Below are positions 1-64,000 of a stretch of DNA of 64,000 nt, piece after piece; positions within the stretch are counted from its first letter, which is position 1, and each line of letters opens with the position of its first letter. Both the position numbers and the translations under genes were made by a program. Location: positions 1 to 64,000 of the forward strand of contig QCGG01000002.1 in NCBI GenBank assembly GCA_003280055.1, written 5' to 3'. Below the pieces are notes generated by a model, which searched no databases, was not told the origin of the DNA, and saw nothing but the letters and a program-made list of their open reading frames with translations. This stretch comes from Prochlorococcus sp. AG-363-P19 (lineage in GTDB: Bacteria > Cyanobacteriota > Cyanobacteriia > PCC-6307 > Cyanobiaceae).

Positions 1-2
1 CA

Positions 3-1082
3 GCACTTCCCGCTATCATCATTCCTCTAATACGAGAAGATACAGGTGTAGTACTTATAGGTATAGGACTATGGGTCGTATTCCGGAAAAGAAATCAATG
101 GAAACTTGGAAGCCTTTTGATATTTTATGGCGGAGTTTGGGTGCTTTTAGTTACTAATTTATTGATGCCTATCTTTAGTGAAGATAGCTCTAAAAGATTT
201 ATGGTAGAAAACTTTGGTCAATATTTACAAGGTAGAAAGCAAGCAAATAGTATAGAAGTTATTCAATTAGCACTACAGCAACCTATTATTATTCTGAAAG
301 AAATAATAACACCTCCAGGACAAACATTGAGATATCTCCTGGGACAATTTTTGCCTCTAATGTTTATTCCTATTGTCTCACTGGATGCCTGGTTAATGAT
401 GGGCCTTCCCCTTTTGGGTCTTTTAATGGCTCAAGGGAATCCACTTGCAATCAACTGGAGATACACATATCTTGTAGTCCCTGGAATATTTGCTGGAAGT
501 GTTTACTGGTTAAGAAATAACATCAACACTTTTCCCTTTGGGAAACTAAAAAGTATTTGGACAGGATGTATTATCTTGTCATTGATTTTTACAATCACGA
601 GTAATCCTAATCGGACTTTATCTTGGTTAATACCTGAAAGTATCAATCCTTGGGTCTATCAATCTCCTATTAAACAATGGAATCATGCACAATTGGCCCT
701 AAATTCAATAAAAATGATCCCGTCAAAGGCATCTGTTTCCGCTAGTTCAACTTTAGTCCCACACTTGGCAAATAGGGAAGCTATAATACGCTTCCCTTAT
801 CATATAAACTATAACAATAGAAAAGGTGAGGAAACTTATGTAGACTGGATTATAGCAGATCTTGACCATCACAAAAAATATGCAAACTATTTTAAAAATG
901 AATGGCAAGATCTCCAAGAAATAATCCAAGTACTTGAAAATGCTAAAGAAAATTATACTCCAGTATTTGTTAAAGATGGCATCGCCATACTTCAATTAAA
1001 TGGAAAGAAAATCCCAGCAATAGAGAATGAGTACGAAAACTTGCTAAATAAGATCAAGGGAATTCAACCACCAAAAAGCTAG
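3..1082 (+). CDS. DUF2079 family membrane protein (5' end outside window)
   Basis: The reading frame is open from the left edge, so the gene starts upstream; about 359 residues are visible. The early part has hydrophobic segments and a Pro-Leu-Ile-Arg-Glu-Asp-Thr-Gly stretch like the conserved core of DUF2079 membrane proteins. The second half is a soluble tail with 'SASSTLVPHLANR', typical of the family's extracytoplasmic domain. Function is unknown; some relatives resemble glycosyltransferase-type integral membrane proteins. An ATG at 117 is in frame but falls inside the conserved region, so it is not the start. Family call is from motif memory. Confidence 0.75.
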   Translation, partial: ALPAIIIPLIREDTGVVLIGIGLWVVFRKRNQWKLGSLLIFYGGVWVLLVTNLLMPIFSEDSSKRFMVENFGQYLQGRKQANSIEVIQLALQQPIIILKEIITPPGQTLRYLLGQFLPLMFIPIVSLDAWLMMGLPLLGLLMAQGNPLAINWRYTYLVVPGIFAGSVYWLRNNINTFPFGKLKSIWTGCIILSLIFTITSNPNRTLSWLIPESINPWVYQSPIKQWNHAQLALNSIKMIPSKASVSASSTLVPHLANREAIIRFPYHINYNNRKGEETYVDWIIADLDHHKKYANYFKNEWQDLQEIIQVLENAKENYTPVFVKDGIAILQLNGKKIPAIENEYENLLNKIKGIQPPKS

Positions 1083-1195
1083 TTTTAGGAAATTAAATTT
1101 TAAGCAATATGTTCAAAATTACATATAAGGCATTCTTTTAGTTTTAAAAACAATCTCGACATCGCAAAATTGAAAAGAGACTTTCTAACTTTGCC

Positions 1196-1459
1196 ATGTA
1201 CGTAATTGAACTGGCCCTCAAATTCAGCCCTTTCCCTTTGTCTGTCGAACGGAAAGAATTGAACCAAGCGGAAGCGCTATACCATCAGATCAAGCATTCT
1301 CTGGAGAAAGGACATCAAGGTCTTCTAGAGCTAACTTGTGACAAGATTGAAAGCAAGCGAATCTCAGTCGTCACTAAAGAAATTCTTGCAGTACAACTCT
1401 ATGAAAAAACTGCAACATCAATTGGGACTAAGCGACCTGGGTTCACATTTGAGGCTTAA
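1196..1459 (+). CDS. UPF0367 family conserved cyanobacterial protein
   Basis: This 87-residue protein starts '[17 protein letters not shown]' and contains 'LLELTCDK' and 'ILAVQLYEK', which match the small UPF0367 family of cyanobacteria and some plastids. There is no signal peptide, membrane segment or catalytic motif, and no function is known. It ends 8 bases before the TTG start of the ABC ATPase, so the two are probably co-transcribed. The 113 bases upstream, after the DUF2079 gene, hold its promoter; I see no clear terminator there. Confidence 0.85.
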
Positions 1460-1467
1460 CAAAATCA

Positions 1468-2184
1468 TTGACGGCATGCAACGTGACAAACACTTCCTCC
1501 CAATTGTCAGAAGTAATTCTCAAGATTGAAAATATCTCTTTTACTTGGCCTTGTGGAACTAAAGCTCTAGATAATTGCAATCTCTCGATTCCAGGACCAG
1601 GACTTTGGATGCTTGTAGGAAGCAATGGAAGCGGGAAAAGCACTTTATTCAGAATAATCAGCGGGCTATTAAAAGCAGATCATGGAAAATTAATGTGCAA
1701 TGTCAGTCCAGCATTAGTGTTTCAAAACCCGGATCATCAAATTCTATTGCCAAGTTGTGGGAGTGATCTTTTACTAAATATGCCCACTCACTTAAGCAAT
1801 CAGGAACGAAAAACTCGTGTGAAATCAGTTTTGGAGGAAGTCGACTTATCTGGTCTTTCTTCTAGACCTATCCATACTCTTAGTGGCGGCCAAAAACAGC
1901 GCCTTGCTCTTGCAGGCGCATTGGCTAGTGATTCAAAAATACTACTTCTAGACGAGCCAACTGCACTACTAGATCCCGAAAGTCAAGACGGGGTCTTGAA
2001 AACAGTCAAAAAATTATGCCATCGCAAAAAAGATCCTCTTGCTGCTCTCTGGATTACCCATCGACTTGAGGAACTTGAGCATGCGGATGGAGCAACCAGA
2101 ATGAAAAACGGACAAATTGGCGCTTGGTATTCTGGACATCAACTAAGAAAATCTTTAGAGCCACTTGCAGTTTTGCCTCTATGA
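1468..2184 (+). CDS. ABC transporter ATP-binding protein, ECF/CbiO type
   Basis: This is a complete ABC ATPase of 238 residues: Walker A GSNGSGKST (51-59), Q-loop Gln86, signature LSGGQ (138-142), Walker B with LLLDEP (about 159-164) and switch His198. The Q-loop context FQNPDHQI is typical of EcfA/CbiO ATPases that energise vitamin or metal uptake. No transmembrane or substrate-binding partner lies next to it, so the substrate cannot be named. The start is a TTG just after the UPF0367 stop; no ATG in frame precedes the conserved domain. Confidence 0.85.
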   Translation: MTACNVTNTSSQLSEVILKIENISFTWPCGTKALDNCNLSIPGPGLWMLVGSNGSGKSTLFRIISGLLKADHGKLMCNVSPALVFQNPDHQILLPSCGSDLLLNMPTHLSNQERKTRVKSVLEEVDLSGLSSRPIHTLSGGQKQRLALAGALASDSKILLLDEPTALLDPESQDGVLKTVKKLCHRKKDPLAALWITHRLEELEHADGATRMKNGQIGAWYSGHQLRKSLEPLAVLPL

Positions 2185-2209
2185 GCAGTAAGTTCTTCGA
2201 GTTACCCAT

Positions 2210-2281
2210 TCCTCGGTAGCTCAGCGGTAGAGCGGTCGACTGTTAATCGATTGGTCGCAGGTTCGAATCCCGCCCGGGGAG
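2210..2281 (+). tRNA. tRNA-Asn (anticodon GTT)
   Basis: A full cloverleaf can be drawn. The acceptor arms TCCTCGG and CCGGGGA pair over 7 bp with one T-G pair. The D arm is GCTC-AGCGGTA-GAGC. The anticodon stem GTCGA/TCGAT encloses loop CTGTTAA, giving anticodon GTT. The T loop contains GTTCGAATC, and the discriminator base is G. CCA is not encoded. A strong hairpin follows directly. Confidence 0.95.
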
Positions 2282-2287
2282 CTTCTT

Positions 2288-2316
2288 GAGCCACAGCATT
2301 AGCTGTGGCTCTCTTT
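2288..2316 (+). terminator. Rho-independent terminator of tRNA-Asn
   Basis: A perfect 10-bp stem, GAGCCACAGC (2288-2297) with GCTGTGGCTC (2302-2311), encloses an ATTA loop and is followed by TCTTTG. It begins six bases after the tRNA. Confidence 0.85.
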
Positions 2317-2510
2317 GTAAGTCATTAAATCCACAACAGAGCATGGAGAGATTTGGAAGACTTTCTAAAGACAAGTAAAACAAAAAGGTGCCTTTGAACA
2401 GCTCAAAGCCCAATATTGCCAATACTTCTTGGTGTATTGGCGACAAAAGCTTCACAGATGGGTGCCCTGCAAGGTAAACAAAATCTTGAGAGAATCGGAC
2501 AATTCCTCAT

Positions 2511-2532
2511 GTAACAGCTTTTTGGTTGTTAC
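2511..2532. promoter_or_regulatory. Dyad upstream of rpaA
   Basis: The inverted repeat GTAACA (2511-2516) and TGTTAC (2527-2532) is centred about 35 bases before the rpaA ATG. It lies in the 275-base gap after tRNA-Asn, in which I see no convincing gene. It could be an operator or a leader hairpin; this is inferred from symmetry only. Confidence 0.35.
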
Positions 2533-2556
2533 GGATTCATCCCTAAAGCAGATCTA

Positions 2557-3348
2557 ATGAAGCCCTGCATCCTGCTGATCGAAGACGACCAGGACATGCG
2601 TGAACTGGTAAGTGGACATTTAGAACACTGTGGTTTTGACGTACAAAAAGCTGAAGATGGAATTAAAGGACAAGCCCTCGCTCTGCAGTACAGCCCCGAT
2701 CTAATACTGCTAGATCTAATGCTTCCAAACGTTGATGGACTAACAATCTGTCAACGATTAAGAAGAGATGAACGCACCTCCGGTATTCCAATCTTAATGA
2801 TCACAGCTTTGGGGGGTACAAAAGATAAAGTCAGTGGTTTTAATTCTGGTGCAGATGATTATCTAACTAAGCCATTTGACCTTGAAGAGCTTGCAGTAAG
2901 GGTAAAAGCACTTTTACGAAGAACTGATAGAGCACCAATTGGAACAGGTAGTCATCAGGAAATTCTTAGCTTTGGCCCTTTGACACTTGTTCCTGAGAGA
3001 TTTGAAGCAATTTGGTTCGAACGGCCAGTCAGACTTACCCATCTGGAATTTGAGCTTCTACACTGCTTATTGCAACGACATGGTCAAACTGTTGCTCCAT
3101 CGCTAATCCTTAAAGAAGTTTGGGGATATGAACCTGATGATGATATTGAGACTATTCGCGTTCACGTTCGCCACCTAAGAACGAAACTTGAACCTGATCC
3201 ACGCAAACCAAGATTCATAAAAACTGTTTATGGTGCTGGATACTGTCTTGAACTACCCACTGGAGGAGAAATAAAAACAATGAAAGATGTTCTTGCAAAA
3301 GCAAGAGAGGAAAGAGAAAAGAAAAAAAACGAAAGAGAAAGCGCCTAA
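2557..3348 (+). CDS. rpaA: RpaA response regulator (OmpR/PhoB family, circadian output)
   Basis: An N-terminal receiver domain has acidic pair Asp10/Asp11, phosphoacceptor Asp53 in LLDLML and Lys105 in TKPF. It is followed by a winged-helix DNA-binding domain (about 130-235) with '[18 protein letters not shown]'. Sequence and the neighbouring holB-tmk pair match RpaA of picocyanobacteria, the master output regulator of the KaiC clock, phosphorylated by SasA and also linked to phycobilisome/photosystem energy transfer. A charged Lys/Glu/Arg tail (about 240-263) extends past the DNA-binding domain. No sensor kinase is nearby. Its stop codon overlaps the convergent holB stop by 4 bases. Confidence 0.93.
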
Positions 3349-4325
3349 GATCTAGGGAAAATTTCCAATAATGCCACTTCCCAAGCAAGTCTTGGCTGAA
3401 CAAAACTTAAAAGGTGCTTACGAAGTTTTTCAAGTCTTTCTAGAGCTATAAAATCTTTGTTTCTTAGCCATAGATGATATTGCCACCAACTAATCACCCA
3501 AAGCTGATTCTGAACATCTAAAGCATCCGTTAAATCCTTAGCCAGGGAAAGTGATTGCATCGCATTAGAAGGGGTTTCCTTTAACCGCAAGATAATTTCC
3601 TGCGGCAATGAGGACCAAATACGTGAATTATTAATAAGCATTCCTGGCGATCCTGCAGCAAGAGCACTCAACTCAGGTTGATCAAGTTGATCAGACAATT
3701 GGTCAATCGAGTAATTATCCAGTTTCAAAATCACCTGCTTAATTGCATCAAACTCCAAACGATTGAAAATGATTTGATGACATCTTGATCGAATTGTTTG
3801 CAACAACCTTTCTGGCGCTGAAGAAAGAAGAATTAACAAACCATGTGAGGGTTCTTCAAGGGTCTTTAGTAAAGCATTAGCCGAAGCTTCTGGCATTGAT
3901 TCTGCTGACTCAATGACGACCATTCCCCTTGAAACTTCAATAGGCTGTTTTGAAAGAAATCTTGTAATCAATCGAACTTGCTCTAAACGAATCTGAGGGG
4001 CTGTCCTTCGACTAACTCCTTGTTCCTCTGCTTGAGACTGAGGAACAAGATGTCCTTGATGGGTATAAGTAGGTTCTATCCAAAGCAAATCAGGATGATT
4101 GAAATTCTCCAGCCTTCTGCGGGTTCCTAAACTCTCGCACCCCGAATGAATAATCCCCTCCAAGAATCGAAAGGCCGCTAAACGGCGGCCTACACCTTCA
4201 GGTCCAGAAAAAAGATACGCAGGTGACAAAGCACCCTTTGAGATTGCTGACGTTAATAATTCCACTGCCAAAGGCTGACCAATTAAATCATCAAAAAGTG
4301 AAGAATTTCTCTCCAAATAATCCAT
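3345..4325 (-). CDS. holB: DNA polymerase III delta' subunit
   Basis: This 326-residue AAA+ clamp-loader protein has an altered P-loop (GPEGVGRRL, without the usual GKT), as expected for the non-hydrolysing delta' subunit. It also has '[13 protein letters not shown]' and the SRC motif in 'TIRSRCHQI'. It would load the beta clamp with DnaX and HolA. The delta' zinc-binding cysteines seen in many bacteria are not evident. The gene follows tmk with a 1-base gap, a common bacterial pairing. The call is secure at family level; delta' rather than tau/gamma rests on the missing Walker lysine and the size. Confidence 0.92.
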
Positions 4326-4326
4326 C

Positions 4327-4968
4327 TCAAGAAGACTTTAATTCTGCAGAATTAATAAGTGCATTTTCTATAGACCTACTTACAGAAATAGGACTCTGAT
4401 TAGCATTGATCTGGATCCAATTTCGTTCCCTTGCCATAATTTCAAATCCCTCAGAAACTCTTTGTAAAAATTCAAGCCCCTCTGCCTCAATACGATCATC
4501 AACCATCGAAGTTCGTCGCGCAAAACTTTCTTTTACTGGTAAAGCCAGCCAAAAAGTCATATCTGGAACTATCCCGAAGGTTGCAATTTTTTCAAGAGTC
4601 TCTATTACATCTAAATCCAGTTGTCTACCATAGCCTTGATAAGCGACTGTAGATCCACTAAATCTATCGGTTAAAACCCAATCACCCGAGTTAATCCTAG
4701 GGAGAATCAATTTAGATACATGCTGCGCTCTGTCTGCTGCATATAGCAATAACTCAGTTAAAGGTTCTGGAGAAACTTCTTCGGATGGATCTAACAATAA
4801 CTTTCTCAAAGCAATTCCTAAATCAGTACCACCTGGTTCCTTTGTAAGATGCAATCTGGCACCATCAGGCATTAAGCCACTCATTGGAAGCCACTCAGCA
4901 AGATGAGTTAGCTGTGTAGATTTTCCACAGCCATCAATACCTTCTAAAGCAAGAAAATAACCAGTCAT
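4327..4968 (-). CDS. tmk: Thymidylate kinase
   Basis: TMP kinase phosphorylates dTMP to dTDP in dTTP synthesis. The 213-residue protein has Walker A 'EGIDGCGKSTQ' near residue 9, the DR motif 'TDRFSGSTVAYQGYGR' and an Arg-containing lid 'SFARRTSMVDDRIE'. Length is normal. The ATG overlaps the stop of the upstream copper ATPase by 4 bases, and holB follows one base after its stop, so the three genes look like one transcript. Confidence 0.95.
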   Translation of the reverse strand: MTGYFLALEGIDGCGKSTQLTHLAEWLPMSGLMPDGARLHLTKEPGGTDLGIALRKLLLDPSEEVSPEPLTELLLYAADRAQHVSKLILPRINSGDWVLTDRFSGSTVAYQGYGRQLDLDVIETLEKIATFGIVPDMTFWLALPVKESFARRTSMVDDRIEAEGLEFLQRVSEGFEIMARERNWIQINANQSPISVSRSIENALINSAELKSS

Positions 4969-7289
4969 GTGCTGCGCAATGTCAACGCATTTACGACAAC
5001 AGTTATTGAACTTAAAGCCATCAATAAGGCTGCTATTGGAGGGGAAAGTAATAAGCCAAAACCTGGCAAAAGTACTCCTGCAGCAATAGGAAGGGCGATT
5101 AAGTTATAACCAAATGCCCAACTCAGATTCTGGCGCACCTTATCCATGGTTTTACGAGCCAATAAAAGAGCTTCTGGCAATCCCTCTAAACGATCTCCAA
5201 GTAAAACCAAATCTGCTGTTTCCTGAGCAATTTGTGTTCCTGTACCAACTGCTATACCAAGGTCTGCTGCTGCTAAGGCTGGAGCATCATTAATACCATC
5301 GCCAACCATTGCTAACGGACCTAACCCCTTAAGCCGCTCTAACTCCTCAAGCTTACGGGCTGGCAAAAGGCCCCAAAAAAGCTGGTCCTTCTTAAACCCA
5401 AGTTCTAAGCCTAAACGTTCTACAGCTTCTCTCCGGTCTCCACTCAAAATAGTCATTTTAAATCCCTGATTTCGCAATCTGTCCAAGGCCACAAAGGAAT
5501 CAGGTCTCAGACGATCCTCAATAGCGATTAAACCAAGTAACTTTTCTCCACAAGAAACACCCACAAGAGATTGTCCCTTGCCAGCAGCAGCAGAAATCAC
5601 TTTTTGTATGTCTGCCTCCATAATTACCTTTTGAGATCTCAGCCATTCGGGATTGCCTACTCGAACAATGCCATCCACTCCTTCAATCTCGCCAGAAATA
5701 CCCGAACCAGGAACCGTAGAGGATTTCAAAGGCTTCAAAGATGGCATTTTGTAGCGTTGAGCCTCCTGGGTAACTGCTTGGGCCAAAGGATGGCGACTAT
5801 TTTCTTCTAAACAAGAAGCAAGCTGAAACATTCGGCCAGGCTCTTTTGTCAGCATTACGGCTGAAACAAGAGGTCTACCAAGGGTCAGGGTACCTGTTTT
5901 GTCAAAAGCTACTTGTTTTAATGAGGCTGCCATTTCGATTACATCCCCTCCACGAAATAACCAACCCTTACGCGCTGCCTGACCAGATGAAACAGTAATT
6001 ACCGTAGGAGTTGCAAGTCCCAGCGCGCAGGGACAAGCAACTACAAGTACTGCAATAGCCAATTGCAAAGCCAACCCTAATGGCGTCTCAGCTCCACTAC
6101 CTAAAGAAGAATGCAAACTATGACCATGTAAAAGACCTTGACCTGAAGCATGTAAAACATGAGGCCAGAGTCTTGTACCAATTAACCACCAAAAGAAAAA
6201 TGTTCCTATGGCAAGTAATACAACTCCATAGCAAAAACGACCTGCGATTCGATCAGCTAAACCCTGAATAGGTGCTTTCCTCGCTTGTGCTCTCTCTACC
6301 AAAGCAATTATGCGTGCTAATGCTGTCTGAGCCCCCACAAGTTTCACCCTCAGTACAAGAGTCGACTCAAGATTCAAACTCCCAGATGAAAGTTCTGTCC
6401 CTGGGGAGGCCTCTAACGGCAAAGGTTCTCCAGTGAGGCTCGAGATATCTACAGCGGAAGAACCCTCCTCGACGACGCCATCAACAGGAATACGATCCCC
6501 AGCTAGTAATTGAACTTTGTCCCCAACGCGCAGAGAGCCGACACGAACTTCCTTAATCCGACCATTCCCCATCACAAGCCTTGCATTATCAGGTTGTAAT
6601 TCTGCTAATTGCTTCAAGGCTCGTCCCGTTCGAAAACGAGCACGCTCTTCCATAAAGCGTCCCAATAAAACAAAACCAAGCAGCATCACTGGCTCATTAA
6701 AAAAACACGGCCAACCGACCTGGGGCCAAACAAGTGCAACCAAACTTGCTATATAGGCACTTGAAACACCAAGCCCAACCAAAGTATCCATCGTCGGTGA
6801 TGCAGCTAAAGCTGCAGATAGTCCCCCTTGCAAAATCTTTCGACCAGGTCCTAAAAGCGCAAAAGTAGCTAATGCAGCATGGAAAGGCAAAGTGCCTATC
6901 AACCCAATCTCTACAAAACCCCCTTCAGCAAGATGGCCTAAACCAGAAAGAAGCAATAACAACAAAGCAAATATCATCCGTTTCCACTGCCGCCATAATT
7001 CGATAGCAGAATCAGCCTGCGAATCTTGCAGTTTTTCTAACGGATTCTGATCTCTTAACTGCGCCGGGAAACCTCTCTGCGCTAATGCCCTAAAAATCTG
7101 ATCAAGTGGCTTATCTGGATCCTTTAACTCTAAGTATGCAGTTCTAGAAACCAAATTCACACTCGCACTTAAAACGCCCTCCTGTCCAAGCAAAATGGCC
7201 TCCACAGATCGCACACAACCAGCACATTTCATGCCCTGAACATCGAGCAATATGATTTCTTGCAAAGGAAGGTTGTCTGGGGAGTTCAC
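4965..7289 (-). CDS. Copper-transporting P-type ATPase (P1B type)
   Basis: The 774-residue protein starts with a heavy-metal-associated domain with 'GMKCAGC' (19-25). It then has the actuator motif TGEP (286-289), the Cys-Pro-Cys metal site (419-421) in a membrane helix, phosphorylation Asp463 in DKTGT, 'SRHPLA' and the hinge 'MVGDGINDAPAL'. CPC plus MxCxxC points to Cu(I) rather than zinc. Cyanobacteria have CtaA (cell membrane) and PacS (thylakoid), which together feed plastocyanin; I cannot say which this is. A His/Ser/Gly-rich loop at about 378-400 may bind metal. It diverges from ycf3 across about 150 bases. Confidence 0.9.
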   Translation of the reverse strand: MNSPDNLPLQEIILLDVQGMKCAGCVRSVEAILLGQEGVLSASVNLVSRTAYLELKDPDKPLDQIFRALAQRGFPAQLRDQNPLEKLQDSQADSAIELWRQWKRMIFALLLLLLSGLGHLAEGGFVEIGLIGTLPFHAALATFALLGPGRKILQGGLSAALAASPTMDTLVGLGVSSAYIASLVALVWPQVGWPCFFNEPVMLLGFVLLGRFMEERARFRTGRALKQLAELQPDNARLVMGNGRIKEVRVGSLRVGDKVQLLAGDRIPVDGVVEEGSSAVDISSLTGEPLPLEASPGTELSSGSLNLESTLVLRVKLVGAQTALARIIALVERAQARKAPIQGLADRIAGRFCYGVVLLAIGTFFFWWLIGTRLWPHVLHASGQGLLHGHSLHSSLGSGAETPLGLALQLAIAVLVVACPCALGLATPTVITVSSGQAARKGWLFRGGDVIEMAASLKQVAFDKTGTLTLGRPLVSAVMLTKEPGRMFQLASCLEENSRHPLAQAVTQEAQRYKMPSLKPLKSSTVPGSGISGEIEGVDGIVRVGNPEWLRSQKVIMEADIQKVISAAAGKGQSLVGVSCGEKLLGLIAIEDRLRPDSFVALDRLRNQGFKMTILSGDRREAVERLGLELGFKKDQLFWGLLPARKLEELERLKGLGPLAMVGDGINDAPALAAADLGIAVGTGTQIAQETADLVLLGDRLEGLPEALLLARKTMDKVRQNLSWAFGYNLIALPIAAGVLLPGFGLLLSPPIAALLMALSSITVVVNALTLRST

Positions 7290-7438
7290 TAGTCATCGAA
7301 GGCTATATACACGTTAATAAGAACCTTCCGATTAAAGAACAATTAATTCATTCCAAACCGAAAAAAGCAATTTCAATAAGCAAAAAGCAGTAATTTCGGT
7401 CAAAATGGTTGTTTAATACCTATTTCCTTAAGCAAAAA

Positions 7439-7960
7439 GTGCCCCTTAGTCAAAAGAAAGACAATTTCATTGACAAAGCCTTCACCGTAATGGCTGAGTT
7501 AATAGTGAAGGTCATGCCAATCGCAGAACAAGAAAAGAAAGCTTATATCTACTACCGAGAAGGTCTTTCTGCTCAAGACTGTGGTGACTATTCAGAAGCA
7601 CTTGAATGCTATGAAGAAAGCCTCAAGCTAGAAGAAAATGCAGTAGATCGAGGGGAAACACTCAAAAACATGGCGATCATCTACATGAGCAACGGAGATG
7701 AAGAAAAGGCAATTGAAATTTACCATCTAGCTTTAGAGGAGAATCCTAAGCAACCTTCATGTCTCAAAAATATGGGTTTAATTTATGAAAAACGAGGAAG
7801 ACTTGCAGAACAAGCTGGGGAAAAAGATGAGGCAGACCGTTGGTTTGATCAAGCAACGGAAGTATGGACAAAAGCGGTTAAGCTTTATCCAGGTGGCTAT
7901 TTAGATATTGAAAACTGGCTCAAAACAAGTGGGAGAAGCAATATAGATGTGTACTTCTAA
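7439..7960 (+). CDS. ycf3: Photosystem I assembly protein Ycf3 (TPR protein)
   Basis: Ycf3 is a chaperone that helps assemble photosystem I at the thylakoid. The protein begins '[15 protein letters not shown]', matching the usual N-terminus, and carries three tetratricopeptide repeats (about residues 35-145). It ends '[18 protein letters not shown]', a hallmark of the family. I prefer the GTG at 7439, which gives 173 residues, the usual length; a longer frame from 7409 adds residues not expected in Ycf3. It converges on radA with 32 bases between stops. Confidence 0.92.
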
Positions 7961-7992
7961 AATAAAAAATCTATTTAAAACAAACTGTATAC

Positions 7993-9369
7993 TTACACAC
8001 CCAATGCCATAAGGATAGCCTCATTGATAGTATCTGCCTTAAGCAACTTCATTTCTTTAGAAGTATCAATTAACTCCAAGCCACTAGCTTTGGGTACAAC
8101 AGCAGTATTAAATCCTAATCTTTCTGCTTCTTGAAGCCTCTGTGAAATTTGACCCACTGATCTCAACTGTCCTCCAAGGCCCAATTCACCAATAAAAACC
8201 ATGCCAGAAGGCAAGATTATATCTTTAAAACTAGAAACAATTGAAGCTGCAATACCCAGGTCTGATGCAGGTTCCTCGACATCCAAACCACCTGCTACCG
8301 CCAAATAGCAATCATAACGAGACAAAGGAAATCCCATATGCTTTTCTAAAACAGCCAGAATCTGATGCAAGCGATTCGTTCCTACACCTGTAGCGGTCCG
8401 TCTTGGACTGGGGTAACTCGTAGAACTAACTAATGCCTGAACATCAACAAGAAGCGATCTAGTTCCTTCACAAGCAACGATTGTCGCCACTCCAACAGCT
8501 GAAGCTCCGCTCAAAAATAACTTGCTTGGATTACTGACCTCAACAAGGCCACTTCCATGCATTTCAAAAACGCCCAATTCATTAGTCGCCCCAAAACGAT
8601 TTTTAACCGCACGCAAAAGTCGATGACTAGCGAACCTATCCCCCTCAAAAGTTAAAACTGCATCTACTAAATGTTCTAAGACCTTTGGGCCTGCGAGCAT
8701 CCCTTCTTTAGTAACATGGCCTACCAAAATCAAAGCAATAGATTGCTCCTTAGCCATTCGCTGCAGGGCAGCAGCACATTCTCTTACCTGGGCTACTGAG
8801 CCTGGTGCACTAGAAAGTGCTGAATCATGTAATGCCTGGATACTATCGACAATTGCAACCTCAGGTCTCAATACTTCTAATTCCTGAAGAACAGTTTCTA
8901 AATCAGTCTCAGCTAGAAGATGCAAATTTGATTCAGTCGATTGGAGCCGACTCCAACGAAGTTTTACCTGTTGAGCAGATTCCTCAGCACTGACGTAAAG
9001 CACAGACCTACTCAGCGACATAGCTGTAGCACTTTGAAGTAACAAAGTGCTCTTGCCAATCCCAGGATCACCCCCGAGCAATATCAGTGACCCTGGGACC
9101 AAACCACTTCCCAAAACTCGATCCAGTTCCCTATAACCGCTAGCTAATCTCATGACCAATTTTTCACTCAAGGACGCTATTGGGACAGATCTCAAATTCG
9201 ATGGATCCTTGGGAAGATGAATACTTTTACGACTCTGTCGACCGTCACCTTTTGGAACCTTCTGCTCAATCAATGAGTTCCAATCTCCACAACTTGAGCA
9301 ACGTCCAAAGAATTGCTTTGTTTGAGCTCCGCAGCTCTGACAAACAAAAAAAGATGCCGTTTTCCCCAC
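7993..9369 (-). CDS. radA: DNA repair protein RadA/Sms
   Basis: RadA is a RecA-like ATPase that processes recombination intermediates. The 458-residue protein has an N-terminal C4 zinc finger (Cys10, Cys13, Cys24, Cys27), Walker A 'GGDPGIGKST', the RadA-specific 'KNRFGATNE' motif and a C-terminal Lon-like domain ('GELGLGGQLRSVGQISQR'). Length and domain order are standard. It diverges from rpaB; the 100 bases between them hold a GC-rich hairpin. Confidence 0.95.
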   Translation of the reverse strand: MGKTASFFVCQSCGAQTKQFFGRCSSCGDWNSLIEQKVPKGDGRQSRKSIHLPKDPSNLRSVPIASLSEKLVMRLASGYRELDRVLGSGLVPGSLILLGGDPGIGKSTLLLQSATAMSLSRSVLYVSAEESAQQVKLRWSRLQSTESNLHLLAETDLETVLQELEVLRPEVAIVDSIQALHDSALSSAPGSVAQVRECAAALQRMAKEQSIALILVGHVTKEGMLAGPKVLEHLVDAVLTFEGDRFASHRLLRAVKNRFGATNELGVFEMHGSGLVEVSNPSKLFLSGASAVGVATIVACEGTRSLLVDVQALVSSTSYPSPRRTATGVGTNRLHQILAVLEKHMGFPLSRYDCYLAVAGGLDVEEPASDLGIAASIVSSFKDIILPSGMVFIGELGLGGQLRSVGQISQRLQEAERLGFNTAVVPKASGLELIDTSKEMKLLKADTINEAILMALGV

Positions 9370-9405
9370 GTCAATTATGTAAAAAGTTAAAGTTGAGTAG
9401 ATCCT

Positions 9406-9428
9406 CCCCCCGCGAAAGTGCGAAGGGG
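9406..9428. promoter_or_regulatory. GC-rich hairpin in the rpaB 5' region
   Basis: CCCC-C-CGC (9406-9413) can pair with GCG-AA-GGGG (9420-9428) around loop GAAAGT. It is an isolated GC-rich block about 40 bases before the rpaB TTG start and could be a leader hairpin or a protein site. Inferred from complementarity only. Confidence 0.3.
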
Positions 9429-9469
9429 TATTTATCTAGGATCCAATCTCACACACGCTAAAGAAAGTT

Positions 9470-10216
9470 TTGACGGTCTCAAGTCCATCAAAAGAAACGA
9501 TTCTCGTGGTCGATGATGAGGCGAGTATTCGAAGAATTCTCGAAACTCGCCTGTCGATGATTGGATATCAGGTAGTCACAGCCTGTGACGGCAAAGAAGC
9601 TATCGACCTCTTTCGAAATAACGAGCCAGACCTTGTAGTTCTGGACGTGATGATGCCGAAACTAGATGGCTATGGAGTCATTCAAGAGCTCAGGAAGGAC
9701 TCAGATGTCCCAATTGTGATGTTGACAGCCCTTGGGGACGTCGCGGACAAAATCACAGGGCTAGAGCTTGGTGCAGATGACTATGTGGTGAAACCATTCA
9801 GTCCCAAAGAATTGGAAGCAAGAATCAGATGTGTACTCCGAAGAGTCGATAAAGAAGGTATTGCAGGCATACCAAACTCAGGTGTTATCCAAGTCACCAA
9901 TTTAAGAATTGATACCAACAAGCGACAAGTTTTTCGAGCAGATGAACGTATTCGCCTAACTGGAATGGAGTTTAGTCTCCTTGAGCTATTGGTTAGTCGA
10001 TCAGGAGAACCCTTCAGCCGTGGAGAAATCCTGAAGGAGGTCTGGGGTTACACCCCTGAGCGTCATGTAGACACTCGCGTTGTGGACGTCCATATTTCTA
10101 GACTGAGGTCAAAGCTGGAAGACGATCCAGCAAATCCTGAACTTATTCTTACCGCCAGAGGAACAGGCTACTTATTCCAACGCATTGTCGACTCCGTTGC
10201 TACCGAAGGACCCTGA
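9470..10216 (+). CDS. rpaB: RpaB response regulator (Ycf27, OmpR family)
   Basis: RpaB controls high-light and redox responses in cyanobacteria (hli genes, photosystem genes) and is usually essential. Visible are acidic residues Asp15/Asp16, phosphoacceptor Asp59 in VVLDVMMP, Lys108 in VVKPF, and a winged-helix domain with 'EVWGYTPERHVDTRVVDVHI'. The start is TTG; no ATG/GTG in frame fits between the upstream leader and the receiver domain. The 3' end overlaps the apparent plsX start by 32 bases, so the regulator heads the phospholipid/fatty-acid operon. Hik33, its usual kinase, is not in the window. Confidence 0.93.
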   Translation: MTVSSPSKETILVVDDEASIRRILETRLSMIGYQVVTACDGKEAIDLFRNNEPDLVVLDVMMPKLDGYGVIQELRKDSDVPIVMLTALGDVADKITGLELGADDYVVKPFSPKELEARIRCVLRRVDKEGIAGIPNSGVIQVTNLRIDTNKRQVFRADERIRLTGMEFSLLELLVSRSGEPFSRGEILKEVWGYTPERHVDTRVVDVHISRLRSKLEDDPANPELILTARGTGYLFQRIVDSVATEGP

Positions 10217-11558
10217 TACGAATCTTGCCCCCGAATCAAGGGTAAAGGCCAACCGACCGCGTGCAATAAGGCGGTTGGTTATTTGGTATAGGAGAAACGC
10301 GGCAGTAACAACAATTGTTGATACCGCTACAAATTCAGCATCTGCCGCTGGAACAGTCGCAGGGACAGTGGTTTCCAGCGCCAGCTCAGTTGTCACAAAT
10401 GCTGGATCAATGGCTGGAACCATTTTGCAGCCTCTTGTCTTTGATCCTCTACGAAGACTTCAAATTTCCGAAAGTGATGTTGAAAAAAAAGAACTAACTA
10501 ATGAAGAGCGACTTTGGATTGCTGTCGATGGAATGGGTGGAGATAATGCGCCAGGTCCTATCCTTGAAGGTTGTCTTGAGGCTCTTAAGCGTCTACCAAT
10601 AAGAATAAAATTCGTTGGAGAACTAGAACAAATTGAAAAAGCATCAAAAGAATTGGACCTAAAAGAGATCCTGGATGACGCAAAACAATCAGGGTGCTTG
10701 GAAATAGTTGCTAGCGGTCCATCAGTTGGAATGAATGAAGAAGCAACTGCTGTAAGACGTAAGCGCGATGCAAGCATCAATCTGGCAATGGAACTAGTCA
10801 AAAAAGGACTAGCCACTGCCATGTACTCAGCTGGAAACTCAGGAGCATTAATGGCATCAGCAATATTTCGACTGGGCCGCCTTAATGGAATCGATAGACC
10901 TGCTATAGGTGCCCTATTTCCAACAAAAGACCCTGGACAGCCAGTTCTAGTGCTTGACGTAGGCGCAAACATGGATTGCAAACCAACTTACCTGCATCAA
11001 TTCGCCCTGCTTGGGAACATCTACTCAAGAGATGTTCTCCAAACCACTCACCCAAGAGTCGGATTACTCAATATTGGAGAAGAAGACTGCAAAGGGAACG
11101 ATCTATCTCTTCGCACTCATGAAATACTCAGTCAAGAAACTCGACTCAATTTTGCAGGCAACTGTGAAGGTAGAGATGTACTCTCAGGAGAATTCGATGT
11201 TGTGGTTTGTGACGGATTTACAGGTAATGTTCTTCTTAAATTTTTAGAGTCTGTTGGGAGTGTGCTTTTAGATGTACTTCGTGCTGAGCTCCCCAGAGGT
11301 AGAAGAGGAAAAGTTGGTTCTGCTTTCCTTCGTAGCAACTTAAAGCGAATTAAAAAAAGGTTAGATCATGCAGAGCATGGAGGAGCGCTGCTTTTGGGGG
11401 TCAATGGTATCTGCGTCATAGGCCATGGGAGTAGTAAAGCTTTATCTGTTGTAAGTGCCCTTCGACTAGCTCACTCAGCGGCCAGTCACGGGGTAATGGA
11501 TGATTTAGCTGAACTACAACAAGCCAATTCGGTACAACCTCAAACTAAGAAGGTCTAA
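10185..11558 (+). CDS. plsX: Phosphate acyltransferase PlsX with N-terminal extension
   Basis: PlsX makes acyl-phosphate from acyl-ACP for phosphatidic acid synthesis. The conserved enzyme begins near residue 108 with 'LWIAVDGMGGDNAPGPILEG' and contains 'NSGALMASAIFRLGRL', 'LDVGANMDCKP' and 'CDGFTGNVLLKF'. The roughly 105 residues before it include a basic segment (RRLVIWYRR) and an Ala/Ser/Thr/Val-rich low-complexity stretch not found in typical PlsX. The listed start is a TTG inside rpaB; another TTG at 10275 is possible, so the start is uncertain. fabH, fabD and plsC follow on the same strand. Confidence 0.9.
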   Translation: MSTPLLPKDPDTNLAPESRVKANRPRAIRRLVIWYRRNAAVTTIVDTATNSASAAGTVAGTVVSSASSVVTNAGSMAGTILQPLVFDPLRRLQISESDVEKKELTNEERLWIAVDGMGGDNAPGPILEGCLEALKRLPIRIKFVGELEQIEKASKELDLKEILDDAKQSGCLEIVASGPSVGMNEEATAVRRKRDASINLAMELVKKGLATAMYSAGNSGALMASAIFRLGRLNGIDRPAIGALFPTKDPGQPVLVLDVGANMDCKPTYLHQFALLGNIYSRDVLQTTHPRVGLLNIGEEDCKGNDLSLRTHEILSQETRLNFAGNCEGRDVLSGEFDVVVCDGFTGNVLLKFLESVGSVLLDVLRAELPRGRRGKVGSAFLRSNLKRIKKRLDHAEHGGALLLGVNGICVIGHGSSKALSVVSALRLAHSAASHGVMDDLAELQQANSVQPQTKKV

Positions 11559-11593
11559 CCTCTTTACTTAAACCATCTGAAATTAATTAATCC

Positions 11594-12613
11594 TTGCTCG
11601 AAACCCCTGAAAACTTGTCTGGAATAGCTTTGGTTGGCTCAGGAAGTGCTGTACCTTCTCAAACTCTTAGCAATGAGGAATTAGGCCTTCGAGTCGAAAC
11701 TAACGACTCTTGGATAAGAGAAAGAACTGGCATCGAAACACGTCGAATAATTAGCAAAAATGAAACACTGACTGGTCTTTGCAGCAAGGCTGGCTCAAAA
11801 GCATTGGAAATGGCTGGGTGGGACCCTTCAAGTATTGACTTGATCATCCTGGCGACCTCAACGCCAGATGATTTGTTCGGCACAGGACCAGAAATCCAAG
11901 CAAGCCTTGGGGCAAACAATGCCGTTTCATTTGACCTAACAGCAGCTTGCAGTGGTTTTCTATTTGCCTTAATAACCGCAGCTCAATTCCTAAAAAATGG
12001 TGAAATGAAACGCGCAATTGTTATAGGCGGAGACCAACTAAGTAGTTGCATTGACTGGGATGATAGGAGGAGCTGCATCTTATTCGGGGATGGCGCAGGA
12101 GCAGTTGCTATAGAAAAAACAACTGCTGAAAAAAATGGGTTATTAGCGTTCAAGATGAAGTCTGATGGGCAAAGAAGAAGTTGTCTTAATTTGAGACAAT
12201 TTTCAGAACATTTACCATTACTAAAAGAGAAAACTTATCAAAAAGGAAGCTATCAACCTATACAAATGAATGGGCAGGAAGTTTATAAGTTTGCAGTAAA
12301 AGAAGTACCTTTAATATTGGCCTCTCTCTTGAAAACAGCACAAATTGAAGCTGATTCACTTAATTGGCTGCTACTACATCAAGCAAACCAAAGGATTCTC
12401 GATTCCGTTGCAGATCGTTTCTCAATTCCTCATGAGAAAGTACTCAGTAATCTTTCAAAATATGGCAATACTTCTGCAGCAACTATCCCATTAATGCTTG
12501 ATGAAGCCGTTCGAGACAGCCGAATACAACCTGGTGACTTAATTGCTACAAGTGGTTTTGGCGCTGGCCTGAGCTGGGGAGCAGCTTTGCTTCGTTGGCA
12601 AGGTCCCTCCTAG
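11594..12613 (+). CDS. fabH: Beta-ketoacyl-ACP synthase III
   Basis: FabH condenses acetyl-CoA with malonyl-ACP to start fatty-acid elongation. The 339-residue protein has catalytic Cys119 in 'LTAACSGFLFA', the His motif 'LLHQANQRI' and the Asn motif 'YGNTSAAT', giving the complete Cys-His-Asn triad. It ends with the glycine-rich 'SGFGAGLSWGAALLRW'. The start is TTG. It lies between plsX and fabD, the classic fatty-acid cluster order. Confidence 0.95.
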   Translation: MLETPENLSGIALVGSGSAVPSQTLSNEELGLRVETNDSWIRERTGIETRRIISKNETLTGLCSKAGSKALEMAGWDPSSIDLIILATSTPDDLFGTGPEIQASLGANNAVSFDLTAACSGFLFALITAAQFLKNGEMKRAIVIGGDQLSSCIDWDDRRSCILFGDGAGAVAIEKTTAEKNGLLAFKMKSDGQRRSCLNLRQFSEHLPLLKEKTYQKGSYQPIQMNGQEVYKFAVKEVPLILASLLKTAQIEADSLNWLLLHQANQRILDSVADRFSIPHEKVLSNLSKYGNTSAATIPLMLDEAVRDSRIQPGDLIATSGFGAGLSWGAALLRWQGPS

Positions 12614-12639
12614 TCTTCAAAGGTCTCTAATTTCATTCA

Positions 12640-13536
12640 ATGACTATTGCTTGGGTGTTTCCTGGACAGGGATCACAAAAAATTGGGATGGCCGACCAGG
12701 TTCTTAGCCTGGAAGGAGCACTTGAAAGATTCGAACTAGCCTCAAAAATCATCGGCAGAGACTTATTAGCAATTTGTCAAGGGAGAGATGAGTGTGAAAA
12801 TCATCTCACAAATCTCAATGACACTAGAAACACTCAGCCAGCTCTATTTGTCGTTGAATCTATCCTTGTAGACGATATGTTGCGGCAAGGTCGAAAAGCT
12901 TCCTTGATAGCAGGGCATAGCTTGGGAGAATTTGTAGCGCTCTATGCATCAGAAGTCTTTAATGCAGAAACTGCTCTAGAACTACTGCACCGAAGATCAG
13001 AACTAATGGCCTCAGAAGGAGGAGGTGCTATGACTGCTGTTTTAGGTTTTGATCGCAAACAACTGGAAGAACTAGTAAATCAAACTGATGGGGTCGTAAT
13101 TGCTAACGACAACAATGAATCGCAAGTTGTTCTATCAGGGGTCCCAGAAGCTGTAAGTATTGTTAGCGAACAACTGACCTGCAAAAGAAAAATCCCACTT
13201 TCTGTTTCAGGGGCATTTCATTCACCTTTCATGCAAAATGCTGCGACAAACTTTGCAAAAGAACTGGACAAAGTCGTTTTCAAAAATGCCAAGATTCCTC
13301 TTCTAAGCAATTCTGACCCAAGGCCATGTAGTGATGGCGCTTTGCTTAAAGATAAATTAAAATCTCAAATGACAAATGGGGTTCGATGGAGAGAAACTAT
13401 GGAAATAATGGTCAAAGAAAATATAAATACGTTAGTAGAAATTGGTCCTGGAAATGTATTGAGTGGCCTAGCAAAGCGCTCAATGAAAGAAGTCACATCA
13501 ACTCGAATCTCAAATGCGCAAGACTTAGGGCATTAA
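12640..13536 (+). CDS. fabD: Malonyl-CoA:ACP transacylase
   Basis: FabD transfers malonyl from CoA to acyl carrier protein. The 298-residue protein begins 'MTIAWVFPGQGSQKIGM', has nucleophile Ser in 'AGHSLGEFVAL' and catalytic His in 'SGAFHSPFM', all standard. It follows fabH by 26 bases and is followed by plsC after 3 bases. Nothing is unusual apart from this tight packing. Confidence 0.96.
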   Translation: MTIAWVFPGQGSQKIGMADQVLSLEGALERFELASKIIGRDLLAICQGRDECENHLTNLNDTRNTQPALFVVESILVDDMLRQGRKASLIAGHSLGEFVALYASEVFNAETALELLHRRSELMASEGGGAMTAVLGFDRKQLEELVNQTDGVVIANDNNESQVVLSGVPEAVSIVSEQLTCKRKIPLSVSGAFHSPFMQNAATNFAKELDKVVFKNAKIPLLSNSDPRPCSDGALLKDKLKSQMTNGVRWRETMEIMVKENINTLVEIGPGNVLSGLAKRSMKEVTSTRISNAQDLGH

Positions 13537-13539
13537 ACA

Positions 13540-14217
13540 TTGAAGAGCCACAAATTAACTATTATTGATTCCTACGAAGTAATCAAAAAACCTAAGCCAA
13601 GTATTACATACCTGGTAATTAGTTATTTATTGGTTTGTCCAATTTTTCGGGGATTGTTTAGAGGTACAGTCTCAGGACTTGAAAATGTCCCTAAAGAAGG
13701 CCCCTTAGTTGTTGTGGCAAATCATGGATCACATCTAGATCCACCAATCCTTGGTCATGTTTTAGGACGTCCTGTCGCATTTATGGCAAAGGAAGAGCTT
13801 TTTAAAGTCCCTATTTTAGGAAAGATCATTAGAGCGTGTGGTGCTTATCCCGTCAAAAGAGGAGGAAGCGACCGTGATGCGATCCGAATGGCCAGCAAGA
13901 TGCTTTCAGAGGGTTGGGCAACTGGCATATTTCTTGATGGCAAAAGACAAATAAACGGGCGAATAAATGAACCTTTATCAGGCGCAGCTTTCATAGCAGC
14001 TCGGAGCAAATCACCTTTACTACCAGTGGCTATAATTAACTCCCATAGAGTGCTAGCAAAAGGGCACTTTTTACCAAGGCTAATACCAGTTCATATAAGA
14101 ATTGGTCAACCAATTGAAGCACCTATCACAAAACGGAAACCAGATCTTGAAGCCACTACATCAAGACTTAAAAGTATAATCAACTCACTTTTAGATATGA
14201 ATTTAATAAATAATTAA
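13540..14217 (+). CDS. plsC: 1-acyl-sn-glycerol-3-phosphate acyltransferase
   Basis: PlsC adds the second acyl chain to make phosphatidic acid, completing the route that PlsX begins. The protein carries the acyltransferase block I motif 'NHGSHLDPP' (HX4D), 'YPVKRGGSDRDAI' and the 'FLDGKRQINGRI' region, where EGTR is more usual. The start is TTG, three bases after the fabD stop. It is the last gene of the operon; the convergent DUF218 gene ends one base after it, leaving no room for a separate terminator. Confidence 0.9.
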   Translation: MKSHKLTIIDSYEVIKKPKPSITYLVISYLLVCPIFRGLFRGTVSGLENVPKEGPLVVVANHGSHLDPPILGHVLGRPVAFMAKEELFKVPILGKIIRACGAYPVKRGGSDRDAIRMASKMLSEGWATGIFLDGKRQINGRINEPLSGAAFIAARSKSPLLPVAIINSHRVLAKGHFLPRLIPVHIRIGQPIEAPITKRKPDLEATTSRLKSIINSLLDMNLINN

Positions 14218-14218
14218 T

Positions 14219-14806
14219 TCAAACTTCTGAGAATAAACTTGGCCATTTTAGTCCTAAAATAATCTTCACGTCTTTACCAGTGAAAACCCAAACAAAAGAT
14301 CTTATTACATCAAACCATTTCTTTCGCAATTTCTCTTCCTGGCAAAAAGGTACACAAGGAACAGAAAATCCTGTCAGATGAATTCCTCTACTTCCAGCAA
14401 TCACCCAGCCAACTGCCATTGCACGTTCTATATGATCTTGACTTGTAATTAATAATACATGCCTGATACCTTCTATTGAAAGTTCATCAACTAAAGAGGT
14501 AAAATTTCCAAACGTATCTTTGGCTTGATAATCAAACCTTATGTTATCTCTAGATATTCCTGAGTTTTGAATCAACCAATTCGCATATTCTGGATTACTA
14601 CCGCCAGTAACAACTAACGGTAAGCTCAATTGCTTTGCAAGACGAACGCCAACATGTTCTCTATCAACATCTCCACCGAGAACTATTATCAACTGAGGCG
14701 AATCAGTATTAAATATTGCCATTTTATACAAACGAAACAAGCTAATTTCTAACAAACCCAAACACAAACCAAAAAAAATCAACGATCTAATAAAAAAACG
14801 TACCAT
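14219..14806 (-). CDS. DUF218 (YdcF/ElyC/SanA-like) membrane-anchored protein
   Basis: With the ATG at 14806 the protein has 195 residues: an N-terminal membrane segment (about 5-25), then a DUF218 fold with 'LIIVLGGDVDREHVGVRLA', 'LPLVVTGGSNPEYA', a Tyr-x-x-x-Asp-Thr stretch and 'HVLLITSQDHIERAM'. Relatives act in envelope or polysaccharide metabolism, but the exact reaction is unknown. I chose 14806 because its ATG overlaps the tsaB stop in TAATG, a translational-coupling arrangement; a frame to 14857 would run inside tsaB. Confidence 0.82.
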   Translation of the reverse strand: MVRFFIRSLIFFGLCLGLLEISLFRLYKMAIFNTDSPQLIIVLGGDVDREHVGVRLAKQLSLPLVVTGGSNPEYANWLIQNSGISRDNIRFDYQAKDTFGNFTSLVDELSIEGIRHVLLITSQDHIERAMAVGWVIAGSRGIHLTGFSVPCVPFCQEEKLRKKWFDVIRSFVWVFTGKDVKIILGLKWPSLFSEV

Positions 14807-15480
14807 TACAAATTCTCTACTGGAGAAGTTGGATAAATTGGGACAACATCCATCCAATTTGCGACCTCATTATTCAAATAAGCCTCTAAAGAATGCTTTA
14901 AAAGATTCTCAACATCTGCCTCAACATCCTCAACCCCACAAATTGCAGGACTCAAGTCAAAATCACTAGAATATAACTTAGGAGCCTGTAGCTCAATAGC
15001 CCTCTGCAAAGAGTTTGTTTTCAAGTTACTTTTTAATTGATAGCGACCTGCCACAACACCCCTTCTCTTTAGCTCCTGAAAAATCCAAAAAGGCTGATTA
15101 ATTTGCTGTTGATCAAGATGAGAGAAAAGGCGCAAAGCCATCAAAGAAAAACTACTGATCCCGTCTAAAGGACAAGGAATTTGCTGAGCTAAAGTTCTTG
15201 CCAACACAACACTTAGACGTGTACCAGTAAATCCACCTGGACCTATAGCTACAGAAAGTCTAACTATTTGCTTCCATTGCTCAAAGGGACAAATCTCATT
15301 GACACAGCTCAACAAACTATTGGAAAGTTCCCGCCCTAAAGGAAAGAGTCCCTTTTTTATTTTCCGGTGAGAAGCACGAAGATCCATACAAGCAACTCCA
15401 AAGGTTTCTGAGGTGCTATGCAAGGCCAATAAAATTTGGCCTTTGTGGTCAAGCAAGGGATCTTTTAGGCCTTCTTTCAT
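14806..15480 (-). CDS. tsaB: tRNA threonylcarbamoyladenosine biosynthesis protein TsaB
   Basis: TsaB (YeaZ) is the partner of TsaD/TsaE in making t6A37 on ANN-reading tRNAs. The 224-residue protein has 'ILLALHSTSETFGVA', 'LSVAIGPGGFTGTRLSV' and 'LARTLAQQI', matching the ASKHA-type N-terminal half. Its C-terminal half is divergent, as usual. The ATG overlaps the ycf34 stop (ATGA) and its own stop overlaps the DUF218 start, so ycf34-tsaB-DUF218 look translationally coupled. Confidence 0.88.
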   Translation of the reverse strand: MKEGLKDPLLDHKGQILLALHSTSETFGVACMDLRASHRKIKKGLFPLGRELSNSLLSCVNEICPFEQWKQIVRLSVAIGPGGFTGTRLSVVLARTLAQQIPCPLDGISSFSLMALRLFSHLDQQQINQPFWIFQELKRRGVVAGRYQLKSNLKTNSLQRAIELQAPKLYSSDFDLSPAICGVEDVEADVENLLKHSLEAYLNNEVANWMDVVPIYPTSPVENL

Positions 15481-15731
15481 TGAGGTATCTCCTCACCTGG
15501 TCGTAACCGTTGCCATTTACCAGAATCTTCAATAAAACTGCCACAAGAACGCACATCCCATTCCACACCAATAAGACCATCAGCTAGATCCTCCATCACA
15601 CTTACATGGATATATGGATCTACAGGCTCTATATCCGGGCTCTCAGTGAGATGATCCACTCCATGCTGTCTTTCCACTGCGTGATAGGCATGACAACGGT
15701 CAACCCAGCGACAGTCAATGCAAATGCACAT
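15477..15731 (-). CDS. ycf34: Ycf34 family iron-sulfur protein
   Basis: This 84-residue protein begins 'MCICIDCRWVDRCHAYHAVE' with four cysteines (2, 4, 7, 13) and continues 'HLTESPDIEPVDPYIHV', the Ycf34 signature. In Synechocystis, Ycf34 binds an Fe-S cluster and affects electron transport. Its ATG shares CATG with the possible ATG of the divergent cca gene, so one of the two starts may be annotated too far upstream. Confidence 0.9.
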   Translation of the reverse strand: MCICIDCRWVDRCHAYHAVERQHGVDHLTESPDIEPVDPYIHVSVMEDLADGLIGVEWDVRSCGSFIEDSGKWQRLRPGEEIPQ

Positions 15732-16968
15732 GTCTAAACCTCTTCATAGCCAGAGCATTCCTAAAGGTGATCAAAATATTCTCGCGCAAAAACTCTTCAA
15801 ACGAATCAATCCGGATAGATGGCCAGTTCCACTCAAAGATCTACCTAATGAAACAGTGTTAGTTGGAGGTACTGTTAGAGATGGCCTCCTCGGAAAGTTG
15901 AATATTAAACCAGACCTAGATCTAATTATTCCAAAACAAGCTACCGAACTCGCTAAAGAACTTGCAAAAAAACAAGAAGGCAACTTTATTATTTTAGATA
16001 GTACAAGAGATATTGCCAGAGTAATAATTAAAGGCTGGAGCATAGATCTTGCCTCTCAAATTGGTAACAACCTTGAGGATGATCTTTATAGAAGGGATTT
16101 CAGAATCAATGCTATTGCACTTACTCTTCATGAACAACCAAAACTAATAGATCCAACTGGTGGGTTAAAAGATCTATTGGGAAATACCCTAGTAGCAATA
16201 AATGAAAAAAATCTTCTGCTGGATCCTTTACGTTTAATTCGGGGATTACGGCTAATGGCAGAACATAACCTCACCCTCGATAAACAAACAAAGGAATGGA
16301 TACATAAAAATAATAAGCTTCTAAAGCAAGCTGCCCCAGAAAGAATTTGTGCTGAAATTGAAAAAATGGTCCATGGAAAATATGCTGACAAAATCCTGCC
16401 CTTAATTCAAGAGCTTGAACTACTCGAGCATTGGCAAGAAACTACTAGAAATATTAATAAAAAAGACTTCTACAACGAACGCACCAAAACCTTTAGCGAG
16501 CATGAAAGGAAAATAGCCTTGCCACTGGCACGCTTAACCAACATTTTAAGCGACAAAGGTCTTCAAGAACTTCGCTTCAGCAAGAGGCAGCAGGAACGTT
16601 GCAAGAAACTACGTTATTGGAAGCAAAAAAACAAAGGTAATGCTTTTAAAAGCCTCAATGAAAAAGAGCGTCTCAAACTTCATCAAGAATTAGAAAAAGA
16701 CCTTCCCGCCTTAATAATTGAATTTTCTCTAACGGAACAAACAAGATGGTTAGAGCGCTGGCGAAACCAACAAGATCCCCTCTTTCATCCATCTTCCCCT
16801 ATCGACGGAAATACGCTTCAGGACTGTATTGGAGTGCCTCAGGGGCCCCTCTTGGGCGAGTTAATTAGCAGGCTAAATCTTGAAAATGCATTTGGAAGAT
16901 TAGAAAATCAGGAGGATGCAATTCGTTGGGCACGTTACTGGTGGGAACACAAACAGACCTTACTGTGA
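15730..16968 (+). CDS. cca: CCA tRNA nucleotidyltransferase / poly(A) polymerase family
   Basis: This class II nucleotidyltransferase adds or repairs the tRNA 3' CCA, needed here because the tRNA-Asn gene does not encode it. It has 'VLVGGTVRDGLLGKLN' with GGxVRD, catalytic 'DLDLI', the second motif 'DLYRRDFRINAIAL' and 'DPLRLIRGLRLMAE'. The C-terminal part is divergent. Cyanobacteria may split CCA and poly(A) activities between paralogues, so the exact activity is uncertain. ATGs at 15718, 15724 and 15730 are in frame; 15730 limits overlap with ycf34. Confidence 0.88.
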   Translation: MSKPLHSQSIPKGDQNILAQKLFKRINPDRWPVPLKDLPNETVLVGGTVRDGLLGKLNIKPDLDLIIPKQATELAKELAKKQEGNFIILDSTRDIARVIIKGWSIDLASQIGNNLEDDLYRRDFRINAIALTLHEQPKLIDPTGGLKDLLGNTLVAINEKNLLLDPLRLIRGLRLMAEHNLTLDKQTKEWIHKNNKLLKQAAPERICAEIEKMVHGKYADKILPLIQELELLEHWQETTRNINKKDFYNERTKTFSEHERKIALPLARLTNILSDKGLQELRFSKRQQERCKKLRYWKQKNKGNAFKSLNEKERLKLHQELEKDLPALIIEFSLTEQTRWLERWRNQQDPLFHPSSPIDGNTLQDCIGVPQGPLLGELISRLNLENAFGRLENQEDAIRWARYWWEHKQTLL

Positions 16969-17040
16969 TTAACTAATTGCACATGAATACAACATGCTGA
17001 TCAATTTGATCCTAAATTCTGTTCTACCTCCTGCTTTTTC

Positions 17041-17475
17041 ATGAGTGTTCGCCTCTACATCGGCAACTTGCCGCAAAACTTCGACAACAAAGAGCTAGAA
17101 GCCTTGCTGGCAAGCGTCTCGGAAGGCATTCGTTTCAAAGCTGTGCTGGACAAAGAAACAGGCCACTGTAGAGGCTTTGGGTTTGCCAACATTGACGACA
17201 AGAAAGTTGCAAACGCATTAATAGAGCAACTTAATGGTCGTGAATTTAATGGCAATAATCTCAGAGTTGAACGTTCAGAACGACGTGATTCTAATAATGG
17301 TAATTCACGCCGAGGCGGCCAAAACTCCAACAACAATCACCAAGGCGCTAATCGCAAAGGAACTAAAAAAGTTGTACATAGTGACGCACCGAACTCTGAA
17401 GCACCTGATCCACGCTGGGCCGGAGAATTGTCCAAATTAAAAGAGTTGCTTGATAATCAAAAAACCGCTGTTTAA
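17041..17475 (+). CDS. RRM-domain RNA-binding protein (cyanobacterial Rbp type)
   Basis: One RNA-recognition motif fills residues 1-80: RNP2 'LYIGNL' and RNP1 'CRGFGFANI'. A low-complexity Asn/Arg/Gly/Ser-rich tail follows (about 80-120), then a short C-terminal helix 'RWAGELSKLKELLD'. Cyanobacterial Rbp proteins are glycine-rich and often cold-induced or involved in mRNA localisation. The tail here is Asn-rich rather than Gly-rich. It stands alone with 72 bases upstream; that gap shows no strong Shine-Dalgarno sequence. Confidence 0.92.
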   Translation: MSVRLYIGNLPQNFDNKELEALLASVSEGIRFKAVLDKETGHCRGFGFANIDDKKVANALIEQLNGREFNGNNLRVERSERRDSNNGNSRRGGQNSNNNHQGANRKGTKKVVHSDAPNSEAPDPRWAGELSKLKELLDNQKTAV

Positions 17476-17519
17476 TAATTAAAAACTTCAGTATAGTTGT
17501 TCATAGAAATATTACTTTA

Positions 17520-18461
17520 TCAGCGTGATTGAGAAATTACGTAGGCGATTGGTAGATTTAAAAGTTTAACCCACTGACTTACATAAGCTCGATTATTAAA
17601 TACATCATAATCCAGTCTCTCAATTGAATCTAGAATTCCCCTGTAAAGCCTTAGGGAAGTCCAAACTGGCCATCGAGCATCACCTGAAAGCCATCTAACC
17701 CCTGATTCAGAAAGTGCAAACCATTCTCTTGCTCTCTGAAGCTGAAATGCCATCAAAGATCTCCAATTATTATTTAATTTTCCTTCCATAAGATCTTCTT
17801 CTGAATAATCAAATCGAATTAAATCTTCTTGAGGGATATAAATTCTTCCACGACCTCGATCCTCGCCAACATCTCGAAGAATGTTTGTCAATTGATTAGC
17901 GATACCCAAGGCAACTGCTGCATCAGAGGTATCAGGATCAGAGCTCCATGGTGCCGATGTATAAGCAGGATCCAAACCCATCACACCCTGCGTCATCAAG
18001 CCAACTGTTCCTGCAACCCTGTAGCAATAAAGCTTAAGATCCTCAAATGTTGCATAACGATGTAAGTTTAAATCCATCCGTTGACCTTCAATCATATCCA
18101 AATAAGGTTGTATATTCATTGGAAACTTATCCAACATATCGACCATTACTGCATCAAAATCATTATGTATTTTGCCCTTGAAAATATCTCTAGTACGTTG
18201 CTCCCAAAGTTCTAAACGAGTCGACAGTTTTTCATTAGAAAGCTTCATTGCCTCTGGACTGTCCATCAACTCATCCGTCCTCCTACACCAAACATAAATA
18301 GCCCATATAGCTCTCCTTTTAACTGGAGGAAGCAATAAGGTACCTAAATAAAAAGTTTTGGCCCATTTGGCAGTTTCCTTTCTACAAAGCTCATAAGCTT
18401 CTTCCAATTGAACAGAAGTCTTATCACTAAGAGATCTTGATTTAGAGCCTGAAAGAGTCAT
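17520..18461 (-). CDS. crtB: Phytoene synthase
   Basis: CrtB condenses two geranylgeranyl diphosphates into phytoene, the first carotenoid step. The 313-residue protein has the first Asp-rich region 'YVWCRRTDELMDSPEA', the second 'NILRDVGEDRGRGRIYIPQ' and 'YCYRVAGTVG', all diagnostic of squalene/phytoene synthases. It lies directly downstream of crtP on the same strand (44-base gap), so the two early carotenoid genes form an operon. Confidence 0.96.
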   Translation of the reverse strand: MTLSGSKSRSLSDKTSVQLEEAYELCRKETAKWAKTFYLGTLLLPPVKRRAIWAIYVWCRRTDELMDSPEAMKLSNEKLSTRLELWEQRTRDIFKGKIHNDFDAVMVDMLDKFPMNIQPYLDMIEGQRMDLNLHRYATFEDLKLYCYRVAGTVGLMTQGVMGLDPAYTSAPWSSDPDTSDAAVALGIANQLTNILRDVGEDRGRGRIYIPQEDLIRFDYSEEDLMEGKLNNNWRSLMAFQLQRAREWFALSESGVRWLSGDARWPVWTSLRLYRGILDSIERLDYDVFNNRAYVSQWVKLLNLPIAYVISQSR

Positions 18462-18505
18462 CTCTCAGATATAGCGGCTTTAAAAGATAAAATATTCATT
18501 TTTTA

Positions 18506-19915
<1,410 letters not shown>

Positions 19916-19998
19916 TTAAAAGGAGCAGAGCCTCTTTGGCTTCCTAGAGTTCTATAAAGTCAACGAGAGGTCCGGTTATTTAACCAGTCTTTACCACT

Positions 19999-20346
19999 AT
20001 GACTGAGACACAACTTAAATGCACTACACGCCATATCAGGCTTTTCACCGCAAGGGTTGAAGAGGGCAGGCTTGTACCTGATCCAACTCGTCTAACCCTA
20101 GATCTCGATCCTGATAACGAGTTTATTTGGACAGAGGAAGTTATTAACAAAGTGCAGCATCGCTTCAATGAATTAGTTCAGGAAAATGAAGGGCGCGAAC
20201 TGAGCGAATACAACCTGAGACGCATTGGATCAGATCTAGAAGGTACTATTCGCCAACTACTACAAGAAGGTCTTTTGAGCTATAACCCTGATTGTCGAGT
20301 CCTCAACTATTCCATGGGGCTACCTAGAGCTAGTGATCTCCTGTGA
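19999..20346 (+). CDS. ndhM: NDH-1 complex subunit M
   Basis: NdhM is a cyanobacterial/plastid-specific subunit of the photosynthetic NDH-1 complex, placed near the ferredoxin side. The 115-residue protein has '[11 protein letters not shown]', '[16 protein letters not shown]', '[19 protein letters not shown]' and '[13 protein letters not shown]', all characteristic. Its TGA stop overlaps the GTG start of the next gene (GTGA), so the two are translationally coupled. Confidence 0.95.
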
Positions 20347-21002
20347 CTAGATCTCCTTACAACAACAATCGATCCAGAAGAGCATTGGGAAGCAGTGGAA
20401 GAAGGCGTGATGAAAGTAGATATAGAGGAGCTAGAGGAGAATTTGGCCCTAATTATGGCCAGGGAAATAAATCTCGCTCTTCCTCTTCATTTGGTGGTGG
20501 GCAAGGCGGTGGTGGATTCAAAATGAATACCGGCACAGTTGCCGTCATAGCAGGAGTTCTTGTGGTGGGGATTGGTATAGGAAGTGCAATTACAAGCACA
20601 ACACAAGGCGGACAAGGCAATATTGCTAGCCAACAACAACTTGATATGGCAGTCCCTGATCCAGAGTTTTGCAGACAATGGGGAGCCAGTGCATTTGTAA
20701 TAGATGTAGAGATGTATACAACACTCAATCCATCAACCAGTTTCGTAACACAACCGGCTCTCCAGCCTGGTTGCGTTATACGAAGAGAAAACTGGACAGT
20801 CCTACAAAAACAAGGAGCAATTACTAATGAAGACGTTAGAGAATGTAAGCAAAGAATGAATACCTTTGCCTACATCGGCTCAATTAGAGACAACCCCGTT
20901 GTGCGATGTGTATATCAAGCAGATATCAATGAAAACAAATTTATTATCAAAGGACCTGCCGAAGACGCCTCAGGAGTCAATCAAGAGGCTGTGCAATTCT
21001 AA
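20343..21002 (+). CDS. DUF3172 family single-pass membrane protein
   Basis: The N-terminal 60 residues are Arg/Ser/Gly-rich and probably disordered. One hydrophobic segment (about 63-88, '[20 protein letters not shown]') follows, then a folded domain with '[20 protein letters not shown]' and several cysteines. This matches DUF3172, a cyanobacterial/plant family of unknown function. The GTG start overlaps the ndhM stop. The stop codon lies inside the 40-bp palindrome shared with rbcR. Coupling to ndhM hints at a thylakoid role, but that is inference. Confidence 0.85.
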
Positions 21003-21035
21003 TGATCTAAGTGAGCTCACTTAGATCATTAGAAT
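20996..21035. repeat. 40-bp perfect palindrome at a convergent gene junction
   Basis: Every base from 20996 to 21015 is mirrored by its complement from 21016 to 21035; the centre is GTGAGCTCAC. It holds the TAA of the DUF3172 gene (21000-21002) and the stop of rbcR (minus strand, 21009-21007). It can form the same hairpin in either transcript and probably acts as a bidirectional terminator or mRNA 3' stabiliser. There is no long T run on either side. Confidence 0.85.
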
Positions 21036-21984
21036 AACCTTTGGTCTTTCTAAGAGGACTATCCGTGCTAGCAAAAACTGGCAAGACATCTTCTCTAAAA
21101 GCCTCAGCAGCTCGTGAACAATACCTAGCAGGATGAGTTATCAGTTTCAGCTGACGTGAGACTTGGAGGTCAGCAATAACGGGCCTATGAACAGTACCTG
21201 CATTCAGCTCACGCTCAATAGAAACCACAGGAAGAAATGCTGCTCCTAATCCAGCTTGGACAGCATTCTTAATTGCTTCAAGCGAATTTAGTTCCATTTC
21301 TATCCTCAATCTCTGTACATCTAAACCTGATTCTTGAAGTAATTGATCAACCATTTTTCTAGTTGTAGATTGTGTATCAAGACTTACAAAACCCAATCTA
21401 TAAAGATCCTCTTTAGTTAATTCATTAAGCCTTGCCAAAGGATGTTTTTTGGGCAAAACAAGCGCCACTTCGTCACTTGCATAAGGAACAACTTTAAGTA
21501 ATTCATTCAATTCTGCAGGCAGCTCACCGCCAATAATCGCAAGATCAATTTGGCCATTAGCCACACTCCAGCCAGTTCTACGTGTGCTGTGCACTTGCAA
21601 CTGAACAGAAACATCTGGGTATTTCTGCCTAAACAAACCAATCATTCTTGGCATGAGATATGTCCCTGTCGTCTGGCTTGCTCCAACTACCAAAGAGCCA
21701 CCCTTAAGCTCATGAAGGTCTTCTATCGCCCTACAGGCCTCTTGACATTGACTAAGGATTCTTTCGCAATAAGTCAAAAGAACCTTACCAGCCTCGGTTA
21801 GCTGGGCCCTGCGCCCTCCCCTATCAAAGAGTACGACCTCAAGTTGTTTCTCCAGATTCTGAATCTGCAGGCTAACCGCAGGCTGAGTTACATAAAGACT
21901 GTCGGCAGCTTTCTTAAAGCTGCCTTCGCGCTCTATGGCTCGTAGGATTCGAAGCTGATCGAGAGTAAAAGGCAGTTCGGCCAT
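21007..21984 (-). CDS. rbcR: LysR-type regulator RbcR (Ycf30)
   Basis: LysR family proteins use an N-terminal winged helix ('[20 protein letters not shown]', '[15 protein letters not shown]') and a C-terminal co-inducer domain. The sequence and its position beside ndhF fit RbcR/Ycf30, which activates RuBisCO and carbon-metabolism genes in response to metabolites; NdhR and CmpR are close paralogues, so the assignment within the family is less sure than the family itself. The 325-residue length is normal. The last codons run through the shared palindrome. Its start is 13 bases from the divergent next gene. Confidence 0.88.
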
Positions 21985-21997
21985 GACAGCTGCCTAA

Positions 21998-22819
21998 ATG
22001 GCAGCAACAATAGAAAAAACTCTACGTGGGAATCTATTAATCCCGAAAACACCTAACAATTTTCACGAGCAATTGCTACAACTCTCTGCAAACCAAATAC
22101 ACCACAGCAGTGGTGTAATGCTGCTACTAATTCTTGGCTTCGCCATAATTCATAGTGGGGGGGCTGCTATTCGTTCCAATGTTGAGGCAAAAATTGGAGC
22201 CAGAGCATGGCGCTTGATTTTTGCCAGTGCAAGCATTCCCTCTGCAGTCTTACTCATTGGGTATTTCCTGGCACACCGTTATGACGGTATACGGCTCTGG
22301 AATGTACAAGGACTACCTGGCATACAAAGTGCTGTATGGATCTTTACTGCTATTAGTTTCCTGTTTCTCTATCCAGCCACATACAATCTTTTAGAAATCC
22401 CAGCTTTACTTAAACCTGAAGTAAGGCTCTACACAACCGGAATTATTCGAATCAGCAGGCACCCTCAAGCAATTGGTCAAATTCTTTGGTGCTTGAGTCA
22501 CACACTTTGGATTGGAAGCACTTTCATGCTGGTTACTTCAGCTGGATTAATTGCCCACCATCTTTTTGCTATCTGGCATGGGGACCGAAGATTAAAAAAG
22601 AGGTTTGGGATCGAATTCGATGAATTAAAAATTAAAACATCTGTAATCCCATTTTTAGCTATTTTGAATGGCCGCCAAAAATTATTTTTAGAAGAATTTC
22701 TTAGGCCTGCACAGCTAGGTATTGTTATTGCAATTGGTTTGATCTGGTGGTCCCACCGCTTCATTTCTATAACCAGCAATACATTCATCTCTTCACACCT
22801 TTCCAAACTACTGGGCTGA
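21998..22819 (+). CDS. 15-cis-zeta-carotene isomerase homologue (NnrU domain, Z-ISO)
   Basis: This 273-residue integral membrane protein has about seven hydrophobic segments and the NnrU domain. Its core 'RHPQAIGQILWCLSHTLWIG', followed by 'GLIAHHLFAIWHGDRRL', 'TSVIPF' and 'NGRQKL', closely follows plant Z-ISO. That haem-dependent enzyme isomerises the 15-cis bond of zeta-carotene between phytoene desaturase and zeta-carotene desaturase. Conserved His residues (RHP, SHT, HH) could be haem ligands. Generic annotation would call it only NnrU. crtB and crtP lie within 4 kb. Function is inferred from sequence similarity. Confidence 0.85.
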   Translation: MAATIEKTLRGNLLIPKTPNNFHEQLLQLSANQIHHSSGVMLLLILGFAIIHSGGAAIRSNVEAKIGARAWRLIFASASIPSAVLLIGYFLAHRYDGIRLWNVQGLPGIQSAVWIFTAISFLFLYPATYNLLEIPALLKPEVRLYTTGIIRISRHPQAIGQILWCLSHTLWIGSTFMLVTSAGLIAHHLFAIWHGDRRLKKRFGIEFDELKIKTSVIPFLAILNGRQKLFLEEFLRPAQLGIVIAIGLIWWSHRFISITSNTFISSHLSKLLG

Positions 22820-22853
22820 AATGCCTACACTCGCAAGAGCCTAAAAAGTGCTG

Positions 22854-24881
22854 ATGCCTTCGGCCGCAGAATTTGCCTGGTTAATACCTGTACTTCCTCT
22901 AATAGGTGCAGTAGCTATAGGACTGGGCTTAATTACTTTCAATCAAGCAATTAATGATCTCCGAAAACCTGTCGCAATAACTCTCCTGAGCTGTGTAGGG
23001 GCTTCTGCAATCCTCAGTTATGCGGTTCTTGCTGAACAAATCAATGGCGGCCCTGTTGTTGAACATCTTTTTATTTGGGCAAGTGCGGGCAATTTCAATC
23101 TGCCAATGGGCTATGTGATTGATCCTTTAGGAGCTGTAATGCTCTCACTTGTGACCACAGTGGCTCTGCTGGTGATGATCTACTCGCATGGCTATATGGC
23201 TCACGACAAGGGCTACGTAAGATTTTTTACTTATCTTGCACTCTTTAGCAGCTCAATGCTTGGGCTCATCGTCAGTCCCAATCTTCTTGAGGTTTATGTC
23301 TTTTGGGAATTAGTAGGAATGTGTTCTTACCTACTAGTTGGTTTTTGGTATGACAGAGATGGTGCTGCTCATGCAGCACAAAAAGCTTTTGTTGTAAATA
23401 GAGTTGGTGATTTTGGGCTATTGCTTGGAATTCTTGGTCTCTTTTGGGCTACAAAAAGCTTTGACTTCCAAGGAATTGCAGATGGTCTTGAAAATGCTAT
23501 TGCGCTAGGGGCAGTGCCTCACTGGGCAGCATTGGCTTTATGTCTATTGGTATTTATGGGGCCAATGGCAAAGTCAGCACAATTCCCACTGCATGTATGG
23601 CTTCCTGATGCAATGGAAGGCCCTACTCCAATCTCTGCTTTGATTCATGCTGCAACCATGGTTGCAGCAGGGGTATTTCTCGTAGCCAGACTAGACCCTC
23701 TTTATAGCCAATTCCCTAGCGTTGGACTTGCCATAGCAACCATAGGAACTATCACCTGCTTTCTTGGTGCATCAATAGCGCTAACACAAATGGACCTCAA
23801 AAAAGGTTTGGCCTACAGCACAGTTTCTCAATTGGGTTACATGATGCTTGCGATGGGCTGTGGCGCTCCCGTGGCAGGAATGTTCCATCTAGTTACTCAT
23901 GCCTTCTTTAAAGCCATGCTCTTCCTTGGATCAGGTTCCGTAATTCATGCGATGGAAGAGGTTGTAGGCCATGAGCCAATCCTTGCTCAAGATATGAGGT
24001 TAATGGGTGGTCTTAGAAAAAAAATGCCCTTAACCTCATCTACCTTTCTTATTGGTTGTATCGCAATTAGTGGAATACCCCCATTAGCAGGCTTCTGGAG
24101 CAAAGATGAAATCCTAGGTCAAGCATTTAATTCCTTCCCCTTCCTATGGGCTATTGGCTTTCTAACCGCTGGCATGACAGCCTTTTATATGTTCCGGCTT
24201 TATTTTCTTACATTTGAGGGAGATTTCCGAGGAGATAATAAAGCTCTTCAAACAGAATTACTTAGTCTTTCAGGACAGACAATCGAGGAGGAAGAAACAG
24301 AAGAAGAAGGTTCAAATCAATCAGAGCATTCAGGGGTGATTCATGAGTCACCATGGCCAATGACCTTGCCTCTTGCTGTGCTTGCTGTCCCTTCAATTCT
24401 CATTGGTTTCCTAGGGATGCCATGGTCAAACAAATTTGGAACACTATTAGATGCTAATGAAGCACTAGACATGGCAAGCAATTTTCAATTAGGAGAGTTT
24501 CTACTATTAGCAGGTGCTTCTGTTTTAATCTCTTCAATAGGAATAAGTATTGCTTTTTTAGCCTACTACCGTAAGCAGATTAACCTGACAAAACTCTTCG
24601 TTCAAAGGTTTTCAAATGTAAATGCTTTCCTACAAAATAAATGGTATTTAGATGACATAAATCACAGGATTTTTGTAAGAGGAAGTAGAAAACTGGCTAA
24701 AGAAGTTTTAGAAGTTGACGCTAAAGTGGTCGATGGTGTGGTGAATCTCACCGGACTACTAACCCTTGGTAGCGGTGAAGGCTTGAAGTACTTGGAAACT
24801 GGAAGAGCACAGTTTTATGCATTGATCGTATTCGGAGGAGTGATTGCTCTGGTATTGCTTTTTGGGGTTCTTGGTGGTTAA
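22854..24881 (+). CDS. ndhF: NDH-1 complex subunit 5 (NdhF1)
   Basis: This proton-pumping membrane subunit, related to antiporters, has many transmembrane helices, 'YVFWELVGMCSYLLVGFWYD' and 'WLPDAMEGPTPISALIHAAT', the conserved helices 5-8 signature, and a C-terminal lateral helix. An acidic loop rich in Glu (around residues 477-492) interrupts two helices. ATG 22854 is preferred; a GTG two codons upstream is possible. With the following ndhD it belongs to the respiratory/cyclic NDH-1 type rather than the CO2-uptake type. Confidence 0.95.
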   Translation: MPSAAEFAWLIPVLPLIGAVAIGLGLITFNQAINDLRKPVAITLLSCVGASAILSYAVLAEQINGGPVVEHLFIWASAGNFNLPMGYVIDPLGAVMLSLVTTVALLVMIYSHGYMAHDKGYVRFFTYLALFSSSMLGLIVSPNLLEVYVFWELVGMCSYLLVGFWYDRDGAAHAAQKAFVVNRVGDFGLLLGILGLFWATKSFDFQGIADGLENAIALGAVPHWAALALCLLVFMGPMAKSAQFPLHVWLPDAMEGPTPISALIHAATMVAAGVFLVARLDPLYSQFPSVGLAIATIGTITCFLGASIALTQMDLKKGLAYSTVSQLGYMMLAMGCGAPVAGMFHLVTHAFFKAMLFLGSGSVIHAMEEVVGHEPILAQDMRLMGGLRKKMPLTSSTFLIGCIAISGIPPLAGFWSKDEILGQAFNSFPFLWAIGFLTAGMTAFYMFRLYFLTFEGDFRGDNKALQTELLSLSGQTIEEEETEEEGSNQSEHSGVIHESPWPMTLPLAVLAVPSILIGFLGMPWSNKFGTLLDANEALDMASNFQLGEFLLLAGASVLISSIGISIAFLAYYRKQINLTKLFVQRFSNVNAFLQNKWYLDDINHRIFVRGSRKLAKEVLEVDAKVVDGVVNLTGLLTLGSGEGLKYLETGRAQFYALIVFGGVIALVLLFGVLGG

Positions 24882-24983
24882 GAAGCTTTCCATCTCTACA
24901 TTCTGTTATGTGTCAACGCCTATAAAGGTGGTGCGAGAACTCCCAGGATTTCTACACTTCCAGAAAGTGGTTAAACCTTCTAA

Positions 24984-26636
24984 GTGCTGGAATTTGCATT
25001 TAACGCAACCATTGAACCTGGCAATGGCCTTATAGCAGAAGTGATTACATCTGATTTCCCATGGCTCAGCCTCTCAATATTCTTCCCTATTGTCGGAGCC
25101 TTTTTAGTACCTTTTATCCCCGATCAAGGCGAAGGCAAACAAGTTCGCTGGTTTGCTCTAGGAGTTTCTCTGATCACCTTCCTAATTACAGTTGGGGCCT
25201 ACAAAAGCGGATATGAGCCAACTGTAAACGGTCTCCAACTGTCAGAAAAAATAAGTTGGCTTCCTGATCTAGGGCTGAATTGGTCAGTTGGGGCGGATGG
25301 ACTGTCTATGCCTTTGATCCTTTTAACTAGCTTCATAACTTCTTTAGCAGTACTCGCTGCCTGGCCAGTCACCTTTAAACCAAAACTGTTCTTTTTTCTA
25401 ATGTTGGCCATGGATGGTGGCCAAATAGCAGTTTTCGCTGTTCAGGATATGTTGCTATTTTTCCTTGCGTGGGAACTTGAACTTATACCTGTTTATCTTT
25501 TACTAGCAATATGGGGTGGCAAAAAACGTCAATATGCAGCGACAAAATTCATTATCTATACAGCAGGAAGTTCCTTATTCATATTATTAGCTGCCCTTGG
25601 AATGGGTTTCTTCGGTGGTGGCACCCCAAGCTTTGAATACACTGTCCTGGCAGAAAAAGGGTTTGGTTCTAATTTCCAATTGCTCTGCTACATAGGACTT
25701 TTAATTGCATTCGGAGTGAAATTACCTGTTGTTCCATTGCACACTTGGCTTCCAGATGCACATGGAGAAGCAACAGCTCCAGTCCACATGCTTCTCGCAG
25801 GGATCTTGTTAAAAATGGGTGGCTATGCACTTTTGAGATTCAATGCGCAACTTCTACCTGATGCTCATGCACAATTTGCTCCTCTTTTGATCATTCTTGG
25901 AGTGGTCAATATCATTTATGCAGCTCTAACTTCCTTCGCGCAAAGAAACCTCAAACGCAAAATTGCATATAGCTCAATAAGTCATATGGGCTTTGTGCTT
26001 ATTGGCATAGGAAGCTTCAGTGCTCTAGGGACTAGTGGTGCGATGCTGCAAATGATTAGTCATGGATTAATTGGTGCAAGCCTCTTCTTCCTAGTAGGTG
26101 CAACTTATGACCGCACCCATACTCTTCAACTTGAAGAGATGGGTGGAGTAGGCCAAAAAATGCGCATAATGTTTGCACTTTGGACTGCTTGCTCTCTTGC
26201 CTCACTTGCTCTACCAGGAATGAGCGGTTTTGTATCAGAATTAATGGTTTTTGCAGGGCTTGTAACAGATGAAACCTACACACTTACATTCAGAATTGTA
26301 ATTGCAGCTTTGGCAGCAATAGGTGTAATTCTTACACCGATTTACTTGCTATCAATGCTTCGAGAAATCTTCTTTGGAAAAGAGAATACCGAACTTGTAT
26401 CTAATACAAATCTTGTAGATGCTGAACCCAGGGAGATATATATAATTGGCTGCCTACTCGTACCCATTATTGGGATTGGCCTCTATCCAAGACTTGTTAC
26501 AGATAGCTATACCGCCTCAATAGAAGCGCTTGTAAAGCGAGATCTCTTAGCAATTGAACAACTTCAAAAGCCTGCAAGCCCTCTCATAAGGACCAAAAAT
26601 CTTTTACCTGCTTTTATAAATGCACCTAGACTTTAA
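24984..26636 (+). CDS. ndhD: NDH-1 complex subunit 4 (NdhD1)
   Basis: NdhD is a proton-pumping antiporter-like subunit. The 550-residue polytopic protein has '[20 protein letters not shown]', '[20 protein letters not shown]' and '[20 protein letters not shown]', which are standard NuoM/NdhD motifs; adjacency to ndhF supports ndhD1. The start is GTG. The 102 bases between ndhF and ndhD contain only a short 5-bp hairpin and could carry an internal promoter. Confidence 0.95.
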
Positions 26637-26770
26637 GGGGGTATTACCAGTAATTTTCAATACTTTATTTTCTTCACAAGAAATTTTGCGGTAAAACAAC
26701 GACAACCAAATACATTTGACTGGCAACTTGCTCTTAATGCAGATAACTTTCAGAAAAGCTTTTTTTAACC

Positions 26771-27661
26771 TTGCAGGAAGATGGACTAGATAAGGGCGTG
26801 AACTCTGCAGCCAGGCTTGCTATTCGTCTGCTCCAAGATGCCGCGGAACAAGGGGATCTAGATCCATGGGATGTTGACGTCATAGCAGTTATTGATGGGT
26901 TCTTAGATCAATTACGCCAGAGAATTGAAATCCCAAGACAGATATCTGCTCAAATCAATCCCCATGGTGGAAGCTTTGAACATGATTTAGCTGAAAGCAG
27001 CGAGGCTTTTCTGGCTGCATCAATATTGGTTGGATTAAAAGCAGAGGTATTAGAAGCTCAAACTTTTCCTCCAGAACCACTAGAGGACGAATACTTCGAT
27101 ACAGAGCTATCTGAACAAGGATGGCTGGATCCAAGCTTTGTACTGCCACAAAGGCCAGAGCGACACCTATTGAGGCGACCGGTCGCTCCTCCTCCCCTAC
27201 GCCGTCCTGTAAGCCTTGGAGAACTCATAGAGCAACTAGAGACAATTGCAAAACAACTTGAATCCGATGACCTAGAACAGCGAAGGAGAAAGAAAAAAAA
27301 GCGTTTTAGTGATCGAGAGGCCATTGCTCAAGTCAAAGCATTAGCGCACCGAGAAAAACTACCTGAAACAACAGCAGCCCTAGGCGTTTTCTTAAAAAAC
27401 TGGGAATCCGCTATGCATTGGACAGACTTTGAGGTCTTAGTTCAAAAATGGAAAGAAACGGCTAGAGAAGATTTAGATACTGATCGAGTGGGTGTGTTTT
27501 GGGCACTTTTGTTTTTGTGTTCCCAAGGACAAATACAACTGGAACAACAAGGCTCTTTATTTGCACCTATAAGGCTGAAACGAATACTCTCACCAGGAAC
27601 TTTTGCTCAACTTCCTCTAAAAGCAGCCGACGTGACACCTGCCACGCCGGCTGCCGCATAG
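26771..27661 (+). CDS. scpA: Segregation and condensation protein A
   Basis: ScpA is the kleisin that bridges SMC heads with ScpB in chromosome condensation. The N-terminus (residues 10-45, 'AARLAIRLLQDAAEQGDLDP' then 'WDVDVIAVIDGFLDQL') and the C-terminal winged helix ('FWALLFLCSQGQIQLEQQGS') match ScpA. The middle contains a Pro/Arg-rich linker and a basic RRRKKKKR block (about 172-179). The start is TTG. No scpB or smc gene is in the window, so it is separated from its partners. Confidence 0.88.
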   Translation: MQEDGLDKGVNSAARLAIRLLQDAAEQGDLDPWDVDVIAVIDGFLDQLRQRIEIPRQISAQINPHGGSFEHDLAESSEAFLAASILVGLKAEVLEAQTFPPEPLEDEYFDTELSEQGWLDPSFVLPQRPERHLLRRPVAPPPLRRPVSLGELIEQLETIAKQLESDDLEQRRRKKKKRFSDREAIAQVKALAHREKLPETTAALGVFLKNWESAMHWTDFEVLVQKWKETAREDLDTDRVGVFWALLFLCSQGQIQLEQQGSLFAPIRLKRILSPGTFAQLPLKAADVTPATPAAA

Positions 27662-27717
27662 AAGCGAGGGTGCATGGGCGTCTATGTTGTCTCACTAGAT
27701 GAGGCCTAAAAACGCCT

Positions 27718-28896
27718 ATGAAGGCGATGATTCTGGCGGCCGGAAAGGGTACGAGAGTACAACCGATCACTCACGTGATCCCAAAGCCAATGATTCCAAT
27801 CCTACAGAAACCAGTTATGGAGTTTCTGTTGGAACTCCTTAAGGAACATGGATTTACAGAGGTGATGGTCAATGTCTCACACCTAGCAGAAGAAATTGAG
27901 AACTATTTCCGAGATGGTCAACGTTTTGGTGTTGAAATTGCATATAGCTTTGAGGGAAGAATTGAAGATGGTGAGCTAATAGGAGATGCCTTAGGTTCAG
28001 CAGGAGGACTCAAAAAAATCCAAGATTTTCAAAAATTCTTTGATGATACATTTGTAGTTTTATGCGGTGATGCACTGATCGATCTTGATCTCACAGAAGC
28101 AGTAAAGCGTCATAGAGCCAAAGGTGCCATGGCAAGCTTAATAACTAAGAGAGTCCCTAAAGATCAAGTCAGTAGTTATGGAGTTGTCGTAACTGATGAC
28201 AATGATCTTGTTCAAGATTTCCAAGAAAAACCTGCTATAGATGAAGCACGTAGCGACACAATTAATACTGGAATATACCTTTTTGAACCTGAAATATTTG
28301 ATCACATCCCTTCTAAAAAGCCATTTGATATTGGATCTGATTTGTTTCCAAAATTGGTAGAAATGAAAGCTCCTTTTTATGCCTTACCAATGGATTTTGA
28401 ATGGGTAGATATTGGGAAAGTCCCCGACTACTGGAAAGCAATTAGAAGTGTGCTACAAGGGGAAGTAAGACAAATTGGTATACCAGGAAAACAAATAAAG
28501 CCTGGTATTTATACAGGTCTAAATGTAGCTGCGAATTGGGATAAAATAGATGTTAAAGGACCTATATATGTTGGAGGAATGACCCGCATTGAAGATGGAG
28601 CAACAATTATTGGACCATCAATGATTGGGCCAAGTTGTTGCATCTGCGAAGGAGCAACAATCGACAACTCAATTATCTTTGACTATTCGCGAATAGGAGC
28701 TGGGGTTCAACTAGTCGAAAAGCTTGTTTTTGGAAGATATTGTGTAGGAAAAAATGGCAATCACTTTGATCTGCAAGAAGCCGCGCTGGATTGGCTAATT
28801 ACTGATGCAAGACGCCAAGATCTCGTTGAACCATCCCCTCAACAAAAGGCTATGGCAGAACTTCTGGGAACTGACTTAACTGCTCCTGCTAGTTAA
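27718..28896 (+). CDS. Nucleotidyltransferase family sugar-nucleotide pyrophosphorylase
   Basis: The N-terminal domain starts 'MKAMILAAGKGTRVQPIT', the pyrophosphorylase signature, with 'PKPMIPI', 'VLCGDALIDLDL' and 'FEWVDIGKVPDYWKAI'. The C-terminal third (about 260-340) is a left-handed beta-helix of hexapeptide repeats ('GGMTRIEDGATIIGPSMIG'). The architecture fits mannose-1-phosphate guanylyltransferase or glucose-1-phosphate nucleotidyltransferase; the sugar cannot be decided from sequence. Its stop overlaps the convergent metF stop by 8 bases. Confidence 0.88.
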   Translation: MKAMILAAGKGTRVQPITHVIPKPMIPILQKPVMEFLLELLKEHGFTEVMVNVSHLAEEIENYFRDGQRFGVEIAYSFEGRIEDGELIGDALGSAGGLKKIQDFQKFFDDTFVVLCGDALIDLDLTEAVKRHRAKGAMASLITKRVPKDQVSSYGVVVTDDNDLVQDFQEKPAIDEARSDTINTGIYLFEPEIFDHIPSKKPFDIGSDLFPKLVEMKAPFYALPMDFEWVDIGKVPDYWKAIRSVLQGEVRQIGIPGKQIKPGIYTGLNVAANWDKIDVKGPIYVGGMTRIEDGATIIGPSMIGPSCCICEGATIDNSIIFDYSRIGAGVQLVEKLVFGRYCVGKNGNHFDLQEAALDWLITDARRQDLVEPSPQQKAMAELLGTDLTAPAS

Positions 28897-29770
28897 CCCC
28901 AGCCTTAGAAAGAATCTCAGGGATGAGATTCTCGGCTTTCACAGCCATAATGTGAACTCCCTGTGCAATAGACAAATAACTTTCTACTTGCTCAGAAGCG
29001 ATAGCAACACCTTCTGCAATTGGATCAGAAGCGTTTTCAAGTCGTTCTATCAAAAAATCAGGTATAGAAGCCCCAGGAACAACCCTGTTTATGAATCTTG
29101 CATTACGAGCGGATTTCAATAAAAACACACCTGCTAAAACTGGTAACGCAAGAGGTCTCGCTACTTGAGAACAAAATTCTTCAAGGACATTTGATTCCAT
29201 AACCATCTGTGTTTGTAAGAACTTTGCACCAGCAGCCTTTTTACGTTCCAAGCGTTTGAAGATACCTGAAAAGTTCTTACAATTAGGATCAGCTGCAGCT
29301 CCAGGGAAAAAATTCGTTCCGCCGTCAGGCAAAAAGCCTTTAACAGGATCTTCAGCTCGATTAAAACAGGAGATTTGCTGAAGAAGTCTTACAGATTCAA
29401 AATCATTCACTGGTTTCGCTTCGGACTGATCACCTACTCGCACTGGATCTCCAGTAAGACAAAGCACATTTCGAATTCCTAAAGCATGCGCACCAAGCAG
29501 ATCGCTCTGTATAGCAATACGATTCCTATCTCTACAACCGACCTGCAAAATTGGTTCCAAGCCAGCATTAAGTAACAACCTACAAACCGCAAGGCTGCTC
29601 ATTCTCATGACCGCCCTACTACCATCAGTAACATTAATTGCATGTACGCAACCCCTCAAAGTCTCTGCCATTGCTAGAGACTTGGTTGGATCAGCTCCTC
29701 TTGGAGGCATGATTTCCGCAGTAATTGTTACGGCTCCTCCCTCAAGAGACCGCTGAAGCGTTGCAATCAA
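28889..29770 (-). CDS. metF: Methylenetetrahydrofolate reductase
   Basis: MetF reduces 5,10-methylene-THF to 5-methyl-THF for methionine synthesis. The 293-residue barrel has 'VTITAEIMPPRGADPTKSL', 'HAINVTDGSRAVMRMSSL', 'NVLCLTGDPVRVGDQ' and 'AKFLQTQMVMESNVLEEF', typical of this enzyme. The start is TTG (29770). The last codons contain a 9-bp hairpin that may end transcription of the convergent sugar-nucleotide gene. A LuxR-type regulator diverges upstream. Confidence 0.9.
   Translation of the reverse strand: MIATLQRSLEGGAVTITAEIMPPRGADPTKSLAMAETLRGCVHAINVTDGSRAVMRMSSLAVCRLLLNAGLEPILQVGCRDRNRIAIQSDLLGAHALGIRNVLCLTGDPVRVGDQSEAKPVNDFESVRLLQQISCFNRAEDPVKGFLPDGGTNFFPGAAADPNCKNFSGIFKRLERKKAAGAKFLQTQMVMESNVLEEFCSQVARPLALPVLAGVFLLKSARNARFINRVVPGASIPDFLIERLENASDPIAEGVAIASEQVESYLSIAQGVHIMAVKAENLIPEILSKAGVN
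28911..28932 (+). terminator. Hairpin inside the metF 3' end, possible terminator
   Basis: AGAATCTCA (28911-28919) and TGAGATTCT (28924-28932) form a perfect 9-bp stem with loop GGGA, 15 bases past the stop of the plus-strand pyrophosphorylase gene and inside metF coding sequence. No T run follows directly, so termination is only a suggestion. Confidence 0.45.
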
Positions 29771-29855
29771 AACCCTTCTGCATTTAGCTTCTTACTATGG
29801 GTTATCGAACGGCAAGTCTGCTTAAGATGTATACAAAGGGCTCAGAGGGACGGCA

Positions 29856-30134
29856 ATGACGACAGGGGAAGTCTCTGATCCAGGTCAAATGTCCCTTTCG
29901 GCAAGGGAAATGGAAATTATTGAGCTGGTCGCAAATGGTCTTACCAACCAGGAAATCGCTGAAAAGCTAACCATCAGCAAACGAACAGTTGATAACCATG
30001 TAAGCAACATGTTTACAAAAACTGGTTCAAAAAATCGAGTTGCTCTTCTCAATTGGGCAATGGACCATGGGAAAATTTGTCGAGACGGATTTAATTGTTG
30101 TTCATTGCAAGACGAACCCTCTTCCGACTCTTGA
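29856..30134 (+). CDS. Small LuxR-type regulator, PedR-like
   Basis: This 92-residue protein is almost only a LuxR/GerE helix-turn-helix: 'LSAREMEIIELVANGLTNQE' then 'KLTISKRTVDNHVSNMFTKT'. It has no receiver domain. Size and sequence resemble PedR of Synechocystis (Ssl0564), a regulator inactivated by thioredoxin-dependent reduction when electron transport is active. Cys75, Cys81 and Cys82 in the tail are candidate redox residues. The PedR identity is likely but unproven. The 3' end overlaps the convergent small gene by 44 bases. Confidence 0.82.
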   Translation: MTTGEVSDPGQMSLSAREMEIIELVANGLTNQEIAEKLTISKRTVDNHVSNMFTKTGSKNRVALLNWAMDHGKICRDGFNCCSLQDEPSSDS

Positions 30135-30276
30135 CTTCTTGCAATTCTGTCTCGGGCAAGGACATCAAAGAGCATGAACCAGAAGGCATCTCAAATAATT
30201 CTGCATAAGCCAAACAAGCTTCTTTATCGGCGCCAATAAATCGCAAGATGCCGTCAGTGTCGTATAAACCAAACAA
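30091..30276 (-). CDS. Small conserved-looking hypothetical protein
   Basis: From the TTG at 30276 this gives 61 residues with 'GLYDTDGILRFIGADKEACL' and 'AYAELFEMPSGSCSLMSL'. It reads like a folded small protein rather than a shadow frame, and I believe similar proteins occur in picocyanobacteria, but I cannot name a family. I chose TTG because AAAGGAG lies 6 bases upstream; a longer frame from ATG 30318 lacks that support. It follows the CYTH gene on the same strand and overlaps the PedR-like gene at its 3' end. Confidence 0.5.
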   Translation of the reverse strand: MFGLYDTDGILRFIGADKEACLAYAELFEMPSGSCSLMSLPETELQEVKSRKRVRLAMNNN

Positions 30277-30282
30277 ATGAGT

Positions 30283-30289
30283 CTCCTTT
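30283..30289 (-). promoter_or_regulatory. Ribosome binding site deciding the 30276 start
   Basis: On the minus strand AAAGGAG (30289-30283) is followed by ACTCAT and TTG at 30276, a good Shine-Dalgarno spacing that favours the short form of the small gene. Confidence 0.5.
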
Positions 30290-30359
30290 GATAACTCAGA
30301 GCAGACAAGCAGCAGCAAAGAATATTGTAATTATAAAGAGAATCTAAAGGATCGTGGCG

Positions 30360-30863
30360 TCACTTAGCCCTTAAGCAATCATTTTGTTGCTTTGAGGGCC
30401 ACTGCGAAAATGGAATTTGCGCCAATGCCACATTACTAAATCCAGAATCACCGGTAACCTCCCTCCCACACCAGGCTGGGACATCAATTGGAAAATTTTC
30501 CCTAGAAAGCTCAACTTCTGCTATGACAAGAGGGGAGTTAGCACCCTCAAAACAATCAACTACCCAGTCTCCATCAGCTTTAACTAATTGGTAACGAGTC
30601 TTAATCAATCGGTGCTTAGATAATTTCCAGATCTCTTGTGCATCTCGAAAGGGTATTAAATACTCAAATTCATGACGAATTATTCCCCTCTCAGGAGCCT
30701 TGAGAGTCAACCAAGATTGCTTGTCAGCAGAGATTCTGACTCGAACAGTTATCCCTTCTGAGGAAACTATTAAGTAACACTGCCTAAATTTTTTTGCATT
30801 AAAGGCAACAGCCTTCCATTCATCTGAAGAAACCAAAAAGCGTCTTTCAATCTCTAAGCCCAT
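30360..30863 (-). CDS. CYTH domain protein (inorganic triphosphatase-like)
   Basis: The protein opens 'MGLEIERRFLV', the ExExK-type signature of CYTH (triphosphate tunnel metalloenzyme) proteins, with further tunnel residues in 'GITVRVRISADKQSWLTLKA' and 'VVDCFEGANSPLVIAEVEL'. At 167 residues it is a single-domain member. Bacterial relatives often cleave inorganic triphosphate; the substrate here is not known. It follows NAD kinase by 8 bases, probably in the same transcript. Confidence 0.87.
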   Translation of the reverse strand: MGLEIERRFLVSSDEWKAVAFNAKKFRQCYLIVSSEGITVRVRISADKQSWLTLKAPERGIIRHEFEYLIPFRDAQEIWKLSKHRLIKTRYQLVKADGDWVVDCFEGANSPLVIAEVELSRENFPIDVPAWCGREVTGDSGFSNVALAQIPFSQWPSKQQNDCLRAK

Positions 30864-30871
30864 CTGATGAA

Positions 30872-31813
30872 TTAAAGACGATTTTTATCTTTCATAAAAC
30901 TACCTGCCCAATGAAGTTTATGGGTAAGGCTTCTGTAATAGGAAGGACTGTCTTCTAGCCAAACCATAACAGCATCATCTTTTGACTTACGCACAGCACA
31001 AAACTGACCTGGCTCAAGTAAAGCCACACTTACTCCATCCTTCCAAAGCTTCACTCTTCTAGTGATACCACCCAAGGGCCTAACAATCAGCCTGGAAGAA
31101 GGGGGAACAACAACCGATCTACTAGAAAGGCTCATAGGAGATATCGGACTAACAATTATCGCCTCTATCTCAGGATGAAGTATTGGCCCTCCTGTAGCCA
31201 AGGAATAACCAGTAGATCCAGTAGGCGTAGCAAGAATTAAGCCATCGCCTCGATATTGATCAACCACTTCTCCATCAATCTCTAATTCAAGAGTGCATGT
31301 CGGTGAAATCTCATCACGATATGAACGCATGTAAAAATCATTCAGAGCTAGATGTAGCTGAGAAGGGGCCTCTAATTGAGTCTGATTTAAAACTTGCAAA
31401 TTAGATAAGTTGTTATCTTCCCAATGAACAGATGCTTCAAGCATCATGCGATGTTCTACGGCAAAAGCGTCTTTTAATAATCTTTCCCAAAGGCTTGTCT
31501 TTTTAAGCAAACGAGAATCATGGGTAAGGAATCCAAGATGCCCTCCAACATTAAAGCTCAAAATAGGTACATGATGCACTGAAAGATGGCGCGCTGCTCC
31601 TAAAACAGTTCCATCTCCACCAAGCACAACCGCCAAATCAGGCAACTGAGCATCAAGATCAGAAAGCTCCTTATAAAGGGCAGCGTTAGAACTACTGACT
31701 GATTGAATTACCTTGGCACCTAATGCCTCAAGCTCTTTAATACAATTTTTGGCCTCTAATTTTGCAAGGACACTGTCCTCCCGATAGATCACCCAGACCA
31801 AATCGAGCCGCAT
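30872..31813 (-). CDS. nadK: NAD kinase
   Basis: NAD kinase makes NADP, the acceptor of photosynthetic electron transport. The 313-residue protein has '[18 protein letters not shown]' (GGDG motif), the conserved '[11 protein letters not shown]'-type segment as '[16 protein letters not shown]', '[20 protein letters not shown]' and '[12 protein letters not shown]'. It lies 13 bases downstream of ndhE. Cyanobacteria often have two NAD kinases, and which paralogue this is cannot be told here. Confidence 0.94.
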
Positions 31814-31826
31814 TACTTTTTTCTCC

Positions 31827-32165
31827 CTACCACCTCAAAAGATTGAAGCGTTCCATATCAACAGTGACACGGTTTCTATATAGAGACAAAAGGATTGCCA
31901 AACCCACAGCAGCTTCAGCTGCTGCAACAGTAATTACAAATACAGCAAAGACTTGTCCTCGAATTAATTCACCATCTATATAAGAAGAAAATGTCATTAG
32001 ATTTATATTTACTGCATTAAGCATTAATTCGATACTCATAAGCACTCTCACAGCATTTCGACTATTAATTAACCCCCAAATACCAATACAAAAAAGGAAA
32101 GCTGCTAGCAATAGATATGCTTCTATTGGAATTTGGCCGTTTGTAAATCCTTGCATAACAGTCAA
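31827..32165 (-). CDS. ndhE: NDH-1 complex subunit 4L (NdhE)
   Basis: This 112-residue NuoK/NdhE homologue has three membrane helices and the conserved '[20 protein letters not shown]' with the helix Glu needed for proton coupling. The second Glu region '[20 protein letters not shown]' is also present. It is the fourth ndh gene of the ndhA-I-G-E cluster. Confidence 0.95.
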
Positions 32166-32178
32166 TAAATAAGTGTAT

Positions 32179-32781
32179 TTATAAAGTGGTTTTCTCAGTC
32201 AAGACAGGCGTTTTTACTTTCTCTAGAAGAGCCTGATCAACTGGCTCACCAGTACCAACATCCTCAAGTAATACATCCCGTCTCGCTAAGACAATTGCAC
32301 CAATCATCGCCATCAGCAAAAGAACAGAGGCCAATTCAAATGGCAATAGATAATCAGTAAAGAGGTGTTCTCCAATTCTTTCAGTAGCCTCCTCTCCTAT
32401 AGCAGTTGGACCAGGCACCGCCCAGGGTGTTTTAACAACAACTCTAATCAATAAAGCCAACATACCTGAACAAACGAGTCCTGAGACAAACCTTCTGACT
32501 TGCAAACCTTTGATAGGGGCTAGGTCCTCGCGTTTATTAACCAACATAATCGCAAAAAGAATTAAAACATTGACTGCACCTACATAAACCAATACCTGAG
32601 CTGCTGCTACAAAACTCGCATTAAGTAGAAGATAAAGGCCTGCTATAGCCATAAAAACTCCCCCTAATAAAAAAGCGGAATAAACAATATTGCTAAGGAG
32701 TACTACCCCAATACCACCAATGACAACAATAGATGCCAGAACTAAAAAACAAATCAACTCTGTGGAAATAGGTAGTGTCAT
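32179..32781 (-). CDS. ndhG: NDH-1 complex subunit 6 (NdhG)
   Basis: A NuoJ/NdhG membrane subunit of 200 residues with about five hydrophobic helices, including '[20 protein letters not shown]', which holds the family's conserved pi-bulge region. It starts with ATG overlapping the ndhI stop by 4 bases, and ndhE follows after 13 bases. Confidence 0.95.
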
Positions 32782-33398
32782 GAACCAGATACATCCAATT
32801 TGTCAGAATTCAAACCTTTATTTAGACCCTGTAAAACTTCAGAAGGTAACTTTCCAGCTCGCGCCTCAGTATCAGGTATTTCGTGAGGGTCCATTACCCC
32901 AGAAGGTAAATAAGCCAGCTCCCTGAGCGGCCTCACTGAGGGGTCTGTAGTGACACTAGTAGGCAAACGACCCAAAGCAACATTGTCAAAATTCAGACTA
33001 TGCCTATCAAATGAAGAGAGCTCATATTCTTCAGTCATAGAAAGACAATTAGTAGGGCAATATTCGACACAATTGCCACAGAAAATGCAGACTCCAAAGT
33101 CAATAGAATAATTTCTCAATTCTTTTTTCTTGGTTTCTTTATTCATCACCCAATCAACAACTGGCAGGTTGATTGGGCAAACCCTTACACAAACTTCACA
33201 TGCAATACATTTATCAAATTCATAATGAATTCGGCCTCGATATCTCTCAGAAGGAATCAGCTTCTCATATGGATATTGAACTGTGATTGGACGCCTACGC
33301 AAATGGTCAAAAGTCACAGCTAAACCCTGGGTCAAGTAATTAGCCGCCCCAACCGCCTCGCGGGTGTAATCAGAAACTTTCTGCAGGAACCCAAACAT
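32778..33398 (-). CDS. ndhI: NDH-1 complex subunit I (two 4Fe-4S clusters)
   Basis: NdhI carries the N6a/N6b-type clusters that pass electrons towards plastoquinone. Two ferredoxin motifs are complete: '[16 protein letters not shown]' and '[16 protein letters not shown]'. The N-terminal amphipathic region and a 206-residue length are normal. The 116 bases between ndhA and ndhI show no separate gene or clear terminator. Confidence 0.96.
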
Positions 33399-33514
33399 CG
33401 AAAATCAAGAGGTTTAGTACTTACGAAAATCGTCTTCAAATCTTACAAGCACCTTTCTCTTAATAGGTACAACTACGTTGAATTTTATTGAAAAGCCTGG
33501 TGATAAATCACTGA

Positions 33515-34675
33515 TCAGCCTCCAAATGCAATGGGGAAAACTAGTTTGAGACCAGCCGTTACCAACAAATTCACTAGAGAAATGGGCAGAAGAAATTTCC
33601 AACCCAAATCTAACAACTGATCAATACGGACTCTCGGAGTTGTCCATCTAAGCAATATTGCAAGAAACACAAGTAGATATGCCTTAAGGACTGTCATCAC
33701 AATCCCAAGGGATCCAATTACGATTTGGATCACCGGGGCATTTGGAGACTGCCCCAGCCAAGAACACAACCATTCAGCGGGTAATGGTGAACCCCACCCA
33801 CCTAGATAAAGCACTGAAACTAATAAAGCTGATAAAACTAAATTGATATAACTACCAAGATAAAAAAGGGCAAATTTCATACCTGCATATTCAGTCTGAT
33901 AACCAGCAACGAGTTCCTCCTCGGCCTCAGGCAAATCAAAAGGCAATCTTTCGCACTCAGCCAGAGCACATATCCAAAAAATTAAAAAACCAACCGGTTG
34001 CCTCCATATATTCCAACTCAACAAACCAGCCCCATTTTGTTGCTGAACAATATCGACTGTACTCAAAGAGTTGCTCATCATGACTACAGCAAGCACAGAT
34101 AAAGCCAAAGGTATTTCATAACTAATAGACTGCGCTGCCGCTCTTAACCCGCCTAACAATGAATACTTGTTATTAGATGCATACCCGCTCATTAATAAGC
34201 CAATTGGCTGAATACTGCTCAAAGAGATCCATAGGAAAATCCCAACTCCAACATTACTGATCAACAAATTTTGCCCAAAAGGAACAATAACCCAAGACAA
34301 AATTACAGGTACCAAAACCAAGACGGGGCCAAGAGTAAACAAAAGCCCATCTGCTCTGGCAGGAATCACATCTTCCTTGACTAACAACTTCAAGCCATCT
34401 GCCATTGGTTGAAGAATTCCAAGTGCTCCGGCATATTCAGGACCAATTCTCTGTTGAGCGGCAGCCGAAATTTTCCTCTCAAGCCAAACCGATACCAACA
34501 CTCCAATAATTGCTGCAACTAAAACCAACAACATTGGAAAAGGAAGCCAAAGGACATGAGCCAACTCCGATGACAAACCCCAGCCTTTAACAGCATCCAC
34601 AAAACTGAGCTCAAGATCAATTCCCGAAACCGCTGTGCAAATAGTTATGGGCGCAAAAGTGGTCACAATTATCAT
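33515..34675 (-). CDS. ndhA: NDH-1 complex subunit 1 (NdhA)
   Basis: NdhA (NuoH) forms the quinone-binding heel of the membrane arm. Visible are '[20 protein letters not shown]', '[20 protein letters not shown]', '[20 protein letters not shown]' and the C-terminal '[20 protein letters not shown]', all strongly conserved. The ATG at 34675 gives 386 residues, slightly longer than I recall for the group, so the start may lie a little downstream. gltA sits 18 bases upstream on the same strand. Confidence 0.95.
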
Positions 34676-34693
34676 TGATTACATAAGTGCACC

Positions 34694-35860
34694 TTACGCA
34701 CCCATTTCTATATTGCGCTCTTCTATCGGTCGCCAAGAACGAATTTTCTTACCGGTATAGATCTGCGAAGGTCGGAAAATCCTATTCGCTCCAAGCTGCT
34801 CCCGCCAATGAGCAAGCCAACCGGCTACACGAGATATTGCAAAAACAGGTGTAAAAAGATCTCTAGGTATACCTAATTTCCTGTAAACCAAGCCAGAGTA
34901 AAAGTCCACATTTGGATAGATGCCTTTAGAAGCAAGGCAACTGGAAGCTTCTCGTTCGAGAGCTATAGCCACGTCATACATCTGGTCTTTACCAAATCTT
35001 GCAAACAGCTCCTCTGCAAGTCCTTGAAGAATTGTGGCTCTAGGGTCCTTAACTCTGTATTCCCTATGACCAAAGCCCATGATTTTCTGCTTCTTTGCAA
35101 TCGCCTGCTCTAAATAAAGAGAAGCTTTATCAGGTGCAGCAATCTCTTCTAGCATCGCCAACACATCTTCATTCGCACCTCCATGAAGTGGACCAGCCAA
35201 GGTGCCTACTGCTGAAGCCACGACCGCATACGGGTCCGTAAGTGTACTCGCAGTTACACGCGCACTAAAAGTACTTGCATTAAGGCTATGTTCAGCATGA
35301 AGTATTAAACATCGATCAAAAATACGCGCTGCTATTGGATCTGGTTCACGCTCAGTAAGCATGTATAAAAAATTTGCCGAATATGCCAAATCATCCCTTG
35401 GTTGAATTGGATCTTGCCCTTTTCGAATCAATTGAAAAGCAGCAACCATCGTTGGAATCTTGGCAATTAATCTAATCACTGCGTCATAGACATACTCAGG
35501 ATTATCAATTGCCCGACGCGAATAAAAAAGTCCTAAAGAAGCAGCACTTGACTGCAGCGCATCCATAGGATGCCCAGTGGCTGGAAAACACTTCAACATA
35601 TCTCGAACTCGAAAACTGACCCTCCTGTGCATCTGAACTTCAGCTTGAAAGTCATTCAGTTGCTCTTCAGTGGGCAATTCACCCCATATCAATAAATAAG
35701 CTGTTTCTAAAAAAGTACTATGAGCAGCAAGTTCTTCAATGGAATACCCTCGATAAGACAGCTTGCCCTTCAAGCCATCGATATCGCAAATACTTGAGTG
35801 GGTAACTGGAACCCCCTCAAGACCAGGACGGAAAATTATTTCACTAGCTTCATTGCTCAT
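34694..35860 (-). CDS. gltA: Citrate synthase
   Basis: Citrate synthase joins acetyl-CoA and oxaloacetate at the entry to the incomplete cyanobacterial TCA cycle, supplying 2-oxoglutarate for nitrogen assimilation. The 388-residue protein has 'ILHAEHSLNASTFSARV' (active-site His), 'AGPLHGGANEDVLAML' and 'IMGFGHREYRVKDPRA' (second His and Asp region). It lies 18 bases before ndhA, so carbon metabolism and NDH-1 subunits may share a transcript. Confidence 0.95.
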   Translation of the reverse strand: MSNEASEIIFRPGLEGVPVTHSSICDIDGLKGKLSYRGYSIEELAAHSTFLETAYLLIWGELPTEEQLNDFQAEVQMHRRVSFRVRDMLKCFPATGHPMDALQSSAASLGLFYSRRAIDNPEYVYDAVIRLIAKIPTMVAAFQLIRKGQDPIQPRDDLAYSANFLYMLTEREPDPIAARIFDRCLILHAEHSLNASTFSARVTASTLTDPYAVVASAVGTLAGPLHGGANEDVLAMLEEIAAPDKASLYLEQAIAKKQKIMGFGHREYRVKDPRATILQGLAEELFARFGKDQMYDVAIALEREASSCLASKGIYPNVDFYSGLVYRKLGIPRDLFTPVFAISRVAGWLAHWREQLGANRIFRPSQIYTGKKIRSWRPIEERNIEMGA

Positions 35861-35930
35861 TTCACGAGGCTGTTTCTCTACTTGGAATTTGATAGTTAGA
35901 TCTTCAAACTAATAACAAAAAACAAATCCG

Positions 35931-37541
35931 TCACCCCAAGCTAAGACGGGTAAGTATTTGAAGTCCAGAGACCTCTTCATTCTTCAACGGCCCAACTACC
36001 ACAACCAAACCCTTCACAGCTGAATTAAATGAACTACCCGCCAGAACTTGCATGAGACTCCATGGCCGCCATTTCTGAAGGGTCTCTTGACTAAGTTCTG
36101 AGCCTAAAACAATCATCTCTATAAAAGAGTTGTCTTCTGAATTTTGCATTCCTTGGATGTTTTCAAGTCTTTGATTAAAGGATTTAAATTTTTTTCTTGT
36201 CGCTAAAGCACTAATTGTCTGTCCCCACCATTGCATTTCTAGATCGTCATCTAAAGCAACAGCAAGATCGGTATCTAACGAGAGTTCACTGTCGTGATCC
36301 TGAAGGCCAAACTTTGTCCAAATCTTTAACGGATAGGGATCGAATTCCAGATCAGACTCAACAAAACCTTTCGCAGTAAGAGAATTATTAACAATGGGAA
36401 GCAATGAGCTAGGTTTTTTGATCCCTAATACCCAGCCTTTAGCCTGACGAAGCAAAACCAAAGGTCCATTTTCTCCAAAATAAATATGATCTAGTGATGT
36501 CCCATTTCCTACTCCCCAGATAGCAGAAAGAAAAGGAAAAGCTAATTGAAGAATCGAAACTTCTTTTATATTAGACATTAGATCACTTGTAGGATTAATT
36601 TCTGCATAAGCATCAGCCTCATCGACAGACATATTTACAATAGAATGAATGTCTAAATAAGAATTTTCATAGCTAAATTCTTGGTCATCAAAAGGCAAGA
36701 TACTGTCTAGCAGAATATCTTTTCCTTCTATCCTTAAATCCGCATATAGACCTTGAAGGTCCTTCATTTCAGTAAATTCTTTTGGAAAGCCTAAAAAATA
36801 ATTCAAACCCTTTGGGGAGGCAGTAAGTAAAGCATTACCTTTTTCAAAGCCACCGATTAAATCTCTAAAATCAAGATCAGTAAACTGCTGCTTATTTGGA
36901 GAATAATATATATCGAGAGCAGAATGCATGACCTTACTCGTTGAAGAAATCAGAAGTAAATTCTCATCAATTAATGCGGTTGAAATAGAATCTGGAAATC
37001 CATCAGACATTCCTTTACTTAAAGTATTGATTTGAATCCCTCTATATTGAGTCAAATCAAAGCCAATTTCCTCTGTCACCCTTCGGGCCCAAAATCTCTC
37101 AAGGAAGCTCTTCCCCTCACCTTCTTGATTGCCAGATAAAGCCAAAAGCCAATCAAATGAATCTTCATTTTCTTCTGCCCCCATGATTGCGAAACTAATT
37201 TGATCTACGAAGCTTTCATCGATTTCACTTTCAAAATCAATGTCAGCCAATGCGAAATAACCATTTATCAAATTCCGCAAAACATCTCTAGATTCATTTT
37301 TACTTCTCTTGTCTGCAATAGCTTCTACAAAGTCAGGTAAATCCCCAGGGTCCAAAAAGCAATATGCGCTCAGCAATGCTGATCTTGGAAAAAACTCTGC
37401 AGCTCTGGGCAGTTCTAATGGTTTTTCTTCCACTAAATCAAATATCGCTCTACGCTCAAACGAACGTCCAAAACCAAAGATAAACAATAAACAAACTAAA
37501 AAGATTATTATGGACAAAATGAAAAAAGGTCTTGCCTTCAT
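35931..37541 (-). CDS. DUF3352 family membrane-anchored protein
   Basis: One N-terminal hydrophobic segment (about residues 5-25, 'FFILSIIIFLVCLLFIFGFG') precedes a large soluble domain with 'AAEFFPRSALLSAYCFLDPG', 'GFEKGNALLTASPKGLNYFL' and regularly spaced beta-rich stretches. This matches DUF3352, of unknown function, probably facing the periplasm or thylakoid lumen. ATG 37541 gives the 'MKARPF' start I recall for relatives; the frame also extends to 37568. The 70-base gap to gltA shows no strong terminator. Confidence 0.78.
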   Translation of the reverse strand: MKARPFFILSIIIFLVCLLFIFGFGRSFERRAIFDLVEEKPLELPRAAEFFPRSALLSAYCFLDPGDLPDFVEAIADKRSKNESRDVLRNLINGYFALADIDFESEIDESFVDQISFAIMGAEENEDSFDWLLALSGNQEGEGKSFLERFWARRVTEEIGFDLTQYRGIQINTLSKGMSDGFPDSISTALIDENLLLISSTSKVMHSALDIYYSPNKQQFTDLDFRDLIGGFEKGNALLTASPKGLNYFLGFPKEFTEMKDLQGLYADLRIEGKDILLDSILPFDDQEFSYENSYLDIHSIVNMSVDEADAYAEINPTSDLMSNIKEVSILQLAFPFLSAIWGVGNGTSLDHIYFGENGPLVLLRQAKGWVLGIKKPSSLLPIVNNSLTAKGFVESDLEFDPYPLKIWTKFGLQDHDSELSLDTDLAVALDDDLEMQWWGQTISALATRKKFKSFNQRLENIQGMQNSEDNSFIEMIVLGSELSQETLQKWRPWSLMQVLAGSSFNSAVKGLVVVVGPLKNEEVSGLQILTRLSLG

Positions 37542-37617
37542 TGATCTAAAATCTTTCAGCAAGAACATCTTTATCCATTAACTGTAAAAAACCCAAAACA
37601 ATCAACAAAATGAATAT

Positions 37618-37971
37618 ATGGAACATCCCCAACCTAAAGGAATATCTCCAAGAGCATTGTCTGATTGGCTCAAGAAGGAGTCCTCAAAACCATTTTTGAT
37701 AGATGTAAGAGAGCAAGAAGAACTAAATATTGCTCCCTTCCCAAAAACTGCAATGCATCTACCACTAAGCCAAGCCGATAATTGGTTGCCGAACATTCAG
37801 GATGCAATTCCCAAAGATCAAGCTATTGTAGTGATCTGCCATAGAGGAATTAGAAGCTGGAACTTTGGATGCTGGCTTCTAGAACAACAAGCTGAATTGG
37901 ACGTTTGGAATCTAGAGGGCGGAATAGATTCATGGAGTATGGAAATCAACCCTGAAACACCAAGATATTAA
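37618..37971 (+). CDS. Rhodanese-like sulfurtransferase
   Basis: A single rhodanese domain of 117 residues has 'FLIDVREQEELNIAPFP' (CH2A-like), the active-site loop 'VVICHRGIRSWNFGCWLL' with catalytic Cys in Cys-His-Arg-Gly-Ile-Arg, and 'VWNLEGGIDSW'. It resembles GlpE-type thiosulfate sulfurtransferases; the sulfur acceptor is unknown. The decayed hrcA follows after 79 bases. Confidence 0.9.
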   Translation: MEHPQPKGISPRALSDWLKKESSKPFLIDVREQEELNIAPFPKTAMHLPLSQADNWLPNIQDAIPKDQAIVVICHRGIRSWNFGCWLLEQQAELDVWNLEGGIDSWSMEINPETPRY

Positions 37972-38050
37972 AGCCTTACTTAAAAGCTATGCAATCTCAA
38001 TTAATACCTAAATAAAGACATTATATGATTACTGGAATTCAATAGATCCA

Positions 38051-38368
38051 TTGCATCAATTATCCTTTAGACAAGAGAAAGTTCTTGGCTCAACGGTTCA
38101 TCACTACCTAGAGACGATCGAATCAGTAAGTAGCAAAACACTTGTGCAAAGATTTGGGTTGCTAGCAGGTGCTGCGACTATTCGCTATGCAATGGGAGAA
38201 CTTGAGCTAAAAGGGTTTCTTACACAACCACATAGATCGTCGGGTCTAATACCAATTCTAATGTCTTATTGGACATGTAACGTTAATAGGGCCAATGCAT
38301 ATGGCCTATTCATCAGCTATGGCAGCCGTAAAACTCGTTGCAAATCACTTAGAAAGACTTTTAAGTGA
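38051..38368 (+). pseudogene. hrcA: Decayed hrcA (heat-shock repressor), head and tail fused by deletion
   Basis: The first 70 residues from TTG 38051 match the HrcA winged-helix domain: 'LSFRQEKVLGSTVHHYLETI', 'SKTLVQRFG', 'GELELKGFLTQPHRSSG' and 'IP'. Similarity then stops. From 38262, in the next frame, the sequence reads 'GHVTLIGPMHMAYSSAMAAV' then 'KLVANHLERLLS', the usual C-terminal end of HrcA ('GVIGP..M.Y'). About two thirds of the roughly 310-350-residue repressor, including the dimerisation and inserted domains, is missing and the ends are out of frame. A 105-residue frame survives but cannot be a working HrcA. HrcA normally represses groESL/dnaK at CIRCE operators. Confidence 0.85.
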
Positions 38369-38379
38369 AAAAAGAAGTC

Positions 38380-39636
38380 TCATAAATCAACTCCTAGCTT
38401 TTGAGCAACAGTATTTACGTCCTTATCTCCACGCCCTGAGCAATTAATAACCACTTCCTTACCAGAGCCAAGAGTTGGGCAAAGTTTTTCAAGCCAGGCA
38501 AAAGCATGTGCTGTCTCCAATGCAGGGATAATTCCTTCTAACTCACTCACCAATTGCAAAGCGTTCAAAGCTTCCTTATCCGTTACCGCTACATACTCTG
38601 CTCTTCCTATTTCAGCGAAATAACTGTGCTCAGGCCCGACTCCCGGATAATCCAAGCCAGCGCTAATTGAATGCGCCTCTTGCACTTGACCTTGATCGTC
38701 TTGCAATAAATAACTCATTGCCCCATGAAGAACACCTATTCGACCCTCTGTAATCGTTGCTGCATGGCGACCAGTTAAGACTCCATCTCCTGCAGCTTCA
38801 ACTCCAATCATTCGTACATTCGTTTGCTGTACAAATGGATGAAACAACCCCATAGCATTAGATCCGCCCCCTACACAAGCCAGAAGCACATCAGGGAGTC
38901 TTCCAAAAGCTTCCTGACACTGTCGCAACGTTTCCTGGCCAATTACCGCATGAAAGTCACGAACCAACATTGGATATGGATGAGGACCTGCCACAGAGCC
39001 AAGGATGTAGTGAGTTGACTCAACATTTGTAACCCAATCCCTAATAGCCTCGCTAGTTGCGTCTTTCAGAGTTGCGGTACCTGCTGAGACTGGCTGTACT
39101 TTTGCGCCCAACAGTTTCATTCGAAAGACATTTAGGGCCTGTCTGCGCATATCTTCCTCACCCATATAAACCACACACTCCAATCCAAAACGTGCACAAA
39201 CAGTTGCCGTTGCAACACCATGTTGTCCCGCACCAGTTTCAGCAATAATTCTCTTCTTGCCCATCCGCAAAGCTAATAAAGCTTGCCCTAAAGCATTGTT
39301 TATCTTATGGGCTCCAGTGTGATTAAGATCTTCTCTCTTGAGCCAAATCCTTGGCCCCCCATCAGCCCTTGAGTAATGAGCTGTCAGTCTTTCAGCCTCA
39401 TACAAAGGCGTTGAACGACCAACATAGGAACGCAAGAGCCTACTCAATTCATCAGTAAAAAATGGGTCTTTCCAAGCTTCCGCAGCAGCTAGCTCAAGTT
39501 CAGCCAAAGCTGGCATCAATGTCTCAGGAACATACTGCCCTCCAAATCGACCAAAACGGCCGGATGCGGATGGTCTTGCGTTCGCTGCAAGATCATCATT
39601 TTTTGATTTAGAAGGAAGCGTGCTGCTCATCGACAA
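38380..39636 (-). CDS. trpB: Tryptophan synthase beta chain
   Basis: TrpB makes tryptophan from indole and serine. The 418-residue protein has PLP-lysine in '[19 protein letters not shown]', '[20 protein letters not shown]' and '[15 protein letters not shown]', plus the C-terminal '[20 protein letters not shown]'. The family ends there, so the 3' end is intact. Its stop is 12 bases from the end of the hrcA remnant frame. Confidence 0.97.
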
Positions 39637-39680
39637 AAAGGTTGAAAATAGATATTAGTTAGGACTAAAGAGTTAAATCT

Positions 39681-40004
39681 ATGTCAAAAGGAAACTGGGT
39701 CGAATTCAATGACCCAAAGCTAACCATTCCCCCAGAAGCTAATGCATTCACCAAACCCAAAACTAGTCGTCTAGTAAGAGTCAAGAGAATCCGTAATAAC
39801 AAAAGAGGTAAAACAATTACTGAAATAAGTGGCTTAGGCCTGCCCCATGAAGAAGGCTTAAAACTACTCAAAAAGCTGAAAACCCTTCTAGGTACTGGCG
39901 GGACCCTAAAAGGAGATTGTGTTGAAATTCAAGGTGATCAAGTAAATACCATTATGGATTTGCTCAAAGTCGAAGGGTATCGTCCAAAAAAATCTGGTTC
40001 CTAA
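39681..40004 (+). CDS. SUI1/eIF1-like translation initiation factor homologue
   Basis: The C-terminal 70 residues match the SUI1 domain: 'VRVKRIRNNKRGKTITEISG' and 'LGTGGTLKGDCVEIQGDQ' with a closing beta strand. Bacterial SUI1 proteins (YciH-like) can influence start-codon selection fidelity; their cyanobacterial role is not settled. At 107 residues the protein has a short unrelated N-terminus. It diverges from trpB across 44 bases and precedes cysC. Confidence 0.9.
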   Translation: MSKGNWVEFNDPKLTIPPEANAFTKPKTSRLVRVKRIRNNKRGKTITEISGLGLPHEEGLKLLKKLKTLLGTGGTLKGDCVEIQGDQVNTIMDLLKVEGYRPKKSGS

Positions 40005-40064
40005 CAAGAGAAAAATATTTGTCCCTCATCGTTGGAGAATGATGTTGATAAAAGGATCAGTACT

Positions 40065-40712
40065 ATGTGCCCAACACCCTCCGAAAACCGTATAGAAAAA
40101 GACAAAAATCTAACTTGGCATCAAGCATCTATCAATAGGGAGGACATAACGAGGCAAAGAGGACATAAAAGTGCGATTCTCTGGTTCACAGGGCTCTCAG
40201 GGTCAGGGAAAAGCACCTTGGCAAATGCTGTCAATTCAAAACTTTTTAAGAATGGAATCTCCAGTTATGTTCTCGATGGAGACAACATCAGACACGGCCT
40301 TTGCAAAGATTTAGGTTTCTCAGATGAAGATCGTGCTGAAAATATTCGAAGGATCGGAGAAGTAGCAAAACTCTTTCTTGATTCAGGTGTCATAATTCTC
40401 ACTGCTTTTGTATCACCCTTTCGTAGTGATAGGGATAGAGCGAGAAAACTCGTTAAAACAGAAGATTTCATAGAGATCCATTGTGCAGCCGATCTTCAAC
40501 AATGTGAAGCGCGTGATCCCAAAGGCCTATATGCAAAAGCAAGGGCAGGAGAAATAAAAGAATTTACTGGAATATCAAGTCCATATGAAGAGCCAATTTC
40601 TCCTGAAATAAAGGTGGAAACAGGCATTCAAAAACTTGATGATTGCGTTGAAGGAGTGATTCAAAAATTGATTGAATTACATGTCATTCCAGAGGGTTTT
40701 GATCAAAAATAA
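40065..40712 (+). CDS. cysC: Adenylylsulfate kinase
   Basis: CysC phosphorylates APS to PAPS in sulfate assimilation. Walker A 'WFTGLSGSGKSTLANAV', the APS-binding 'VLDGDNIRHGLCKDLGFS' and 'RDPKGLYAKARAGEIKEFTG' are present. I prefer ATG 40065 (215 residues); a TTG at 40032 in the same frame would add 11 residues without family similarity. It is not next to other sulfate genes, and purE converges on it. Confidence 0.93.
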   Translation: MCPTPSENRIEKDKNLTWHQASINREDITRQRGHKSAILWFTGLSGSGKSTLANAVNSKLFKNGISSYVLDGDNIRHGLCKDLGFSDEDRAENIRRIGEVAKLFLDSGVIILTAFVSPFRSDRDRARKLVKTEDFIEIHCAADLQQCEARDPKGLYAKARAGEIKEFTGISSPYEEPISPEIKVETGIQKLDDCVEGVIQKLIELHVIPEGFDQK

Positions 40713-40751
40713 AATTATTTATCGAATATTTAATTCAACTCAATAGTTAAA

Positions 40752-41309
40752 CTATATTTCTTTTAAATAACTTGAAATTCCTACATCTGACAACTTTTGG
40801 TCCTTGGTCACCACCTCGTCATGAATAGATTCACGATATAACAATAATTTTTCCTCCAAACTTGAATCAAATGCTCCCAAAATCTGTATAGCCAGCAAGC
40901 CAGCATTCAATCCACCACCAATAGCCACAGTTGCAACGGGAATACCTGCAGGCATTTGCAAAATAGAAAGCATTGAGTCAACTCCCCTAAGGGCCCTACT
41001 TCTGACTGGCACTCCAATGACTGGCAAAGAAGTTAGCGCAGCGACCATCCCAGGTAAATGAGCCGCTCCTCCTGCTCCAGCAATAATTACCTTAAAGCCT
41101 TTCTCGCGTGCATTTTTCGCAAAAGAAACCATCTCAAGAGGGGTGCGATGTGCAGAAAGAATCCTGACTTCATAATCCACTCCAAACTTTTTCAAAATGG
41201 CTGCCGCTGGCTGCAAAGTAGCCAAATCAGAGTCACTGCCCATCAAGATGGCAACTTTTGGATTTAAATCGGCAACTTCAGAAGACACAGAAAGACTAAA
41301 AGGGGGCAC
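40752..41309 (-). CDS. purE: N5-carboxyaminoimidazole ribonucleotide mutase
   Basis: PurE converts N5-CAIR to CAIR in purine synthesis. The 185-residue protein has '[20 protein letters not shown]', '[17 protein letters not shown]', '[18 protein letters not shown]' and 'PVIGVPV', the usual active-site strings including the Asp and His residues. It diverges from nagA. Confidence 0.95.
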
Positions 41310-41365
41310 TATGCATAATGACGAGACTGCAATTCTCTCGCATTAGATCCTATTTTTTCACTTCA

Positions 41366-42526
41366 ATGCGTCGGATTATCAATGTAAGCCTCCCAAAGAC
41401 AGGCCATAAACATGCTCCAAAAGAACTTTGGTGGATAGGTCTCAATGAGAAAAACCAAATCATCGATATTCAACCTATGACGGAAAAAGAAGATGAAATC
41501 AAAGGGGAAGACTGGCAAAAGGACTTTTTAAGCCCTATGGGCGTAGACCTTCAAATAAATGGTGGTATTGGCCTCTGCTTCAATAAAGTTACAACTCAAG
41601 ATTTACCAAAATTACTGAAACTACTCGAGAAACTCTGGCTAGATGGTATTGAAAGTATATGTCCAACATTAATCACTTGTGAGGTCGGTCAACTAAGGGA
41701 AGCATTAGCTATTCTAAAAAAAGCAAGAGAAGAACATTCTCAAAATCGTTGTCAGTTACTTGGCGCACATCTTGAAGGTCCTTTTATAGCAAAATCTCAT
41801 ATCGGAGTTCATCCTCTAAACCAGGTCTTGCCACCAAGTCCTGATGCATTAGAACAAATAATTGAGGGCTTTGAAGAAGAAATCTCAATGATGACTTTGG
41901 CACCTGAACTTCCAGGGGCAAACGAGGTAATTAAACGACTCAAGGCAAACAACATCATTAGTTGTATTGGACACTCAAACGCCAATCAACTTGAGAGCGA
42001 GATTGCTTTCAAGAATGGCAGCAAAATGATCACTCATACTTTCAATGCAATGAACGGAATTCATCACCGGGCACCAGGACCTGTAGGGGCCGCATTAGCA
42101 AATGGGAATATTGCTTTAGGACTAATTGCTGATGGCGTACATATAGATCCATTAATAGCTTCATTACTCCAGAAATTGTCTCCACGAAAACTAGTACTTG
42201 TCAGTGACGCAGTACCTGCTTACGGGCTAAAAGATGGTGAGCACCTTTGGGAAGGGAAAAAATTGATCGTTAACAAAGGCACCTGCCAAATCAAAGATGG
42301 TCCTCTAGCCGGTACAACATTGTCCTTGTTAGATGGTTGTATGAATCTCGCCGAATGGATTAAAGATCCTGCGGCTGCGATTTGGTCAGCAACCATTGCC
42401 CCAAGAGAAGTCTTATGGGGTGAAGTCTCAATAACTAAACTTTTAATTGGCCAACCATTAAGTAAGCTTCTACGTTGGCATCAGCAACCAGCTAAATTCA
42501 AATTGAATTGGCATCAAGCTGCATAA
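41366..42526 (+). CDS. nagA: N-acetylglucosamine-6-phosphate deacetylase
   Basis: NagA deacetylates GlcNAc-6-phosphate during amino-sugar recycling. The amidohydrolase has 'GVDLQINGGIGLCF', 'LGAHLEGPFIAKSHIGVHPL', 'ISCIGHSNANQLESEIAF', 'MITHTFNAMNGIHHRAPGP' and 'LVLVSDAVPAYGL' with the catalytic Asp. The common 'HxN' N-terminal pair of other amidohydrolases is replaced, as in NagA. I prefer ATG 41366 ('MRRIINVSLP') to 41318 because the latter leaves only 8 bases to the divergent purE start. Confidence 0.93.
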   Translation: MRRIINVSLPKTGHKHAPKELWWIGLNEKNQIIDIQPMTEKEDEIKGEDWQKDFLSPMGVDLQINGGIGLCFNKVTTQDLPKLLKLLEKLWLDGIESICPTLITCEVGQLREALAILKKAREEHSQNRCQLLGAHLEGPFIAKSHIGVHPLNQVLPPSPDALEQIIEGFEEEISMMTLAPELPGANEVIKRLKANNIISCIGHSNANQLESEIAFKNGSKMITHTFNAMNGIHHRAPGPVGAALANGNIALGLIADGVHIDPLIASLLQKLSPRKLVLVSDAVPAYGLKDGEHLWEGKKLIVNKGTCQIKDGPLAGTTLSLLDGCMNLAEWIKDPAAAIWSATIAPREVLWGEVSITKLLIGQPLSKLLRWHQQPAKFKLNWHQAA

Positions 42527-42552
42527 ACCCCTTTTATCACTGAGTCAAATCT

Positions 42553-43269
42553 ATGAGCACAAAGAATTTAAAAAGGCTCAAGGAAGCAGAGAAGGCAGAA
42601 GTGGCCAAATATTTCAATGAAATGGGGTTTGATCGCTGGAACAGAATTTACAGCGAAAGTAAAGATATCAATAAAGTTCAACAAAATATAAGAGTTGGCC
42701 ATCAAAAAACAGTTGACGATGTTCTTTCTTGGCTAGAAGAAAGTGAAAACCTTAGTGAAATCAGCTTCTGTGATGCCGGTTGTGGAGTAGGCAGTTTATC
42801 CCTTCCCCTGGCAGCAATGGGGGCAGGCTCAATTTGTGCCAGTGATATATCACAAGCAATGATTGAGGAGACTAAAAGGAGAGCCAATCAAATGGAAATT
42901 GATATCGAAAAAATTACATTCATTAAATCTGATTTAGAAAGCCTTACTGGTTCTTTCAATACTGTTATTTGTCTAGATGTATTCATACACTATCCTCAAA
43001 ATGCTGCTGAGGAGATGGTTCGTCATCTATGCTCTTTAACAGAAGAAAGGTTGATTGTTAGTTTCGCACCTTATACATTATATCTTGCAATCCTAAAAAA
43101 AATAGGGCAGCTCTTTCCTGGCCCTAGTAAAACAACACGTGCTTATACTCTGCGTGAACAAGGAATCATAAATGCCGCAAATGAATGTGGTTTCATTGTA
43201 AAACATAAAAAATTGAACACGGCCCCTTTCTATTTCTCTAAACTCATTGAATTCAAAAAAGCTAGTTAA
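42553..43269 (+). CDS. chlM: Mg-protoporphyrin IX methyltransferase
   Basis: ChlM methylates Mg-protoporphyrin IX on the 13-propionate with S-adenosylmethionine in chlorophyll synthesis. The 238-residue protein has the SAM motif 'FCDAGCGVGSLSLPLAAMG', 'YFNEMGFDRWNRIYSES' at the N-terminus and 'SFAPYTLYLAILKKIGQLFP' with 'KTTRAYTLRE', all diagnostic. nagA precedes it on the same strand with a 26-base gap. The convergent response regulator lies 75 bases downstream. Confidence 0.96.
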   Translation: MSTKNLKRLKEAEKAEVAKYFNEMGFDRWNRIYSESKDINKVQQNIRVGHQKTVDDVLSWLEESENLSEISFCDAGCGVGSLSLPLAAMGAGSICASDISQAMIEETKRRANQMEIDIEKITFIKSDLESLTGSFNTVICLDVFIHYPQNAAEEMVRHLCSLTEERLIVSFAPYTLYLAILKKIGQLFPGPSKTTRAYTLREQGIINAANECGFIVKHKKLNTAPFYFSKLIEFKKAS

Positions 43270-43306
43270 AGCAAAAGCACTTATCATTAATCAATACTAG
43301 AAATTA

Positions 43307-43355
43307 AAGAAACATAAAATGGTAGATCAATTTCAAGATTTAAATTAATCTACCA
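43307..43355 (-). terminator. Terminator of the Ycf29-like regulator
   Basis: TGGTAGAT/ATCTACCA (8 bp) plus AATTT/AAATT (5 bp), separated by one C-A mismatch, form a long hairpin at 43320-43355. It includes the stop codon. On the minus strand it is followed by TTTTATGTTTCTTT. The plus strand side has no T run, so it mainly serves the minus-strand gene. Confidence 0.65.
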
Positions 43356-44070
43356 AGTGATTTTCCAGGGCATAACGCACTAACTCAGTCCGACTTGAAG
43401 TGCCAGTTTTATTAAACAGGCGGCTAACGTACTTCTCTACATTGCGAATTGATGTCTCAAGCTGTCTAGCTATCTCCTTATTCATTAAGCCTTCTGCTAC
43501 AAGTTGCAATACACTTGCTTCTCTAGGAGTGAAATTATGAATAACACCTGTCTGATTATTCGGATTATCTCCCTGAGCCAATAAAGATCTTATTTCCGTA
43601 ATCTGCTTTGCCATTTGACCAACATCTGCACCCGCAAAACGTGCTGCTTCAGCAAGTAATCGATCTTGTCTTCGTACAACATTACGAACACGAGCCACTA
43701 ATTCCTCAGGGTCAAAGGGCTTCGGTATGTAGTCATCAACCCCTGCTTGATACCCCTGAGTACGATCAACTGTCATCCCCTTCGCAGTAAGAAAAATCAC
43801 AGGGGTTCCTCCGAGTCGTTCATCATCCCGGAGTCGTTTGAGAAGCTCATAGCCATCACACCTCGGCATCATCACATCACTAATCACGACATCTGGAAGC
43901 ATTTGCTGCGCCTTTTCCCAGCCTTCCTCACCATCAACTGCTGTTAAGACTTCAAAACCTTCGTCTTGAAGATATGCCTGCACTGCTGTTCTCAAGCCAG
44001 GCTCATCATCAACCAGTAATAATCGATTGGGCTTTATAGCCTCAGAATTTGTAGTAGGTGAGTCACTCAT
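43345..44070 (-). CDS. Receiver/LuxR response regulator, Ycf29-like
   Basis: The receiver domain has 'RLLLVDDEPGLRTAVQAYL', phosphoacceptor Asp in 'DVVISDVMMPRCDGYELL' and Lys in 'DDYIPKPFDPEE'. A linker with 'FAGADVGQMAKQITEI' leads to a LuxR helix-turn-helix: 'FTPREASVLQLVAEGLMNKE' and 'LETSIRNVEKYVSRLFNKTG'. The layout matches Ycf29 of cyanobacteria and red-algal plastids; its regulon is unknown to me. ATG 44070 ('MSDSP') is preferred to 44082. It ends in a hairpin terminator. No kinase is adjacent. Confidence 0.87.
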   Translation of the reverse strand: MSDSPTTNSEAIKPNRLLLVDDEPGLRTAVQAYLQDEGFEVLTAVDGEEGWEKAQQMLPDVVISDVMMPRCDGYELLKRLRDDERLGGTPVIFLTAKGMTVDRTQGYQAGVDDYIPKPFDPEELVARVRNVVRRQDRLLAEAARFAGADVGQMAKQITEIRSLLAQGDNPNNQTGVIHNFTPREASVLQLVAEGLMNKEIARQLETSIRNVEKYVSRLFNKTGTSSRTELVRYALENHLVD

Positions 44071-44142
44071 TCTGGTAATCATGAATTCATAAAATGAATT
44101 TAGAAGCGATACGTCAAGCTAGCGAACAAGACTTAGTATTCC

Positions 44143-44691
44143 TCACCGGGAAGGGAGGCTTAAAACCTCTTGTTTTTCTACTAAACCAGTTGAAAAGCCC
44201 AAAGACAGAGCCTTTCCTTTGAGGGTCGATGGATCAATACCAGCCATTTCTGGTACACACGCTGCCCACCAAACCAAATGATCTTCTTGATTTGCTGATG
44301 TAATCAAGCCTCCTGGATTCAAGCGTCGAACATAAATTGCCATAGAATCACGCTTAACCCGCAATGGTCCTTCCGGATTACAGCGAACAGACTCACTGCG
44401 AACCTTGAGGTTATACGACCATTCTTCCCAGATCTTGTATCGACGGAGGTTTTCATCATTTTCATCTATCTCAACTCCATAAATTCCCAATACATAATCT
44501 CCACCTAAAGCTGGCTTTTGAATCAACACAACAAGTTTTGGAGGTCTTAGCTTCCTTATTTCTTCAATGGAACTCTTACTCGCAGAAGCTTCTAACGGAA
44601 CTGTCAAAAAGCTACAAAGCGCAACCAAACTCAAACACCCATAACAAATCCAGCGATCAATACGAGTCAAATCAAAAAATTTTTGAATCAT
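44143..44691 (-). CDS. Conserved-looking exported protein of unknown function
   Basis: A 182-residue protein with an N-terminal signal-like segment (about 14-37: 'WICYGCLSLVALCSFLTVPL' then 'EASASK', a plausible cleavage site). The mature part has 'KLVVLIQKPALGGDYVLGIY', 'GPLRVKRDSMAIYVRRLNPG' and two Cys (about 99 and 149) that could form a disulfide. I do not recognise a family. Its ATG overlaps that of the divergent desulfurase-like gene in one CATG. Confidence 0.7.
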   Translation of the reverse strand: MIQKFFDLTRIDRWICYGCLSLVALCSFLTVPLEASASKSSIEEIRKLRPPKLVVLIQKPALGGDYVLGIYGVEIDENDENLRRYKIWEEWSYNLKVRSESVRCNPEGPLRVKRDSMAIYVRRLNPGGLITSANQEDHLVWWAACVPEMAGIDPSTLKGKALSLGFSTGLVEKQEVLSLPSR

Positions 44692-45874
44692 GATTTCACA
44701 TCATAAAAAACCAAATAAAGAAAACTTTCCGATTCAACTGGACTTTCAAGCCAGCACTCCTTGCGCGAAAGAGGTGATTGAAGTGATGCATCCATATTGG
44801 TCTCAAAATTGGGGGAATGCAGCCAGTCAACAACATCGAGAAGGCATTCGAGCTGCTGCTGCAGTCAATTTAGCTAGAGAACAACTCGCATCCTCTTTAG
44901 ATGTCAAACCTAAACAGATCCTTTTTACAAGTGGCGCAACTGAAGCCAACAACCTTGCACTTTTAGGATATGCAAGAGCAAAAGCAAAATTACTAAAAAA
45001 GAAAGGTCACATAATCACTCTTCAAACAGAACATCATGCGGTACTAGATCCATTGCGACAACTTCAAAAAGAAGGTTTTGAGCTCACGGAAATTCAACCG
45101 GATTCCAATGGAATAGTTAGACCTGAACAACTAATTCAAGCTTTCAGGGAAGACACATTTCTTGTCAGTATCATGACCGCAAATAATGAAATAGGTGTCA
45201 TACAAGAAATAAACGAAATAGCAGAATTATGCCAAGAACGGAATATAACTTTTCACAGCGATGCTGCTCAAGCTTTTGGTCATATTCCAATAATTTTTAA
45301 CTCGGGGGGGCCTGACTTAATGTGTATCAGTGCTCATAAAGTTTATGGTCCAAAAGGGATAGGTGCCTTAATAATCAAGCCAAATATTATCCTCGAGCCA
45401 TTGCAATGGGGAGGGAAGCAGCAGGCTGGCCTTAGGCCAGGTACACTTCCAGTTCCATTGATTATTGGCTTTGCGAAAGCAGCTGAACTTGCTCAAGAAG
45501 ATATGACAAATCGAGCAAAAAGACTTAAAGACTTAAGAAATGAACTTTGGAAGACTTTAAAAACAAATAACTCCGATTTGTTACTAAATGGTTGTCTTAA
45601 AAATCGACTTCCCCACAATCTCAATATTACTGTTCCTAATATCAGCGGTAGTAAATTACATAGGGAGCTTAGGCCTTTTGTGAGCTGTAGTAGTGGATCG
45701 GCATGTAGCAGTGGTGAACCATCTCATGTACTTCTTTCCCTTGGTAGAAGCTTTAAAGAAGCCTCAGCTTCTTTAAGACTAAGTTTGGGCAGGGATACAA
45801 CAATTACAGAAATTAATGCGGCCGCAGAAAAAATCAATCAAGTTATCAATCAACTAAAAACTGCTGCAAATTAA
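44690..45874 (+). CDS. Class V aminotransferase, cysteine desulfurase (NifS/IscS-like)
   Basis: PLP-dependent enzymes of this group release sulfur from cysteine for Fe-S clusters and tRNA thiolation. Visible are 'FTSGATEANNLALLGYA', 'TEHHAVLDPLRQL', PLP-Lys in 'CISAHKVYGPKGIGALI', and an active-site Cys loop 'SCSSGSACSSGEPSHVLLSL'. The N-terminus 'IQLDFQASTPC' parallels 'YLDYQATTP' of NifS/IscS. Cyanobacteria have several paralogues and no isc genes are next to it, so the name IscS is avoided. The ATG shares CATG with the divergent exported-protein gene. Confidence 0.88.
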   Translation: MISHHKKPNKENFPIQLDFQASTPCAKEVIEVMHPYWSQNWGNAASQQHREGIRAAAAVNLAREQLASSLDVKPKQILFTSGATEANNLALLGYARAKAKLLKKKGHIITLQTEHHAVLDPLRQLQKEGFELTEIQPDSNGIVRPEQLIQAFREDTFLVSIMTANNEIGVIQEINEIAELCQERNITFHSDAAQAFGHIPIIFNSGGPDLMCISAHKVYGPKGIGALIIKPNIILEPLQWGGKQQAGLRPGTLPVPLIIGFAKAAELAQEDMTNRAKRLKDLRNELWKTLKTNNSDLLLNGCLKNRLPHNLNITVPNISGSKLHRELRPFVSCSSGSACSSGEPSHVLLSLGRSFKEASASLRLSLGRDTTITEINAAAEKINQVINQLKTAAN

Positions 45875-45886
45875 ATTGATTTAAGA

Positions 45887-45931
45887 TCAAAAAAAATTTG
45901 AATCTGATCTATTAACTTTAGGTAATAGATC
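45887..45931 (-). terminator. Terminator of rsmH
   Basis: GATCTATTA (45906-45914) and TAATAGATC (45923-45931) form a perfect 9-bp stem around the rsmH stop codon. On the minus strand a run of eight T follows about ten bases later. It lies between two convergent genes. Confidence 0.6.
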
Positions 45932-46835
45932 CAACTTTACATGCCATTCGACACTTAGCCGATCTACTTCGAGGGTTAATGGCGAGCTCCTTCTCGCTTG
46001 CTTTTAAAGGTTTTCGCATCAGAGGGTGAAATCGCTTATCCTCCAAAAAAAATTTTTTTACAGGTCGGTCTTCTAAAGAATGAAAACTAATTATGCAAGC
46101 TAGTCCTCCATCAACTAACCAATCAGGAACTTCACTAAGAAATCGATTAAGGCTATTCAACTCATCATTAACGGCTATGCGCAATGCTTGAAATGTTCTA
46201 GTTGCAGGATGGATTCGACCATAACGCATTTTTGGAGGAAAGCACCCTGCAACTGCATAAGCCAATGCTGCAGTTCCTGCATATTGTCCATTTTGATCCA
46301 AATCTTGCTTAATGCGCTTAGCGATTTTCCGTGAAAAACGCTCCTCTCCATATGAATAAATAATATCTGCCAATTCTTTTTCACTAACCTGATTAAGGAG
46401 ATCTGCTGCAGTCAATGAACTGTTGGGGTTCATTCGCATATCTAATGGACCATCAAGACGAAAACTAAATCCCCTCTCTGCTATATCCAATTGGGGACTG
46501 CTCACGCCTAAATCAGCTAGAACGATTACCGCTGGCTCTGTTGGAATGAAATCGGCAAAATTGGTTGAAATTATCTCCACACGATTACCAAAAGGTGCTA
46601 ACCGATCCGCAGCGGCCACCCTCGCCGCAGGGTCCTGATCAAGCCCAATCAAGCGTAACTTTGGAAAAGCCTTTAAAAGAAGTTCCGAATGGCCGCCATA
46701 ACCCAGTGTTGCATCGACCAACAGACCACCATCAAAGAGATCTGAAGGAAATGTGGCTATAATGTTTAAAATCTCATCTGCCAAAACCGGAAGGTGCTGA
46801 GATGCGGAATACGACGAAGATAGGTTTTCTGTCAT
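45918..46835 (-). CDS. rsmH: 16S rRNA (cytosine1402-N4)-methyltransferase
   Basis: RsmH (MraW) methylates C1402 in the ribosomal P site. The 305-residue protein has '[13 protein letters not shown]', '[20 protein letters not shown]' (SAM motif), '[20 protein letters not shown]' and '[18 protein letters not shown]', all conserved. In many bacteria it starts the dcw cluster, but no cell-wall gene is next to it here. It diverges from ndhH across 46 bases. Confidence 0.96.
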
Positions 46836-46881
46836 AAGTTCTTCCTAAGATCTTGCAAAAGCTCTATCAATTCCCAGGGCC

Positions 46882-48066
46882 ATGACGCAGCTTGAAACGC
46901 GCACAGAGCCCATGGTCGTTAACTTCGGCCCCCATCACCCATCTATGCATGGAGTACTACGTCTAGTGGTAACACTGGATGGGGAAGATGTTCTGGACTG
47001 TGAACCTGTCATTGGATACCTCCATCGAGGGATGGAGAAAATTGCAGAGAATAGAACAAATGTAATGTTCGTCCCCTATGTGAGTCGAATGGACTATGCA
47101 GCAGGGATGTTTTATGAAGCAATTGTTGTGAATGCTCCAGAGCGTCTAGCAAATATTTCTATCCCGAAACGCGCAAGTTATATCCGAGTATTAATGCTTG
47201 AACTAAATCGAATAGCTAACCATCTGCTTTGGCTTGGGCCTTTTCTTGCAGATGTAGGTGCTCAAACTCCATTCTTTTACATTTTCCGAGAGAGGGAAAT
47301 GATTTATGACCTATGGGAAGCTGCAACTGGACAAAGATTAATAAACAATAACTATTTTCGGATTGGCGGCGTCGCAAGTGATTTACCTTGGGGCTGGCTT
47401 GAAAAGTGCCAAGACTTTTGCAATTGGTTTGGCCCAAAAATTGATGAATATGAAAAATTAATTACTAATAACCCCATCTTCCGTCGAAGAATTGAAGGAT
47501 TAGGAACTATCAGTCGTGACGAAGCAATTAATTGGAGTCTTTCTGGACCAATGTTAAGGGCCTCAGGTGTTCCTTGGGATCTAAGGAAAATAGATCACTA
47601 TGAATGCTATGACGATTTTGAATGGGATGTCCCCTCGGAAAAAGAAGGCGATTGCTATGCAAGGTATCGAGTACGAATAGAAGAAATGCGGCAATCGCTA
47701 AAAATTCTGCAACAAGCTTGCAAGATGATCCCTGGTGGGCCTACAGAAAATCTAGAAGCGAGAAAAATGGCAGAAGGAAAGAAAAGTATTTTTTCGGGAT
47801 TCGACTACCAATATGTAGCCAAAAAAGTAGCTCCTACATTCAAAATACCCAATGGCGAGCTATACACACGCCTGGAATCCGGGAAAGGAGAGATTGGAGT
47901 CTTCCTTCAAGGGAACAATGAAGTAACACCATGGCGTTTTAAAATTCGTGCGGCGGATCTAAATAATCTGCAAATACTTCCTCATATTCTCAAAGGTGCA
48001 AAAGTCGCAGACATCATGGCAATACTTGGTTCTATAGACGTAATTATGGGTTCTGTGGATCGCTAA
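46882..48066 (+). CDS. ndhH: NDH-1 complex subunit H (49-kDa type)
   Basis: NdhH (NuoD) forms the quinone pocket with NdhK and NdhA. The 394-residue protein has '[20 protein letters not shown]', '[15 protein letters not shown]', '[20 protein letters not shown]' and ends '[13 protein letters not shown]', the diagnostic C-terminus. The thioesterase gene follows after 10 bases, linking it to the phylloquinone genes. Confidence 0.96.
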
Positions 48067-48076
48067 GAATTTAATT

Positions 48077-48541
48077 TTGAATAACAATACTGAAAACTGG
48101 CTTTATTTAAAACGGACTGTACGCTTTGGAGAAACTGACGCAGCAGGCGTCATGCACTTTCATCAACTTTTTCGATGGTGCCATGAAGCATGGGAAGAAA
48201 GTCTTCAAAATTTTGGGCTACCTAACAATGAAATCTTTCCTTCGCTAACAAAGGGAAATAATCTACTTAAAGTAGCCTTACCAGTAGTCTACTGTCACGC
48301 TAATTTTAGGAATGCTATCTTTTCAGGTGACAACTTACAAGTGGTAGTCAAGCCAATTAAATTAAACTCTAACAGCTTTGAAATACATACTGCATTCCAG
48401 AGAAATAATAAGTCCCTAGCCATTGGTTTAATCAGACACATGGCTATTGACCCAAAGACTCGCCAACGAGTGCACATCCCTATAGGGATTGAAAAATGGA
48501 TAGAAGCCTCCTCAATAAACCAAGGGCCAATACCTACGTAA
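48077..48541 (+). CDS. 1,4-dihydroxy-2-naphthoyl-CoA hydrolase (hotdog thioesterase)
   Basis: This hotdog-fold thioesterase has 'VRFGETDAAGVMHFHQLFRW', with the active-site Asp in the ETDAAGVMHF motif that characterises the cyanobacterial DHNA-CoA hydrolase family. It releases 1,4-dihydroxy-2-naphthoate in phylloquinone synthesis. Its position next to menE, menC and menA fits that role. The 154-residue protein starts at TTG 48077, ten bases after ndhH. Confidence 0.88.
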   Translation: MNNNTENWLYLKRTVRFGETDAAGVMHFHQLFRWCHEAWEESLQNFGLPNNEIFPSLTKGNNLLKVALPVVYCHANFRNAIFSGDNLQVVVKPIKLNSNSFEIHTAFQRNNKSLAIGLIRHMAIDPKTRQRVHIPIGIEKWIEASSINQGPIPT

Positions 48542-48592
48542 ATTGAAAGAAAAAGACGACGAAATTGCGCCTAACTAATATGAAATACAACA

Positions 48593-49846
48593 CTATTCAC
48601 AATTCTCCTTCAACCAATTAGTCCATCGCGCACGATCCCATTTACCAGTTTCATTGCGAGCAAGACCTGGACATATATGCCAAGAAACAGGTTTCTGGGA
48701 AGGCAACCAATTCCCAACAAGTACCCTTAAAGCTTGTAACAACAAAGCATCATCATCCGATGTCTTTTCTGTTTGCCAACGCACTAGTACTTTTAAGCGA
48801 TGTCCCCATTCACTATCTTTTTGAGGCAAAAAAAGAATATTTTCAATTGGCAGCCCAGCTTCAACAGCAAGCTGAAATAACTTTTCCTCCAAATACTCAG
48901 GAAAAACAGTTTCACCACCTGAGTGAACGGCAAGATCCATTCGGCCAAGAATCTGCAAGTTTGGTTTATCAGGCACACCCAATATCTGAGCCTTGTCAGC
49001 TGAGCGCCACCAACCTTTGACCGAACATGGAATTTCCATGCCAAATTCATTGCAAATACGAATTGCCAGTCTCGAAGTACGAACTAATAAAGCTCCGTCA
49101 GATGCCAAGGAAAGCTCAATATCATGTAAAGGACGACCGCATCCAGTTTGACCTGACAAAAAATCATTCGGGGAAAGAGCAGCAATCATTGCAGCCGTCT
49201 CAGTAGCTCCATAACAAGGAGCCAACCGCAACCCTTCTTTCCTTGCTAATCCCTCCAACTCACTAGACACGCTATCCCCGCCAACCCAAATCACAGAAAA
49301 GCTTCTTAACCAGTCCATCCCTAATGGATGAGACATCAAACGAGACAACTGAATAGGTACTAAAGAAATTAAACGAGGTTTAACCTTGTCAGTATTTTGC
49401 AAATGAGAAGACAAAAACTCCTCTAGCAAATTTGGTTGACGCATTACGTCGGATCCAAGTGAGACATACTCAGCACCCCAACATTTACTCCTCCATAAAG
49501 GCATTAAGCCACTTACATGGTGCAATGGCAAAGGATTGAAAATCAAACATTCTTTGGGCTCCAAACCAAGAGTTCCAAGCCAGTGAGCTGTTGCATGTGC
49601 TGACTCGTCTAAATGCTTGCATGGCTGAAAGCAATACTTGCTAGATCCTGAACTCCCACTACTCAGGACAACAACACCTGGGCCTATTGGCAAAGTCTTC
49701 CTGGAAACAAGTCTTTTGCTCGCATTCAGTGGTACTAATTGAACCCAAGAGCCATTATTAAGTTCTTGCAAAAGTCTCTCAGTGCAATGCTTTATATCCT
49801 TTGGATCACATTGAAGTACTACTAAATTTTTCATGTCGCATGCCAA
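48593..49846 (-). CDS. menE: O-succinylbenzoate-CoA ligase
   Basis: MenE activates o-succinylbenzoate with CoA through an acyl-adenylate. The AMP-binding loop 'VVVLSSGSSGSSKYC', 'FNPLPLHHVSGLMPL', 'RLAPCYGATETAAMIAALSP' and 'ILGRMDLAVHSGGETVFPEY' are visible. At 417 residues it is short for this superfamily, as usual for cyanobacterial MenE, with a reduced C-terminal lid. Its start overlaps the menC stop by 16 bases, and the leftward menA-menC-menE order indicates one operon. Confidence 0.92.
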   Translation of the reverse strand: MACDMKNLVVLQCDPKDIKHCTERLLQELNNGSWVQLVPLNASKRLVSRKTLPIGPGVVVLSSGSSGSSKYCFQPCKHLDESAHATAHWLGTLGLEPKECLIFNPLPLHHVSGLMPLWRSKCWGAEYVSLGSDVMRQPNLLEEFLSSHLQNTDKVKPRLISLVPIQLSRLMSHPLGMDWLRSFSVIWVGGDSVSSELEGLARKEGLRLAPCYGATETAAMIAALSPNDFLSGQTGCGRPLHDIELSLASDGALLVRTSRLAIRICNEFGMEIPCSVKGWWRSADKAQILGVPDKPNLQILGRMDLAVHSGGETVFPEYLEEKLFQLAVEAGLPIENILFLPQKDSEWGHRLKVLVRWQTEKTSDDDALLLQALRVLVGNWLPSQKPVSWHICPGLARNETGKWDRARWTNWLKENCE

Positions 49847-50817
49847 ACAAGCTCAGGGTCATTACTAAACAACAAGTCTTCAGGAAACCAACCAGGTGCA
49901 AGACCTGGAGCAGTTGGAGTAGGACCATTCTGTTGAATAGCTGCAAGATGGTGAACCCATCTACGCCCAATCCCTGTCTCAAAAGCGGTACTAATCATTC
50001 TGTAAGACCTCCCCTCTTTTAAATCATTCAATAAAATCCGAGGATCTCCTTCAACGACAGGGCGTCGAACTTGCCATCCAATCCAAGATTGTCTTAATGA
50101 ATTGTCTACTGATAAGGACTCATCAAGAGCAATAGGTACATGAGTCGCTAAATCACGCAAACCTGAAATGTCTTCAACTGGCAAAGGTTGTTCAAACCAC
50201 TCCAATCTTGCTTCATTATGGAGATAAGCAGCCCAACGTCTAGCAATCCTTCTATCCCATCCACCATTGGCATCCAACCTTAAACGAGAATCCGAAGGAA
50301 GTAGATCAAGCAATTTTTCCATCAAGGAAAGCTCTTGATCAAGTGACAAAACACCAACCTTCCACTTAACAGTTAAGGGTGGTGATAATTGCAAAATATT
50401 GCTCAGAATTAAATCAACTTCCAACAACGACTTCTTTCCAGCAGATAGGAGCATTGCCGAATAAGGAGCTTCTAACCAAGGAGTCGATGCTCCAACCAAA
50501 CCATCTATCTCTCCTAATGCAGCCCCAATTCCGAAGGCAAGTGGCCCTGGTCCTGAAAGAACTAAATCTTCTAATGTTCTTCGGGTAGGTTTACTGTTTA
50601 AAGCAACAAGTAATTCATAACATCTTTTGAAATGTTGAGGGTTTAAAGGAGAGACTTCGCCCCATCCGCATCTCCCAAAAGGATCTTCTAAACGTAATAG
50701 CCAACCCCGTCGTGCATGCAAAGTTCCTTGAGATGTTTTTACAGGTTTCAACAACCGAAATTCATAAGGCTTGTACTGGAATCTGAAATCCACGGAATTA
50801 CCTAATGCTCCATGCAT
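49831..50817 (-). CDS. menC: O-succinylbenzoate synthase
   Basis: MenC dehydrates SHCHC to o-succinylbenzoate. It is an enolase-superfamily barrel: Lys-x-Lys in 'LTVKWKVGVLS', metal Asp in 'SRLRLDANGGWDRR', metal Glu in 'LEWFEQPLPVED' and metal Asp in 'VPIALDESLSVDN'. A Lys on the far strand should lie in the C-terminal part. The 328-residue length is normal. It directly follows the menA stop with no spacer. Confidence 0.92.
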   Translation of the reverse strand: MHGALGNSVDFRFQYKPYEFRLLKPVKTSQGTLHARRGWLLRLEDPFGRCGWGEVSPLNPQHFKRCYELLVALNSKPTRRTLEDLVLSGPGPLAFGIGAALGEIDGLVGASTPWLEAPYSAMLLSAGKKSLLEVDLILSNILQLSPPLTVKWKVGVLSLDQELSLMEKLLDLLPSDSRLRLDANGGWDRRIARRWAAYLHNEARLEWFEQPLPVEDISGLRDLATHVPIALDESLSVDNSLRQSWIGWQVRRPVVEGDPRILLNDLKEGRSYRMISTAFETGIGRRWVHHLAAIQQNGPTPTAPGLAPGWFPEDLLFSNDPELVWHAT

Positions 50818-51771
50818 CTAACTCAAATAAGGAGCTAACACAAAACCAAGGGTCAACCCCAAACCATTGAGAGACTGGAATCTCAATGCTAAAAACTTAC
50901 AACCACTGATTCTCAGCGGCTCGTCATGATAAGAATTTAATTTTCTTATTAAAGCAACCCCTGAAGGGAGCCCCAACACTCCTAGCAAAGACGTTATGGG
51001 CCAGTGACCCAAGAAAACAGGTATCCACTCCAACGCAAAAATCAAAGATAAAATCCAAGGAACCAACTGTGCTCCACGCTTAGTTCCTAAACGAACCAAA
51101 GGCGACCTCTTCCCATGAGCAGCATCCTCATCAACTTGATGAAAATGGGAACAAAATAAAACAAGTGTTGTAGCAAGTGCCGGACCAGCGCCGAGACTAA
51201 AAGCCAACCCCCAAGGCACTACTGAATGGTTGCTTGTGCTTGGCGATAAAACCAACAAAGATGCCGCTGTGGCAAAAGGACCAAATGCAAGCCAGCACAA
51301 AGGCTCTCCTAAACCTTTATAGCCCAAGCGAAAAGGTGGTCCCTGATACAAATAACCAAGACTGCAACTGATAAGAACCAATCCAAATACTAAAAAGCTA
51401 CTCCGCCACGCCAAACTAAAAATAATTAATAGCCCAAAAACAAGTGAGAGATAGGCCAGCCGTCCAACTATCCCTCGTTCTCCTAAAAGTTTTACAACTG
51501 AATGTGGCTTCGCAAATTCATCGATCCCTGTTTCATCGTCAAAAAGATCATTTGTCAGGTTTTCCCAAAGCAATAAAAGAACCGACGCAAGCAAAAACCC
51601 CAACAAGTGATCAATACGCACAGAGTCACCTGCTCCAAAACGCCAACCGGCAGCTAAAAGCACTGGCATCACTGCAACCGAGTACAACGGCCACTTGATC
51701 GCAGCCCTCCAAAGTCGTCCTTTTTCTGACTTCAAGGCATGAAGGGATGCAACAGCCTTAGGGTCTTGCAT
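50818..51771 (-). CDS. menA: 1,4-dihydroxy-2-naphthoate phytyltransferase
   Basis: MenA prenylates DHNA; in cyanobacteria phytyl is attached, leading to phylloquinone, the A1 acceptor of photosystem I. The UbiA-type protein has about eight membrane helices, the Asp-rich motif 'NLTNDLFDDETGIDEF' and the second motif 'CSHFHQVDEDAAHGKRSPLV'. I chose ATG 51771 (317 residues) because AAGGGAG lies 9 bases upstream; the frame also extends to 51828 near the divergent menF start. Confidence 0.92.
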   Translation of the reverse strand: MQDPKAVASLHALKSEKGRLWRAAIKWPLYSVAVMPVLLAAGWRFGAGDSVRIDHLLGFLLASVLLLLWENLTNDLFDDETGIDEFAKPHSVVKLLGERGIVGRLAYLSLVFGLLIIFSLAWRSSFLVFGLVLISCSLGYLYQGPPFRLGYKGLGEPLCWLAFGPFATAASLLVLSPSTSNHSVVPWGLAFSLGAGPALATTLVLFCSHFHQVDEDAAHGKRSPLVRLGTKRGAQLVPWILSLIFALEWIPVFLGHWPITSLLGVLGLPSGVALIRKLNSYHDEPLRISGCKFLALRFQSLNGLGLTLGFVLAPYLS

Positions 51772-51780
51772 GCAATCAAT

Positions 51781-51788
51781 CTCCCTTT
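51781..51788 (-). promoter_or_regulatory. Ribosome binding site deciding the menA start
   Basis: On the minus strand AAAGGGAG (51788-51781) lies 9 bases before ATG 51771, a strong Shine-Dalgarno match that favours this start over the longer frame. Confidence 0.6.
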
Positions 51789-51845
51789 TGCCCACATTAC
51801 GGTTTATACATTTGAACAGCGCATGCACTCAATCCGCAATTAAGG

Positions 51846-53267
51846 ATGACAGCTTGTCCAAGCTTCAGCGAAATTGTTAACGCATCATCTATTGGTTGGT
51901 GCGAAAAGAAAGGTGATGAAGGTGTGCTCAGCATTGCACTACCGCTTCAAGGCGCCGATCCACTTGCATTATTACCCCTAATTGCTAAGGAACAGCATTT
52001 TCGCTTTCTTTGGGATGAAGAGAAAGATCGCAGTGTTGCAGCCGCAGGATATTGTCAGAAAATTGAACTTGCGGGCCCAAAACGATTTGAACTAGCCCAA
52101 CGTTTCAGTGACGCAATCTTTGGAAAATTAACCAATGCAAGTCCTAGGACCCCTGCAATAGCAAGGCCAAGAATCCTTGTGGCTTTTTCTTTCTTCACAC
52201 AAGCAATTGAAAGACTTCAGAATCTTGACGTAATTCCAGCGATGCAAGCCGTTCTCCCTAAATGGCAAATCAGTAGACAAGGTAAACAAGCATGGTTACG
52301 ACTGAACGGAATAGTCACTCATGAAGCAGATGCAAGAGAGCTAGCTGAAAAACTTTGGCTAATGAAAGAAGCTGTAGAAAATCATTCCCCCAAAACGGAT
52401 CCTTCCGCAAGCTTCACACTAGTTAATTCTCCAACTTCCAAAAATTGGCAAGGCAGCTACATTCCAGCCTTAAGTAAAGGCATAGAGCTTGTAGAAAGCG
52501 GAGAACTCCACAAACTTGTACTTGCAGTTAGACAATCTATTCAACTAAAAGAATCTTTAGATCCCCTAAGGCTGTTATCTCGACTTAGAAAGCACCAAAC
52601 AAGAAGTTGTCGATTCCTTTGGCAGCGACAATCTGATGAAGCCTTTTTCGGGGCATCGCCCGAGAAACTACTCAAAATGACAGATGGAAAACTCTACTGT
52701 GATGCTCTTGCAGGAACAGCAAGTTGCAATGAAAATGGTTCTCTTCTTCTGCAATCAAATAAAGACAGACTCGAACATGAGCTTGTTGTAAATGCAATCA
52801 CAAAGCAATTGATTCAAGAAGGTATTAATCCAATAAGACCAAGACAGCCTCAACTTGCTCAATATGGAAAATTAGTTCATCTACATACCCCAATCACAGC
52901 CAATCTCAAAAATCAACGAGCACTATTACTTGCAGAGAAGCTACACCCAACACCAGCTGTAGCAGGTCTACCACGTAAAGAAGCTATGTCATGGTTAAGA
53001 ACATTAGAGCCTTTTGAAAGAGGAAACTACGCTGCACCTATTGGATGGATTGACAGTCAAGGTGATTCCGAACTTAGAGTGGCCATCAGGTGTGGAACAT
53101 CTAAAGGAAGATTATTAGAATTAACAGCTGGAGCTGGACTAGTAAAGGGATCAATTGCCGAAAAGGAGCTCGAGGAAGTAGGCCTAAAGCTCACTGTATT
53201 AGCAGACCAACTTTCAGCAAAAACTAATTCTCAAGACAAAGATCCAATCAGACAATCAATTATTTGA
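51846..53267 (+). CDS. menF: Isochorismate synthase
   Basis: MenF turns chorismate into isochorismate, the first phylloquinone-ring step. The chorismate-binding C-terminal domain shows '[12 protein letters not shown]', '[20 protein letters not shown]', 'ALAGTA', 'HTPITANL' and '[20 protein letters not shown]'. The N-terminal half (about 170 residues) is divergent. The 473-residue size fits isochorismate synthases; anthranilate or p-aminobenzoate synthase is less likely given the men context. It diverges from menA, and its 3' end overlaps gshB by 37 bases. Confidence 0.92.
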
Positions 53268-54169
53268 TCAGCCAAAGGAACCTCCATCAACCTCTCTACT
53301 TCTCTAACACCTGTTGGACTAGTGACATTTATTTCGCTCAAGATCCCATCAATTACATCTATTCCGACAAAGAAAAGTCCGTTTTCTCTAAGCACCGGAG
53401 AGATTTCGTCACAAATCTGATGTTCCCTTATGGTTAATTCAGTGATCTCTGGAGTGCCACCAACCGCAAGATTACTGCGAAAATCTCCACTTCTAGGTCT
53501 TCGATTCACTGCTCCAAGAGGCTTGCCATTTACTAAAAGGATCCGCTTATCACCATTCATAACCTCAGGGAGAAAACGCTGGATCATCACTGGCAAGCGT
53601 TGCTGATCAGTTACCAATTCCAGCAAAGCCTCTAAGCCTGCTGATGAATCTGAAACTCTAACCACACCTTGTCCAGCTCTGCCACCAAGCGGCTTAAGCA
53701 CAACCTCACCTTGCTCCTTTGCAAAAGCCGCTAAATCAATCACACGGCTGCTAACCAAAGTTGGAGCCATCAATTCACTAAAGCGCAAGGCACCTAACTT
53801 TTCATTCCATGCTCTTAAAGCACTGGGTCTATTCAAAACTCGAACTCCTTCCCTCTCAGCGATTTCGAGTAAATGAGTGGCATAAAGGTAAGCATCATCA
53901 ACGGGCGGATCCTTTCTCATCCAAATGCAATCAAAATCAATCAACTGACAGGTCTTCGGTTCCCCTTGAGTAATCCATGGTTGAGGGATTACAGGCGACG
54001 CAATAGCCCAAGAGGTCGATCCCTTGGCTTGAAGATCTGGAAGTGTACAAATCCAAACTTCTACTGACGCTCTATAAGCTGCCTGCATTAAAGCTGCTGA
54101 AGAATCCTTAACGGGATTGATTTGCTGAATAGGATCCAGCACAAAGAGTTGTCGCATAACCTCAGCCAA
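53231..54169 (-). CDS. gshB: Glutathione synthetase
   Basis: GshB ligates glycine to gamma-glutamylcysteine. The ATP-grasp enzyme of 312 residues has '[20 protein letters not shown]', '[18 protein letters not shown]', '[20 protein letters not shown]' and '[20 protein letters not shown]'. The start overlaps the grxC stop by 8 bases, so glutaredoxin and its reductant's synthesis are coupled. The 3' end overlaps the convergent menF coding region. Confidence 0.95.
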
Positions 54170-54425
54170 CTAAACCAAGCAATAAATCCAGCTGATTTGA
54201 TCTTTCCAGATCATGTAATTCATCACACCCTCCAATGCCCTGCCCATCTATGAAAATCTGAGGAACAGTACTACGGCCTTCGGCCCTATGAATCATGGCG
54301 ATTCTTGCCTGATTGTCCCCATCAATTGAATGTTCCTCATATGAAACCCCCTTACTATCCAAAAGTTTTTTGGCCCGAATGCAAAATGGGCAAGATTGCC
54401 AAGTATAAATTTCAACCTTGTTCAT
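54162..54425 (-). CDS. grxC: Glutaredoxin (dithiol, GrxC type)
   Basis: The 87-residue protein has the active site Cys12-Pro-Phe-Cys15 in '[15 protein letters not shown]', the cis-Pro '[15 protein letters not shown]' and 'GCDELHDLE', all typical of glutaredoxin 3. It uses glutathione to reduce disulfides and sits directly upstream of gshB. The gene is divergent from prfB, with 102 bases between. Confidence 0.95.
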
Positions 54426-54527
54426 GATAAAAAAGATTAATTACCCAATAATCCTATTAATAATTAGGGTTCTTCGACGGCCACCTGATAACTTCGAGTC
54501 TGAATTATCCTCTATCGCACCAAAACA

Positions 54528-55656
54528 TTGCAAGATCTAACCGATTTCAAAAGAGACCTCTCACTACTCACAGATCGCCTGGGCAAAGCTCAGGACTGTC
54601 TTTGACGTTCCAGCTCTACAAGCAAAACAAAAAGACCTTGAACAAGTAGCAGCTCAACGAGATTTTTGGAATGACCAGCAAAATGCCCAAAAACAAATGC
54701 GCCTACTGGATGAGGTCAAAGCTCAACTAAACCTATTAATGAATTGGAATAATGCAATTGTTGATGCAAACGCCACTTTGGAATTATATGAATTAGAAGC
54801 TGATGAAGAGATGCTAGAAGAATCGCAAATAGGACTTCAGAAACTCCGAGAAGGGCTTGACAGATGGGAATTAGAAAGATTGTTAAGTGGACCATATGAC
54901 AAAGAAGGGGCAGTACTTTCAATTAATGCTGGAGCAGGAGGTACTGACGCACAAGATTGGGCACAAATGCTTCTCAGGATGTACACCAGATGGGCCGAAG
55001 ATCATTCCATGAAAGTAATCATTGATGAAATGTCTGAAGGAGAAGAAGCAGGAATAAAAAGTGCCACTATTGAAATCGAAGGGCGTTATGCATATGGCTA
55101 TCTCCAAAATGAGAAAGGGACACATCGACTTGTACGAATCTCACCATTTAACGCCAACGACAAACGTCAAACCAGCTTTGCAGGGGTTGAAGTTATGCCA
55201 AAACTTGAAAACGAGATAGAACTAGAAATCCCAGAAAAAGATCTAGAAATAACAACCAGTCGTTCAGGGGGGGCTGGTGGACAAAACGTCAATAAGGTTG
55301 AAACCGCAGTGCGTATTCTCCACATCCCAACAGGTCTAGCCGTAAGATGTACACAAGAAAGATCACAGCTGCAAAACAAAGAAAAAGCAATGGCTTTACT
55401 AAAAGCCAAGCTTCTTGTTATTGCTCAAGAGCAACGTGCTGCACAAATTGCAGATATTCGTGGTGACATTGTTGAAGCGGCTTGGGGTAATCAGATTAGA
55501 AATTATGTCTTTCACCCCTATCAAATGGTTAAAGACTTGCGAACCGAAGAAGAAACTACCGATGTACAAGGCGTAATGGATGGAGACTTGGACAATTTCA
55601 TTCAGGGTCTTCTTCGTCAAGGAGCAGAAGACATTGGCAATACAATAAATAAATAA
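54528..55656 (+). CDS. prfB: Peptide chain release factor 2 (programmed +1 frameshift)
   Basis: RF2 ends translation at UGA and UAA. The gene is in two frames: a 25-codon start from TTG 54528 ('[20 protein letters not shown]') ends at in-frame TGA 54603-54605, and the main frame resumes with GAC at 54604 ('[14 protein letters not shown]'). The shift site is CTT-TGA-C (54600-54606), as in E. coli, with a short upstream AGGA. The product has about 375 residues, with the GGQ peptide '[16 protein letters not shown]'. The frameshift should autoregulate RF2 levels. An ATG-based call from 54697 would miss the N-terminus. Confidence 0.92.
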
Positions 55657-55675
55657 CTACAATTGAATAAAAATT

Positions 55676-55855
55676 ATGACATCTAAAAATCAAAATATGA
55701 AAGCAGTAGCACCTCCAAGTTTTGTAAAGCTGGCCATGAAAAATATGGTTTCCAAAGGCAAACAAAGCATCTTTCACTTTTTTTTGACAGCAGTTGGATT
55801 TACTTTTTTTATCTTAATAATAGCTTTTCTTGGAAGGCCAAATCTACCTCATTAA
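55676..55855 (+). CDS. DUF3285-like small membrane protein
   Basis: This 59-residue frame has a basic N-terminal part 'APPSFVKLAMKNMVSKGKQS' and one hydrophobic segment (about 35-52, 'FFLTAVGFTFFILIIAFLG') and ends 'RPNLPH'. The 'PSFVKLAMKNMV' core resembles the small cyanobacterial DUF3285 family, of unknown function. It sits between prfB and ybeY, 19 bases after prfB and 4 bases before the ybeY ATG, so it is probably co-expressed. It is short enough to be missed by automated gene finding. Confidence 0.75.
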   Translation: MTSKNQNMKAVAPPSFVKLAMKNMVSKGKQSIFHFFLTAVGFTFFILIIAFLGRPNLPH

Positions 55856-55859
55856 TCTA

Positions 55860-56423
55860 ATGATTAATCCTTTAGATCTAGACTTGGCTTTTAAAACTAA
55901 TCCTAAAAATCTACAAGTAGGAAACCAAGATACAAATGATTTATCCCGACTTAATAGTAGCGAATTATGGAGCCACGACTTAATGAATTGGATTATATTT
56001 ATTAAGTCAGATACAAGTCTTCTATGCCCAGATATTGTTAGAAATAATTCATCTTTTAGTATTGGACTTCAGCTAACCGATGACCTAACCATTGCCAAAG
56101 CAAATGCCAGGTGGCGCAATAAAGTCGAGGCTACTGATGTGCTTTCTTTCGCTGCTCTGGACGATGCAATTATCCATCCAGCAAACACCTGCATTGAACT
56201 AGGTGACATCATCGTGTCTGTTGAAACTGCCACTATTCAAGCCATGGAAAATGAACACTCACTAGATACGGAGCTCCGGTGGCTAGTCAGCCATGGTTTT
56301 CTTCACCTTTTAGGCTGGAATCACCCAAGCGAAAAGAAACTAAAAGAGATGTTGACATGCCAAGAAAAACTTCTAGAAATCAATACTAAAGACCATCATC
56401 GGACGGATCCCCGAATGAATTAA
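55860..56423 (+). CDS. ybeY: Endoribonuclease YbeY
   Basis: YbeY is a metalloribonuclease involved in 16S rRNA 3' processing. The zinc motif 'VSHGFLHLLGWNH' (HxxxHxxxxxH) and upstream 'TDVLSFAALDD' and 'ELGDIIVSVETA' are diagnostic. ATG 55860 (187 residues) follows the DUF3285 stop by 4 bases; a TTG 30 bases upstream in the same frame would overlap that gene. The N-terminal 60 residues are poorly conserved, as is common. Confidence 0.9.
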   Translation: MINPLDLDLAFKTNPKNLQVGNQDTNDLSRLNSSELWSHDLMNWIIFIKSDTSLLCPDIVRNNSSFSIGLQLTDDLTIAKANARWRNKVEATDVLSFAALDDAIIHPANTCIELGDIIVSVETATIQAMENEHSLDTELRWLVSHGFLHLLGWNHPSEKKLKEMLTCQEKLLEINTKDHHRTDPRMN

Positions 56424-56488
56424 GTGATACTTGCTAACACAACTTATGTATCAAAAGGAAAAATGATCCATCCACAATCAAAAAAAAT

Positions 56489-56884
56489 ATGACTATTCGA
56501 ACGGGCTACTGGAAAATTGCAACAGACCTGCCATCAAGTTTTCGGTATGCGTTTCAGGGTATTAGATATGGCTTAAGCAGTCAACGAAATTTTCGAATTC
56601 ACTGTTTGCTCGGCACTTTGACTTTAGTTCTCTCATTTTGGCTAGAGCTAAGCCGAAGCGAAACGTCAATCCTTGTTCTTACCATTGCATCTGTTCTGAT
56701 TCTTGAACTAATAAACACTTCTATTGAAGCCGTGGTAGACCTGGCCATAGGTCCTAAATTTCATCCATTAGCCAAAATTGCTAAGGACTGTGCCGCGGCT
56801 GCAGTTGTAATTGCCTCAATAAGTGCTTTAGTTATAGCTTTCCTTGTACTTTTTCCACCCTTGCTAGTCCAACTAGGTTTCTAA
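56489..56884 (+). CDS. dgkA: Diacylglycerol kinase (prokaryotic DgkA)
   Basis: DgkA phosphorylates diacylglycerol (or undecaprenol in some bacteria) in the membrane. The 131-residue protein has an N-terminal amphipathic part with '[20 protein letters not shown]', three membrane helices and the signature '[16 protein letters not shown]'. It belongs to the ybeY-to-trpG rightward run, a common cyanobacterial neighbourhood (ybeY-dgkA-pabA). Confidence 0.93.
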
Positions 56885-56897
56885 CTTTTCCGACCCA

Positions 56898-57506
56898 ATG
56901 CTTCTTGTAATCGATAACTATGACAGTTTTACCTTCAACCTTGTTCAATACTTGGGGGAGCTTGCCAATAGCCATGATATTGCAAGAGATTTGCGAGTAG
57001 AGCGCAACGACGCTATTTCACTAAATCAAATTGAAGATCTCAAGCCATCAGCAATAGTTCTTTCCCCAGGGCCTGGCGACCCCAATCAATCAGGCATTTG
57101 TCTGGAGATACTTAAAAAGTTGTCTCCATCAATACCAACCCTTGGAGTATGTCTAGGGCATCAAGCATTGGCTCAAGCTTATGGGGGCAAGATAATCAGA
57201 GCAAAAGAACTAATGCACGGCAAAACATCAAAAGTCATACATACAGGCCAAGGACTTTTTACTGAACTACCTCAACCACTTACTGCCACAAGGTATCACA
57301 GCTTAATTGTTGATAGGACTAGCCTCCCTGACTGCCTAGAAGTGACCGCTTGGTTGAAAGACAACACGATCATGGGATTACGTCATCGAAAGTTTTCTCA
57401 CCTACAAGGCGTCCAGTTTCACCCTGAAAGTGTTCTCAGCGAGGCGGGTCATCAACTACTAAGTAACTTCCTAGGCATCGCAGAGACAAAGTCCAAACAC
57501 TGCTAA
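56898..57506 (+). CDS. trpG: Anthranilate/p-aminobenzoate synthase glutamine amidotransferase
   Basis: A class I glutamine amidotransferase of 202 residues: '[20 protein letters not shown]', '[18 protein letters not shown]', catalytic Cys in '[17 protein letters not shown]' and His-Glu in '[14 protein letters not shown]'. Such subunits provide ammonia for anthranilate (tryptophan) and, in many bacteria, p-aminobenzoate (folate) synthesis. Which partner is served (TrpE or PabB) cannot be read from the sequence, so the name pabA is equally defensible. Confidence 0.9.
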
Positions 57507-57527
57507 CTTCTTGCTAATTTGCGCCTC

Positions 57528-58268
57528 ATGATGAAACACTTAACCTGGATATCAAAATTCTTATTCCTTCCAGTCCTATCAACTATTGGAATTCTGATCT
57601 CTTCAAATGATTCAGCAATGGCTGGCAATATCACTATTACCAGTTACGGCCATAGTGCTCTATTAATTCAAGGGAATGGCAAGTCAGTTTTACTAAACCC
57701 TTTCAAAGCAGTTGGATGTGCAGCAGGACTCAAGGAACCAAAGCTTGACATTGATTTGATTCTTGCAAGTTCAAAACTGGCTGATGAAGGAGCACAAGTT
57801 GCCAATGGAATTTTCTTAGTCGAGCCTGGCTCTTATCGAGTAAAGGGCATGAACCTTGAAGGATTTGCGGCACCACATGATCGACTGAATGGACGTCGTT
57901 TTGGTCAATCCACTTTATGGAGATGGCGTCAAGGAGGCTATACATTTGCCCACTTAGGAGGCAGCGCAGCCCCAATAACAGGTGAGATAAAAATACTTTT
58001 TGGCAACCCTGATGTATTAATTATTGGAGTTGGTGGTGGGGCAAAGGTTTACAACGGTGATGAAGCAGCAAAAGTTGTCAAAGCACTAAAACCAAAGTAT
58101 GTAATCCCTGTCCAATACGTCAAAGATAATACTCCAAAAAACTGCGATCAAAAAGGAATAACTTCTTTCTTAAATGCCATGCAAGGAATAGAAGTAAGAA
58201 AAGTGGGCAAATCGCTAACGCTCTCTAAAAGAAAAAATAATACTACAATTATAAATATTCTTCAGTAG
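57528..58268 (+). CDS. Exported metallo-beta-lactamase-fold protein lacking metal ligands
   Basis: A signal-like N-terminus ('FLFLPVLSTIGILISS', then 'AMAGN') precedes a UlaG-like fold: 'ITITSYGHSALLIQGNGKSV', 'LLNPFKA', 'GGYTFAHLGG' and 'KPKYVIPVQYVKD'. The usual HxHxDH region reads 'ILASSKLADEG', the HLGD Asp is Gly, and the last His is Gln, so the metal site is lost. It probably binds a ligand or acts structurally in the periplasm or lumen. ATG 57528 is preferred; a TTG at 57519 precedes it. Confidence 0.8.
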   Translation: MMKHLTWISKFLFLPVLSTIGILISSNDSAMAGNITITSYGHSALLIQGNGKSVLLNPFKAVGCAAGLKEPKLDIDLILASSKLADEGAQVANGIFLVEPGSYRVKGMNLEGFAAPHDRLNGRRFGQSTLWRWRQGGYTFAHLGGSAAPITGEIKILFGNPDVLIIGVGGGAKVYNGDEAAKVVKALKPKYVIPVQYVKDNTPKNCDQKGITSFLNAMQGIEVRKVGKSLTLSKRKNNTTIINILQ

Positions 58269-58302
58269 ATACAATTAATGGATAATCTAATAAAATGAGC
58301 TG

Positions 58303-59424
58303 TCAATACCCTTTGGAGATCGAAGAAAAAACATCCCAAAATTTTTCCATTTGAGGCATTGTCCCGATGCTCACGCGTAGAGAACCATCAATCAAAGGTT
58401 TACCACTCATTTCTCTCACAAGAATTCCCGAATGCCTCAAAGAATCCGACATTATCTGAGGACTAATCGAGGGCCATACCAAAAAATAATTCCCTCCATC
58501 GAGATGATGCTGCACGCCACTCATCACTAACTGTTCCTTTATCCATCTACGAGCGTTCAAAACCTGGGCTACATAAGAATCGGTGTATTCTTGATCAGCC
58601 AATGCCGCAAAAGCTGCAGTAACAGCAAAACTATTAATGTCATAAGGCCCAGTAACACGATTTAGACTATCGATCACTTCAGGCGAGCCTATTGCAAAAC
58701 CAATACGCAAACCCGCCAAGCCAGCAGTTTTAGCAAGGGACCTCAACACTAAAAGGTTGGGTGCGAAATTGATATCGAGATTCGGCAAAACACTATCTCC
58801 TGTAAATGCCTCATAAAGTTCATCAATAACAATCAATGTCTCTGGAAAGTCATGAGCCAGATCAATAATCTTCTCTGGAGCCAATCTTGTGCCTGTTGGA
58901 TTATTTGGGTTACATATGATTAATAGCTTTGGTCTTGCTTCTAAAAGAGCTGTGCGTATTGCTCGCAATGGAAAGTCAAAGCATTTTCCTTCATAAGGAA
59001 TAGCTTGAACGACCATCCCTTGCATATGAGCACAAGGAGTGTAATAGCCAAACGTAGGTAATGTAGTCAAGAACTTACTGCCTTGATCGCCATATGCATG
59101 GAAGATGGCATGAATTGCCGCGTCGACACCATTAAAAATACCGATCTGCTCCAAAGAGGGGGGGGTATCAAGACCTTGCGATCTAAGATTTTTAATGAAA
59201 GCCTCATGAAGACCGCCATATTCAGGATAAATTGCTATTTCAGAAGCTTGAATATCTCGCAGAGCTTGAACAACTTTTGGGCTAGGACCAATCGTATTCT
59301 CATTAAAATCTAATCTTAAAAACGGTCTTCTACCTTCCAATGGGGCTCGATAAGGAGCTAATCGACTAACCTCTGCTCTGGCTAATGGGATTTCAACAAA
59401 AGATGAGTTGTCATCAGAAGTCAT
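58303..59424 (-). CDS. hisC: Histidinol-phosphate aminotransferase family (HisC-like)
   Basis: A class I/II PLP aminotransferase of 373 residues: 'LRLDFNENTIGPSPKVVQAL', 'NGVDAAIHAIFHAYGDQGSK', 'IICNPNNPTGTRLAPE', PLP-Lys in 'RSLAKTAGLAGLRIGFAIG' and Arg in 'LRVSIGTMPQM'. HisC is most likely, but relatives act on other substrates (CobD, aromatic acids), so substrate is not certain. ATG 59424 overlaps the argS stop in TGATG, marking translational coupling; the longer frame to 59496 lies inside argS. Confidence 0.85.
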   Translation of the reverse strand: MTSDDNSSFVEIPLARAEVSRLAPYRAPLEGRRPFLRLDFNENTIGPSPKVVQALRDIQASEIAIYPEYGGLHEAFIKNLRSQGLDTPPSLEQIGIFNGVDAAIHAIFHAYGDQGSKFLTTLPTFGYYTPCAHMQGMVVQAIPYEGKCFDFPLRAIRTALLEARPKLLIICNPNNPTGTRLAPEKIIDLAHDFPETLIVIDELYEAFTGDSVLPNLDINFAPNLLVLRSLAKTAGLAGLRIGFAIGSPEVIDSLNRVTGPYDINSFAVTAAFAALADQEYTDSYVAQVLNARRWIKEQLVMSGVQHHLDGGNYFLVWPSISPQIMSDSLRHSGILVREMSGKPLIDGSLRVSIGTMPQMEKFWDVFSSISKGY

Positions 59425-61235
59425 CACATTCTCTCCAAAGTAGGAATCCCTAATAGGGTCATCCCTAATTTCAAAGTATCCGCCGTTAAGCGACAAAGTG
59501 CCAATCTGGAGACACGATGTGGTTCTTCGGCCTTCAAAACAGGTACTTGATCATAAAAACGATTGAAAACCTGGCTTAATTCAAATAAGTAGTTGCAAAG
59601 GCGATTGGGAAGCAACTCCTTCTCAACTAAGACAATAACATCATCAAATTTCAATAATTCTCTAAGCAATACCCATTCTTGTGGCTCAGAAAATTCAACT
59701 TTACTCAAAGCAAGGTCCGTATCCCCTCCCTTACGATAAATTCCAGAGATCCTCACAAGTGCATATAAAAGATATGGTGCCGTATTGCCTTGTAAGGAAA
59801 GCATTCGATCAAAGCTAAATTGATAGTTGGTAATGCGATTTTGGCTCAAATCTGCATATTTAACTGATGCGAGTCCGACTGTAGAGGAGACATTACTAAT
59901 AAACGCAGAATCTTCTTGACGACCTTCTTCTCTAAGACGTCTACGAAGATCTTTTTCCGCTCTCCCAATTGCTTCATCCAATAAATCTCTCAATCGGACC
60001 GTATCGCCAGAACGAGTTTTCAACTTTTTACCATCTTCACCCTGAACCAATCCAAAAGGTACATGTTCCAAGGAGCCGTCAGAAGGAATCCACCCAGCTC
60101 TCTTTGCGACCTGAAATACACCGAAAAAATGATTAGATTGCCCTACATCTGTCACATAAATCACTCGACATGCTCCATCACCTTGAGGAATAGCTGTAAA
60201 TCGATACCGAATAGCAGCCAAATCTGTTGTCGCATAATTAAAACCTCCATCGCGCTTCTGCACGATTACTGGTAAAGCTTTACCATCCTTCCCTACTAGT
60301 CCTTCTAGAAAAACGCATTTGGCTCCATCATCAACAACTAACAATCCTGATCTCTCAAGACCATCTACCACTGACTGAAGATAGGGATTATAAAAAGATT
60401 CGCCTCTCTCAGTTAGACGTATATCTAATCTCTGATAAATATTTTGAAATTCTCTACGCGATTGTTCGCAAAGCAAAGACCAAGCTTTCAAGGAAATTTC
60501 ATCGCCACTCTGCAACTTCACCACCTCCTCACGTGAAAGAGCCTGAAAAGTTATATCGGTGTCAAAACGTTGTTTCGCCTCTCGATAAAAATCCACTAAA
60601 TCACCAAGATCAACCGCATCAGGTTTCTTCAGTGCTAAAGGCGCTACTTGTTTAAGATGCGTAATTAGCATCCCAAATTGTGTTCCCCAGTCACCTACAT
60701 GATTAAGCCTCAATACAGTGTGACCACGAAACTCAAGGACTCTTGCCAAGCAATCGCCAATAATAGTTGAACGTAAGTGGCCAACATGCATTTCTTTCGC
60801 AATATTTGGACTAGAAAAATCAACTACTACTCTTGAAAGCTGTTTATCACTTCTATCACTATCAATCGGTGGAACACCCAGTCGTTTATCCCGTAATCTA
60901 TGCTCTAACTCTGAAATCAAACATTTAGGTTTAACAGTAATATTAATAAAGCCTGGTCCTGCAATTAAAGGGACTTCGCATAATTCAAGAAATTGTTCAT
61001 CATGCTTTATTTTTTCTACTATTGCCAAGGCAATCTCACGAGGCGGTTTCCTCAAAGGCTTCGCTAAAGTCAGAGCACAATTGACCTGAAAATCTCCAAA
61101 CTCTGGCTTTGTAGCTGGGACTAATTGAGGGTCAAGTAAGGCAATTGAACTCTCAGATAAAGTCGTACATTCTGAAACAAACTCTTCTAGGGCTCTTCGA
61201 ATTCTAATTCCTATTAATTGAGAGATGATAAGCAT
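59424..61235 (-). CDS. argS: Arginyl-tRNA synthetase
   Basis: This class I synthetase of 603 residues has the N-terminal Add1 domain, '[20 protein letters not shown]' (HIGH motif as HVGH), '[14 protein letters not shown]', and the KMSKS-equivalent '[20 protein letters not shown]'. It ends with the DALR anticodon-binding domain ('[20 protein letters not shown]'). ArgRS often lacks canonical KMSKS, so this is normal. It precedes and overlaps hisC. Confidence 0.95.
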
Positions 61236-61291
61236 TGAAGTTTTAAGGAATAATTTTGAAAAATACTTTATTCATGAATACAAGACTGACA

Positions 61292-62176
61292 TCAAACATT
61301 CTTATCAAAGCGCATGCTGATGTCTATCCAAGTGCTTTTGGTAATGGATGCACTACTAGAAATAAAATCAACACCTGTAAATGCATACTGCTTTAAATTA
61401 GTTGAGTCAACTCCGGATGCTTCCAAAACAATTCGTCCTGGGCCCCCCTTGCTTTCTGCGAGTAACGCTAACTCTCTCAATTTAGGAACAAGCGCTTTTA
61501 AAGCAACAGGGGAAAACTCATCAAGAAGTACACCATCTACGCCTAAACGAGCAGCCTCCTCTGCCTCCATAGAAGTCTCTGCTTCAACAATTAACCGGGA
61601 TGGCCAGGGTATTGTTTTCTGAAGAGCACGCACTGCAGGTTCAATTCCACCAGACCAAGCAATGTGATTTTCTTTTAGCATTGCAGCATCATCCAATCCA
61701 AGGCGATGATTTACTCCACCTCCACACCGAACTGCATATTTCTCAAGAATACGAAGCCCAGGAGTGGTTTTCCTAGTGTCCGCATACTTTGCAGGAGTTC
61801 CTTCAAGCTGAGCCACTAGGGAAGCTGTCGCAGTAGCAATCCCTGATAAATGCATAGCCAAATTTAAAGCAGTTCGTTCCCCAGCCAAAAGAGTCATGGC
61901 AGGTCCCTGTAATTCCAACAATTTTTGACCGATAGCAAAGCCTTCGCCATCAGCGACTAATCGACGAATAATGACCACACCATCAAGACGCTGAAATAAT
62001 CTTTCAATTAGAGGGCCACCACAAAAAACACCTTGCTGCTTAGCTACCAAATTTGCTTTAACAGAAAGATTATTATCAATGATAGATGTTAAATCACCCC
62101 GTCCTAGATCCTCATCTAGGAAAGTATCTAAAAGACGATTGAGCCCTGGAGAAAATAAATCCAAAACGAGCGTCAT
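61292..62176 (-). CDS. nadC: Nicotinate-nucleotide pyrophosphorylase (carboxylating)
   Basis: NadC converts quinolinate to nicotinate mononucleotide in NAD synthesis. The 294-residue protein has 'FLDEDLGRGDLTSI', 'GERTALNLAMHLSGIATATA', 'DTRKTTPGLRILEKYAVRCG' and 'VDFISSSASITKSTWIDIS', all typical. The 56-base gap to argS contains a 12-bp palindrome TATTCATGAATA (61269-61280) but no clear terminator. mnmE lies upstream on the same strand. Confidence 0.95.
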   Translation of the reverse strand: MTLVLDLFSPGLNRLLDTFLDEDLGRGDLTSIIDNNLSVKANLVAKQQGVFCGGPLIERLFQRLDGVVIIRRLVADGEGFAIGQKLLELQGPAMTLLAGERTALNLAMHLSGIATATASLVAQLEGTPAKYADTRKTTPGLRILEKYAVRCGGGVNHRLGLDDAAMLKENHIAWSGGIEPAVRALQKTIPWPSRLIVEAETSMEAEEAARLGVDGVLLDEFSPVALKALVPKLRELALLAESKGGPGRIVLEASGVDSTNLKQYAFTGVDFISSSASITKSTWIDISMRFDKNV

Positions 62177-62234
62177 ACATTAACTATGAATAAAGCCTAT
62201 TCGTAAGTTTGCCCAACCAGGGAAAACTGGAATC

Positions 62235-63632
62235 TTATTTACCGATACAGAAGCGAGAAAAAATCCGATCCAATACAGCCTCAGTCAAATCCTCACCAAC
62301 AAGCTCGCTCAAACTATGAATTGCATGACGTAAATCTATGGTCCAGAAATCCCATGGCAACATCTGGTCAGCAACCTCTTGAACACGTTGTAACGCTTCT
62401 ACTGCAACTATCGCAAGATCTTTTTGCCTTTCATTAAGTGCAATTAGCAAAGCATCATTATCTGCAGCACCACACGCACTTAAAATAGCCTTAATTAAAT
62501 TTTCCTCTCCTTCTCCTGTGAGGGCACTGAGCATCACATCAGGGGTTATTTCCCTGCCTGATAGACCAATGACAAAAGATTCCGGAACATGCGGGAGATC
62601 TGCTTTATTTCCAATCAACAACCGTGGAATATCAATAGGAATTTTTTCTAATAATTTGGAATCCGTGCTTGTCCAACCACGTTGCAAATCGAAAACCAAC
62701 AAAACTACATCTGCTCCTAACAACACCTCATAACTACGATCAATCCCTAGCTGTTCTAGTGAATCTTTTGTCTGATGAATTCCTGCTGTATCAACAATTG
62801 TAATTGGAACCCCATTTAAAACTAACGAACTCTCAAGCACATCTCGTGTCGTTCCTGGCAAGTCTGAGACAATTGCTCTTTGATGACCACTAAGCCTATT
62901 TAATAAAGAACTTTTCCCAACATTCGGACTTCCAACTAGCGCCACTCGAAGACCTTTTCTAAAAATGAGCCCCCTTTTAGAATCTTCGATTAATTTCTCA
63001 AGTTCCAAACGAACTTCATTAAGCTCTTTAAGAACAACATCGGCCTCTAGGAGTGGCAGCTCATCTTCAAAATCCACACGAGCATCTAATTCACTAAGTT
63101 GATCGATTAGCTTTGTTCGCAGAGAGGTAATACGTCTCTGGATTCCTCCATCAAGGCCTTTCATAGCTAGCTGAGCAGCGCGTCTACTACGAGCACCAAT
63201 AAGTTCATTAATTGCCTCGGCGCTAGTCAAATCCAATCTTCCATTTAAAACAGCACGTTGACTAAATTCACCAGGCAAAGCTCTGCGAACACCAGGTTGG
63301 GCAAGAACACGTTCCATTACTTGCTCTACAGAAATCAATCCCCCATGACAATGGATCTCTACAACATCCTCCCCGGTAAAACTACGAGGAGACTTCATCA
63401 GTAAAATCAAAACCTCATCAATACGTTCACGAGACTTTTCATCAATTACAAAGCCATAAAGGATTCGATGGCTTTCCCATCTCTGAGTCCCGGGTACAAA
63501 GACAATGCTCTTCACTACGCTCTCTGCCTTAGCCCCAGATACTCTCACAATGGCTACACCACCCTTTGCAGGTGCTACTGCAGTAATCACTGCAGCAATA
63601 GTCTCTTCAAGGAAGAATGGTGGGGAAGACAT
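62235..63632 (-). CDS. mnmE: tRNA modification GTPase MnmE
   Basis: With MnmG it makes cmnm5U34 in tRNA wobble positions. The N-terminal folate-binding domain 'TIAAVITAVAPAKGGVAIVR' is followed by the G domain: 'VALVGSPNVGKSSLLNRLSG', 'PITIVDTAGIHQT' and 'LLIGNKADL'. It ends in the conserved Cys 'FSRFCIGK'. ATG 63632 gives 465 residues; upstream in-frame starts up to 63743 add residues without similarity. The DUF2062 gene diverges 65 bases away. Confidence 0.94.
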   Translation of the reverse strand: MSSPPFFLEETIAAVITAVAPAKGGVAIVRVSGAKAESVVKSIVFVPGTQRWESHRILYGFVIDEKSRERIDEVLILLMKSPRSFTGEDVVEIHCHGGLISVEQVMERVLAQPGVRRALPGEFSQRAVLNGRLDLTSAEAINELIGARSRRAAQLAMKGLDGGIQRRITSLRTKLIDQLSELDARVDFEDELPLLEADVVLKELNEVRLELEKLIEDSKRGLIFRKGLRVALVGSPNVGKSSLLNRLSGHQRAIVSDLPGTTRDVLESSLVLNGVPITIVDTAGIHQTKDSLEQLGIDRSYEVLLGADVVLLVFDLQRGWTSTDSKLLEKIPIDIPRLLIGNKADLPHVPESFVIGLSGREITPDVMLSALTGEGEENLIKAILSACGAADNDALLIALNERQKDLAIVAVEALQRVQEVADQMLPWDFWTIDLRHAIHSLSELVGEDLTEAVLDRIFSRFCIGK

Positions 63633-63696
63633 TGACAAAAAACCCTCCGATTTCTCTACGATCACCTGCATCCTTACAACAATCGTATCCCTGAGC

Positions 63697-64000
63697 TTGC
63701 CAAAAATTAAGTATCTCCAAAAACTAAAAGCCAAGTTATACAAGTCACTTGTATGGATCTGGCAACAAGAAGGCTCAGCAGGTCAACGAGCAAAAGGACT
63801 TGCAGTAGGTATATTTAGCGGCTGCTTTCCATTCTTCGGATTACAAACTCTTTTAGGAATTAGTCTGGCTGGTGTCTTTCGCGGGAATCTTATCCTAGCC
63901 GCTATTGGAACATGGATTAGCAATCCATTCACTTATATACCCCTCTACTGGTTTAATTACAAAGTTGGTTCATTTTTAATTGGTAATCACGAAGATTTTA
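63697..64000 (+). CDS. DUF2062 family membrane protein (3' end outside window)
   Basis: The frame from TTG 63697 reads 'WIWQQEGSAGQRAKGLAVGI', 'FSGCFPFFGLQTLLGISLAG' and 'GTWISNPFTYIPLYWFNYKV', which is the DUF2062 signature. It has hydrophobic segments and runs open past the right edge (about 101 residues visible). Function is unknown. It is too short at the edge to be seen by an ATG-only search. The start is inferred from the family's usual distance to the QEGS motif. Confidence 0.8.
   Translation, partial: MPKIKYLQKLKAKLYKSLVWIWQQEGSAGQRAKGLAVGIFSGCFPFFGLQTLLGISLAGVFRGNLILAAIGTWISNPFTYIPLYWFNYKVGSFLIGNHEDF

Follow-up and report, generated by a model that had tools for sequence, protein, structure and literature searches.

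Does the short open frame between a rhodanese-domain gene and trpB in Prochlorococcus sp. AG-363-P19 still encode a working protein, or is it the remnant of an hrcA gene that this lineage has lost? HrcA represses hsp genes at the CIRCE operator, Synechocystis and Nostoc strains deleted for hrcA express these genes constitutively, and a 2020 review describes hrcA as widely conserved in cyanobacteria (PMC7760821). The window (the whole stretch of 64,000 nucleotides that was analysed) belongs to the 194 kb contig C2; the draft genome, 1.78 Mb in 29 contigs, is 94% complete and has its closer kin among single-cell genomes of Prochlorococcus rather than in Synechococcus. An earlier note, made from the sequence of the window, had read the locus as an hrcA reduced to its DNA-binding head and its C-terminal end, with the middle gone and the two ends out of frame. 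We aligned it with the intact hrcA of two genomes of the same genus, G001 (L031:3419-4417) and G003 (L032), in which the gene occupies the same place between the rhodanese gene and trpB, and each of these points was borne out. The parts of the locus are as follows.

37618..37971, forward strand: rhodanese-domain gene, upstream neighbour and syntenic anchor (synteny comparison)
38051..38368, forward strand: 105-codon open frame with a TTG start, 68 HrcA codons followed by 37 out-of-frame codons (open reading frame listing)
38051..38254, forward strand: hrcA head remnant, codons 1-68, winged-helix DNA-binding domain (alignment to G001 and G003 hrcA, TIGR00331, whole-genome search)
38255..38270, forward strand: junction, 16 nt where G001 has 696 nt (alignment to G001)
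38271..38366, forward strand: hrcA tail remnant, last 32 codons, in the +1 frame relative to the head (alignment, search with the G001 protein, TIGR00331)
38380..39636, reverse strand: trpB, convergent, syntenic anchor on the other side (synteny comparison)

The head ends at the GRIP motif, which here reads GLIP, and the tail, which the earlier note had placed from 38262, encodes GHVTLIGPMHMAYSSAMAAVKLVANHLERLLS. The 232 codons (696 nt) that G001 has between the two are down to 16 nt in the window, which amounts to an out-of-frame net loss of 680 nt. To this the alignment adds that the native hrcA stop codon has been lost, the tail frame extending to 38447, beyond the end of the convergent trpB. 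Intact G001 HrcA found only two matches in the whole window genome, the head (69% identity, E 1.1e-23) and the tail (78% identity, E 3.5e-8), and the NCBIfam hrcA profile TIGR00331 matched both the head (E 1.5e-17, profile 3-67) and the tail (E 1e-4, profile 307-337 of 338). The C-terminal HrcA domain, PF01628, had no match at threshold anywhere in the window genome; below threshold, profile positions 198-215 alone were matched, in another frame (E 0.1). When the search with intact HrcA was loosened to E up to 1, it likewise returned the two fragments and no second hrcA in the 94% complete genome; a copy in its missing part is still conceivable. The order rhodanese, hrcA, trpB is also common to many named picocyanobacteria in the synteny comparison.

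We then compared the remnant with 47 intact HrcA proteins of marine and freshwater picocyanobacteria, counting as conserved the positions shared by at least 93% of them (38 of the 68 in the head, 17 of the 32 in the tail). The N-terminal winged helix is recognisable over TIGR00331 positions 3-67, yet seven of the 38 conserved head positions are changed, as are three of the 17 in the tail; the intact proteins have at most two changed in either part. The conserved winged-helix residues affected include P25S, S40G, S46Y and R66L. Changes were also assigned to branches, with G003 as outgroup and five neighbouring genes (trpB, rhodanese, SUI1-like, cysC and purE; 1031 codons) as reference. On the window branch, 17 codons of the remnant carry an amino acid found only in the window and 6 a silent change found only there, compared with 53:112 in the five neighbours (Fisher p=0.0002). 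This ratio is neutral-like and rests on 23 informative codons, with small counts per gene. On the G001 branch the same codons stand at 4:9 versus 43:103 in the neighbours (p=1), and the departure is confined to the window branch.

hrcA is cleanly absent, with the rhodanese gene adjoining trpB, from eight genomes (G002, G006, G013, G019, G020, G030, G035 and G041). G002, of the same genus as the window, has no trace of hrcA between these two genes, and searches of G013 and G041 with intact HrcA hit nothing but long unrelated frames, at chance level. An RpoB tree pairs the window genome with G001 (99/94), then adds G003 (94/88) and then G002, and a tree of trpB plus rhodanese recovers the same pair within the same four-genome clade, the pair having starred support in both. 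Both trees make the window loss and that of G002 separate events, and on the RpoB tree hrcA must have switched between intact and lost four times or more. Four more genomes without an HrcA match (G022, G031, G038 and G043) were left uncounted since their trpB and neighbouring rhodanese gene are unmatched too, the one rhodanese match in G038 being a distant paralogue, and we read this as an assembly gap. Separately, hrcA of Synechococcus AG-673-B04 is frameshifted at a long C run (L124:1700-1710) and is intact in its near relatives L135 and L136; this could be either an assembly error in the C run or a new inactivation.

For the operator, a genome-wide CIRCE pattern search allowing one mismatch returned mostly chance matches, and the regions upstream of groES were read directly instead. 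A pattern search of the window itself found no CIRCE site, and groEL2 is without one in all genomes examined. Upstream of groES, roughly 100 bp from the start region of the gene, stands TTGGCACTC-N9-GAGTGCTAA. In the window genome (G000, L092) the site reads TTGGCGATC-N9-GAGTGCTAA and keeps 16 of the 18 positions of the picocyanobacterial consensus. G001 (L094), with its hrcA intact, also scores 16/18 (TTGGCGGTC), so that no operator decay can yet be attributed to the loss of hrcA. The A-to-G change at position 6 of the left arm is common to these two genomes and occurs in no other intact genome examined; position 7 is changed in several intact genomes. Where groES was read, CIRCE scores 16-18/18 in all 29 genomes with intact hrcA versus 9-13/18 in all seven clean-loss genomes (Mann-Whitney p=3e-5, uncorrected for kinship), and an independent-pairs test has just two kinship-independent pairs, both agreeing but too few for significance. 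The window genome is intermediate, its hrcA broken and its operator still at 16/18. Since groES transcription in Synechocystis starts inside the CIRCE loop (PMC2662882), part of the CIRCE sequence may, by analogy, be held by promoter function.

Among the genomes left uncounted above, G038 (L190), with its hrcA locus unassembled, has a groES CIRCE degraded to 13/18 (TTGTCACACATCGGCATTGAGTAATTA), which predicts another hrcA loss there, and G022, G031 and G043 (L202, L192 and L194) retain 17-18/18, which predicts that the hrcA missing from these incomplete genomes lies in their unassembled part.

Could the strain nevertheless carry an intact hrcA, the missing 680 bp being an error of assembly or amplification? 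The draft state of the genome, in 29 contigs, leaves room for such an artefact, but a deletion introduced into an otherwise intact gene would show no changes at conserved sites, no neutral ratio and no lost stop. Here head and tail are both altered at residues conserved in the 47 intact proteins, the change ratio is unconstrained on the window branch only, the native stop is gone and the junction lies well inside the 194 kb contig, and we consider an artefact highly improbable. Much the same evidence bears on a suggestion of the earlier note, that the 105-residue frame might still make a bare DNA-binding domain, for example a weak constitutive competitor or repressor that still binds CIRCE. 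The frame is open and holds most of the winged helix, and the groES CIRCE persists; against this stand the four substitutions at conserved winged-helix positions, the neutral-like ratio and the 37 codons of unrelated sequence that follow the head. Moreover, HrcA is described as dimeric (PMC7760821), and the window copy lacks most of the sequence beyond the winged helix. The suggestion thus finds no support, and a retained domain of this kind is very unlikely.

A largely intact CIRCE beside a broken hrcA might also mean that a second, diverged HrcA or some other repressor encoded elsewhere now acts at the site. The genome has no PF01628 match, however, the loose HrcA search yielded the two fragments and nothing else, and retention of the operator is explained equally well by a time lag and by its overlap with the groES promoter, so we give a replacement repressor hardly any credence.

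We conclude that hrcA in this lineage is very probably a dead gene, which would have undergone a net loss of about 680 bp after the split from G001 and then drifted without constraint. Homologous pieces lie in the orthologous position (by synteny with G001, G003 and named picocyanobacteria), the gene bears disabling changes (deletion, frame break and lost stop), and constraint is relaxed on the window branch alone. Counting against a dead gene are the head, still open over 105 codons with a plausible start, and the groES operator at 16/18. The loss of HrcA control proposed in the earlier note stands, given the lack of a second copy and of constraint in both remnants; its qualifier "recent" can mean no more than that the loss came later than the G001 split, many replacements having accrued since. 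The very probable course of events is that one or more deletions removed some 680 bp from the middle of hrcA, taking most of the sensor/dimerisation region and shifting the tail out of frame, and that head and tail then drifted, with loss of the stop codon as well. By analogy with the Synechocystis and Nostoc knock-outs, CIRCE would have ceased to mediate repression of groESL, which would be constitutive from its promoter; the CIRCE over that promoter is as yet undecayed. The loss in the window is one of several independent hrcA losses in Prochlorococcus, the older ones having left neither gene nor operator. A finer order is conceivable, though rather doubtful, in which the left half of the operator drifted (the A-to-G change of the window genome and G001), hrcA was then deleted and the palindrome was erased later. 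If this is true, Prochlorococcus would have moved groESL from repression to constitutive expression repeatedly, following one and the same sequence of steps.

The remnant is thus an ordinary pseudogene, a case of gene decay in a streamlined genome, useful as an intermediate: the loss has recurred, and here the repressor is broken and the operator persists. Within the open-access literature searched, neither the loss of hrcA in Prochlorococcus nor a recurrent joint disappearance of repressor and operator turned up. Set beside relatives of one genus in which the gene is intact (G001, G003) or cleanly deleted (G002), the locus makes it testable in what order, and with what consequence, streamlined cyanobacteria lose heat-shock repression.

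Both fragments derive from the HrcA/CIRCE system (TIGR00331; T. maritima HrcA structure 1STZ), and a CIRCE-like operator precedes groES as in that system, but with the middle absent, the frame broken and the stop lost, HrcA cannot be made from the window copy. The locus is a natural counterpart of the Synechocystis and Nostoc hrcA knock-outs (PMC7760821), in which the repressor is likewise lost and the operator present; the mutants express heat-shock genes constitutively, whereas the loss described here arose in a wild lineage. According to PMC8113500, citing Holtzendorff et al., kaiA of Prochlorococcus is similarly a regulator reduced and lost in the course of evolution, with stepwise deletion proposed. 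That paper disputes the reading of the MIT9303/MIT9313 gene as a kaiA pseudogene, whereas both ends of the former hrcA are recognisable in place.
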